NCBI GenBank assembly: GCA_035285325.1
Contig: JAYKJB010000116.1
Span: 1-33,788, forward strand
DNA: 33,788 nucleotides
Reading direction: 5' to 3'
Origin: Candidatus Sericytochromatia bacterium
GTDB lineage: Bacteria; Cyanobacteriota; Sericytochromatia; S15B-MN24; JAQBPE01
Shown here: positions 1-33,788 of the stretch, one piece after another
How positions within the stretch are numbered: the first letter of the stretch is position 1
Layout of the letters: the number at the start of each line of letters is the position of its first letter
Position numbers and translations under genes: made by a program
Notes under the pieces: generated by a model
The model's input: the letters and a program-made list of their open reading frames with translations, nothing else
Told to the model about the DNA's origin: nothing
Databases searched by the model: none

Positions 1-2553
1 ATCAGCAACAACGGGGGGGGCGTGCTGGCCAACAACGGGAGTCGCTTTCGTGCCTTCCCGGATGAAGGTTGGCCCACGCCAGGCCTGTCCTTCCACCTCC
101 AGCAAACCGCCCCGCTGGGGGTCTACGGTCTGACGGAGGCCCGCATCACCCTCCACGACGCCGCCGGACAGCAACTCGTCGACGAAACGGGCCGGCCATT
201 GACGGCCACCAGCGGGCCCGACGGCCGCTACACCCTCTCGGCCGTCCTGCCACCCGGCAACCTCGTCGCCCGCATCCCACTCTGGAACGGGGGCATCCTG
301 CAAGCGCTCGTCACGCCAGCCGGACGCGGGCAGGTCACGCTGGACATCAACACCGCCTCCACCATGAGCGCGGCATACGTCCTGACCAGGTTCGTGGGAG
401 GCCAGCAGGCCATCCTCGACAAGCTGCCGGCCAGCGAAAATGAGCGTCTAACCCGAGAATTCGAGGCCGTGCGGGGCTATGTCAAGGCTGCCTTTCAGCA
501 TGATGACGGCCTGCTCAACGAGGCCACCGACGTGCTCAGAGCCCGCGTGGCCGGCGTCGACCGGGTGCTCGAAGACGTCAAGGCCTTGCTGCTCGGCCAA
601 GCCGCGCTGGGCCGCGGGCTCAAGGCCACGGAGGTGCCCCTGGCTGGCCCGGTCCACCTGTACTGGCTGCGCGAGGGCCGTCTGGCCCTCGGCGAGGAAT
701 TGCTTGGCCGCATCCGCACGCTCGAACCCGACAGCACGCTCGCCATGCTGCTGGACAAGACCTACGGCCGCATCAAGAACAACGCCCCCACGCTGAGCAG
801 CATGGTGGAAGGCCCTGACGGCGCCCTGTATGTCGCGGCGCTCAAGGCTCATCGGGTCTATCGCGTTCCCCGCGCGGGTGAGATCCAGGTCTGGCTCGGC
901 AGCGGGCAACCGGGCCGGGATGCCCCGGGTGACCCGCTGGCCATGGCCTGTACCCCTCGCTGCCTGGCGTGGGATCCCGACGGCACCCTGTGGGTGGGGG
1001 AAGATAGCCGCAATAAACTCACGCCGGCCCGACTGCTGGCGCTGCGGCCGGACCGCCGGGTGGAGGCGTATGCGCTGCCGGCCGGTGCGGCCGGTGACTT
1101 GCTGAGCCTGGCCGTGATGCCAGGGCCCCGGGTGTACGTGCTGGTGCAGGCAAAGAGTGATCCGGGACAGCTGTGGCTGTTCCGGGACGGCCAATTCGAG
1201 AAGGTCGCATCCGATCTCGCCACGGGTCCCCGCAGTGGCCTCTGCGTGGGCCCGGACCAGACGCTCTACCTCAGCGAATACCATCGTCGACGCCTCCTGC
1301 GGCTGAATGCCGGGAGCCTGGAGACCGCCGTTGAATTCAAAACCGGGCCCCAACTGCCAGGCCCACTCGTCGCTGGGCCTGATGGCACGCTGTACGTCAG
1401 CGATCTGAGCGACAACGTCGTCTGGGCTGGCAAACCAGGGGCCGCCTGGCAGCCGTTGGCCGGTTCTCAGGCCGTGTTTCAACAGGGCGAGACGCAGGCC
1501 TTTGCGATCAACAACCCCAGCGGCGTGACGGCGGACGAACAGGGCCGCATCTATCTCTCCGAAACAGGCGGCAATCGCATCAAGCGCTTCGACGGTCGCG
1601 ACCTGAGCGTGGTGGTGGGCGGCGAACCCGCTCAGGACAGCAACCTGGGTGACGGCGGCCCAGCAGCCGCGGCTCGCCTGAGCAAACCCGCCGGCATCAC
1701 CTGGCACCAGGGAGCGCTGTACCTGATGGACCAGGGACATCGCCGGTTACGCCGGATAGAAAGCGACGGCACGATCCAGACCGTGCTCTCCTCTCCCAAC
1801 CTGGCCGACGCCTGGTCGCTCACCTTCGATGCGGCCGGGAAGCCGTGCTGGCCCCGTCCCACCCGTGGCGTGATCCTGCGGGCGAACGACGGCGGCGCCG
1901 TCGAGACGCTGGCCGGCATCGAAATGGAGAAATGGCTCGGCGCCAAGCTCGCCGGCGTCCTCGCCGGCAACTTCAGCGAAAACCCTGGCCAGCTCACGCT
2001 GGGACTTCCGATGGCTGTGGCGCGCAGCCCCGGCGGTGAGCTGTACTTTTCAGACGGCATCGGCTGTCGCATCTACAAGCTGGTGGGCCCCCCCGGGGGG
2101 CCGCACCGCGTGGAACTGTTCGCCGGTATCTCGCTGGCCAAGGCCTTGGCCCGCACCCGCGAGGGCAAATTGGGCGATCTGGCGGCCGAGGAGGGCGGGC
2201 CGGCCAAGGCCGCGATCCTCTCCGTGCCGATGGGCCTGGCCTTCGACCGGCAGGGCAACCTGTACGTCACGGAAGGGGGCGACCGCAACCTGGAGGCGAT
2301 GGCCCCCCTGTTCGGCAACGAACTGCCGATCGACCCTGCCTCGCTGCCGGGAGGTCCCCCGCGGGTACGCAAGATCACCCCCGCAGGTCTCATCACCACC
2401 GTGGCTGGTCCGGGAGGACGCTTCTTTCCGACCCAGGAGGGCGAGGAGGCCCTGTACATCCCCTGCGGCATCACCGTCACGCCGGATGGCCGCCTGGTCT
2501 TCACCGACATCGGCAGCAATCTGGTGCGCATCCTGCCGGCGGGCTCGTTCTGA
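1..2553 (+). CDS. NHL-repeat beta-propeller protein, 5'-truncated by window edge
   Basis: The frame is open from base 1, whose first codons read ISNNGGG, the same Asn/Gly octapeptide seen in the downstream paralogue, so the true start and probable lipoprotein signal lie off the window; the GTG at 22 is not the start. After the repeat remnant comes a carboxypeptidase-regulatory-like beta-sandwich (about bases 115-290, with a GPDGRYTLSAVLPPGN motif), then a helical region, then NHL/SMP-30-like propeller blades from about base 780 to the end (for example GVTADEQGRIYLSETGGNRI and GITVTPDGRLVFTDIGSN). Such propellers are usually secreted or surface-exposed and bind protein or carbohydrate; no catalytic site is evident. 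It is followed after 36 bp by a close paralogue, and the two end with nearly the same codons. The family call is firm; function is unknown. Confidence 0.85.
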   Translation: MSNNGGGVLANNGSRFRAFPDEGWPTPGLSFHLQQTAPLGVYGLTEARITLHDAAGQQLVDETGRPLTATSGPDGRYTLSAVLPPGNLVARIPLWNGGILQALVTPAGRGQVTLDINTASTMSAAYVLTRFVGGQQAILDKLPASENERLTREFEAVRGYVKAAFQHDDGLLNEATDVLRARVAGVDRVLEDVKALLLGQAALGRGLKATEVPLAGPVHLYWLREGRLALGEELLGRIRTLEPDSTLAMLLDKTYGRIKNNAPTLSSMVEGPDGALYVAALKAHRVYRVPRAGEIQVWLGSGQPGRDAPGDPLAMACTPRCLAWDPDGTLWVGEDSRNKLTPARLLALRPDRRVEAYALPAGAAGDLLSLAVMPGPRVYVLVQAKSDPGQLWLFRDGQFEKVASDLATGPRSGLCVGPDQTLYLSEYHRRRLLRLNAGSLETAVEFKTGPQLPGPLVAGPDGTLYVSDLSDNVVWAGKPGAAWQPLAGSQAVFQQGETQAFAINNPSGVTADEQGRIYLSETGGNRIKRFDGRDLSVVVGGEPAQDSNLGDGGPAAAARLSKPAGITWHQGALYLMDQGHRRLRRIESDGTIQTVLSSPNLADAWSLTFDAAGKPCWPRPTRGVILRANDGGAVETLAGIEMEKWLGAKLAGVLAGNFSENPGQLTLGLPMAVARSPGGELYFSDGIGCRIYKLVGPPGGPHRVELFAGISLAKALARTREGKLGDLAAEEGGPAKAAILSVPMGLAFDRQGNLYVTEGGDRNLEAMAPLFGNELPIDPASLPGGPPRVRKITPAGLITTVAGPGGRFFPTQEGEEALYIPCGITVTPDGRLVFTDIGSNLVRILPAGSF

Positions 2554-2578
2554 AACGGGCAAAAAATCGACTCGGGTA

Positions 2579-2584
2579 TATGAT
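2579..2584 (+). promoter_or_regulatory. Possible -10 element, start-proximal (weak)
   Basis: TATGAT lies six bases before the ATG at 2590 in an A/T-rich patch of an otherwise GC-rich gap. No -35 match is found at 17 bp spacing. If it is used, transcription would start at or next to the ATG and the mRNA would be leaderless, which would fit the absence of a visible ribosome binding site. Read-through from the upstream paralogue is an equally good explanation. Confidence 0.2.
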
Positions 2585-2589
2585 TGAAT

Positions 2590-5439
2590 ATGCGTCGCTT
2601 CGTATCGCTCGTCCTCAGCCTGATGCTGATGGCCGCGTGTCAAAGCCCCTCCTCGACCAGCAACCTGGCAGGCCGCAATCCCGTCAAGTCCGCCGGGGCC
2701 CCGCCCAAGGCGAGGGCCTCGGCGACCCCGGCAGGCGTGACAGCCCCCCGCTCGCGCGTCGTGCCGCAACAGGGCCAGGCCATCCAGCTGGCTGGCCTGG
2801 TGCGCCTGATCGCCCAACCCGGCGCCACCCTCATTAGCAACAACGGCGGCTCCCTGATCAGCGACCAGGGGGGCAGCCTGCTGAGTGACCAGGGCGGCAG
2901 CCTGATCAGCAACAACGGGGGAAACCTGGTCAGCAACAATGGCGGCGGCATGCTCGGGAAAACCAAGTTTTACGGGCTGCGCCAGGCCGCTCCCCTGGGG
3001 GTCTACGGTCTGACCGATGCCCGGATCACCCTGCATGACGCCAGCGAGCAACCGCTCGTCGATGAGAACGGCAAGCCGCTGACCGCTACCACGGGCCCCG
3101 ACGGCCGTTACACCCTCTCGGCCGTCCTGCCGCCCGGCAACCTGATCGCCCGCATTCAACTGTGGAACGGGGGCGTTCTGCGAGCGCTCGTCACGCCAGC
3201 CGGACGCGGGCAGGTCACGCTGGACATCAACACGGCCTCGTCCATGGGCGCGGCCTACGTGTTGAAAAAATTCGTGGGGGGGCAACAGGCCGTCCTCGAC
3301 AAGTTGCCTGCCAGCGAAAACGAGCGCCTGACGCGCGAGTTCGACGCCGTGCGGGGTTACGTCAAGGCCGCCTTCAAGCACGACGACAATCTGCTGAATG
3401 AGGCCACCGACGTGCTCAGAACCCGCGTGGCCGGGGTCGACAGGGTGATTGAGGACGTCAAGGCCCTGCTGCTCGGCCAGGCCGGCCTCGGCCGCGGCCT
3501 CAAGGCCATCGAGGTTCCGCTGGCCGGGCCGGTTCATCTCACCTGGCTGCGGGAGGGACGTCTGGCCTTCGGTGAGGAACTGCTCGGTCGCATCCGCACG
3601 CTCAAGGGCGACGGCACGCTCGAGGTGGTGCTCGACAAGACCCACGGCCGCATCAAGAACAATGCCCCCACGCTGACCAGCCTGGTAGAATCGTCGGACG
3701 GCAGCCTGTTCGCCGTGGCAGCCAAAGCCCAGCGGGTTTATCGCTTCTCGCTTGATGGCGAGATCCAGCCGTGGCTCGGAAGCGGCCTGCCGGGCCGAGA
3801 TGCTCCGCGTGACCCGCTCACCATGGCCTGCACCCCCCGCAGCTTGGCCGTCGGTTCCGATGGCACCCTGTGGGTGGGCGAACAGGACGGCGCCGGATTG
3901 AGCCAGCTCAGGCCCCGCCTGCTGGCCCTGCGACCGGACCGCCGGGTGGAGGCCTACCCCCTGCCGCAGACCAGCAGCGGGGATGTTGCCAGCTTGGTGG
4001 TGGCGTCAGGCCCTGAGGTTGACCTGCTGTTGACCCGACGTGAAGAACCCGGCAGCCTGTGGCGGTTCCGGGATGGTGCCTTCACGGAAGTGGCGTCAAA
4101 GCTTGCCACGCATCGAGACAGCGGTCTTTGCAGGGCAGCCGACGGCACGATTTACCTCAGTGAAACGGGCCAACGCCGCCTGCTGCGCCTCACCGCCACC
4201 GGCGCACTGGAAGAGGCCGTGCGCTTCCAGCGCGGCCCCCGCCTGCCAGGGCCGCTCACCGCCGGTCCCGACGGCATGGTGTACGTCAGCGATCTGAGCA
4301 CCCACGTCGTCTGGGCCGGGAAACCCGGCGGCGATTGGCAGCCGGTCGCAGGCACCGCGGCCGTCTTCCAGCGTGGCGAAACCCAGGCCTTCGCCATCAA
4401 CAGCCCCATGGCGGTCACGGCCGATGACCAGAGTCGCATTTACATCGCCGAAACGGGCGGCAACAGCATCAAGCGCTTCGACGGCAAGGAACTCACGGTC
4501 ATCGTGGGTGGCGACCCCACCAGCGCAGCCGACCGCGGGATGGGGGGGCCCGCTCAGCTGGCACGCCTGAAAGGCCCGCAAGGATTGGCCTGGCATCGCG
4601 GCGCGCTCTTCATTGCCGACGAAGGACACCAGCACTTGCTGCGGGTCGGCAGCGATCTCACGATTCAGACCCTGCTAAGCGGAGGAGAGCTGGACGGGGC
4701 CACGGCCATGGCGTTCGACGCCACGGGCCGCCTGTGCTGGCCGCGCGCCATGCGCGGCACGATCACACGCTTTGACCTCCAGCAACCAATCGAGACCATT
4801 GCCGGCGTCAGTCAATCAGGCGCCATGGGCGCCAAGCTGGCGGGCGTTCTGGGAACGCCCGCCAGCGATCCGAGCCAGCTGTTCATGGCGCTTCCCATGG
4901 GGGTGGCCTTGAGTCCGCGCGGTGAGCTTCATTTCACCGATAGCATTGGCTGCCGCATTTACAAGTTGAAGGGCGAATCCGGTCAGGCCCCAACGGTCGA
5001 AGTGGTGGCCGGCATCGGGCTGGCGGCCAGCCTGAAACGCCTGGAGGAAACGCCCGGCGCCCCGCCGCCGGTGCAGGAGGGCATCCAGGCGCTGGACTGC
5101 GCGCTCTCGATCCCCGTGGGGCTGGCTTTCGATGCGAAAGGCAACCTCTATGTGACGGAGGGGGGCGACCGCAACATTGAAGCGATGGCGCCGCTGGCCG
5201 GTCGCGAGCTTCCGATCGACCCGGCCCTGCTGCCCGGACGCCCGCCGCGCGTGCGCAAGATCACGCCCGAGGGCGTCGTGACCACCGTGGCAGGTCCCGG
5301 AGGCAAGTTTTTTCAGGATGCCGAAGGCGAAGATGCGCTGTTCGTTCCCTTCGGCATCACGGTCACGCCGGATGGCCGCCTGGTGTTCACCGACATCGGC
5401 AGCAACCTGGTGCGCATCCTGCCGGCGGGCTCGTTCTGA
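2590..5439 (+). CDS. NHL-repeat lipoprotein with Asn/Gly octapeptide repeats
   Basis: A 949-residue protein of unknown function. The ATG at 2590 gives a short signal peptide (MRRF, then a hydrophobic core) ending in a MAAC lipobox with Cys17, so it is probably a lipid-anchored envelope protein. A TTG two codons upstream (2584) is possible. Residues about 18-79 are a low-complexity linker, 80-119 are five octapeptides of SLISNNGG or SLISDQGG type, about 138-197 form a carboxypeptidase-regulatory-like domain, and about 356-949 carry NHL/SMP-30-like blades. The blade region is long enough for one large or two stacked propellers. No Shine-Dalgarno sequence is visible before 2590. It is the complete paralogue of the preceding truncated gene. 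The domain calls rest on motif recognition; ligand and role are unknown. Confidence 0.85.
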   Translation: MRRFVSLVLSLMLMAACQSPSSTSNLAGRNPVKSAGAPPKARASATPAGVTAPRSRVVPQQGQAIQLAGLVRLIAQPGATLISNNGGSLISDQGGSLLSDQGGSLISNNGGNLVSNNGGGMLGKTKFYGLRQAAPLGVYGLTDARITLHDASEQPLVDENGKPLTATTGPDGRYTLSAVLPPGNLIARIQLWNGGVLRALVTPAGRGQVTLDINTASSMGAAYVLKKFVGGQQAVLDKLPASENERLTREFDAVRGYVKAAFKHDDNLLNEATDVLRTRVAGVDRVIEDVKALLLGQAGLGRGLKAIEVPLAGPVHLTWLREGRLAFGEELLGRIRTLKGDGTLEVVLDKTHGRIKNNAPTLTSLVESSDGSLFAVAAKAQRVYRFSLDGEIQPWLGSGLPGRDAPRDPLTMACTPRSLAVGSDGTLWVGEQDGAGLSQLRPRLLALRPDRRVEAYPLPQTSSGDVASLVVASGPEVDLLLTRREEPGSLWRFRDGAFTEVASKLATHRDSGLCRAADGTIYLSETGQRRLLRLTATGALEEAVRFQRGPRLPGPLTAGPDGMVYVSDLSTHVVWAGKPGGDWQPVAGTAAVFQRGETQAFAINSPMAVTADDQSRIYIAETGGNSIKRFDGKELTVIVGGDPTSAADRGMGGPAQLARLKGPQGLAWHRGALFIADEGHQHLLRVGSDLTIQTLLSGGELDGATAMAFDATGRLCWPRAMRGTITRFDLQQPIETIAGVSQSGAMGAKLAGVLGTPASDPSQLFMALPMGVALSPRGELHFTDSIGCRIYKLKGESGQAPTVEVVAGIGLAASLKRLEETPGAPPPVQEGIQALDCALSIPVGLAFDAKGNLYVTEGGDRNIEAMAPLAGRELPIDPALLPGRPPRVRKITPEGVVTTVAGPGGKFFQDAEGEDALFVPFGITVTPDGRLVFTDIGSNLVRILPAGSF
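2827..2946 (+). repeat. Five tandem 24-bp units encoding octapeptides
   Basis: Five consecutive in-frame 24-bp units (2827-2850, 2851-2874, 2875-2898, 2899-2922, 2923-2946) encode TLISNNGG, SLISDQGG, SLLSDQGG, SLISNNGG and NLVSNNGG. A degenerate sixth unit begins GMLG. The pattern alternates hydrophobic Leu-Ile with Asn/Asp-rich turns. Remnants of the same repeat open the upstream paralogue at bases 1-40. Codon use differs between units, so this is not a very recent slippage product. Confidence 0.9.
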
Positions 5440-5498
5440 GCGTGGCGATTCAGGCCGACGAGCCGTTGCCCGGCCCCGTGGCGCAGCCCTCACGCACC

Positions 5499-5507
5499 TG
5501 CTAAACT
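5499..5507 (+). promoter_or_regulatory. Extended -10 promoter candidate for ftcD-fchA-hutH
   Basis: TGCTAAACT fits the TG-N-TAnnnT extended -10 form. It lies 37 bases before the ftcD start, just before a GGAG ribosome binding site at 5533-5536. No convincing -35 hexamer is present, as expected for an extended -10 promoter. Similar elements occur before the biotin carboxylase and rpsF genes in this window. Confidence 0.4.
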
Positions 5508-5544
5508 GCCTGTTCGGACATGGCCTGCATCTGGAGACAATGGC

Positions 5545-6471
5545 GTGCTCATCGAATGCATCCCCAACATCAGCGAGGGCCGGCGGCCTGAGGTCGTGGC
5601 TGAGATCGTGGCCGCGATCCGGGCGGTGCCTGGAATCCAGTGGCTCGACCAGTCCTCGGACGCGGATCACCATCGTTCCGTGCTCACCTTCGCGGGTGCC
5701 CCTGAGGCGCTCGAGCAGGCCATCTCGGTGCTTTACACCCAGGCCGCGCAGCACATCGACCTGCGCCATCACCAGGGGGAGCACCCGCGCATGGGCGCGG
5801 TCGACGTGGTGCCTTTCGTGCCGCTGACCGGCGCGACCATGGCCGACTGCGTGGCGCTGGCCAAGCGCGTCGGGGAGCGCATCGCGGGCGATCACGGCGT
5901 GCCCGTCGTGCTGTACGAGGAAGCGGCCAGCGCGCCGCACCGCCGCAACCTGGCCGAAGTGCGCAAGGGCGAATTTGAAGGCTTGAAGGACAAACTGGCG
6001 CGCGCCGAATGGAAGCCCGACTATGGCCCCACGAACCCGCATGAGCAGCTCGGCGCCAGCGCCGTCGGGGCCCGCGAGGCACTGGTGGCCTACAACGTTT
6101 ACCTCGATACGCGCGACGTCAAAATCGCCCAGGAAATCGCCAAGGCGATTCGCGGCAGCAGCGGCGGGCTCGGCAGCGTCAAGGCCATGGGCCTCTACAT
6201 CGAAGACCGCCAGCAGGCCCAGGTCTCGATGAACCTGGTGAACTTCCGCAAAAACCCGCTATACCGGGTGGTCGAGCTGATTCGCATCGAAGCCGCCCGC
6301 TGGGGCGTGCGCGTCACCAGTTCGGAAATTGTCGGACTCGTGCCGCAAGCGGCCCTGCTGGAAAGCGCCGCCTACTACCTGCAACTGGAAGGTTACCAGC
6401 CGGCCATGGTGCTCGAAAACAAGCTGCAAGAGGCCCAGGCCTCGACCGCACCAGCCCCCACCCCTGCCTGA
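5545..6471 (+). CDS. ftcD: Glutamate formimidoyltransferase
   Basis: Transfers the formimino group of N-formimino-L-glutamate to tetrahydrofolate, giving glutamate and 5-formimino-THF in the last step of one histidine degradation route; cytosolic. The 308-residue length matches stand-alone bacterial transferases. Family hallmarks are the N-terminal IECIPNISEGR, DHHRSVLTF, and the HHQGEHPRMGAVDVVPF segment that carries the catalytic His region. The GTG at 5545 is chosen because GGAG at 5533-5536 sits 8 nt upstream and the product begins exactly at the conserved LIECIPNISEG motif; the ATG at 5540 is in another frame. The cyclodeaminase gene follows after 10 bp, so the two steps that are fused in animals are encoded here by separate adjacent genes. 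The call is firm. Confidence 0.95.
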   Translation: MLIECIPNISEGRRPEVVAEIVAAIRAVPGIQWLDQSSDADHHRSVLTFAGAPEALEQAISVLYTQAAQHIDLRHHQGEHPRMGAVDVVPFVPLTGATMADCVALAKRVGERIAGDHGVPVVLYEEAASAPHRRNLAEVRKGEFEGLKDKLARAEWKPDYGPTNPHEQLGASAVGAREALVAYNVYLDTRDVKIAQEIAKAIRGSSGGLGSVKAMGLYIEDRQQAQVSMNLVNFRKNPLYRVVELIRIEAARWGVRVTSSEIVGLVPQAALLESAAYYLQLEGYQPAMVLENKLQEAQASTAPAPTPA

Positions 6472-6481
6472 AGCCGCCCCG

Positions 6482-7144
6482 ATGACCGACTCCTTCACCG
6501 ACCTGCCCTTGCCCGAGTTGCTCGGACGCTTCGCCGCCAAGACCCCGGTGCCGGGCGGCGGCAGCGCCGCGGCGATCGCCGGCGCCCTGGCCGCGACCCT
6601 CGGCGAGATGGTCGGCGCCCTGACACTCGGCAAGAAGGGCTACGAGCACACCGTGATCGAGGTGGAAACCCTGCGGGCCGAGGCCCGGGCGCTGTCCCGA
6701 CGCTTGCTGGCCGCTGCGGAGGAAGACGCTCGCGCCTATGAAGCGGTGGTGGCAGCCATAGCCCTGCCCAAGGAGACTGACGAACAGAAAGCCGCCCGCA
6801 AGGAGGCCATGCAGAAGGCCTTTCAGGGGGCCACCGAACCGCCCCTCGGCGTGGCGCGCTCTTGTCTGGTGGCCGGCCGCTTGGGTTTGCGCATGCTGAC
6901 GATCGGCAATCGCAACGCCAGTTCCGATGCGGCCGTTGCGGTGCTGCTCGCCCTGGCAGGGGCCGAAGGGGCCTTGCTGAACGTGGGCATCAACCTGAGT
7001 TCCATTCAGGATGCCACGTTTGTGGAGACGACCCGTCAGGAAGCCGACACGCTGTGGGCCAGCATCGCGGCCATGCGGCGGGATATGTGGCAGGCGGCCC
7101 GTCAGGCAGGCCTGCCGAGCCCCGCGGAGGAGGCGCACGCGTGA
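6482..7144 (+). CDS. fchA: Formimidoyltetrahydrofolate cyclodeaminase
   Basis: Converts 5-formimino-THF to 5,10-methenyl-THF and ammonia, feeding histidine carbon into the one-carbon pool. The 220-residue, mostly helical protein starts with the family signature TPVPGGGSAAAIAGALAA (about residues 21-38) and ends with the NVGINLSSIQD region typical of the FTCD_C/cyclodeaminase fold. The ATG at 6482 lies 10 bp after the ftcD stop. Its TGA overlaps the GTG of hutH (GTGA), which indicates translational coupling and a single operon. No unusual residues were seen. Confidence 0.95.
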   Translation: MTDSFTDLPLPELLGRFAAKTPVPGGGSAAAIAGALAATLGEMVGALTLGKKGYEHTVIEVETLRAEARALSRRLLAAAEEDARAYEAVVAAIALPKETDEQKAARKEAMQKAFQGATEPPLGVARSCLVAGRLGLRMLTIGNRNASSDAAVAVLLALAGAEGALLNVGINLSSIQDATFVETTRQEADTLWASIAAMRRDMWQAARQAGLPSPAEEAHA

Positions 7145-8697
7145 CCCTTTCCTCACCCAGTGATGACCTGCCGGTGGTGGCCAACGGTCACGACCTGACG
7201 CTCTGGGACGTGGTCTGCGTGGCCGCACGCCGGGTACCGGTCTGCATCCCGGCCGAGGCAGAGGCGGCCATGCGCGCTTCCCGTCGCAGCGTGGAGGAAA
7301 TGCTGGAGGAAGACCGCGTGGTCTACGGGATCACCACCGGCTTCGGCTTCATGAAGGACCGTCGCATCTCCCCGGACGAAGTGGGCCGCTTGCAGACCAA
7401 CCTCGTCCGCAGTCACGCCGCCGGGGTCGGCCCCCCCTTGCCGACCTCGGTGGTGCGCGCCATGATGCTGCTGCGCCTCAATGCGCTGGTCAAGGGATTT
7501 TCCGGCATCCGAACCGAGGTCGTGGCCCTGCTGGCGGAGATGCTCAACCGAGGGGTCCATCCCCAGATTCCGTCGCAGGGGTCGGTGGGAGCGTCGGGCG
7601 ACCTCTCGCCACTCTCGCACCTGGCCCTGGTGCTGATGGGCGAGGGGGTGGCGGAATACCGGGGCATGCTCCTGCCAGGGCGCGAGGCGCTGGAAGCTGC
7701 AGAGCTGGCGCCGATCCAGCTGGCGGCCAAGGAGGGCCTGGCGCTGATCAACGGCACCCAGGCCATGACCGCGATGGGCTGCTTGATGATCGACCAGGCG
7801 CACCAGCTGGCCAAGCTGGCCGACCTGGTGGCTGCCTGCTCGGTGGAGGCCCTGCTCGGCTCGCACACACCATTCCACGCGGCGGTCCATGCCCTGCGAC
7901 CCCATCCCGGGCAACTGGCGTCCGCGCGCAACCTGGTCAAGCTGCTCGACGGCTCGCAGCTGGTCGAAACCCATCGTCATTGCAACCAGGTGCAAGATGG
8001 CTATTCGCTGCGCTGCGTGCCGCAGATCCACGGCGCTTCGCGCGACACGATCCGGCACGCCCGCTCGGTCTTCCAGATTGAAATCAATGCCGTGACGGAC
8101 AACCCGCTGATCTTCTCCGCGGCCGGTGAAGCCGTTTCAGCCGGTCACTTCCACGGTCAACCCGTGGCGCTGCCGCTCGACTTTCTGGGGATCGCCGTGG
8201 CCGAACTCGCCAACGTTTCCGAGCGTCGCACCGAGCGACTGGTCAACCCGACGCTGTCCAACGGCCTGCCGGCCTTCCTGACGGGCAAGCCCGGCTTGAA
8301 CTCGGGCTACATGGTGGCGCAGTACACGGCCGCCGCCCTCGTGTCCGAGAACAAGGTGCTGTGCCATCCCGCCTCGGTCGATTCGATCCCCACCTCGGCC
8401 GGGCAGGAAGACCACGTCTCGATGGGCACGATCGCAGCCCGCAAGCTCATGCGCATCGTCGAGCACACCCGTCAGGTGCTGGCGATCGAACTGCTGTGCG
8501 CCTGCCAGGCCCTCGATCTGCGGGGCGAAATTCCGCCGGGACACGGGGTCGCCGCCGCTCATCGCTACGTGCGACAGTTCGTGCCCCACCTGGACGATGA
8601 CCGCATCCTGGCCTCCGACATCGCCACCTTGACGCCTCACCTGGAAGAGGGGCGCCTGCTGAGTGCGGTGGAAGCCGCAGTGGGCCCATTGGAGTAG
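7141..8697 (+). CDS. hutH: Histidine ammonia-lyase
   Basis: Deaminates L-histidine to urocanate, the first step of histidine utilisation; a cytosolic tetramer in known cases. The 518-residue protein has the motif GSVGASGDLSPLSH (147-160), whose Ala151-Ser152-Gly153 cyclises into the MIO electrophile. It also has the active-site loop tyrosine in VYGITTGFG (Tyr62) and the family motifs NGTQAM, QDGYSLRC and GNFHG-like AGHFHG. It starts at GTG 7141, overlapping the fchA stop by 4 nt. Downstream is a convergent gene, so it closes the operon. Urocanase (hutU) and imidazolonepropionase (hutI) are not in the window, so the pathway here is incomplete. Phe/Tyr ammonia-lyases share the fold, but the folate neighbours support histidine as the substrate. 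Confidence 0.95.
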   Translation: MTLSSPSDDLPVVANGHDLTLWDVVCVAARRVPVCIPAEAEAAMRASRRSVEEMLEEDRVVYGITTGFGFMKDRRISPDEVGRLQTNLVRSHAAGVGPPLPTSVVRAMMLLRLNALVKGFSGIRTEVVALLAEMLNRGVHPQIPSQGSVGASGDLSPLSHLALVLMGEGVAEYRGMLLPGREALEAAELAPIQLAAKEGLALINGTQAMTAMGCLMIDQAHQLAKLADLVAACSVEALLGSHTPFHAAVHALRPHPGQLASARNLVKLLDGSQLVETHRHCNQVQDGYSLRCVPQIHGASRDTIRHARSVFQIEINAVTDNPLIFSAAGEAVSAGHFHGQPVALPLDFLGIAVAELANVSERRTERLVNPTLSNGLPAFLTGKPGLNSGYMVAQYTAAALVSENKVLCHPASVDSIPTSAGQEDHVSMGTIAARKLMRIVEHTRQVLAIELLCACQALDLRGEIPPGHGVAAAHRYVRQFVPHLDDDRILASDIATLTPHLEEGRLLSAVEAAVGPLE

Positions 8698-8770
8698 CGT
8701 GTCAGCCGTCTCGCGGGCCCCGGACGAAGCCCGACGGGACGCGCCTATGCCCCCCCTCCAGCCGCGGGCA

Positions 8771-9424
8771 TCAGGGGACCAGGTCGATGTCGCCCAGGTA
8801 GATGGTGAAGTCCAGCCCCTTCGACTTGAAGAAGACCTTGCGCGTGCTGGTGGCCGTCCCGGAGGCCGTGAGGGTGAACTCGACGGTGGCCCCGGTGGCG
8901 ACCAGTGCTTCGGTGGCCACCACGTCGGTCGCAATCGTGTTGCTGGCCAGGGCGGTCGTCGAGGCCGTGCCTTCCTTGATGATCTGGATGGTGTGGACCA
9001 CCGAGGCGCTGTTGTTCTTGAAAAAGAGCTTGCCACCCGACTTGAGCCTGCTGGCGTAGCGCGGGGAGAAGCCGCTGCTGGCGGTCTGGTCGATCTGGAT
9101 GGTCACCGAGGCGGGCGGGGCCACCGTCGCGCTGGCTGTCGGCGTCGGAGTGGGGGTCGGGGTGGGGGTCGGGGTGGGCGTGGCCGTCGCGGTCGCCGTG
9201 GCGGTCGGAGTCACGGTGGGCGTCGCCGTGGCGTTGGCGGAGGTGGTCGCCGAAGGCTTGGGGGTCGGCGTGGGGCTGGGCGTGGCTGGTTTCTTGGAGG
9301 GCTTTTTGGAGGAAATGGGAGGTTGAACCTGCGCGGGTGGCTTGAACAGCTCACAGCCCCCGCTGAGCGATGAGGTCACCACCGTTGCCAGGGCAAACGC
9401 AAAAAAGCGTGACGAGGGCCGCAT
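8771..9424 (-). CDS. Lipoprotein with Thr-Pro linker and C-terminal beta domain
   Basis: A 217-residue protein of unknown function. The ATG at 9424 is preceded by AAAGGAA about 7 nt upstream and gives a signal peptide ending in LSGGC, a lipobox. A Lys/Pro/Ser segment and a long Thr-Pro/Thr-Ala alternating linker (roughly residues 48-105) follow, like a cell-envelope spacer. The last 110 residues are beta-rich, with KLFFKNNSASVVHTIQI and TRKVFFKSKGLDFTIYLGDI. The first of these resembles the core strands of cupredoxin-like folds, but only one His and no downstream Cys/Met copper set is visible, so copper binding is not supported. It converges on hutH. Membrane anchoring is well supported; function is not. 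Confidence 0.75.
   Translation of the reverse strand: MRPSSRFFAFALATVVTSSLSGGCELFKPPAQVQPPISSKKPSKKPATPSPTPTPKPSATTSANATATPTVTPTATATATATPTPTPTPTPTPTPTASATVAPPASVTIQIDQTASSGFSPRYASRLKSGGKLFFKNNSASVVHTIQIIKEGTASTTALASNTIATDVVATEALVATGATVEFTLTASGTATSTRKVFFKSKGLDFTIYLGDIDLVP
9140..9234 (-). repeat. Low-complexity tract encoding the Thr-Pro/Thr-Ala linker
   Basis: Alternating 6- and 12-bp units encode TP and TA dipeptides of the minus-strand lipoprotein. On the plus strand the stretch 9152-9178 contains five runs of three or more G separated by one or two bases, a dense G-quadruplex-type pattern on the template strand. Such simple repeats are prone to length change by slippage. Confidence 0.8.
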
Positions 9425-9464
9425 CCAGGGTTCCTTTCCCGTTCTCGAGTGACTGGCTGACACC

Positions 9465-9470
9465 GTTATA
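9465..9470 (-). promoter_or_regulatory. -10 candidate flanked by 10-bp direct repeats
   Basis: Read on the minus strand, TATAAC lies about 40 bases before the lipoprotein start at 9424. It is bracketed by two perfect copies of TGACTGGCTG (plus strand, 9450-9459 and 9476-9485), 26 bp apart start to start. No good -35 was found. The flanking repeats could be a regulator site; this is inference from position only. Confidence 0.35.
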
Positions 9471-9537
9471 CCCCATGACTGGCTGCTGAATCGAGTTTGG
9501 CCGCTCTGGAACCCCCGGTGTGGGCCCGGTGCACAAG

Positions 9538-9546
9538 TGATAGAAT
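9538..9546 (+). promoter_or_regulatory. Extended -10 promoter candidate for the biotin carboxylase operon
   Basis: TGATAGAAT matches the TG-N-TAnnnT extended -10 form and lies 52 bases before the start codon at 9599. No recognisable -35 lies 17 bp upstream. The gene has a separate GGAGGTG ribosome binding site at 9584-9590. Confidence 0.45.
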
Positions 9547-9598
9547 AGGACATTTGCGGGCCCTGGCCTGTGGCGTGCGCCCCGGAGGTGGCAGAATC

Positions 9599-11362
9599 AT
9601 GATGAAAAAGTTACTCGTGGCCAACCGTGGTGAAATCGCCATTCGCATCATTCGGGCTTGCCGGGAACTGGGCGTCGCGACGGTGGCCGTCTACACCGAG
9701 CTGGACCGGGAGTGTCGCCACATCGAACTGGCCGACCAGGCCTTCAGCCTGGGCGAGGCGACGTACCTCGACATGGCGGCGCTGTGGGCGATCGCCGAAC
9801 AGGCCGACTGCGACGCGATTCACCCTGGTTACGGCTTTCTGGCCGAGAACGCCGACTTCGCGGCGGGGACCGTGACCCGGGGCCTGACATGGGTGGGACC
9901 GCACGCCGAGGCGATCGCCCAGATGGGCTCCAAGCTGGCCGCCCGCAAGCTGGCCCTGGCGCACGAGGTGCCGATCGTGCCCGGCGACACCGAGCCGGTC
10001 ACCAGCGCGGAGGCCATCCGAGCCTTCGGCGCCGCCCACGGCTACCCGATCCTGATCAAGGCCGCCGCTGGCGGCGGCGGCCGAGGCCAGGTGGTGCTGA
10101 ACGGCCCCGAGGAGATCGAAGCGGGCCTCGAGCGCGCCCAGCGCGAAGGCCTCAACTACTTCGGTGATGCCTCGGTCTACATCGAGCGCTACCTGACGCG
10201 GCCCCGCCACATCGAGGTCCAGGTGGTGGCCGACAAGCACGGGCAAGTGATTCACCTGGGCGAGCGCGATTGCACGATCCAGCGCCGCAACCAGAAGCTG
10301 GTCGAGGAAGCGCCCTCTCCGGCCGTCGACCCGGCCCTGCGGGACGCTCTCGGCCAGGCGGCGTGTCGCATGGCCCGCGCGGTGAATTACGATTCGGTGG
10401 GCACCTGCGAGTTCATGGTCGAAGATGGCCGCTTCTACTTCCTGGAGATGAACACGCGCATCCAGGTGGAACACACCGTCACCGAGGTGATTTACCGCTG
10501 CGACCTGGTCAAGGAGATGCTGCGCATCGCGGCCGGCACGCCGCTCGACCCCGGCCTGGTCGGCAAGTCCGCCGAGGGCTGGGCGATCCAGGTGCGCCTG
10601 AACGCGGAAGACCCCTCGGCCAATTACCGGCCGACCCCGGGCTACCTGGCCCGCTACGTCCGGCCGGAGGGCCCCGGCGTGCGGCTCGATGGGGCGGCCT
10701 ACGAGGGCTGGACGATCCCGACGGCCTACGACTCCATGATTGCCAAGCTGATCACCTGGGGACAGGACCGCCACGAGGCGATCGCCCGCATGCGTCGCGC
10801 CCTCAAGGAAACCGTGATCGAAGGCGTGCCCACCACCGTGCCACTGCACGCCGTCATCATGGAAAACCCGACCTTCATCGGCGGCGACTTCTCGACCCGC
10901 TTCCTGCAGGATTGCCTCACCGAGGCGGAACGGGCGCGCATCAAGGAGGCCATCGACCCGGTCGTGGCGGAAGGCCCGACGCCCTTGACCACCACGCGGA
11001 ACTTCTCGCTGGAGGTCAACCGCCAGCGCTTCGAGGTGGTGCTGCGCGACCCCTTGGGTAGCCTGGCCGTGACCTCGGCCGCCGCAGGCCCTCGCAAACC
11101 GACGCCGGCCCCCAAGGGCGGAGCCAAAAGCGCGGCAGGTGCCCCCTCGGACGGTCAGCTTCGGGCGCCCATGATGAGCCGGGTGGTCAAGCTCTGTGTC
11201 GCCGTGGGGGATACGGTCAAGGCTGGTCAACCGCTGGTCGTGATCGAGGCGATGAAAATGGAAAGCGAACTGGTCAGCCCGCAAGACGGCGTGGTGCAGA
11301 GCCTCCAGTGCCAGGCCGGCGACACGGTGCAGCAAGGACAGATACTGGCCAGCCTGGCGTGA
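9599..11362 (+). CDS. Biotin carboxylase-biotin carrier fusion (acyl-CoA carboxylase alpha type)
   Basis: Uses ATP and bicarbonate to carboxylate a biotin carried on its own C-terminal domain. The 587-residue protein opens with KLLVANRGEIAIRI, the standard biotin carboxylase N-terminus, then has an ATP-grasp core (Lys154 before the Gly-rich loop; ERDCTIQRRNQK; active-site FLEMNTRIQVEHTVTE). A linker rich in Ala, Pro and Lys leads to a biotinyl domain with EAMKMESEL, where Lys553 is the predicted biotin site. It starts at ATG 9599 with GGAGG 10 nt upstream; a second ATG follows at 9602. No carboxyltransferase gene is in the window, so acetyl-CoA, propionyl-CoA or another acceptor cannot be decided. 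The Gly-rich loop reads GGGGRGQVV rather than the usual GGGGRGM(R/K), which is unusual. The protein is shorter than propionyl-CoA carboxylase alpha subunits. Confidence 0.9.
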   Translation: MMKKLLVANRGEIAIRIIRACRELGVATVAVYTELDRECRHIELADQAFSLGEATYLDMAALWAIAEQADCDAIHPGYGFLAENADFAAGTVTRGLTWVGPHAEAIAQMGSKLAARKLALAHEVPIVPGDTEPVTSAEAIRAFGAAHGYPILIKAAAGGGGRGQVVLNGPEEIEAGLERAQREGLNYFGDASVYIERYLTRPRHIEVQVVADKHGQVIHLGERDCTIQRRNQKLVEEAPSPAVDPALRDALGQAACRMARAVNYDSVGTCEFMVEDGRFYFLEMNTRIQVEHTVTEVIYRCDLVKEMLRIAAGTPLDPGLVGKSAEGWAIQVRLNAEDPSANYRPTPGYLARYVRPEGPGVRLDGAAYEGWTIPTAYDSMIAKLITWGQDRHEAIARMRRALKETVIEGVPTTVPLHAVIMENPTFIGGDFSTRFLQDCLTEAERARIKEAIDPVVAEGPTPLTTTRNFSLEVNRQRFEVVLRDPLGSLAVTSAAAGPRKPTPAPKGGAKSAAGAPSDGQLRAPMMSRVVKLCVAVGDTVKAGQPLVVIEAMKMESELVSPQDGVVQSLQCQAGDTVQQGQILASLA

Positions 11363-11367
11363 GACCG

Positions 11368-12045
11368 ATGCCCGTGCGACCTTCTTTGCCCCTTCGAATG
11401 CTGTTGGCCCTGATCGGCCTGCTGGCGGCCTGTGACAAGCAAGAATCGCAATCGTCACCCTCGCCGGCCCCCTCGCAAGCCCTCTCCCTGATGGATGCCT
11501 TGCCATCTCCCACGCCCAATCAGGTGCTGCCGTCCATGCCGCCTCCGGTCAGCGGGGCCTTCACCGCCTACGAGGACTTCGAGCACGGCATCCAGCGCTG
11601 GACGCTGCAGACCAACCCGAACGGATTCGGCTGGCATCTGCTGAAAGCCTCGACCTGCGGCGGTCTGTACACCATGGTGCTGGGTTTCAAGGACAACCAG
11701 GCCACTCGCTTCAAGCCCGGCACGGCCCTGTTGACCCTGCGCGAGCCGATTGCCCTGCCGGCCGGTAAACACCTTCAGCTCAAGTACGATGTCAAAGGGC
11801 TGGTGAATCCCCCCGAGGCAGCCACCATCCAGGCTGAAATGCGTCTGGGCACGGGAGCCTGGCGTCCGGTGGCCCCGCTCGCCCAGGCCCGCTTTCCACT
11901 CGTGGTCAGCTTCCGGGCCGACCTGACGCCCTATGCGGGCCAACGCCTCAGCCTGCGCTTCCGCGGCCAGGGCAGTCAGACCTTGGAGCCGCAGAAAGGC
12001 TTTTACCTGGACGACATCCACATCATTCAGGCCCGGGAGCCGTGA
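11368..12045 (+). CDS. Lipoprotein with jelly-roll (MAM-like) domain
   Basis: A 225-residue protein of unknown function. It starts at ATG 11368, 5 bp after the biotin carboxylase stop, and has a signal peptide with lipobox LAAC (Cys22). A Ser/Pro-rich spacer reaches about residue 65. The remainder begins YEDFEHGIQRWTL and ends GFYLDDIHII, the opening and closing strands typical of MAM/choice-of-anchor jelly-roll domains that bind glycans or proteins outside the cell. Its stop overlaps the next start (GTGA), so the two lipoproteins are translationally coupled. The tight link to a cytosolic carboxylase is unexplained and may be simple co-transcription. Confidence 0.75.
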   Translation: MPVRPSLPLRMLLALIGLLAACDKQESQSSPSPAPSQALSLMDALPSPTPNQVLPSMPPPVSGAFTAYEDFEHGIQRWTLQTNPNGFGWHLLKASTCGGLYTMVLGFKDNQATRFKPGTALLTLREPIALPAGKHLQLKYDVKGLVNPPEAATIQAEMRLGTGAWRPVAPLAQARFPLVVSFRADLTPYAGQRLSLRFRGQGSQTLEPQKGFYLDDIHIIQAREP

Positions 12046-13622
12046 CGCCGGGAATCACGAGTCGCTATCGAGGCACGCGGAGCGGCGGGGCCCGCCCATC
12101 AGCCCGCCTGCTCGGAGCAGTGATTCGGGTGCTGCTTGGCGTGTCGGCGCTGGGGTGGCTGGGAGGCTGTGCCGACCGGGAGGGCGAAGCCCAGCAAGCC
12201 ATGAAGGGTGCCGCCCAGGAAATGGTCGAAGCCCGGCGGCTCGAATCCGAAAGCTATGCGGCGGCGCTGGAACGCTATGAAGCCGCCCTGGCGGTGGTCG
12301 GGAAAGTGCGCACGGAATACGCCGACACGCCGGCGGGGGCGCTGGCCGGCAAACCCAGCACCTACGTCGGCCCCGTCACGCTCGGTGTGCTGGACAGCGT
12401 CGTCCTGCCCGCCGTGCGCCGGCGGGCCGAGGCTGAGGCCAGCCCGCTGGCCTGCGCGGCCTTCATGGCCGAGACCATTCCGGGTCCTGCGCCGCGCGTG
12501 CAGGCCCTGGCCACGGTCGCGAAGGCGGCCGCTCAACTGGACCGCACCACCATCGCCGGGCGCATGCTGAAGGTGGCCCAGGCCACGGCCGCGGGCCTGC
12601 CAGCCGGCTCCGAGGCGCAGGATCACGCCTGGGAGTCCGTCGCGGATACCCTGATCGCGGCCCGTGACCTGGAGCAGGCCCGCAGCTTGATTCTCGCGCA
12701 CGGGTTCGAAGGCCCCTGGCAACGCCTGGCCGTGGCGCTGGTCAAAACGGGCCAGACCCAGCGGGCCGCCGGCATGGTGGCGCACAGCCTCGGAGGGGCT
12801 CCCATGCCACGCCTGGAGGCGCGGGCCGTGATCGCGGCGGCCCTGTGGCGCGAAGGAGACACCGCGCGGGCCCAGCAACTGATGAACGAGGCGGAATACT
12901 GGGCCAAGGCCGTCACGCCCGAAGAGGTTCCCCGTGCAGGCCTGGTGCTGGCCCGGCACTACGCCATGCAGCGCGCCTTGCCGCAAGCCGACAGCTGGCT
13001 GACCCAGGTGGATGGCCTGCGGGTCGCCAACCGCGACGAACTGGACGGCCTGGTCGAGGCCTACCGGGCCGGCGGTGGAGAATCGCGCTTGCTGGCACGC
13101 GTGCACGACCAGTTGACCAGCATCGAGGCCGGCACCACCGCCCTGCCGTCGAGCGAGGTTCCCTGGCTGGCCAACGTGGCCTATCTACAGGCCAAGCTGG
13201 GCGAGGCCGAGCCCGGCGCGTTCGCACTCTCGCAGGCGCGCACCCGGGCCGATGCCATCTCCGCGGTGGACAGCCCGCCAGGCCTCGATCTGGAGGTCAC
13301 GACCCTGATGGACATCAGCGAGCGCCTGCTGACGATCGGGCACATCCAGCCGGGCCTGGGCGCCCTGGAAGATGCCCTGGACCGAGTCAGGCGCTATCCC
13401 CTGCCCATGCGGCCCCCCTTTCTGCTGCGCGCGGCCAAGCTGGCCGCTTACGGCGGGAAGGCCGACCGGGCCCTCAACCTGATCGAGCAACTGACCACCC
13501 AGGAGCAGATCGCCGGGGCGCTGGCCGAAGCGGCACAGGCCTCGCGTGGCGGCCTGGTGGCCTCTCCGCGCAGCCTGCACGACCTCGCGGCACGTTTCGA
13601 CACGCTCGAAGGGTTGCACTGA
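12042..13622 (+). CDS. Helical-repeat (TPR-like) lipoprotein
   Basis: A 526-residue, Ala/Leu/Arg-rich, almost entirely helical protein. The start GTG at 12042 overlaps the upstream stop by 4 nt; an internal GTG at 12120 would give a more usual short n-region. A hydrophobic segment ends in LGGC (Cys43), a lipobox. Residues from about 50 onward show repeated helix pairs with TPR/Sel1-like character (RAQQLMNEAEYWAKAV, ARHYAMQRALPQADSWLTQV, GALEDALDRVRRYPLPM). Such scaffolds mediate protein-protein contacts. No enzymatic motif is visible. It is the last gene of the three-gene operon and converges on tldE. The specific role is unknown. Confidence 0.75.
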   Translation: MTPGITSRYRGTRSGGARPSARLLGAVIRVLLGVSALGWLGGCADREGEAQQAMKGAAQEMVEARRLESESYAAALERYEAALAVVGKVRTEYADTPAGALAGKPSTYVGPVTLGVLDSVVLPAVRRRAEAEASPLACAAFMAETIPGPAPRVQALATVAKAAAQLDRTTIAGRMLKVAQATAAGLPAGSEAQDHAWESVADTLIAARDLEQARSLILAHGFEGPWQRLAVALVKTGQTQRAAGMVAHSLGGAPMPRLEARAVIAAALWREGDTARAQQLMNEAEYWAKAVTPEEVPRAGLVLARHYAMQRALPQADSWLTQVDGLRVANRDELDGLVEAYRAGGGESRLLARVHDQLTSIEAGTTALPSSEVPWLANVAYLQAKLGEAEPGAFALSQARTRADAISAVDSPPGLDLEVTTLMDISERLLTIGHIQPGLGALEDALDRVRRYPLPMRPPFLLRAAKLAAYGGKADRALNLIEQLTTQEQIAGALAEAAQASRGGLVASPRSLHDLAARFDTLEGLH

Positions 13623-13634
13623 AGACGCGTCTGG

Positions 13635-13667
13635 GGTCGGCCAGCATCGCTGGCCCTGCCCCCGACC
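13635..13667. terminator. Hairpin between convergent genes
   Basis: GGCCAGC (13639-13645) pairs perfectly with GCTGGCC (13649-13655) over an ATC loop, and outer GGTCGG (13635-13640) can alternatively reach CCGACC (13662-13667). It lies in the 111-bp gap between the lipoprotein operon and tldE. There is no clear T-tract on either side, so intrinsic termination is only a guess from position. Confidence 0.3.
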
Positions 13668-13733
13668 ACCTGGCCCGGAACGCGCCGCCTCGCGTCAGCC
13701 TTGCAATGGCGTCGAAAGCAGGCGTGAAGAGGT

Positions 13734-15125
13734 TTACGCGCCCGCGATCGCCAGCTCCGCGATGCGCACGCTGGGAGAGCCGATGTAGGCCCCGTGAGGA
13801 TGAAATTCGAGGTCGTCGCCAAGCGCCTCGACGCCCGCCAGCATCGTGACGAAGTTCCCAGCCACCGTGATGTTGGCCACGGCGTGCTGCTCGACTCCAT
13901 CGAGGTACAACCAACCCTGGCACTGCAGCGAAAAGTCCCCGCTGATGGCATTGGTGCCGGCGTGCACCCCCTGCAAGTCGTCAATCACGACGACCGGGCC
14001 GGGCCCGGCCACCAGCGCCGCGAAGGGCTGGTCACCCGGCTGCACGTACAGGTTCGTGGGCGCCACGCTGAGCGTGCCCTTGTAGCCACCACGACTGGCG
14101 TGCCCGGTCGAGGCGACCCCCATCTGACGGGCGGTCTGGGCGTTGTGCAGGAAGGTCTTGAAGACCCCCCCCTCGATCAGGGCACAGGTGCGGCTGGCGG
14201 TGCCCTCATCGTCGAAGGGACGAGACGCGTAGCCCTCGGCCAGCAGGGCGTCATCGAGCAGGGTCAGGCGGGTGGCCGCCACCGCCTCGCCAAGCCGACC
14301 GGCCAGCAGGCTCTTGCCCTCTTGGGCGGCCTTGGCCGAGAACACATCGCTGAAGGCCGACAGCAATTCGCTCATGGCCCGCGGGGTGAAGACCACGGGA
14401 TACTGGCCAGACGTCAACGAGCGCGCCCCCAGGCGCCGACAGGCGTGGCCCACGGCCTGACGGCCCACCGCCTCGAAGTCGATCGTCTCGAACCGCCGCG
14501 TCAGGTGCATGTGGATGCCCGTGCGGTTCTCACCCGCTTCCGACACCAGCGGGAAGACCACGGCATAAGCCTGGTTGCTGCGGAAGTGGCGATCGAGGCC
14601 CCGCGTGCTGGCAACGCGCACCACACTGGTAGCATCCGCGTAGACACAGCCGGGCACGGCCTTGACGCGCGCATCGGCGCGAGCCGCCGCCTCGGCGCGC
14701 AGGATGCCCGTCACCTTGGCCTCGAGGGCGACGTCTTCCAGCGACGGTTCGTACAGGCCCGGCACAGCCGGCGCGTCCTCAGCCGCCATGACGAGCCCCA
14801 CGCCCGCTTCACCGGCGACAATCGCGGCGTTCTCGGCTGCTTCCGAAAGCATCCGGTCGAGCGCCTCGGGCGTCAGGTTCTCGCTGTAGGCGTAGCCCAC
14901 GCGATCGCCCTCCACCACGCGCACCCCCAGCCCTACCGAGTGGGAGCGCTGAAAGCTTTCGAGCGTGCCCTGATTGGCGCGCAAGGTCAGGGCTTCATCA
15001 CGCCGGGCGTAAACCTCGACGTCCGTAAGCCCTTTGAATTCAGCCAGACCCAGCAGGTGCCGAACTTCAGCGTCAAAGGGAAGCGCGGTGATCATAGGAG
15101 CGACTCCAGACACAGAGGGATTCAC
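13734..15125 (-). CDS. tldE: TldE/PmbA-type metalloprotease subunit
   Basis: Partner subunit of the TldD/TldE protease, which cleaves small peptides and matures some ribosomally made peptides in other bacteria. At 463 residues it has the PmbA/TldE layout: N-terminal VEVYARRDEALTLRANQG, SHSVGLGVRVVEGDRVGYAYSENL, and a C-terminal half with YPVVFTPRAMSELL and FDDEGTASRTCALIEGG. It lacks the HExxxH zinc motif, as expected for the non-catalytic subunit. The GTG at 15125 overlaps the tldD stop (GTGA) and has GGGAGG 6 nt upstream. An ATG at 15095 with GGAG upstream is a plausible alternative start. No peptide precursor gene was recognised nearby. Confidence 0.92.
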   Translation of the reverse strand: MNPSVSGVAPMITALPFDAEVRHLLGLAEFKGLTDVEVYARRDEALTLRANQGTLESFQRSHSVGLGVRVVEGDRVGYAYSENLTPEALDRMLSEAAENAAIVAGEAGVGLVMAAEDAPAVPGLYEPSLEDVALEAKVTGILRAEAAARADARVKAVPGCVYADATSVVRVASTRGLDRHFRSNQAYAVVFPLVSEAGENRTGIHMHLTRRFETIDFEAVGRQAVGHACRRLGARSLTSGQYPVVFTPRAMSELLSAFSDVFSAKAAQEGKSLLAGRLGEAVAATRLTLLDDALLAEGYASRPFDDEGTASRTCALIEGGVFKTFLHNAQTARQMGVASTGHASRGGYKGTLSVAPTNLYVQPGDQPFAALVAGPGPVVVIDDLQGVHAGTNAISGDFSLQCQGWLYLDGVEQHAVANITVAGNFVTMLAGVEALGDDLEFHPHGAYIGSPSVRIAELAIAGA

Positions 15126-16534
15126 TTGCGACCTCCCACGACAATTTCACTGACCTTGATGGCGGGTTGCCCGACATTGGTGGGGATCGAGCCCGAGATG
15201 GAGCCGCAGCGGCCGGCCGCCATCGCGAAATTGTCCCCCACCATCACGATTTTCTGCAGGATGTCCCCGCCGTTGCCCACCAACGTCGCGCCCCGCACGG
15301 GCTCCGCGATGCGACCATCCCGGATCATGTAGCCCTCCAGCACGGCGAAATTGAAGTCGCCGGTGCCGGGCGAGACCGAACCGCCCCCCATCTTCTTGGC
15401 GTAGAGGCCGTAGTCGATCGAGCCAATCATGTCATAGACGGTGTCATGGCCTGGCGCGATGAACGTGTTGCGCATGCGGCTGGTGGGCGCGAAGCGGTAA
15501 CTTTGGCGACGGCCCGAGCCCGTCGGGGCGTAACCCGTCTTGCGAGCCCCCAAGCGGTCGACCATGTAGCTGGTGAGCACCCCGTTTTCGATCAGCACCG
15601 TGCGTTGCGTCGGCAGGCCCTCATCGTCGACGGCCAGCGAACCCCATTCGCCATCCATGGTGCCATCGTCGATGGCGGTCACGCACGGATGGGCAATCTG
15701 TTCCCCGAGCTTGCCCGCGAAGATGCTGGCGCCCTTCGCCACCGAGGTCGTCTCGAGCAGATGGCCGCAGGCCTCATGAAAGATCACCCCACCGAAGGCG
15801 TGCTCGATCACCACCGGCATCTTGCCGGAGGGCGCGTAGTCCGCGTGCAGCATCGTGACGGCCGTATGGGCGGCCGAACGGGCCAGGGCCTCGATGTCGA
15901 GCGTGTCGATCCACTCCCAGCCGGCCAGCGCCCCCGGCGTCTCACGGCCGCTCTGCTTCTCATCCCCCTGGGTCGCGATGGCGTTGATCATCAGGCGGAT
16001 GTAGGGGCGCTCGTCCGTGAGCCACAGGCCCTCGGAGTTGGCGATGAAGACCCGCTGGTCCTCCTCGGCCACCGTGGCCTCGACCTGGGTGACCTCGGCG
16101 GACGCGGCCCGCGCGGCCGCATCGGCGCGGCGCAGCACGGCCACCTTGGTGGCCTTGGAGACCTCATCGAGGCGCACGGCGCCCTTGTGACGGGGCGTCA
16201 CGGTTTCGGGGCGCCAGCTCGCCCGGACATGGCGCTCGGTCCCGGCCTGGGCGGCAGCCACCTGCCGGGCGATCGCCAGCAAGCCCTCCAGGCTCAGGTC
16301 ACTGGTGTACGCATACACCGCCTCGCTGCCGTACAGCACGCGAACCCCCGCCCCGTAGTCCCGACCAGACAAACAGGAGGCCACGCGCCCATCCAGCCAC
16401 TGGATGGTGCTGTAGGCCTTGTCCTCAGCAAAAATCTCGGCAAAGTCGGCCCCGTTGGAGAGGGCGCAATCCAGCACCTGCTCCACCACATCGCGCGACA
16501 AGGTGAACGGCGCTCGGGTCGTCAGCTCTTTCAT
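15122..16534 (-). CDS. tldD: TldD zinc metalloprotease subunit
   Basis: Catalytic subunit of TldD/TldE; it forms a zinc-dependent peptidase complex in the cytosol. The 470-residue protein has the metal motif HEACGH (253-258) within FGGVIFHEACGHLLE, then the family blocks DDGTMDGEWGSLAVDDEG, MRNTFIAPG and the glycine-rich KMGGGSVSPGTGDFNFAV, which contributes to the active site in known structures. It starts at ATG 16534 with GAGGAG about 8 nt upstream. Its last codon overlaps the start of tldE, so the pair should be co-translated. All expected residues are present; the call is firm. Confidence 0.95.
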   Translation of the reverse strand: MKELTTRAPFTLSRDVVEQVLDCALSNGADFAEIFAEDKAYSTIQWLDGRVASCLSGRDYGAGVRVLYGSEAVYAYTSDLSLEGLLAIARQVAAAQAGTERHVRASWRPETVTPRHKGAVRLDEVSKATKVAVLRRADAAARAASAEVTQVEATVAEEDQRVFIANSEGLWLTDERPYIRLMINAIATQGDEKQSGRETPGALAGWEWIDTLDIEALARSAAHTAVTMLHADYAPSGKMPVVIEHAFGGVIFHEACGHLLETTSVAKGASIFAGKLGEQIAHPCVTAIDDGTMDGEWGSLAVDDEGLPTQRTVLIENGVLTSYMVDRLGARKTGYAPTGSGRRQSYRFAPTSRMRNTFIAPGHDTVYDMIGSIDYGLYAKKMGGGSVSPGTGDFNFAVLEGYMIRDGRIAEPVRGATLVGNGGDILQKIVMVGDNFAMAAGRCGSISGSIPTNVGQPAIKVSEIVVGGRK

Positions 16535-16553
16535 AATTCACTCTCCTCGCCCC

Positions 16554-16601
16554 CGGGTGCCTGGACCGGGCACCCGCCACAGCGGTGCTGCTGTCATGAT
16601 A
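16554..16601 (-). promoter_or_regulatory. tldD leader hairpin and -10 candidate
   Basis: Read on the minus strand, TATCAT (16596-16601) is a possible -10 about 65 bases before tldD, without a good -35. Between it and the ribosome binding site a 7-bp perfect stem (CGGGTGC 16554-16560 with GCACCCG 16570-16576) would form in the 5' leader. Either could affect tldDE expression; neither is proven. Confidence 0.25.
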
Positions 16602-16640
16602 CCACCCCTTAGAGGGGCAGGACCCTCAGAGGGCGTGCGT

Positions 16641-17030
16641 TCAGCGCACCGTGAACAGATACTCGGCCACGCGCTGGTTCTGACCGTCCGAAATCGTGCA
16701 AGTAATCCGCACGCGGCCACTGCCGCCCGCCGTCCAGCGCACGCTCGCGCCACTCGTGGCCGAGAGCCGACCGGCCGAGGCCGTCCAGGCAAAACGCAGG
16801 CGGGATTCCGGCAGGTTGGTGTCGACCCACAAGCGGATCTCTTCCCCGGCCGTCACCGTCGACTTTTCCGGGTCCAGATTGGTGCGCACGAAGGCGATCG
16901 CCGCCCCCCCGGGCGCAGCCGGCGCATCCGGCAACAAGCCGTCCAGCGGCACCGCACAACCGGACAGGCCGAGCACGGCGGCGGCCATTCCCCCCAGCCA
17001 GCTCCGACGAATGTGGCGAGCAACCTGCAT
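16641..17030 (-). CDS. Small lipoprotein with PKD/Ig-like domain
   Basis: A 129-residue protein. The ATG at 17030 starts a signal peptide (MQVARHIRRSW, hydrophobic core) ending in LSGC, with Cys25 as the lipid anchor. The mature part is a single Ig-like beta-sandwich of the PKD/Big type: AGEEIRLWVDTNLPESRLRF, then WTASAG, SVRWTAGGSG and ISDGQNQ in the usual order. Such domains are extracellular or periplasmic adhesion or spacer modules. A GTG start at 17078 would add 16 residues before the signal and is unlikely. It is divergent from rpsF and not evidently part of an operon. Function is unknown. Confidence 0.75.
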   Translation of the reverse strand: MQVARHIRRSWLGGMAAAVLGLSGCAVPLDGLLPDAPAAPGGAAIAFVRTNLDPEKSTVTAGEEIRLWVDTNLPESRLRFAWTASAGRLSATSGASVRWTAGGSGRVRITCTISDGQNQRVAEYLFTVR

Positions 17031-17111
17031 AGGCGTTCCGAAGACCTCCGGGCAGCATCGTAGGGGGCAGACGCGCACTCGGCAAGCCCTCCCTCGCCGC
17101 GATCGCCCGCC

Positions 17112-17140
17112 TTGCCGTTAAGGGGGGATTGTGATAGGCT
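17112..17140 (+). promoter_or_regulatory. Promoter of rpsF-ssb-rpsR
   Basis: TTGCCG (17112-17117) and TAGGCT (17135-17140) are separated by 17 bp, and TG at 17132-17133 makes it an extended -10. This is the best two-part sigma-70-like promoter in the window. Transcription would start near 17147, leaving a leader of about 138 nt before the rpsF start. Confidence 0.6.
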
Positions 17141-17226
17141 GAAACGCTGACTGCTGGCGCCTGAAGCGATCTTGCGCCGCATACGCCACGAGGCGCGTGT
17201 TCTACATCGCCTCTCGCCACGTCCCT

Positions 17227-17277
17227 GCTTCTTGAACCATCAACTGGCAAGAAGCCATCTGACAGATGTCCGGAGGG
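17227..17277 (+). promoter_or_regulatory. rpsF leader structure, candidate S6:S18 autoregulatory element
   Basis: The rpsF leader contains two hairpins: an 8-bp perfect stem (GCTTCTTG 17227-17234 with CAAGAAGC 17248-17255), and immediately after it CATCT-GAC-AGATG (17256-17268). The second is followed by CCG at 17270-17272, which runs into the GGAGGG ribosome binding site. Known S6:S18 binding leaders pair a hairpin with an exposed CCG close to the start of rpsF. The resemblance is by eye and the consensus was not scored. Confidence 0.4.
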
Positions 17278-17284
17278 AACCACC

Positions 17285-17575
17285 TTGGTTCGCAGTTACG
17301 AAACGATGTACATCATCAAGCCGACGCTCGATGAAGAAGCCATCGATGCGGTGATTCAGCGCGTCGACGGCCAGATTGGCAGTCTCGGCACCCTGGAGAA
17401 GACCGAAAAGCGCGGTCGCAAGCGCTTGGCCTATGAGGTCAAGGACTTCAAGGACGGGTTCTACGTCCTGACCAACTTCCAGGCCGCTCCGACGCAGGTC
17501 AAAGAGCTCGAGCGTCTGTTCAAGCTCAACGACGACGTGATCCGTCACCTGATCGTCCGCCCCGAAGCGGAGTAA
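17285..17575 (+). CDS. rpsF: 30S ribosomal protein S6
   Basis: Small-subunit protein that binds the platform region of 16S rRNA together with S18. The 96-residue product begins VRSYETMYIIKPTLDEE and contains KRGRKRLAYEVKDFKDGFYV, the family core. The TTG start at 17285 is supported by GGAGG 8 nt upstream and by alignment of the RxYETMYI N-terminus. It is the first gene of an rpsF-ssb-rpsR operon, an order shared by many bacteria. It may be regulated by the structured leader described at 17227-17277. Confidence 0.97.
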   Translation: MVRSYETMYIIKPTLDEEAIDAVIQRVDGQIGSLGTLEKTEKRGRKRLAYEVKDFKDGFYVLTNFQAAPTQVKELERLFKLNDDVIRHLIVRPEAE

Positions 17576-17630
17576 GCGCCGACGACTTCACGTCCGGCTG
17601 CTGATACGTGTGTAGAGAACGGAATCGCCC

Positions 17631-18167
17631 ATGAGCATCAATCACATCACCTTGATGGGGCAAGTCTCCCGCGGGCCCGAATTTCGGATGACCCAGAGCG
17701 GTCAACCGACCATCACCTTCACGGTGGCGGTCTCTCGCCCCGCGTGGAAAGAAGGCTCCCCGGCCTCGGTGGACTACATTCGCGTGGTGGCGTGGCGCCA
17801 GCTGGCTGAACGGCTGCGCGATTCGCTCCACAAGGACGACTTGGTGGTGGTCGAAGGTCGCATGGTGACCCGTTCCTATGACACCCCGGACGGCCAGCGC
17901 CGCAAGGTGGTGGAGGTGGAAGCCACCAGCGCCTCGGCGGTGGGGGCAGCCGCCCCCAGCGAAGCCAAGCGGGCCGCTCCTGCCGAGGAGCCCGACGGAC
18001 CCGTTTACGGGGACGAAGACGACGATTTCAGCAGCCTCGAAGCGGCGCCGCCTCAGGCGGCACCGAAAACCTTCGGGCGCCGTGCAGGAGCCCCGGCCGG
18101 TGGTCCCAAACCCCAGGCCGTCGCTTCCGCGCCGCCTCCCGATTTTGACGACGAAATTCCCTTCTAG
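17631..18167 (+). CDS. ssb: Single-stranded DNA-binding protein
   Basis: Coats single-stranded DNA in replication, repair and recombination and recruits partners through its tail. The 178-residue protein has an OB fold in residues 1-100 ([52 protein letters not shown]). An acidic, Pro/Ala-rich disordered linker follows, and the canonical tip is DFDDEIPF. It lies 55 bp after rpsF and 35 bp before rpsR. The ribosome binding site is weak (GAGAACGGAA), so coupling to rpsF translation may matter. Confidence 0.97.
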
Positions 18168-18202
18168 GGGCAAACGCCCCCGCGACGAAAGGCAAACGAA
18201 CC

Positions 18203-18442
18203 ATGGCCAAAGGTGGCAAAGCAGGCGGCCGGATGAAGCGCCGCAAGGTCTGCACGTTCTGCGTGGACAAGGTCGAACTGATCGACTACAAGGACACCGT
18301 GCGCCTCAAGAAGTACATCTCCGAGCGCGGCAAGATCCTGCCCCGCCGGGTGACGGGCAACTGCGCCAAGCATCAGCGCGGCCTCACGGACGCCACCAAG
18401 CGGGCCCGTGAAATCGCGTTGATGCCCTTCGTCATCGCCTGA
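18203..18442 (+). CDS. rpsR: 30S ribosomal protein S18 (zinc-type)
   Basis: Partner of S6 on the 30S platform. The 79-residue protein keeps CTFC near the N-terminus and CAKHQ near the C-terminus, giving three Cys and one His in the arrangement of the zinc-binding (C+) form of S18 rather than the Cys-less form. The core [20 protein letters not shown] is diagnostic of the family. It is the last gene of the operon and is followed after 11 bp by a strong hairpin. Confidence 0.97.
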
Positions 18443-18453
18443 TTGTGAAAACC

Positions 18454-18481
18454 GAGGCCTCGGGTTGACCCCCGGGGCCTC
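18454..18481 (+). terminator. Strong GC hairpin after rpsR
   Basis: GAGGCCTCGGG (18454-18464) pairs with the complementary arm ending at 18481 over 11 bp with one G-U pair and a 6-nt loop. The stem is very stable, but only a short TTC follows, so termination may be incomplete or Rho-assisted. It separates the rpsR operon from pheST. Confidence 0.6.
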
Positions 18482-18520
18482 TTCGACATCCCCCCGAACC
18501 CGTCGAAACGGTCAGGCGTG

Positions 18521-18573
18521 TCCGGAGACGAACCACCCCTCCGGAATACGAAGACCGCTTCTGTCTGCCGGAG
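18521..18573 (+). promoter_or_regulatory. pheS leader with mutually exclusive helices
   Basis: TCCGGAG (18521-18527) can pair perfectly with CTCCGGA (18539-18545). The same CTCCGG can instead pair with CCGGAG at 18568-18573, which contains the pheS Shine-Dalgarno sequence. The first pairing exposes the ribosome binding site and the second hides it, the layout of a translational switch. No T-box or Phe-rich leader peptide was seen. Confidence 0.4.
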
Positions 18574-18585
18574 TCCGTTTTGACC

Positions 18586-19611
18586 ATGAACCTCGCGACG
18601 CTGGAACACACCTTGCAAGAGGCGCAAGTCGCACTCGAGGCGGCCCAGGACCTGCCGACGTTGGAGGCCTGGTACACCCAATTTTTCGGCAAGGAGCGCG
18701 GCGAGTTCCAGGCCCTGCTGCGCAGCATTCCCTCCCTGCCGCCGGCCGAGCGCAGCACCGTCGGCAAGGCCATCCACCAGGGCAAGCAGGCCCTCGAGGC
18801 CGCTTACGAGGCGCGCCGAACCGCCTTCGAGCAGGATGCTCTGACGGCCCAGCTGCGCAGTGAACGCGTCGACGTCACGCTGCCCGCGCGACGCCTCACC
18901 ACCGGCCACGCGCATCCCGTGCTTGCCATCAAGGAAGAGTTGATCGCCTTCTTCGAGCACTATGGCTTCAGCATGGCGGAAGGCCCCGAAATCGAAGACG
19001 ATTGGCACAACTTCACGGCGCTCAACACGCCGGCCGACCACCCGGCCCGCGACGCGCAGGACACGTTCTATCTGCCGGGCGGGGCCCTGTTGCGGACGCA
19101 CACGTCGTCGGTTCAGATCCGCGCCATGAGCGCCCAGCAACCGCCCCTGCGACTGATCATGCCAGGTCGGGTGTATCGGCGCGATGAGGTCACCAAGCGC
19201 CATTACCCGATTTTCCATCAACTCGAAGGCCTCATGGTCGACAGTCACGTCCACATGGGCCACCTCAAAGGTCTTCTGACCGAGATGCTGCGAGCCCTGT
19301 TCGGGCGTGAACTGGCTGTGCGCCTGCGACCCAGCTTCTTCCCCTTCACCGAACCCTCGGCCGAGGCGGACGTCGCCTGTCCGTTCTGCCACGGCAAGGG
19401 CTGCGGCACCTGCTCCTACAGCGGCTGGATTGAACTGTGCGGCGCCGGCATGGTCGATCCCAACGTGCTTCAGGCCGTGGGCTATGACCCCCGCACGGTG
19501 AATGGCCTGGCATTTGGCCTGGGCATCGACCGGGTGGCCATGATCCGGTATGGCATCAACGACATCCGTCTCCTCTGGGAAAACGACATCCGCTTCCTGC
19601 AGCAATTCTGA
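18586..19611 (+). CDS. pheS: Phenylalanyl-tRNA synthetase alpha subunit
   Basis: Catalytic subunit of the alpha2-beta2 enzyme that charges tRNA-Phe. The 341-residue protein has an N-terminal coiled-coil arm (about 1-85) and a class II core: THTSSVQIRAM, motif 2 region GRVYRRDEVTKRHYPIFHQLEG-like, and motif 3 AFGLGIDRVAMIRYGI. Between them is the Cys-rich insertion CPFCHGKGCGTC before SGWIELCGAGM, found in many non-proteobacterial enzymes and able to bind a metal. The ATG at 18586 is chosen; the in-frame TTG at 18580 lies closer to the ideal 6-nt distance from GGAG (18570-18573) and is possible. pheT follows after 57 bp. Confidence 0.96.
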   Translation: MNLATLEHTLQEAQVALEAAQDLPTLEAWYTQFFGKERGEFQALLRSIPSLPPAERSTVGKAIHQGKQALEAAYEARRTAFEQDALTAQLRSERVDVTLPARRLTTGHAHPVLAIKEELIAFFEHYGFSMAEGPEIEDDWHNFTALNTPADHPARDAQDTFYLPGGALLRTHTSSVQIRAMSAQQPPLRLIMPGRVYRRDEVTKRHYPIFHQLEGLMVDSHVHMGHLKGLLTEMLRALFGRELAVRLRPSFFPFTEPSAEADVACPFCHGKGCGTCSYSGWIELCGAGMVDPNVLQAVGYDPRTVNGLAFGLGIDRVAMIRYGINDIRLLWENDIRFLQQF

Positions 19612-19668
19612 GCCCTCACCCGTGTCGCCGGCCCGCTCCGGCACCCCCCACCCGCACCGAGGTTTTGC

Positions 19669-22098
19669 ATGCGCATCCCGCTCTCCTGGCTCAACGCGCT
19701 TCTCCAGCCCGCCCTCGACCCTGAGACGGTCGAGCGTTCCTTGCTGACGGTCGGCCTGGAGGTGGAATCGCTGGAATATTCCGCCCCACGCCTGGAAACG
19801 GTGGTGGTCGGGCAGATCGTGGCGATCGCCCCACACCCGAACGCCGACAAGCTGCGCATCTGCCAGACCGACATCGGCGAGGCCGCGCCGCTGCAGATCG
19901 TGACCGGTGCGGCCAACGTTCAGCTGCACGACAAGATTCCGGTGGCCCGGGTCGGGTCCAACCTGCCGGGAGACAAGCGCATCGAAGCTGCCAAGCTGCG
20001 TGGCGTCGAATCGTTCGGCATGTACTGTTCGCTGGCCGAGCTGGGCCTGCCCCCGGGAGAGGATGGCGTCCACATCCTGCCGGCGGACACCCTGATCGGC
20101 CAGCCGATCGCTCAGGCCATGCAGCTGGGCGAACTGGTGCTGGAAATTGCCATCACGGCCAACCGGCCCGACCTGTTGAGCGTGGAGGGGGTCGCACGGG
20201 AACTGGCCGTAGCCAACCCGCACCTGACCCTGCTGCAAAGCCGCCCCAAGCCGCTCGCCGGCAAGCCCGGGCCTGCGGTGCGGCTTGGTCCGGTCGAAGC
20301 CTCTCGCTGCCCGCTTTACCGCGGTGTGACCGTGCGCGGGGTGCGGGTGGCCCCCTCGCCCGAGTGGCTGGCCAATCGTCTGTCAGCTTGCGGCATCCGT
20401 CCGATCAACAACATCGTCGACGCCAGCAACTACGTGATGTTACTGACGGGACAACCCACCCACGCCTTCGACGCCGCCCGCCTGGCCGGTCAGCAGATTC
20501 AGGTGCGCTTTGCCCAAGCCGGTGAAACGCTGCGAACGCTTGACGGCGTCGAGCGCGCCTTGCGTGAGGACGACCTCGTGATCGCCGACGCCGAGCGGGC
20601 GCTGGTGGTGGCCGGGGTCATGGGCGGGCTGACCGCGGAAATCACGCCCGAGACCACCGAACTCTTCCTGGAATGTGCCTACTTCGAGCCCTCGGCGGTG
20701 CGGCGGACCGGCCGGCGCCTGGGGCTGTCCACCGATTCTTCCTACCGCTTCGAGCGGGGGGTCGATCCGGCCGGCATTGCCCGGGCCCTTGACCTGCTGA
20801 CCGCCCTGGTTCTCGAACTGGGTGGCGGGGAAATGCTGGAAACGCCGACGGAATTTCGGCAGACCGATTTCCCCGCCGAGAAGACCATCGAGTTCCACCT
20901 GGATTCCCTGGAGCGCCTGGTCGGCGTCAGCGTGCCCAACCCCGAGGTCGAGCGCATTCTCGCCGGACTGGGCTACGGACTGAAGCGCCACACGGATGGG
21001 GTGTTCGAGCTGAATTCATACGACGTGACGGTGCCAGGCTGGCGCTGGCACGACACCACCCGCGAGGTCGACCTGGTGGAAGAGGTGACCCGCCACTGGG
21101 GCTATGAGCGCATCCCCGCCTGTTTGCCCGCCCCCGTATCGCCCCCCACGCAGCCCGCCACCGTGCAACTGGAGCGCAAGGCCCGGGCGGCGGCGATCGC
21201 CATGGGGCTGACGGAAGTCATGACCCGCTCACTGACCACGGTCGAAGCCGAACGCCTGGCCGGTCAGACCAGCGGCGACCACGTACGCCTGTCAGACCCG
21301 CTCAAGGAGATGACGGTGATGCGGACCGCCTTGCTGCCGGGCCTGCTGGAGGTGCTGCGCTACAACCGCTACCAGGGCTGCACCCAGCTGGGAATTTTCG
21401 AGATCGGCCGGACCTACCGCACCCGCGAGGGGGAACCGCCGCAGGAGCGCCTCTGGCTCGGGGGCGCCGTGATGGGCAGCCTCTGGCAGGGGCTGTGGCT
21501 GCCGGAGCATACCCCCTCCGCACTGGCCGTCGACTTTTTCTACGCCAAGGGGCTGCTGGAAGCCATGCTGGCTCAACTGGGGGTGGTCGGCGAGCTGACC
21601 TTCCAGCAAGCGGAGGCGGTGCCGGGCTGCCATCCGGGACAAGCCGCTTTGGCCTGGCTGGACGGCGCGGTGATCGGGAGCGTGGGGGCGATTCACCCTC
21701 AGGTGGCGCGGGACTATGACTTCCCCCCGCACGTCGGCTCAGCGGCTTTCTTCCTCGACCTGGATGCGCTCGCGGCGCGCCCGACCCGAAAGCTGCGTTA
21801 CCAGGCATTCGGTCGTCAGCCCGCAATCTTGCGCGACCTGGCCGTGCTGGCCCCGCGTGACCTCGCGGCCCAGGACGCGCTGGCGGTCATTCAGGCGCAC
21901 GGCGGCGCCTGGCTGGAAAAGGTCACCATGTTCGACCGCTTCACGGGCCCTGGAATCCCCGAAGAGAAAGCCAGTCTGGCCTTCAGCCTGGTGTATCGTT
22001 CCCCGGAACGCACCTTGACGGCGCAGGACATCGAACCGATCCACCAGGGCATCGTGGACCAGTTGCACACCCGCTTCGGTGCCGTGCTGAGGTCGTAA
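19669..22098 (+). CDS. pheT: Phenylalanyl-tRNA synthetase beta subunit
   Basis: Non-catalytic and editing subunit of PheRS. The 809-residue length is typical. Order of domains: N-terminal MRIPLSWLNALL; tRNA-binding OB domain (about 40-150, with HPNADKLRICQTDIGE); B3/B4 editing region (about 205-370, with SNYVMLLTGQPTHAFDA); B5 (about 405-475); a synthetase-like core; and a C-terminal FDX-ACB domain (about 705-809) that begins RYQAFGRQPAILRDLAVL. The ATG at 19669 has GAGG 7 nt upstream. It is co-directional with pheS and presumably co-transcribed. Confidence 0.96.
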   Translation: MRIPLSWLNALLQPALDPETVERSLLTVGLEVESLEYSAPRLETVVVGQIVAIAPHPNADKLRICQTDIGEAAPLQIVTGAANVQLHDKIPVARVGSNLPGDKRIEAAKLRGVESFGMYCSLAELGLPPGEDGVHILPADTLIGQPIAQAMQLGELVLEIAITANRPDLLSVEGVARELAVANPHLTLLQSRPKPLAGKPGPAVRLGPVEASRCPLYRGVTVRGVRVAPSPEWLANRLSACGIRPINNIVDASNYVMLLTGQPTHAFDAARLAGQQIQVRFAQAGETLRTLDGVERALREDDLVIADAERALVVAGVMGGLTAEITPETTELFLECAYFEPSAVRRTGRRLGLSTDSSYRFERGVDPAGIARALDLLTALVLELGGGEMLETPTEFRQTDFPAEKTIEFHLDSLERLVGVSVPNPEVERILAGLGYGLKRHTDGVFELNSYDVTVPGWRWHDTTREVDLVEEVTRHWGYERIPACLPAPVSPPTQPATVQLERKARAAAIAMGLTEVMTRSLTTVEAERLAGQTSGDHVRLSDPLKEMTVMRTALLPGLLEVLRYNRYQGCTQLGIFEIGRTYRTREGEPPQERLWLGGAVMGSLWQGLWLPEHTPSALAVDFFYAKGLLEAMLAQLGVVGELTFQQAEAVPGCHPGQAALAWLDGAVIGSVGAIHPQVARDYDFPPHVGSAAFFLDLDALAARPTRKLRYQAFGRQPAILRDLAVLAPRDLAAQDALAVIQAHGGAWLEKVTMFDRFTGPGIPEEKASLAFSLVYRSPERTLTAQDIEPIHQGIVDQLHTRFGAVLRS

Positions 22099-22191
22099 GG
22101 CGGGTTTTTCGCATTTGCCGCACGGGTACACAGCACCCACAGGGCAGCCGCGCAGCAAGACGGGCATGAACACGCCCCCAGGAGAATCGAC

Positions 22192-23223
22192 ATGGCCGGA
22201 CGCAAGTCCACCAACAAAGCCGACTTTTTCAGCTTGCTTCTGAGCAAGCTGGGCATGGCGGAGGCCCCTCCGGAACCGAAGCGCCGCCGCCGGCGCCAAC
22301 CGCGTCCCACGGAGCCTTATGTGGCGCCGCCTCAGTCATTCGATGAGAGCCTGCTTGAGGAGTCTCCGTTCGCGGGCTTTGGTGCTCAGGCGGGACTGAT
22401 GGATGAAGGCCCTGCCCAGCGCGACCTCCGCGACGAGCAGGCCGCGGCGGCGGGCTATGCGCCCCTCCCGAAGCCAGCAGCACCTGCCAGCGCCCCCTTC
22501 CCCACCGGAGCGGGTGACTTGCCCGGAGCCAGCGGCCGGCTTTTCCAGGAAGACGGCCTGGACAGCTCCCTGGACGCGTTGTTTTCGGGCCTGGAAGCGG
22601 GCTTCGCGGGTCCGCCCATTCCGCCCACGCCCGCCTCGCTCCCGCCTGACCCTCAGGCCCACGGCCCCCAAACTCACCCCACCCCGGCCGCCCCGGCACC
22701 GGGCTCTTCCCGCGTCATTCATACCCCGATCGTGGCAGCCACCCCGGTGGAAGTCCCGTCCACTCCGAACGCCCCCGCGGCAGCGGCCTCCCAGGTGGCC
22801 GTCCCTGCCTCCGTGCTGGCGGGGGCGTCCCTGTCGGCCCAGGGGTCGGCCCCCTTGCCCCTGTCGCGCGGCGTCGACCTGACCGCCCTGTTGATCAACA
22901 CCACGGCCCAGAAAGGCGTTGCCGGGGCCCTGCTGGTGGGTTACGACGGCCTGTTGATTGCCGCGCAGGTGCCTCGCGAGGTGGACGCGGAACGCTTGGG
23001 GGCGCAAGCGGGCACGCTGTTCTCAGAGAACAGCCAGCAACTGGTCAAATTGCAGCGGGGCGAGTTGCGACGCATGATGCTGGAAACGGCCAGTGGCGCC
23101 ATGTTAGTGACAGCGGCCGACATGGGTATCTTAGTCGTGGTGTCCAGGGACCGGCAGACGATGGATCTGACCGGTGTGCTGGCGGCAATCGGCGATGCCC
23201 TGGGGGCGGCCCAGGCTTCCTGA
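22192..23223 (+). CDS. Roadblock/LC7-domain protein with long disordered N-terminus
   Basis: A 343-residue protein. Residues 1-40 are basic (KRRRRRQPR), about 40-220 are a Pro/Ala-rich, low-complexity and probably disordered segment, and about 226-341 form an MglB-like Roadblock/LC7 domain: VAGALLVGYDGLLIAAQVPREVD-type strands, then a helix and GAMLVTAADMGILVVVSRD. Roadblock proteins such as MglB act as GTPase-activating or scaffolding partners of MglA-type Ras-like GTPases that control type IV pilus polarity. The position directly upstream of pilB-pilT-pilC supports a motility role. No MglA-like GTPase is in the window. It starts at ATG 22192 with AGGAGA 6 nt upstream. The domain call is good; the partner is unknown. 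Confidence 0.78.
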   Translation: MAGRKSTNKADFFSLLLSKLGMAEAPPEPKRRRRRQPRPTEPYVAPPQSFDESLLEESPFAGFGAQAGLMDEGPAQRDLRDEQAAAAGYAPLPKPAAPASAPFPTGAGDLPGASGRLFQEDGLDSSLDALFSGLEAGFAGPPIPPTPASLPPDPQAHGPQTHPTPAAPAPGSSRVIHTPIVAATPVEVPSTPNAPAAAASQVAVPASVLAGASLSAQGSAPLPLSRGVDLTALLINTTAQKGVAGALLVGYDGLLIAAQVPREVDAERLGAQAGTLFSENSQQLVKLQRGELRRMMLETASGAMLVTAADMGILVVVSRDRQTMDLTGVLAAIGDALGAAQAS

Positions 23224-23255
23224 GCTCCGGCCCATTTTGCCCGCGCTTCTCCCCA

Positions 23256-23269
23256 TTGAACGCGTTCAA
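23256..23269. promoter_or_regulatory. 14-bp perfect palindrome upstream of pilB
   Basis: TTGAACGCGTTCAA is a perfect palindrome in the 96-bp gap between the Roadblock gene and pilB, 50 bp before the pilB start. A TTGACG (23278-23283) with ATAGAA (23301-23306) 17 bp downstream could be a weak promoter, though its start point would fall on the ribosome binding site. The palindrome has the form of an operator for a dimeric regulator; the regulator is not identified. Confidence 0.4.
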
Positions 23270-23319
23270 CTCCACGATTGACGTGCACGGTTGACTGGAA
23301 ATAGAAGAGGTAGCATCCG

Positions 23320-25233
23320 ATGGCCCTCGTAAAAATGAAGTTGGGGGAAATCCTCCTCAACGCCAACCTCGTCACCGAAAGCCAGCTCAAAAAAGCCGTC
23401 GACATTCAAAAGGAGACCAAAGAGTCGCTCGGGATGATCCTGATCAAGCAGGGCTACATCTCCGAAGCCTCGATCAAGGACGCACTGGAGCTGCAGTACG
23501 GCCTCCGCTACGTCAACATGAGAAAAATCAAGGTGGCGCCGGAAGTCCTCAAGATGGTGCCGGAAAACCTGATCCGCCAGCACCAGATCATTCCGATTCA
23601 ATTCGCCAACAACCGGCTGACCCTGGCCATGGTCGATCCGACCAACCTGATTGCCATCGACGACGTGCGCTTTCTGCTCAAGGGCGTGGCGGTGCAACCC
23701 GTCATCATCACGGAGGATGAGTACTACTCTTTCCTGGAAAGCAGCTTCAAGGTGGAAGTCCAGGAAATGCAGGCGGCCACGCTGGAAGACCTCCTCAACG
23801 CCTTCGGCGACGATGAGATGGAACTCATCGACGAGGACGACGAAGAGGCCATGGGGCACGTCAACCTCGAAGGCAACGCCGACGAGGCACCGGTGATCCG
23901 GTTGGCCAATACCATTCTCATGAACGCCCTCGGATCGGCCCGCAAGGTCTCGGACATCCACGTCGAACCGCAGGCTGGCAACATCGTGGTGCGCTTCCGG
24001 CAGGACGGCGTGCTACACAAGCAGATGGAATTGCCAAGCAAGATTCTGCCCGCCCTGGTGTCCCGCTTCAAAATCATGTCGAACCTGGACATCGCCGAGA
24101 AACGCTTGCCTCAAGACGGGCGCATCAGCGTCAAGTTCCGCGGCAAGGAGATCGACTTCCGCGTGAGTTCCTTGCCGTCGAAGTTCGGCGAAAAAATCTG
24201 CATGCGCATTCTCGACAAGACCAACACCGGGGTGCCCCTCGACAAGCTGTTCATCTTCGAGAACGACTACAAGACCGTGATGGAAATGGTCAACCGACCC
24301 TTCGGCATCATTTTTGTTTGCGGTCCGACGGGCTCGGGCAAGACCACCACCCTGTACTCGATCCTGGCCAACCGGAACACCCCGGACGTGAACATCTCCA
24401 CCGCGGAAGACCCGATTGAATATGACTGTCCCGGCATCACCCAGTGTCAGGCCAAGCCGGACATCGGTTACACCTTCGCGCGCATCCTGAAAGCCTTCTT
24501 GCGCCAGGACCCCGACATCATGCTGATCGGGGAGACCCGCGACAAGGAACTGGCCAAGATCGCCATTGAAGCCGCCCTGACGGGCCACTTGGTGTTCACC
24601 TCGCTGCATACCAACGACGCGCCCGGCGCCATGATGCGCCTGGATGAGATGGGGGTGGAAGGCTTCCTGACCGCGGCCGCCACCATCGGCGTGATCGCGC
24701 AACGGCTGGTGCGCAAGCTGTGTCCGCAGTGCTCCCAGGACTACACCCCGACCCAGGAGACGATTGACTTCGTCGGCCTCAAGTACGACCCCTCGCAACC
24801 CCTGGTCATGCGCAAGCACAATCCAACCGGCTGTGCCGAATGCGTGAAGGGCTACTCGGGCCGCATGGGCGTGTATGAAATCATGAAGATGACGGATCAG
24901 ATCCGTGAAGTGGTCGCCCGCGGCGGCGGTTCGGCGCTGATCCGCTACGCGGCCAAGCAGTCCGGCATGATACAGCTCAAGGACTATGCGCTGAAACTGG
25001 CGATGCTCGGTCACACGGACATCGACGAGGTGATCCGCGTCTGCTTCTCGGACGAGGGCGCGGCCAAGCTGTGTCCCTCCTGCCGCAACGAAGTGGGTGA
25101 TGACTACATCAAGTGCCCTTTCTGCTCGACCAATCTCCGCATGGTGTGCGTGAAGTGCAATTCACGCATCGAAGAGGGATGGAAGGCCTGTGCGCTCTGT
25201 GGCACGCCGGCCCCCTCGCTGGGCCCCGCGTGA
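23320..25233 (+). CDS. pilB: Type IV pilus extension ATPase PilB with C-terminal zinc ribbons
   Basis: Hexameric ATPase that powers pilin polymerisation at the inner membrane. The 637-residue protein has an N-terminal MshEN/GspE_N domain (about 1-150: KLGEILLNANLVTESQLKKA), an acidic linker (DDEMELIDEDDEEA), and the GspE core with Walker A GPTGSGKTT (335-343), the Asp-box segment STAEDPIEYD and Walker B-like DPDIMLIGETRD. It also has the standard tetracysteine element CPQC (468-471) and CAEC (505-508). From residue 585 there is an additional Cys-rich tail: CPSC, CPFC, CVKC and CALC, a double zinc-ribbon that ordinary PilB proteins lack. It starts at ATG 23320 with GAGG about 10 nt upstream. 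pilT and pilC follow. Confidence 0.93.
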   Translation: MALVKMKLGEILLNANLVTESQLKKAVDIQKETKESLGMILIKQGYISEASIKDALELQYGLRYVNMRKIKVAPEVLKMVPENLIRQHQIIPIQFANNRLTLAMVDPTNLIAIDDVRFLLKGVAVQPVIITEDEYYSFLESSFKVEVQEMQAATLEDLLNAFGDDEMELIDEDDEEAMGHVNLEGNADEAPVIRLANTILMNALGSARKVSDIHVEPQAGNIVVRFRQDGVLHKQMELPSKILPALVSRFKIMSNLDIAEKRLPQDGRISVKFRGKEIDFRVSSLPSKFGEKICMRILDKTNTGVPLDKLFIFENDYKTVMEMVNRPFGIIFVCGPTGSGKTTTLYSILANRNTPDVNISTAEDPIEYDCPGITQCQAKPDIGYTFARILKAFLRQDPDIMLIGETRDKELAKIAIEAALTGHLVFTSLHTNDAPGAMMRLDEMGVEGFLTAAATIGVIAQRLVRKLCPQCSQDYTPTQETIDFVGLKYDPSQPLVMRKHNPTGCAECVKGYSGRMGVYEIMKMTDQIREVVARGGGSALIRYAAKQSGMIQLKDYALKLAMLGHTDIDEVIRVCFSDEGAAKLCPSCRNEVGDDYIKCPFCSTNLRMVCVKCNSRIEEGWKACALCGTPAPSLGPA

Positions 25234-25282
25234 TCCTCGCGCCCGTTGACCTCACTGCGCCTCGGAAGGAGTTCTGACCGCT

Positions 25283-26404
25283 ATGTATATGGAAGAGTTG
25301 CTGCAGATGGTGTTTGACCGCGACGGGTCAGACCTCCACATCGCGGCCAACGTTCCCCCGATCATCCGCATCAACGGCAAGTTGACCAAGACGGATTACG
25401 AGCCTCTGACGGGCGAGGACACCCAGCGGCTGATCTTCTCGATCCTCACCAACGAGCAGCGCAAGCAACTGGAGCAGACCTACGAGCTGGACTGCTCTTA
25501 CGGCGTGGTCGGGTTGGGCCGCTTTCGTGTCAACTCCTTCAAGAGCAAGGGCAATTACGCGGCCGTGCTGCGAACCATCAACTCGAAGGCGCCCAAAATG
25601 GAAGACATGAGCATGCCGCCGATCGTCTCGGAATTGACGCACAAGCCGCGCGGCATGGTGCTGGTGACGGGGCCGACCGGTTCGGGCAAATCGACCACGC
25701 TGGCTGCCATGATCGACCACATCAACAGCCATCGCGCCGAGCACATTCTGACCATCGAGGACCCGATCGAATTCGTACACCAGTCCAAGATGAGCCTGGT
25801 CAATCAGCGGGAACTCCACGCCGACACGCGCTCCTTCGACAACGCGCTGAAGGCGGCCCTGCGCGAAGATCCTGACGTGATTCTGGTGGGTGAAATGCGT
25901 GACCTGGAGACCATTCGACTGGCGCTCTCCGCCGCCGAAACGGGCCACCTGGTCTTTGGCACCCTTCACACCAGCTCGGCCTCGCAGACGGTCGACCGTA
26001 TCGTCGACGTGTTTCCCCCTCACCAGCAGCAGCAGATTCGCGTGCAGCTCTCCAACTCGCTGGTGGCCGTGTTGTCCCAGGCCCTCGTTCCCAAGCTGCA
26101 AGTGGAGCCAGGCAAGCGGGGACGCATCATGGCGCAGGAAATCATGATCGTCACACCCGCCATTGCGAACCTGATCCGCGAAGGCAAGACCGCCCAGGTC
26201 TATTCCGCCATCCAGACGGGGGGCAAGTTCGGCATGCAGACCCTGGAGATGGCCCTGCGCGATCTGTACATGAACAAGCAGGTGTCCTACGAGGACGCCC
26301 TTTCCAAGAGTTCCCGTCCAGATGACCTGGCCAAGATGCTGGGAGGGACCCTCGGAGGTGCGCCGGCCGCACCGGCATCTTCGCCCGCCGGCATGAAGAA
26401 GTGA
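25283..26404 (+). CDS. pilT: Type IV pilus retraction ATPase PilT
   Basis: Hexameric ATPase that depolymerises the pilus, producing twitching motility and DNA uptake. The 373-residue protein has an N-terminal PAS-like domain starting MEELLQMVFDRDGSDLHIAA, then Walker A GPTGSGKST, the IEDPIEF box, Walker B DPDVILVGEMRD, the His box FGTLHTSSASQTVDRI, and a C-terminal AIANLIREGK. The last corresponds to the AIRNLIRE retraction motif with Arg replaced by Ala. ATG 25283 is chosen because GGAAGGAG ends 11 nt upstream. It lies 49 bp after pilB. The Ala- and Pro-rich tail is variable in the family. Confidence 0.95.
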   Translation: MYMEELLQMVFDRDGSDLHIAANVPPIIRINGKLTKTDYEPLTGEDTQRLIFSILTNEQRKQLEQTYELDCSYGVVGLGRFRVNSFKSKGNYAAVLRTINSKAPKMEDMSMPPIVSELTHKPRGMVLVTGPTGSGKSTTLAAMIDHINSHRAEHILTIEDPIEFVHQSKMSLVNQRELHADTRSFDNALKAALREDPDVILVGEMRDLETIRLALSAAETGHLVFGTLHTSSASQTVDRIVDVFPPHQQQQIRVQLSNSLVAVLSQALVPKLQVEPGKRGRIMAQEIMIVTPAIANLIREGKTAQVYSAIQTGGKFGMQTLEMALRDLYMNKQVSYEDALSKSSRPDDLAKMLGGTLGGAPAAPASSPAGMKK

Positions 26405-26411
26405 GGCTTCC

Positions 26412-26431
26412 GGCGTGCCCTCCGGCACGCC
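26412..26431 (+). terminator. Hairpin between pilT and pilC
   Basis: GGCGTGCC (26412-26419) pairs perfectly with GGCACGCC (26424-26431) around a CTCC loop. There is no uninterrupted T-tract, only GGTTTAAC shortly after. It may attenuate transcription or protect the upstream mRNA end. A fresh -10 element lies 20 bp downstream. Confidence 0.45.
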
Positions 26432-26450
26432 CCTGCCGGTTTAACGGGGC

Positions 26451-26456
26451 TACAAT
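26451..26456 (+). promoter_or_regulatory. -10 candidate for pilC-sigma factor
   Basis: TACAAT is a near-consensus -10 placed 48 bases before the pilC start, after the hairpin that follows pilT. No good -35 lies 17 bp upstream. A short stem (GGGGC-AGA-GCCCC) lies between it and the AGAGG ribosome binding site at 26493-26497. Confidence 0.4.
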
Positions 26457-26504
26457 CAGGGAACTTTGAGCCTAGGGGGCAGAGCCCCGACAAGAGGCGT
26501 GCAC

Positions 26505-27758
26505 ATGGCAACCGTCTTTGAGGTCAAGGTCCGCGACAAGCGCGGTAAGACCTTCACCCGGACCGTCAAGGGGGACAACCCCAATGCGGTTCGCCAGGAC
26601 CTGCGCAACAAGAACTTCACCGTGGTCGGGATCCGCGAAAAGGGGGCGGGGCCCGCGGCGCAGATGTCGGCCATGTTCTCTGGCGTCAGCATGGACGGCC
26701 TGAACAAGTTCTTTGAAGGCAAGGTCAAGCTCAAAGACCTCTGCATCTTCGCCCGGCAGTTTGCCACGATGATCAACGCAGGCGTCTCGATGGTGCGCTC
26801 GCTGGGCATCCTGGCGGAACAGGCGGAATCCGCCAAATTGCGCCGCATCCTGACGGACGTCAAGGAGCAGGTGGAGCAGGGGCAGGCCCTCTCGGACTCG
26901 ATGGGCAGGTACCCGGATGTCTTCAACAACCTGTTCTGCGGCATGATCAAGGCGGGTGAGGCAGGCGGTGTGCTGGACAACGTGCTGTTGCGCGTGGCGG
27001 GCTTTCTGGAAAATCAAAATCGTCTGAACACCCAGGTCAAGAGTGCCATGGCCTACCCCCTGACGGTCATGGTGTTCGCCCTCATCATTTCGGCCGTGAT
27101 GCTGATGTTCATCGTGCCGATGTTCGCCTCGATGTTCGAGCAGATGGGTGCCAAGCTGCCCGCCTTTACCCAGCTGCTGGTCGACCTGAGCAACCTGCTG
27201 ACCTCGGTGTACGCTGTGGTGGGGGTGGTGTTCATCGTGCTGGCCTTTCAAGGCTTCCGCATTTTTCAGTCCACCCCGCAAGGCGCCTTGCTGGTGGACC
27301 AGTACAAGTTGAAACTGCCCGTCCTCGGGGACTTGATCCGGAAAGTGGCCGTGGCCCGCTTCTCACGCACGCTGGGCACCCTGCTGAAATCAGGGGTGCC
27401 TCTGATGCCCGCGCTGGAGATCGTGCGAGACTCCATCGGCAACCTGATCATCGCGGGCGTCATGGAAGACCTGCGCCTGTCGGTTTCCGAGGGCGAGGGG
27501 CTGGCCAAGCCGCTGGAGCGGGCCGCCGTGTTCCCCTCGATGGTGACCCAGATGGTGTCCATCGGCGAAGAAACGGGTTCGATCGACGCCATGCTGGACA
27601 AGGTGGCCGACTTTTACGATGAAGAGGTCGATGCGGCGGTCAAGGCCCTCACCTCGATGCTCGAACCGTTGATGATGGTCATGATCGGCGGCATCGTCGG
27701 CTCGATCATCATCGGGATGTATTTGCCCATCTTCGACATCGTCAACAAGATCAAATGA
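26505..27758 (+). CDS. pilC: Type IV pilus inner-membrane platform protein PilC
   Basis: Polytopic platform that couples PilB/PilT to the pilus. The 417-residue protein has a short N-terminal domain (FEVKVRDKRGKTFTRTVKG) and two repeated GspF cytoplasmic domains: FARQFATMINAGVSMVRSLG with MIKAGEAGGVLDNVL, then FSRTLGTLLKSGVPLMPALE with MVSIGEETGSIDAML. Three membrane segments lie near 180-210, 227-250 and 385-413. The ATG at 26505 has AGAGG 7 nt upstream; the upstream TTG at 26466 would add residues with no family match. Its stop lies 20 bp before the chosen start of the sigma gene. Major pilins and other pil genes are outside the window. Confidence 0.95.
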   Translation: MATVFEVKVRDKRGKTFTRTVKGDNPNAVRQDLRNKNFTVVGIREKGAGPAAQMSAMFSGVSMDGLNKFFEGKVKLKDLCIFARQFATMINAGVSMVRSLGILAEQAESAKLRRILTDVKEQVEQGQALSDSMGRYPDVFNNLFCGMIKAGEAGGVLDNVLLRVAGFLENQNRLNTQVKSAMAYPLTVMVFALIISAVMLMFIVPMFASMFEQMGAKLPAFTQLLVDLSNLLTSVYAVVGVVFIVLAFQGFRIFQSTPQGALLVDQYKLKLPVLGDLIRKVAVARFSRTLGTLLKSGVPLMPALEIVRDSIGNLIIAGVMEDLRLSVSEGEGLAKPLERAAVFPSMVTQMVSIGEETGSIDAMLDKVADFYDEEVDAAVKALTSMLEPLMMVMIGGIVGSIIIGMYLPIFDIVNKIK

Positions 27759-27778
27759 GGCAGCAAGAGGGAGAGCCG

Positions 27779-28486
27779 ATGCCGACGAATTCGGACCCAT
27801 CTCCCGAGCTGAGCTTCGACCGCTTCGCCCACCTGATACCTCCGATCGCGCGGCACCTGGCCGGGCAGCGCCCGGACCATCTGGATGACTTGCTGCAAGT
27901 GGGCGCCATCGGGCTGCTTCGGGCCCTGGCTCAGGCCGACCCCGCCCGGACTCACACCTTCGAGCGTTACGCCTGCAGCCGGATTGCCGGTGAAATGCGG
28001 CATTATCTGCGGGACCAGGCGCCGCTCGTGCGTCCCCCACGGGAACTGGTGGAACTGCGTGGCCGCGTGCTCGCCGCCCAGAGCGCCTTGCAGCAAGGCG
28101 AGGCACGTGAGCCCTCCTCGGCGGAGATCGCGGCATGGAGTGGCCTGCCCGTGGAGAAGGTGGACGATGTGCTCTTGCTGGAGTCGCAGGGATCACCGGC
28201 ATCGCTGGACCAGGCGCTGGAGCTGGAAACCGGAACCCAACGCTATCAGCTGATCGACAACCGATACTCCAGTTTCCAGCTGGCCACGGACGATCGCTTG
28301 ATGCTCGATGCTGCCCTTGGCCGTTTGAGACAGGCTTCGCGCGAGGTGATTGAATTCGCCTTCTACGAGGACCTGACCCAGATGGAAATTGCCAGTCGCC
28401 TGGGCATCAGCCAGATGCAGGTGTCTCGGCGCTTGCGTGCGGCAGTCGGGGAACTCTGGAAGGTCCTCAACACCAAGCTGTTCTGA
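27779..28486 (+). CDS. Group 3 RNA polymerase sigma factor (SigF/SigB-like)
   Basis: A 235-residue sigma-70 family protein without region 1. Region 2 is DHLDDLLQVGAIGLLRAL followed by HTFERYACSRIAGEMRHYLRD, region 3 is about residues 95-140, and region 4 is LTQMEIASRLGISQMQVSRR, a helix-turn-helix for -35 binding. The layout matches SigF/SigB/FliA-type alternative factors. The usual Trp after region 2.4 is missing (RDQAPLVRPPREL). The ATG at 27779 has AGGGAG 5 nt upstream; an in-frame ATG at 27755 overlaps the pilC stop but lacks a binding site. In the cyanobacterium Synechocystis a group 3 factor, SigF, is required for pilus formation, so control of pilus genes is a reasonable inference here. 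No anti-sigma gene is adjacent. Confidence 0.88.
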   Translation: MPTNSDPSPELSFDRFAHLIPPIARHLAGQRPDHLDDLLQVGAIGLLRALAQADPARTHTFERYACSRIAGEMRHYLRDQAPLVRPPRELVELRGRVLAAQSALQQGEAREPSSAEIAAWSGLPVEKVDDVLLLESQGSPASLDQALELETGTQRYQLIDNRYSSFQLATDDRLMLDAALGRLRQASREVIEFAFYEDLTQMEIASRLGISQMQVSRRLRAAVGELWKVLNTKLF

Positions 28487-28516
28487 CCCGACGGGTAGAA
28501 CGCCAATCGCGGTCCC

Positions 28517-29218
28517 ATGCGTCATTCTGTCTACAGCATTTTTTTTGAACGCGCCGACGCCTTGGAGCAGGACCGACGCTGGGACGAAGCGCTCAACTGG
28601 CTTTACCAGGCGCATCGCTGGGTGTCGAACGATCCCCAATACTGGCTGCGGCTCGGGGTTTTGAGCTTTCGTCTGACCGATCGCCCCTGGCTCGAAGGCC
28701 GCCAGTTGAGCGGCAGCCACCTGGCAGACATGGGCGCGCTCAACGCCGAGGTCTATCTGGAGCGGGCCGAGCGCCTGGACCCCAGCCTGCCGGAGCCGGC
28801 TTTCTGGCGCGCCTGGGTCCGGCATCGCCTGCTTGGCGAACGAGAGGCGGCCTGCCGGCAGTGGCTGGAGCTGGCGGAGCGGCATCCCCACTGGCCTTAT
28901 GCGCCCGCCGCGCTGGCCCGACTGGAACTCGTCGAGGCGGAAAGGGGCTACGCCCAGCGGGCCCGTGAGCACCTGCGTCAGGCCATCCGGCGTCTCCCGG
29001 AAAGCCCTCGCTTGCACTACGACCTCGGAGCGGCGCTGGTGGCCTGCGAGGAGATCGAACCGGCCCGCGAGGCGTTTCGCCAGGCGCTGAGCTGCCCGCC
29101 CATGGCTTGGCCTCAGGCCACCTCCGCGCGTCTGTTGGCCGAGGAGTTTCACGGCACCCGAGAGGCGTTACAGGACCTGATCGCGCGATACTACGCCCCG
29201 ATGCTGGAGCGCGACTGA
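28517..29218 (+). CDS. TPR-repeat protein
   Basis: A 233-residue cytosolic protein without signal or membrane segment. It contains tetratricopeptide helices: ADALEQDRRWDEALNWLYQA (about 12-31), AEVYLERAERLDPSLPEPAF, then AREHLRQAIRRLPESPRLHY and LGAALVACEEIEPAREAFRQ. TPR arrays are protein-interaction scaffolds, and in pilus clusters they often serve assembly, but no pilus-specific motif is seen. The ATG at 28517 is 30 bp after the sigma factor and has no strong ribosome binding site. It converges on the rhodanese gene. The specific role is unknown. Confidence 0.7.
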   Translation: MRHSVYSIFFERADALEQDRRWDEALNWLYQAHRWVSNDPQYWLRLGVLSFRLTDRPWLEGRQLSGSHLADMGALNAEVYLERAERLDPSLPEPAFWRAWVRHRLLGEREAACRQWLELAERHPHWPYAPAALARLELVEAERGYAQRAREHLRQAIRRLPESPRLHYDLGAALVACEEIEPAREAFRQALSCPPMAWPQATSARLLAEEFHGTREALQDLIARYYAPMLERD

Positions 29219-29252
29219 ACCGCAGGAGCGGGCGGCACGAGGCCGAGCAGCC

Positions 29253-29732
29253 CTAGGAAGTCGGCCGAACCGTGGGGTATTTCAGGTCTTTCCAAGCTCC
29301 CATGCCGCCCTTCAGCACGAGCAGCTTGGTGTAACCCTGTTGGATGAGATCCAGCGCCGCACCGGCGCTGCTATGCTCGTCCGGTCACGTACAGTAGAGC
29401 AGCAGCGTGCGGTCCTTCGGCAGTTGGGCCTTGCCTTCCTTGATGTCGGCCCACGTCGCATTGACTGCCCCTTCGATGTGCTCAGCGGCGTAGGAGGCGG
29501 CATTGCGCACGTCCACCACCAGGATATTCTCGCCGGCGTTCAGGCGTGCCTTGGCCTGCTCTGGCGTGACGCGCCCTGGAGCGGTCACGGCCGGCCCGGT
29601 CCCTGGCTGCACCGAGGCAGAGGAGACGGGCGCAGGGTTTCCGGCCACTGGAAGCGAGGCCTGACAGCCCAGCAGACCCAGAAAACCAAGTCCTGCGGCC
29701 CAGGACAGGACGAGACGGTGACGACGCGACAT
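29253..29732 (-). CDS. Candidate selenocysteine-containing rhodanese lipoprotein (in-frame TGA at 29385-29387)
   Basis: Predicted sulfur- or selenium-transfer domain anchored in the envelope. The ATG at 29732 has GAGGAG 6 nt upstream and gives a signal peptide ending LLGC (Cys23, lipobox), a Ser/Pro/Val-rich spacer, then a rhodanese domain: VTPEQAKARL, ILVVDVRNAASYAAEHIEGA, LLLYCT. There a TGA interrupts the frame. The same frame continues PDEHSSAGAALDLIQQGY, LLVLKGGMGAWK and ends at TAG 29253-29255, completing the domain. Many exported rhodaneses read YCxCPxE in this loop, so the TGA sits at the second Cys, giving Cys114-Thr-Sec116-Pro. A SECIS-like hairpin follows. With Sec the product is 159 residues; without readthrough it stops at 115 and loses the last third of the domain. 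A point mutation or base error is the main alternative. Confidence 0.6.
29344..29384 (-). promoter_or_regulatory. Candidate bacterial SECIS element
   Basis: Read on the minus strand, immediately after the TGA come 14 nt, then CAGCGCC paired perfectly with GGCGCTG (29364-29370 with 29352-29358) around the loop GGTGC. A lower helix GACGAG/CTCATC with one mismatch extends it across an internal loop. Bacterial SECIS elements have an apical loop with G in its first two positions about 16-37 nt after the UGA; here the loop begins with G, 21 nt after the TGA. GC-rich coding sequence forms such stems by chance fairly often, so this is supporting rather than decisive evidence. Confidence 0.45.
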
Positions 29733-29758
29733 GGACATCTCCTCAGAGCAAAACCGGC

Positions 29759-31252
29759 TCAAAGTGTACCCTGTTTGGGGCCCGGCTCGCCAGGTGCGGT
29801 GCGCTCGCGCGCGAACCACGAGGGAGCCAGCCAGCCCCCCAGCGTGAGCACCGGGCCGTATGAAGCTTCCGCATAGCCGGGCCCCCCCAGGGACCAGCGC
29901 CGGTAGCCGATCGCCACCCTCAGTCCCGCGAAATTCCAATCCAGACCGCCCTCCAGGCGGGAACCGGTCAAGGGCGCAGGCTCCATCACCGCACCGGCGT
30001 CTGCCACGAACCAGGCGGGCGCCAGAGCCCCTTCAGCGTAGAGGCCCACGCCGCCGGACAGCGGCCAGGCCGCCAGCAGCAGGCACTCCGGCGCCACCAT
30101 GACACGGGTGCCCTGACTGACGGCCCCCCCCTGCACGGGCGTGACCGCCCGCCAGAACTGGTCCTGTTTGAGCGCCAGGCCGAGCCCCGCGTGCAGGTCA
30201 AGGCCCGCCACGCGGGCCCCGCGCAAGCCAGCGGCGTGCAGTCGCCATCCCTGGCGAGCCTGAAGACCATCCGCAATTTGCGGGTCGACGAAGGCGACAC
30301 CGCCCGCGTAGGCATCGAGCAGCCCGGTCCACCAGGCCGGCGACTCGCCAGGGACCTCCCAGGCGCCCCAACGCGCGAACAGGCGCGCGCCCGACACGCC
30401 GTGAGAGTCCGAGCGAGCCGCCTGCGTGAAACCCGGCACCGTCGCCTCGAAGGCGCCGAGCATGCCAGCGCTCGCCACGTGGAGGTCAAACGTGGGGGGG
30501 GAGCTCCAAGGTGCCGGCCCCGCGGGAAACGGCGCCATCGAGGGAGCCGGCAACGGCACGGGGGGAATCGGTGCGCGCTCGTCAGGCGTGCCCGGAAGAT
30601 AGGCGAGACCAGGTTCAGAGGGCAGAGGCAGGGGCTTCTTGTGCGTATCGAGTCCTTCAAGCACCCCCTGCAGCTGGCGTTCCAACACGGGCGAGGCCAC
30701 CGCATCCCCCCGTGGAGGAGACGGAGAAGCGAGGCGCGCGGGCAGCACCGGGGAAACGCGCCGGAGCGAAGCGGGCTCCGAGCGCGGGGCCACCTCCCTT
30801 TGTCCCGGCAATGGGCGGAGCGGGAGGCCCGATACCTGGGGCACGCGTGGCGGAGGAAGTAGCGGTGGCGCAGGCAGCGCGCTGCAGTCGAAGCGGATCA
30901 GGTGCTGACGCGCATCGAAGCGCAGGGCCACCTCCGTCGGCTTGCGCAACACCAGCGTGAGTCTCGCCCGCGTCTCACCGTGAGAGGCAAAGGTCCAGGC
31001 CAGGAGCTGGGGATGACTCGCAACCGAGGAATGGCGCGTGCCCGTCGACAGGCTGCGCGCCCGAATGTCGAAATAGACCCGATCCGGCTGACGCAGGACG
31101 CCCTCCGTCCAGATCGGGAGGGGGCCCGTGTAAGGAAGGACGACCTCCTGACGTCTGGCATCGTAGTAGGGCGCCCCGAGACGCGTCGCAGACGCAGGGG
31201 CGGCGTGCAACGCCGGGGCGGCGAGCAAGGTCAGAGACGCCATCAGAACCAC
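29759..31252 (-). CDS. AMIN-domain protein with Pro-rich linker and outer-membrane-barrel-like C-terminus
   Basis: A 497-residue exported protein. The N-terminus is a Sec-type signal with AxA cleavage (LLAAPALHAAPA) but no positive n-region at either possible start, GTG 31252 or ATG 31243. Residues about 40-125 resemble an AMIN domain (RVYFDIRARSLSTG, ARLTLVLRKPTEVALRFD), a module that binds peptidoglycan in pilus secretins (PilQ) and amidases. Residues about 126-255 are Pro/Arg-rich. The rest has alternating aromatic and glycine-rich strands (GVGLYAEGALAPAWFV, GGLDWNFAGLRVAIGYRRW) like a small outer-membrane barrel. There is no secretin or amidase domain. The rhodanese gene follows after 26 bp and the ABC permease gene ends 60 bp upstream, so co-transcription is likely. 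Function is unknown. Confidence 0.65.
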   Translation of the reverse strand: MVLMASLTLLAAPALHAAPASATRLGAPYYDARRQEVVLPYTGPLPIWTEGVLRQPDRVYFDIRARSLSTGTRHSSVASHPQLLAWTFASHGETRARLTLVLRKPTEVALRFDARQHLIRFDCSALPAPPLLPPPRVPQVSGLPLRPLPGQREVAPRSEPASLRRVSPVLPARLASPSPPRGDAVASPVLERQLQGVLEGLDTHKKPLPLPSEPGLAYLPGTPDERAPIPPVPLPAPSMAPFPAGPAPWSSPPTFDLHVASAGMLGAFEATVPGFTQAARSDSHGVSGARLFARWGAWEVPGESPAWWTGLLDAYAGGVAFVDPQIADGLQARQGWRLHAAGLRGARVAGLDLHAGLGLALKQDQFWRAVTPVQGGAVSQGTRVMVAPECLLLAAWPLSGGVGLYAEGALAPAWFVADAGAVMEPAPLTGSRLEGGLDWNFAGLRVAIGYRRWSLGGPGYAEASYGPVLTLGGWLAPSWFARERTAPGEPGPKQGTL

Positions 31253-31312
31253 AACGGGCCCCCACGTGCCAGGGCCTGTCGAACGTCGTTCCAGGTCCGA
31301 CCGGGCTTCAGC

Positions 31313-32209
31313 TCAAGCATTCGGCAGCTCCTGGGATGGCGCTGCGGCAGGCCAGGCACGCAGCCAGGCCAGCAGCCGGCCCAATCCGCGCACGGCCAGG
31401 GCGGCGAGCACGAAGGCCGCGGCCAGGGCCGTTTGACTGGCTCCCACCGGAAATTCGCCCACGTAGGCCAGCAGATAGCCCCCCGCCCCGGCCGCGGCGC
31501 CCAGGCTCGCCGCCAGGGCCAGCGCCAGCCAGGGAATGCGACACAGGGCCATCACGGCCAAAGCCGGCAGCACGCTGAAGGCAAATACCGGCAAGGCCCC
31601 CAACGCATGGGTCGCCACCGAGATGCAGCCGGCCAGCAAGAGCAACAGCACCGTATCGAGCAGGGCCACCGGCAGGCCTCGCACACGCGCCCCATCGGGA
31701 TCCATCGAGGCGAACCAGAAGCCCCGATGCCACCAGAGCAGCCAGAAGGCACTGAGGCCGGCCACCCCCGTCACCAGGGCGACATCTTCGGGCCTGACCA
31801 CCACGGCCGAGCCGAAGAGGATCGCCTCGATGTCGTGGGCTTCCTGGCTGATGCGCGTGCCCAGCAGCAAGGCCACGGCCCCCCCCAGCATATAAAGCAA
31901 GGCCAGCACCCCTTCCCGGCTGATGACCCGGCGTCCCGGCCACTGCAGGATCCAGATGGCCAGCAAGGTGGCGCCCAGGGACCAGGCCCGGGGAGAGGCC
32001 AGGCTCTCGGGAAGCCCGGCATGAATCTGCAGAAAAAAGGCCGTCGCCACGCCGCAGCCAGCCGCCTGCGCCAGCGCGGCCGCCGAAAAGACCATGCGAC
32101 GCATCACCACGAACACGCCGAGGTAACCCAGCACGGCCCCGGCGATCGCCGCCACCAGGATCGGGTCGCGGAACAGCTCCCAGGCTGAAAAGAGGGCACC
32201 CAAAGCCAT
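31313..32209 (-). CDS. ABC-3 family metal transporter permease (ZnuB/MntB type)
   Basis: Membrane subunit of a zinc/manganese/iron-type ABC importer. The 298-residue protein has about eight hydrophobic segments and the family features VVMRRMVFSAAALAQAAGCGVA (corresponding to the RRLSFLGDALSHA region of ZnuB) and EAHDIEAILFGSAVVVRPEDV (the LFGDILAVS region). It starts at ATG 32209, 4 bp after the ATPase stop. The substrate cannot be read from the sequence. The His of the usual DALSHA is replaced by Gln, so metal specificity may differ from that of ZnuB. Confidence 0.85.
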   Translation of the reverse strand: MALGALFSAWELFRDPILVAAIAGAVLGYLGVFVVMRRMVFSAAALAQAAGCGVATAFFLQIHAGLPESLASPRAWSLGATLLAIWILQWPGRRVISREGVLALLYMLGGAVALLLGTRISQEAHDIEAILFGSAVVVRPEDVALVTGVAGLSAFWLLWWHRGFWFASMDPDGARVRGLPVALLDTVLLLLLAGCISVATHALGALPVFAFSVLPALAVMALCRIPWLALALAASLGAAAGAGGYLLAYVGEFPVGASQTALAAAFVLAALAVRGLGRLLAWLRAWPAAAPSQELPNA

Positions 32210-32213
32210 CCGC

Positions 32214-32987
32214 TCAGGCCCAGCTTCCCACAGCAGGATCCCCCTCCGGGAGCGGGTCGTCCCAGGACAGGCGTCCGAACTGACTCACAAAGACAGGGTG
32301 CTGCAGCAAGTCTCGGGGAGCGGTCATCACGGCCGTCTGGCTGTCAGCATCGACGAAACACACGCGATCCGCTCGCCTCAGCCCATCATGCAGGCGATGG
32401 GTCACCCACACCACCGCCATCCCTCGCGCTTCGCGCTCCCGGTCAATCACCCGCAACGCCTCGCGCTCCGCCACCACATCCATCCCAGCGGTGGGTTCGT
32501 CAAGCACCACGAGGTCTGGTTGACCCACCAGCGCCTGAGCGAGCAAGACGCGCTGTTGCTGGCCCACCGACAGCGACCCGAAGCGCTCATTCGCCAGCTC
32601 CTCGCAGCCTGCCAGCGTGAGCACCCGCTCAACCGCCTGACGCCCGCCCGGAGCGCGCAGGGGACGCAGGAAGGACCAACCTTCATCCGCTCCCATCGCG
32701 ACCACATCGCGGGCCCGCATCGGCAGGGTCGGATCGACCAGGTGCCGCTGCGGCATGAACGCCACGTGCATGCTCGGTTCCCGCAGCACCCGACCGGAAA
32801 CTGGGGGCAGCAGGCCCAGCAGCGTCTTCAGGAGGGATGACTTGCCGGCCCCGTTGCGTCCCAGCACGACCCAGGCCTGGCCCGCCAGCACGCTCGCACT
32901 GAGCGGAGGCAGCAGCGCCCGCCCGCGGTGGCCGACCACCATCTCACGCGCTTCGATCACGCAAGCGCCCTCCGACAATGATTTCAC
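32214..32987 (-). CDS. ABC transporter ATPase (ZnuC/MntA type)
   Basis: Nucleotide-binding subunit paired with the ABC-3 permease. The 257-residue protein has Walker A GRNGAGKSS, a Q-loop MPQRHLVDP, signature LSVGQQQRV, Walker B and D-loop LVVLDEPTAGMD, and the switch His in VTHRLHDG. GTG 32987 overlaps the stop of the upstream lipoprotein (GTGA) with AGGAGG close upstream. All catalytic residues are present. The C-terminal 35 residues after VMTAPRDLL match the usual end of metal-type ATPases. Confidence 0.9.
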   Translation of the reverse strand: MKSLSEGACVIEAREMVVGHRGRALLPPLSASVLAGQAWVVLGRNGAGKSSLLKTLLGLLPPVSGRVLREPSMHVAFMPQRHLVDPTLPMRARDVVAMGADEGWSFLRPLRAPGGRQAVERVLTLAGCEELANERFGSLSVGQQQRVLLAQALVGQPDLVVLDEPTAGMDVVAEREALRVIDREREARGMAVVWVTHRLHDGLRRADRVCFVDADSQTAVMTAPRDLLQHPVFVSQFGRLSWDDPLPEGDPAVGSWA

Positions 32988-33730
32988 CGCGCCTCCTGGC
33001 TGCGATCGATCACCAGTCCGACGGTCGACTGTGCGGAGGGACCAAAGTGCAGCATCACCTCACCGGGCATCATCTCCACGAAGTGGTGGATGGCGATGTC
33101 GCGGCAGCCTTCCGGCTGCTTGCTGGAAGACTCCAGGGCCAGCGGTTGGCCATCGAGGAACAGCGCGAAGGGCACGTCCTGGTTCAGGTAGAAGCTGTAC
33201 ACCGCCACCCGCAGGTTATCGAAGCGCACCATGCCTTCACGCTGGTCTCCTTCCCCCACCAGCTGGATGTCATAGCGATGCCCATCGTCCCCGACCGTGT
33301 CCATGGTTCCCTCGCCCGGTAGGATGGCCCGCACCTGCTTGACCGGCCCGGTCGACATCAGGCGGCAGCCCAGGGCCACATCGCTGGTGTGGGGCAAACT
33401 AGGAAAGGGAGACGGTTCTGGCACTTCGGGGAGGATCGGGATGTCCGAGACCCGGGGAGTGGTGGTGGCCGACGCCTCGACCAGCGGGGTCGCGGCGGAC
33501 GGCAGCACATCAGGGCTGGCAGCCGTGGCGTCCGGAAGCAAGGCGGAAGGATCGGTGCTCAGGCCGCCCGATGAGGCGGTGAATGTCGTCGGGGGAGCCA
33601 GCGCGATGGTCGGAATCCGCGACACGCTGGTGGTGGGGGCTGGCGCACTGCAAGCCGCCAGCGCCAGCATCGCCAGAACCACCAGCCGAGCCAGGGCTGA
33701 CTGCGGGCCGTTTCTTTCACTCAAGCGCAC
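32984..33730 (-). CDS. Lipoprotein coupled to the metal-type ABC transporter
   Basis: A 248-residue protein of unknown family. GTG 33730 begins a signal peptide with LALAAC (Cys27, lipobox). Residues 28-115 are a Ser/Thr/Pro/Ala-rich spacer. The folded part (about 116-248) is beta-rich and contains two Cys (ALGCRL and PEGCRD) that could form a disulfide, plus IAIHHFVEMMPGEVMLHFG. It does not resemble ZnuA/TroA solute-binding proteins, which are larger and helical-hinged. The 4-nt overlap with the ATPase start indicates translational coupling, so it may be an accessory or unconventional binding component. No strong ribosome binding site precedes the GTG, so the start is uncertain. Confidence 0.7.
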   Translation of the reverse strand: MRLSERNGPQSALARLVVLAMLALAACSAPAPTTSVSRIPTIALAPPTTFTASSGGLSTDPSALLPDATAASPDVLPSAATPLVEASATTTPRVSDIPILPEVPEPSPFPSLPHTSDVALGCRLMSTGPVKQVRAILPGEGTMDTVGDDGHRYDIQLVGEGDQREGMVRFDNLRVAVYSFYLNQDVPFALFLDGQPLALESSSKQPEGCRDIAIHHFVEMMPGEVMLHFGPSAQSTVGLVIDRSQEAR

Positions 33731-33756
33731 AACATTTACCCACCCAAATCATTGAG

Positions 33757-33786
33757 GCGCACCTCGCACGCGCGCGCGAGGTACGC
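33757..33786. repeat. Inverted repeat at the right edge
   Basis: ACCTCGC (33761-33767) pairs with GCGAGGT (33776-33782) around an alternating CG loop, and GCG/CGC flanks extend the stem past one mismatch. It lies just upstream of the minus-strand lipoprotein and may be the terminator or leader of a neighbouring transcript beyond the window. Confidence 0.45.
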
Positions 33787-33788
33787 CG

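Follow-up and report, generated by a model that had tools for sequence, protein, structure and literature searches.

The window, by which we mean the whole stretch of 33,788 nt that was analysed, encodes directly before pilB-pilT-pilC a protein in which a long arm leads to a C-terminal Roadblock/LC7 domain. This protein, here called ROBL, may serve the type IV pilus motor as a membrane-tethered adaptor, a reading that presumes motor binding and to which we assign a probability of about 0.5. ROBL is a candidate for a pilus component so far overlooked in the non-photosynthetic relatives of cyanobacteria. Its gene adjoins pilus motor genes in two classes, in one family (f25) in genomes where MglA was not found, and this offers a natural experiment on direct service of Roadblock domains to motor ATPases.

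The ROBL protein and its genomic window

The window (Table 1) corresponds to contig 116 in a genome assembly of 3.83 Mb and 138 contigs. As read from the sequence, a Shine–Dalgarno-like AGGAG (22180–22184) lies 7 bases 5' of the ROBL start codon. The gap between ROBL and pilB is 96 bases, and no terminator-like site was found at 22000–23400 (shuffles mean 1.3). Of the NCBIfam models, that for PilT exceeded its cut-off. Those for PilB and PilC were the best-scoring ones yet below their curated cut-offs, and the Pfam domains of both proteins were above cut-off. The position of ROBL immediately before the three pil genes, as claimed in the sequence-only reading, is borne out by this gene order.

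Table 1. Positions of ROBL, its parts and its neighbours in the window.
Feature	Position	Strand	Basis
pheS	18580..19611	+	
pheT, found upstream of family members in two classes	19669..22098	+	
ROBL gene (343-aa arm-plus-Roadblock protein)	22192..23223	+	ORF list, Pfam; ATG start
Amphipathic helix ADFFSLLLSKL, residues 10–20, proposed membrane-targeting end	22219..22251	+	AF2 helix 10–19; prediction only
Lys/Arg patch behind helix, residues 30–38	22279..22305	+	Sequence
Pro/Ala-rich low-confidence arm, residues 39–221	22306..22854	+	AF2, composition
Conserved arm motif LFQEDGLDSSLDALFSGLEAG, residues 117–137	22540..22602	+	Class motif count; AF2 helix 123–135
ROBL Roadblock/LC7 domain, residues 222–343	22855..23220	+	Pfam, AF2, fold search
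pilB, extension ATPase with MshEN domain	23320..25233	+	Pfam, NCBIfam
pilT, retraction ATPase	25283..26404	+	Pfam, NCBIfam
pilC, platform protein	26466..27758	+	Pfam, NCBIfam
Sigma-70 family factor, overlaps pilC end	27755..28486	+	SigF and SigB/F/G best-scoring models, below cut-off

The C-terminus of PilB is zinc-ribbon-like (residues 585–630, window positions 25072–25209), at scores just below the Pfam cut-offs. A homologue of the sigma gene was also present 3' of pilC in two of three fetched pil loci of Obscuribacterales (L255, L257), so that pilB-pilT-pilC-sigma looks like an old unit. Beyond the window, the genome has three PilT-like genes on contigs C25, C75 and C21, and the one on C25 (G000:C25:1083-2177; L122, L128) contains one in-frame TGA.

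The Roadblock domain proved to be real. Robl_LC7 (PF03259) matched residues 237–317 (E 3.9e-11, 43 bits vs. a cut-off of 23), and an AlphaFold2 (AF2) model based on a 12-row alignment showed the Roadblock fold at about residues 230–342, with the arm at low confidence; both profile and fold place ROBL in the Roadblock/LC7 superfamily, and the absence of this fold, named in the sequence-only reading as a refuting outcome, did not come about. The best solved match of this model was MglB of M. xanthus (6hjm; Z 8.4, rmsd 3.8, 109 residues aligned). The model of a homologue (L035, 16 rows), most of whose Roadblock domain had pLDDT 83–96 (falling to 60–67 midway and to 61 at its end), matched the Asgard Roadblock 7yh1 (Z 15.5, rmsd 2.9, 111 aligned) and MglB 6hjm (Z 13.5). 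By sequence, the closest solved relative was Asgard 7f8m, at 9.1e-12 with the family profile; the domain of the window's ROBL by itself matched 7f8m at 1.7e-6 and CvnB5 at 8.9e-6.

Most relatives carry about 45 conserved residues (GKMLVDQ...TTTQVI) N-terminal to the Roadblock domain (L032–L042, aligned columns). This extension is absent from the window's ROBL and from L031 (family f1), and in L035 it was predicted as a pair of helices. Scans of L036 and L039 detected no Pfam family in the region other than Roadblock, and the idea that the extension is an MshEN-like piece of PilB was rejected (hhalign probability 0.6%).

The N-terminus of ROBL is likely a membrane tether, as judged from predictions. 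In six members of the order that were compared, a similar helix stretch is followed by Lys/Arg, and K/R exceed D/E in the first 70 residues. The sister families f6 and f7 possess a transmembrane (TM) helix in place of the amphipathic helix, L033 has two flagged segments and the nine f25 proteins scored have three to five predicted TM segments, by a hydropathy cut-off that in some proteins, the window's included, picks out a strand of the Roadblock domain as well. By itself, the hydrophobic moment failed to separate the two types (0.26–0.52 for TM-type vs. 0.50–0.59 for helix-type). The best argument for ROBL working at the membrane is that an anchor is present in every group though its type differs.

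What had been described as a basic, Pro/Ala-rich arm of 180 residues is indeed rich in these residues (53% Pro/Ala/Gly/Ser), but its length is about 220 residues and only residues 1–45 are basic (11 K/R, 4 D/E); residues 46–221 are acidic (5 K/R, 17 D/E). Helices were predicted in it at low to moderate confidence (residues 10–19, 123–135 and a short one at 78–82). The arms of all 13 members of the class contained the motif [LIVM]DxxLDx[LIVM]F, with 43 strict copies in total (shuffle mean ≤0.0025 per arm); one copy was present in six arms, three in two, and five to eight in five, the arm of L038 having a masked stretch. The class consensus was LF-x3/4-[LV]-D-x-x-L-D-x-[LI]-F. Between the window's ROBL and its nearest relative, the motif stretch was identical at 17 of 23 positions, with LDSSLDALFSGLEAG unchanged, vs. 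28/70 and 22/83 in the flanking arm and 64/122 in the Roadblock domain. The motif was helical in the AF2 model of the window's protein and not helical in that of L035.

Arms of family f25 carry a motif of their own, (D/E)LxxIFEQYSSL (10/10). In the second class, a profile of the Sericytochromatia motif had no significant match. Seven arm pieces were tested for a looser core, Lxx[ILM]Fxx[FYL], and each contained it (P between 0.0000 and 0.0128 by shuffling), both the core and the pieces having been picked after the sequences were seen, and the sequence likeness is only suggestive of the two motifs being the same.

Gene order in two classes

The class of the window, taken to be Sericytochromatia, was sampled with 18 genomes. 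A class profile search gave matches in 14 of them, and 13 had long-arm homologues; G017 gave only a weak match of 49 residues. ROBL preceded pilB in 12 of the 13 members, i.e., in the window and in 11 of the 12 loci of relatives (in L041, a contig end cuts pilB). The exception was G007, where ROBL still follows pheT (L082), with the gene interrupted by contig ends, and pilB was found on a different contig, 4.7 kb from its end. All five loci of family f6 kept the pil neighbour with no pheT neighbour. These same five loci have a short second Roadblock gene between ROBL and pilB, encoding 108–110 aa (L038–L042, e.g., L039:8624-8950 on the minus strand), and a heterodimer of the long-arm and short Roadblock proteins of f6 is conceivable.

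Five genomes of the class had no long-arm homologue (G002, G003, G008, G009 and G017). G003 possessed neither ROBL nor a close PilT (best 47%) and kept two MglA. No PilT was detected at 1e-80 in G009 and G017, which are 64% and 74% complete. G002 and G008 possessed PilT with no ROBL detected, but their contigs end inside pilB.

For the second class, which we take to be Vampirovibrionia (families f25, f40, f42 and f44), a homologue search of 117 genomes gave matches in 47. The gene order pheT-ROBL-pilT was found in 10 of 10 f25 loci, including one with ROBL split into two ORFs (L218). According to the coordinates, the ROBL stop and the pilT start are −4 to 15 bases apart, a spacing like that of translationally coupled genes. 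The Roadblock domain of f25 is strongly diverged, as seen in the Pfam scan of three proteins (21.5, 13.4 and no bits; cut-off 23), in the alignment and on the tree. A profile built without f25 rows matched G105 at 5.7e-9 and nine of the 10 f25 C-terminal ORFs (L215 was below threshold), a profile comparison gave 96% probability, and the homology is thus independent of f25's own rows. G076, an f25 genome that is 98% complete, contained neither ROBL (1e-5) nor PilT (1e-60).

The single f42 locus (G294) encodes a 316-aa protein between pheT and pilT. It has four membrane segments, contains the stretch NLSSLFDIY and weakly matched the family profile for Roadblock; no match was obtained with the full-length f25 profile or Pfam Roadblock. 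PilT was present without a detected family member in G293, G294 (the genome with the 316-aa protein) and G297. Conversely, family proteins were present together with MglA in two f44 genomes in which no PilT was detected at 1e-60.

Among Obscuribacterales (f40 type), all six examined pheT-linked homologues were located away from pil genes, and pilB-pilT-pilC formed a separate locus in the three cases fetched. The pheT link is therefore no younger than the pil link, which is itself old, given its occurrence in both classes. The earlier expectation of linkage to pil genes in relatives accordingly held for the class and for f25 but not for Obscuribacterales, whose homologues have no pil genes nearby. 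The large paralogues of f40 and f44 sit in other neighbourhoods. Giant paralogues with a C-terminal Roadblock domain (about 1470–1850 aa; L220–L223, L227) occur in Obscuribacterales and f44, and their 190-aa neighbour, scanned for L222 and L223, was both times a sigma-70 region 4 protein.

We propose to define the ROBL family, spanning the window's class and Vampirovibrionia, by a membrane anchor, the arm motif, a C-terminal Roadblock domain, and pheT and/or a pil motor gene as neighbour. The window's protein has all of these, its anchor as a prediction.

MglA, MglB and the GTPase question

A Ras-family search listed no match on the window contig, in agreement with the earlier remark that the window holds no GTPase gene. 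The genome-wide search found one MglA, on contig C120 beside another Roadblock gene. The description of ROBL as simply an MglB-type protein lacking its partner is not supported: a DUF4388-MglB-MglA locus exists elsewhere in the genome, on a different contig (DUF4388 at 72.8 bits), and MglB rows group apart from ROBL. On a Roadblock tree of 67 rows and 127 columns, which are few for so many rows, 20 MglA-neighbouring MglB-type rows and ROBL2 formed one group (support 100/99) that included no ROBL row. The ROBL rows did not form one group (three changes needed), and the place of f25 beside short Roadblocks was not used, as long branches meet there. The genome's MglB found M. xanthus MglB at 1.8e-20, and no MglB chain was among the matches of the window's ROBL domain at E up to 1. 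Identity of ROBL with MglB was rejected by tree group, by neighbourhood (it is not beside mglA) and by sequence. The genome has three Roadblock genes in total. The third of them (L002:1414-1872, 152 aa) is MglB-type on the tree, and no mglA match was found on its contig.

MglA was detected in 17 of the 18 genomes of the class, including all 13 with ROBL, and the genome that missed it is 64% complete. An MglB-type gene adjoined MglA in 16 of the 17; in the seventeenth, the contig begins there. MglA was likewise present in seven of seven f40 and two of two f44 genomes tested. Among 11 f25 genomes, a single-sequence search at 0.001 found MglA in none, and a ten-row profile at E up to 10 yielded one fragment of 56 residues at 0.18; as a control, the MglA profile found the MglA of the window's genome at 1.2e-98. 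Ten of these 11 genomes have ROBL beside pilT and the eleventh is G076. ROBL can hence persist beside a motor gene without MglA, and elsewhere the two co-occur.

A Gly-Ala pair in helix 2 of the Roadblock domain was conserved in the rows of the MglA-bearing classes (Gly in 17/17, Ala in 16/17) and was not seen, on inspection of the alignment by eye, in ten f25 rows. The f25 domain looks diverged as if a partner had been lost. The proposal of a pilus polarity or motor-coupling factor stands as far as a pilus-linked Roadblock factor is concerned; motor coupling would fit better than polarity because f25 keeps ROBL beside pilT with no MglA found.

Proposed role and relation to known systems

As a motor adaptor, ROBL would dimerise through its Roadblock domain, and its N-terminus would hold the dimer at the base of the pilus, on the inner membrane. 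From the flexible arm, the motif would form a helix onto which PilB, PilT or a partner of either could dock, and ROBL would in this way recruit or gate the ATPases of extension and retraction. Its Roadblock end could take input from a GTPase (e.g., MglA) where one is present, without the family needing it. Based on the persistence of f25 beside pilT without MglA, we read the pilus link as primary and the GTPase link as optional. Since one family lacks the usual GTPase partner, ROBL may act on the pilus motor directly, as an adaptor of a sort so far undescribed. More tentative is the version in which Roadblock function needs no small GTPase: a membrane-tethered dimer, with one to eight docking motifs on its arms, would capture PilB/PilT hexamers and regulate this secretion-type motor ATPase. 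If that were true, a fold known as a GTPase partner would regulate an ATPase of the secretion type. The gene order, the predicted anchors, the arm motifs, the persistence of f25 without MglA, and the joint absence of ROBL and close PilT from G076 and G003 were counted for a pilus-motor adaptor. The f44 genomes without PilT, the unlinked homologues of Obscuribacterales, the genomes with PilT and no ROBL, the motif profile's lack of significance in the second class, the non-helical motif of the L035 model, the failed profile matches of the 316-aa protein, and the divergence of the f25 Roadblock domain without MglA were counted against it.

The divergence of f25 and its missing Gly-Ala pair would be accounted for if ROBL were coupled to MglA, its Roadblock dimer forming a platform (scaffold or GAP-like) that brings MglA-GTP to the pilus base, with f25 as a derived remnant after MglA loss. 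The regular presence of MglA in ROBL-bearing genomes of the class and in f40 and f44 agrees with such coupling, which we nevertheless consider rather unlikely: f25 has retained the gene, the membrane segments, an arm motif and the pilT linkage without MglA, an MglB-type gene is already placed beside MglA in nearly all genomes of the class, ROBL is separated from MglB on the tree and in the sequence searches, and G003 has two MglA and no ROBL. Still less probable, in our estimate, is a membrane scaffold with no direct pilus role, acting in the pheST neighbourhood or in general membrane organisation, for which the pil adjacency would be inherited gene order. The pheT linkage in both classes, also where the pil genes are elsewhere, and the other neighbourhoods of the large f40 and f44 paralogues (beside a sigma-region-4 gene in two cases scanned) point that way. 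Against it stand the five f6 loci that keep the pil neighbour without pheT, the close ROBL-pilT spacing in f25, and G076 and G003, in which ROBL and close PilT are both missing.

The arm motif consensus also resembles the N-terminal motif of FliM/FliY, LSQ-x-EIDALL. By analogy, the arm might dock a CheY-like receiver, through which chemosensory signals would reach the motor, although we regard this as very improbable.

In bacteria, Roadblock proteins are for the most part interpreted as partners of GTPases. Outside bacteria, Ragulator/LAMTOR and EGO are Roadblock dimers on a membrane anchor, with Rag GTPases as partners. ROBL resembles them in outline, as a putative membrane-anchored Roadblock dimer and by computed fold matches; these complexes are eukaryotic and made of several chains, whereas ROBL combines anchor, arm and Roadblock domain in one chain. 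MglB, the GAP of MglA in Myxococcus and Thermus, shares with ROBL the Roadblock fold and a connection to pili, but ROBL belongs to another tree group, is not located beside mglA and has a long arm with anchor and motif. According to two papers on Myxococcus, MglA/MglB control pili and MglA acts on pili with SgmX (PMC7519303, PMC7668184), an arrangement that an MglA-coupled ROBL would resemble.

ROBL also parallels the Roadblock genes of archaeal pilus loci. According to the relevant passage of PMC4858521, archaeal type IV pilus loci encode Roadblock proteins (arCOG02603), to which that passage gives no role. ROBL likewise belongs to a type IV pilus locus and is likened to these proteins by locus alone; the systems in question are archaeal, and arm, anchor and motif are absent from their description in that passage (PMC4858521). 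The Asgard Roadblocks (7f8m, 7yh1, 9jue) and Streptomyces CvnB5 (3leq) were the closest solved chains by sequence and among the top fold matches, but with 94–131 residues they are without the arm of ROBL. Within the conservon of Streptomyces, CvnB is the Roadblock protein. Regulation of NTPases by Roadblock proteins has been proposed, as cited in PMC4316618. A literature search that left out preprints and covered few subscription papers found no paper joining Roadblock with Melainabacteria, and PMC9481161, consulted for interface residues, gave none.

For the motor adaptor reading, the arm motif represents a defined peptide that is usable as bait. As a genome-wide tag the motif was rejected: its degenerate DNA pattern had four matches in the window's genome, of which by inspection only the one in ROBL is read in a plausible gene, and the pattern run backwards as a control had zero forward and two reverse matches. 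Matches of the DNA pattern were translated at 17 chosen places in nine genomes. Locus L087 (G013:C8) contains an acidic open frame of 249 residues with two arm-like copies of LDxxLDxMF outside any Roadblock protein.

Follow-up and report, generated by a model that had tools for sequence, protein, structure and literature searches.

A predicted lipid-anchored rhodanese selenoprotein and a complete selenocysteine-decoding machinery in a Candidatus Sericytochromatia genome

Contig JAYKJB010000116.1 of a Candidatus Sericytochromatia bacterium, analysed over positions 1 to 33,788 (hereafter, the window), carries a rhodanese gene with a TGA codon within its active-site loop. This raises the question of whether that codon terminates the protein, is an error of the assembly or is decoded as selenocysteine (Sec) and, in the last case, what kind of enzyme would be produced. 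The reading that we favour, with a probability of roughly 0.88, is that the gene encodes a single-domain, lipid-anchored rhodanese in which UGA codon 116 is decoded as Sec, and in which Cys114 and Sec116 would act as a redox or sulfane-sulfur reductase pair.

The whole reading frame lies on the minus strand (29253..29732) and encodes 159 amino acids, with the predicted Sec at position 116. Between its start and the TAG at 29253-29255 there is a single internal stop, the TGA of codon 116 (29385..29387), and direct reading of the sequence shows a Shine-Dalgarno-like GAGGAGA (29738..29744, minus strand) 5 nt ahead of the ATG. The N-terminus reads MSRRHRLVLSWAAGLGFLGLLGC; its residues 20-23 (LLGC) match a PROSITE PS00013-type lipobox pattern within a putative signal peptide (29664..29732, minus strand), and the protein is predicted to be lipid-anchored through Cys23. 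Further along the frame, LLLYCT is followed by the TGA, by PDEHSSAGAALDLIQQGYTKLLVLKGGMGAWKDLKYPTVRPTS and by the TAG. The active-site loop is LYCT-U-PDEHSSAG, with the motif C114-T-U116-P recognised from the sequence itself and from alignment. The rhodanese domain spans about residues 54-155 (29268..29573, minus strand) according to PF00581, NF041203, AlphaFold2 and Foldseek. In the readthrough translation, PF00581 covers residues 56-149, on both sides of the TGA (E=4.9e-16; 59.5 bits, with a gathering threshold of 22.2), which confirms the claim of a previous sequence-only reading that one in-frame TGA stands in an otherwise intact rhodanese frame ending at a TAG.

The codon composition after the TGA resembles that before it, and shifts past the TAG: GC content at the three codon positions is 0.71/0.54/0.75 before the TGA, 0.65/0.47/0.74 after it and 0.67/0.81/0.58 past the TAG. 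As TGA terminates 19 of the 23 other window genes that were checked, the genome must use the standard code, with TGA as a normal stop, and the earlier statement that code reassignment is excluded holds. The same usage is what favours the view that codon 116 is a true stop and that the gene is either a pseudogene or the source of a product that breaks off after 115 residues, without the second half of its rhodanese domain. The comparisons that follow bear on this view.

For instance, all the genes for Sec decoding that the sequence-only reading proposed to look for are present in the host genome (G000; 98.6% complete). The tRNA-Sec scored 71.6 bits and was also called by ARAGORN, as tRNA-SeC(tca); selA (552 bits) is at C5:74682-76031, and selB (370.7 bits in all, above the TIGR00475 cut-off) is directly downstream, at C5:76067-77914. 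The fourth gene, selD (381 bits; C23:39504-40430, L083), has its own in-frame TGA, in TAG*ASK, and is predicted to encode a selenoprotein itself, a Sec-containing selenophosphate synthetase. Thus, selA, selB, selC and selD, whose joint presence was taken as a criterion for a selenoprotein, are all encoded in G000. An in-frame TGA in selD was also observed in G004, G005, G007, G008, G009 and G010, although selA was not found in one of these genomes (G009, 64% complete). The alpha subunit of Sec formate dehydrogenase is the commonest bacterial selenoprotein. This enzyme was dropped as a reason for the retention of the Sec trait, as no Fdh-alpha match was found in G000 at E<=1e-60; none with a TGA was found among the 18 genomes of the class.

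In a sample of 292 Cyanobacteriota genomes, selA was detected in seven, all of them from the class of the window. Cyanobacteria have been described in reviews as lacking Sec decoding (PMC1794560; PMC9312934), and our literature search found no paper combining "Sericytochromatia" and "selenocysteine". The Sec-decoding trait, complete and seemingly in use, is thus present in a class of a phylum that has been described as Sec-less.

The TGA is shared among relatives. Eighteen genomes of the class were compared, seven with selA above the cut-off and 11 without, and a TGA was found at the column of codon 116 in eight rhodanese genes from six genomes, all six selA-positive (the window gene, G000:C25, G001:C374, G005:C63, G007:C382, G008:C21, G010:C494 and G010:C471). 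TGA rhodaneses are consequently present in 6/7 selA-positive and 0/11 selA-negative genomes (Fisher p about 4e-4, calculated by hand); G004, the remaining Sec-decoding relative, has no TGA rhodanese. When the homologues from the selA-negative G003 and G006 are aligned, a Cys occupies this column, in agreement with the expectation that the Cys of CxC relatives should align at the TGA site. The position of the TGA is not due to chance, as seven other rhodanese genes share the exact alignment column. Additionally, the pN/pS ratio between the congeners G005 and G008 is 0.15 before the TGA and 0.19 after it, and this similarity indicates that purifying selection acts on the part beyond the TGA much as it does on the part ahead of it.

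Outside the class, CxU rhodaneses were found in an uncultured Acidobacteria bin (L085), a Blastocatellia bacterium (L087) and a Pyrinomonadaceae bacterium (L088). All three have the TGA in the same column and, at the corresponding position, a sequence able to fold into a hairpin, although in L085 this hairpin is not the minimum-energy fold of its 48 nt, and lipoprotein-like starts were recognised in L085, L087 and the first L088 copy. In total, the UGA is conserved in eight genes of the class and four of Acidobacteriota, where the criterion adopted was conservation in at least two independent sequences. The best family tree has five Sec/Cys changes; repeated gain may explain them, and a single origin of Sec is also compatible with the sequences. 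Viral contigs yielded no relatives.

Additional copies or forms were also observed. G000 itself carries a second CxU rhodanese (C25:19020-19454; L038:3024-3485, minus strand), lipoprotein-like, with the loop LYCA-U-PDEHSSAG and its own SECIS-like hairpin, and in Pyrinomonadaceae two adjoining CxU copies, each with a TGA and a hairpin, are found at L088:2562-3297. In G010, a Sec copy without the first rhodanese half (G010:C471:2171-2332, L043) keeps the lipoprotein-like start, the TGA and the hairpin, and a full-length Cys copy on another contig (G010:C360, L044) adjoins a similar beta-propeller-like gene. A Thermomicrobiales rhodanese (L162:2239-2562) has a TGA at a different position of the loop (YCWDAQ*DMSA), with a strong hairpin after it, and is possibly another form of rhodanese selenoprotein.

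The hairpin after the UGA provides further evidence. In the window gene, the bacterial SECIS-like element CAGCGCC-GGTGC-GGCGCTG (29352..29370, minus strand) places its apical loop 22-23 nt past the UGA. According to published rules for bacterial SECIS elements, the loop should have 3-9 nt, the stem 4-16 bp, a G should be within the first two positions of the loop, the element should lie 16-37 nt past the UGA and its MFE should be <= -7.5 (PMC13188914). The window hairpin, with the loop GUG at +23, a stem of 8 bp and -17.7 kcal/mol, satisfies them all. When the 48 nt past the UGA were folded, a hairpin was found in all eight TGA genes, with an apical loop (GUG, GUA, CGUGC, CGUGA or CGUGU) that starts at +22 or +23. 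The rules are satisfied at this position by 8/8 TGA genes but by 0/7 Cys homologues; six of the latter have no hairpin there, and in the seventh (G006:C58) the hairpin is weak and discontinuous and fails the rules. Three Cys homologues satisfy the rules only through unrelated hairpins elsewhere.

A single hairpin is weak evidence, because codon-shuffled sequences often satisfy these loose rules (17 of 60 for the window sequence; between 3 and 47 of 60 across sequences). The strong part of this evidence is the shared position and the covariation of the stem. The covariation score observed in 12 sequences, including the four from Acidobacteriota, was reached by none of 500 shuffles; one stem pair changes from CG to UA in five of the 12, and 82% of the cells are paired in the hairpin alignment versus 29-48% for slid structures. 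A covariance model search of G000 returned as its top two sites both rhodanese genes that had been used to build the model. A third match (E=0.01) was rejected, as no TGA precedes it, and Rfam gave no match within the window at gathering thresholds.

These observations weigh against reading codon 116 as a true stop, which we consider very improbable: the TGA stands in the same column of eight related genes, the frame past it is intact, conserved and under purifying selection, a hairpin follows at a common position and the genome has a complete Sec machinery. It could also be argued that a Cys codon, TGC or TGT, was misread as TGA during sequencing or assembly, as the host genome is a 138-contig assembly. 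However, other assemblies, among them JAQBPE010000244.1 (RYN_339) and those of three Acidobacteriota genomes, show the identical TGA, which is always accompanied by a hairpin that is absent from the Cys homologues, so that an error of this kind is hardly credible. These sequence comparisons leave practically no room for a pseudogene, a sequencing error or code reassignment. The idea of a Cys-Thr-Sec-Pro active site in a lipid-anchored rhodanese, already put forward by the sequence-only reading, is supported by the Sec machinery, the hairpin, the CxC relatives that align at the site and the same-column TGA; the related genomes that it suggested to examine do have this TGA, in independent cases and with a SECIS-like hairpin after it. 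The product is a well-supported selenoprotein candidate of a kind for which gene-finding programs end the frame prematurely, at the UGA.

If the codon is decoded as Sec, what would the enzyme do? AlphaFold2 predicts the rhodanese domain, from residue 51 onward, with a pLDDT of about 97, and the best Foldseek matches are rhodanese structures with E of about 1e-9 (3nhv, E=1.4e-9). Cys114 (TGT, 29391..29393, minus strand) comes directly after the strand formed by residues 109-113 (DSSP) and, in the MAFFT alignment, falls in the column that holds the catalytic Cys in ordinary rhodaneses. Two residues past it, Sec116 provides an additional chalcogen, in a loop that exceeds the canonical length by two residues; consequently, the chemistry of this loop is not readable from known rhodaneses. 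An ungapped sequence alignment to 6mxv sets Sec116, instead of Cys114, against the catalytic Cys, but the strand boundary in the model and the multiple alignment favour Cys114 as the probable equivalent of that residue.

On these grounds, a mechanism can be proposed. During translation, the SECIS hairpin that closely follows the UGA would recruit SelB carrying Sec-tRNA(Sec), which SelA and SelD would produce on the selC tRNA. The protein would then be exported, lipidated at Cys23 and held outside the cytoplasm. As Cys114 is in the catalytic column and Sec116 is two residues on, the former, the ordinary rhodanese nucleophile, would accept and carry the sulfane sulfur as a persulfide, and the latter would resolve this persulfide through a selenenylsulfide (S-Se) bond. 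The role of the enzyme might thus be that of a redox or sulfane-sulfur reductase, instead of or besides that of a thiosulfate:cyanide transferase. With Sec beside the nucleophilic Cys of a lipoprotein that is predicted to be exported, sulfane sulfur would be expected to undergo extracytoplasmic S-Se redox chemistry, and this prediction is directly testable because natural CxC versions occur in sister genomes.

It has to be considered, nevertheless, that UGA may encode Sec in an ordinary exported thiosulfate or sulfane sulfurtransferase of the PspE type, in which Sec would merely tune the loop. The rhodanese fold and a Cys114 at the nucleophile position would suit such an enzyme, and thiosulfate is converted by the periplasmic PspE (PMC10215317). 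In thiosulfate sulfurtransferases, the canonical active loop ends in Arg, Thr or Ser. We dropped the argument that the loop of the window protein is without the loop-end residue needed for thiosulfate, as Ser121 takes that place in the alignment and Ser is found at the loop end in 2/13 structured rhodaneses (PMC8533005). However, Ser121 varies among the relatives, with Leu in its place in G005/G008; conservation extends to the CxC/CxU pair and to the longer, mostly acidic loop, which sets them apart from PspE/GlpE-type loops, and Sec sits at the second, non-rhodanese Cys, which would be superfluous to a plain sulfurtransferase. We therefore regard this alternative as unlikely, while giving it some weight.

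A further possible role for Sec116 is the handling of metals or of selenium/tellurium in place of sulfur redox. Upstream of the rhodanese gene there are four closely spaced genes on the same strand (window 29759-33730, minus strand), encoding a small lipoprotein, an ABC ATPase, an ABC-3 permease and a 497-aa protein without an assigned role, in a possible operon. A location downstream of an ABC-3 family permease and an ATPase, which are of a metal type, would match such a role. By contrast, the homologues have different neighbours, and this explanation seems improbable; in general, the neighbours of the window gene and of its homologues gave no functional lead. At the other end of the window (1-5439), two adjoining long paralogues of 850 and 951 aa were observed, the second with an ISNNGG/LSDQGG repeat near a lipoprotein-like start.

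Returning to the Cys114/Sec116 reductase that we prefer, a broader proposal may be made tentatively, at less than even odds. The lipid-anchored CxU rhodaneses of this Cyanobacteriota class (probably non-photosynthetic Sericytochromatia) and of Acidobacteriota could constitute a distinct extracytoplasmic selenoenzyme subfamily that reduces sulfane sulfur by means of an intramolecular Cys-Sec selenenylsulfide. In G000, where no Sec formate dehydrogenase was found, these rhodaneses and SelD could jointly help to maintain Sec coding.

Among known systems, the closest is NF041203, "rhodanese-related (seleno)protein", the best of 11 NCBIfam families (E=2.6e-25). The window protein shares with this "LYCAU" family a single rhodanese domain, LYCxU, a Sec two residues past the rhodanese Cys and the existence of Cys homologues, but stays below its curated cut-off (88.5 vs 115 bits), which no protein of the class reaches. 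CxU rhodaneses have been catalogued as "form 3, NF041203, CxU" and credited to Zhang and Gladyshev 2005 in a 2026 review (PMC13188914), and are given as "form 2, CxU" in PMC9312934. Thus, the earlier proposal of a candidate new selenoprotein stands as to the selenoprotein, while its novelty is limited to that of a member. Forms 1, 2 and 4 and TsoB (NF045694) also combine a rhodanese domain with Sec (PMC13188914), but the motifs of these forms are UxxS/UxxG, and TsoB has UxxxxU in a DsbD fusion-like protein, whereas the Sec of the window protein is at the last position of CxU. The single-domain thiosulfate sulfurtransferases PspE and GlpE have in common with it the fold and the nucleophilic Cys and, in the case of PspE, export; their active loop, however, is shorter and without a second Cys or Sec, and the window protein scores only 51 bits against the GlpE model and 27 bits against the PspE model, both far below the cut-off. 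Sulfane-sulfur reduction is known from rhodanese-domain persulfide reductases that are also fold matches (3nt6, an NADH-dependent persulfide reductase, and 3icr, CoADR-RHD), but their redox partner is a fused flavoprotein, while the resolving group proposed here is Sec116, in the same loop. By sequence, the window protein is a divergent, putatively lipid-anchored member of the known CxU rhodaneses and does not represent a new selenoprotein family; what is new is the presence of a CxU rhodanese and a full Sec machinery in a relative of cyanobacteria, within a phylum reviewed as Sec-less.
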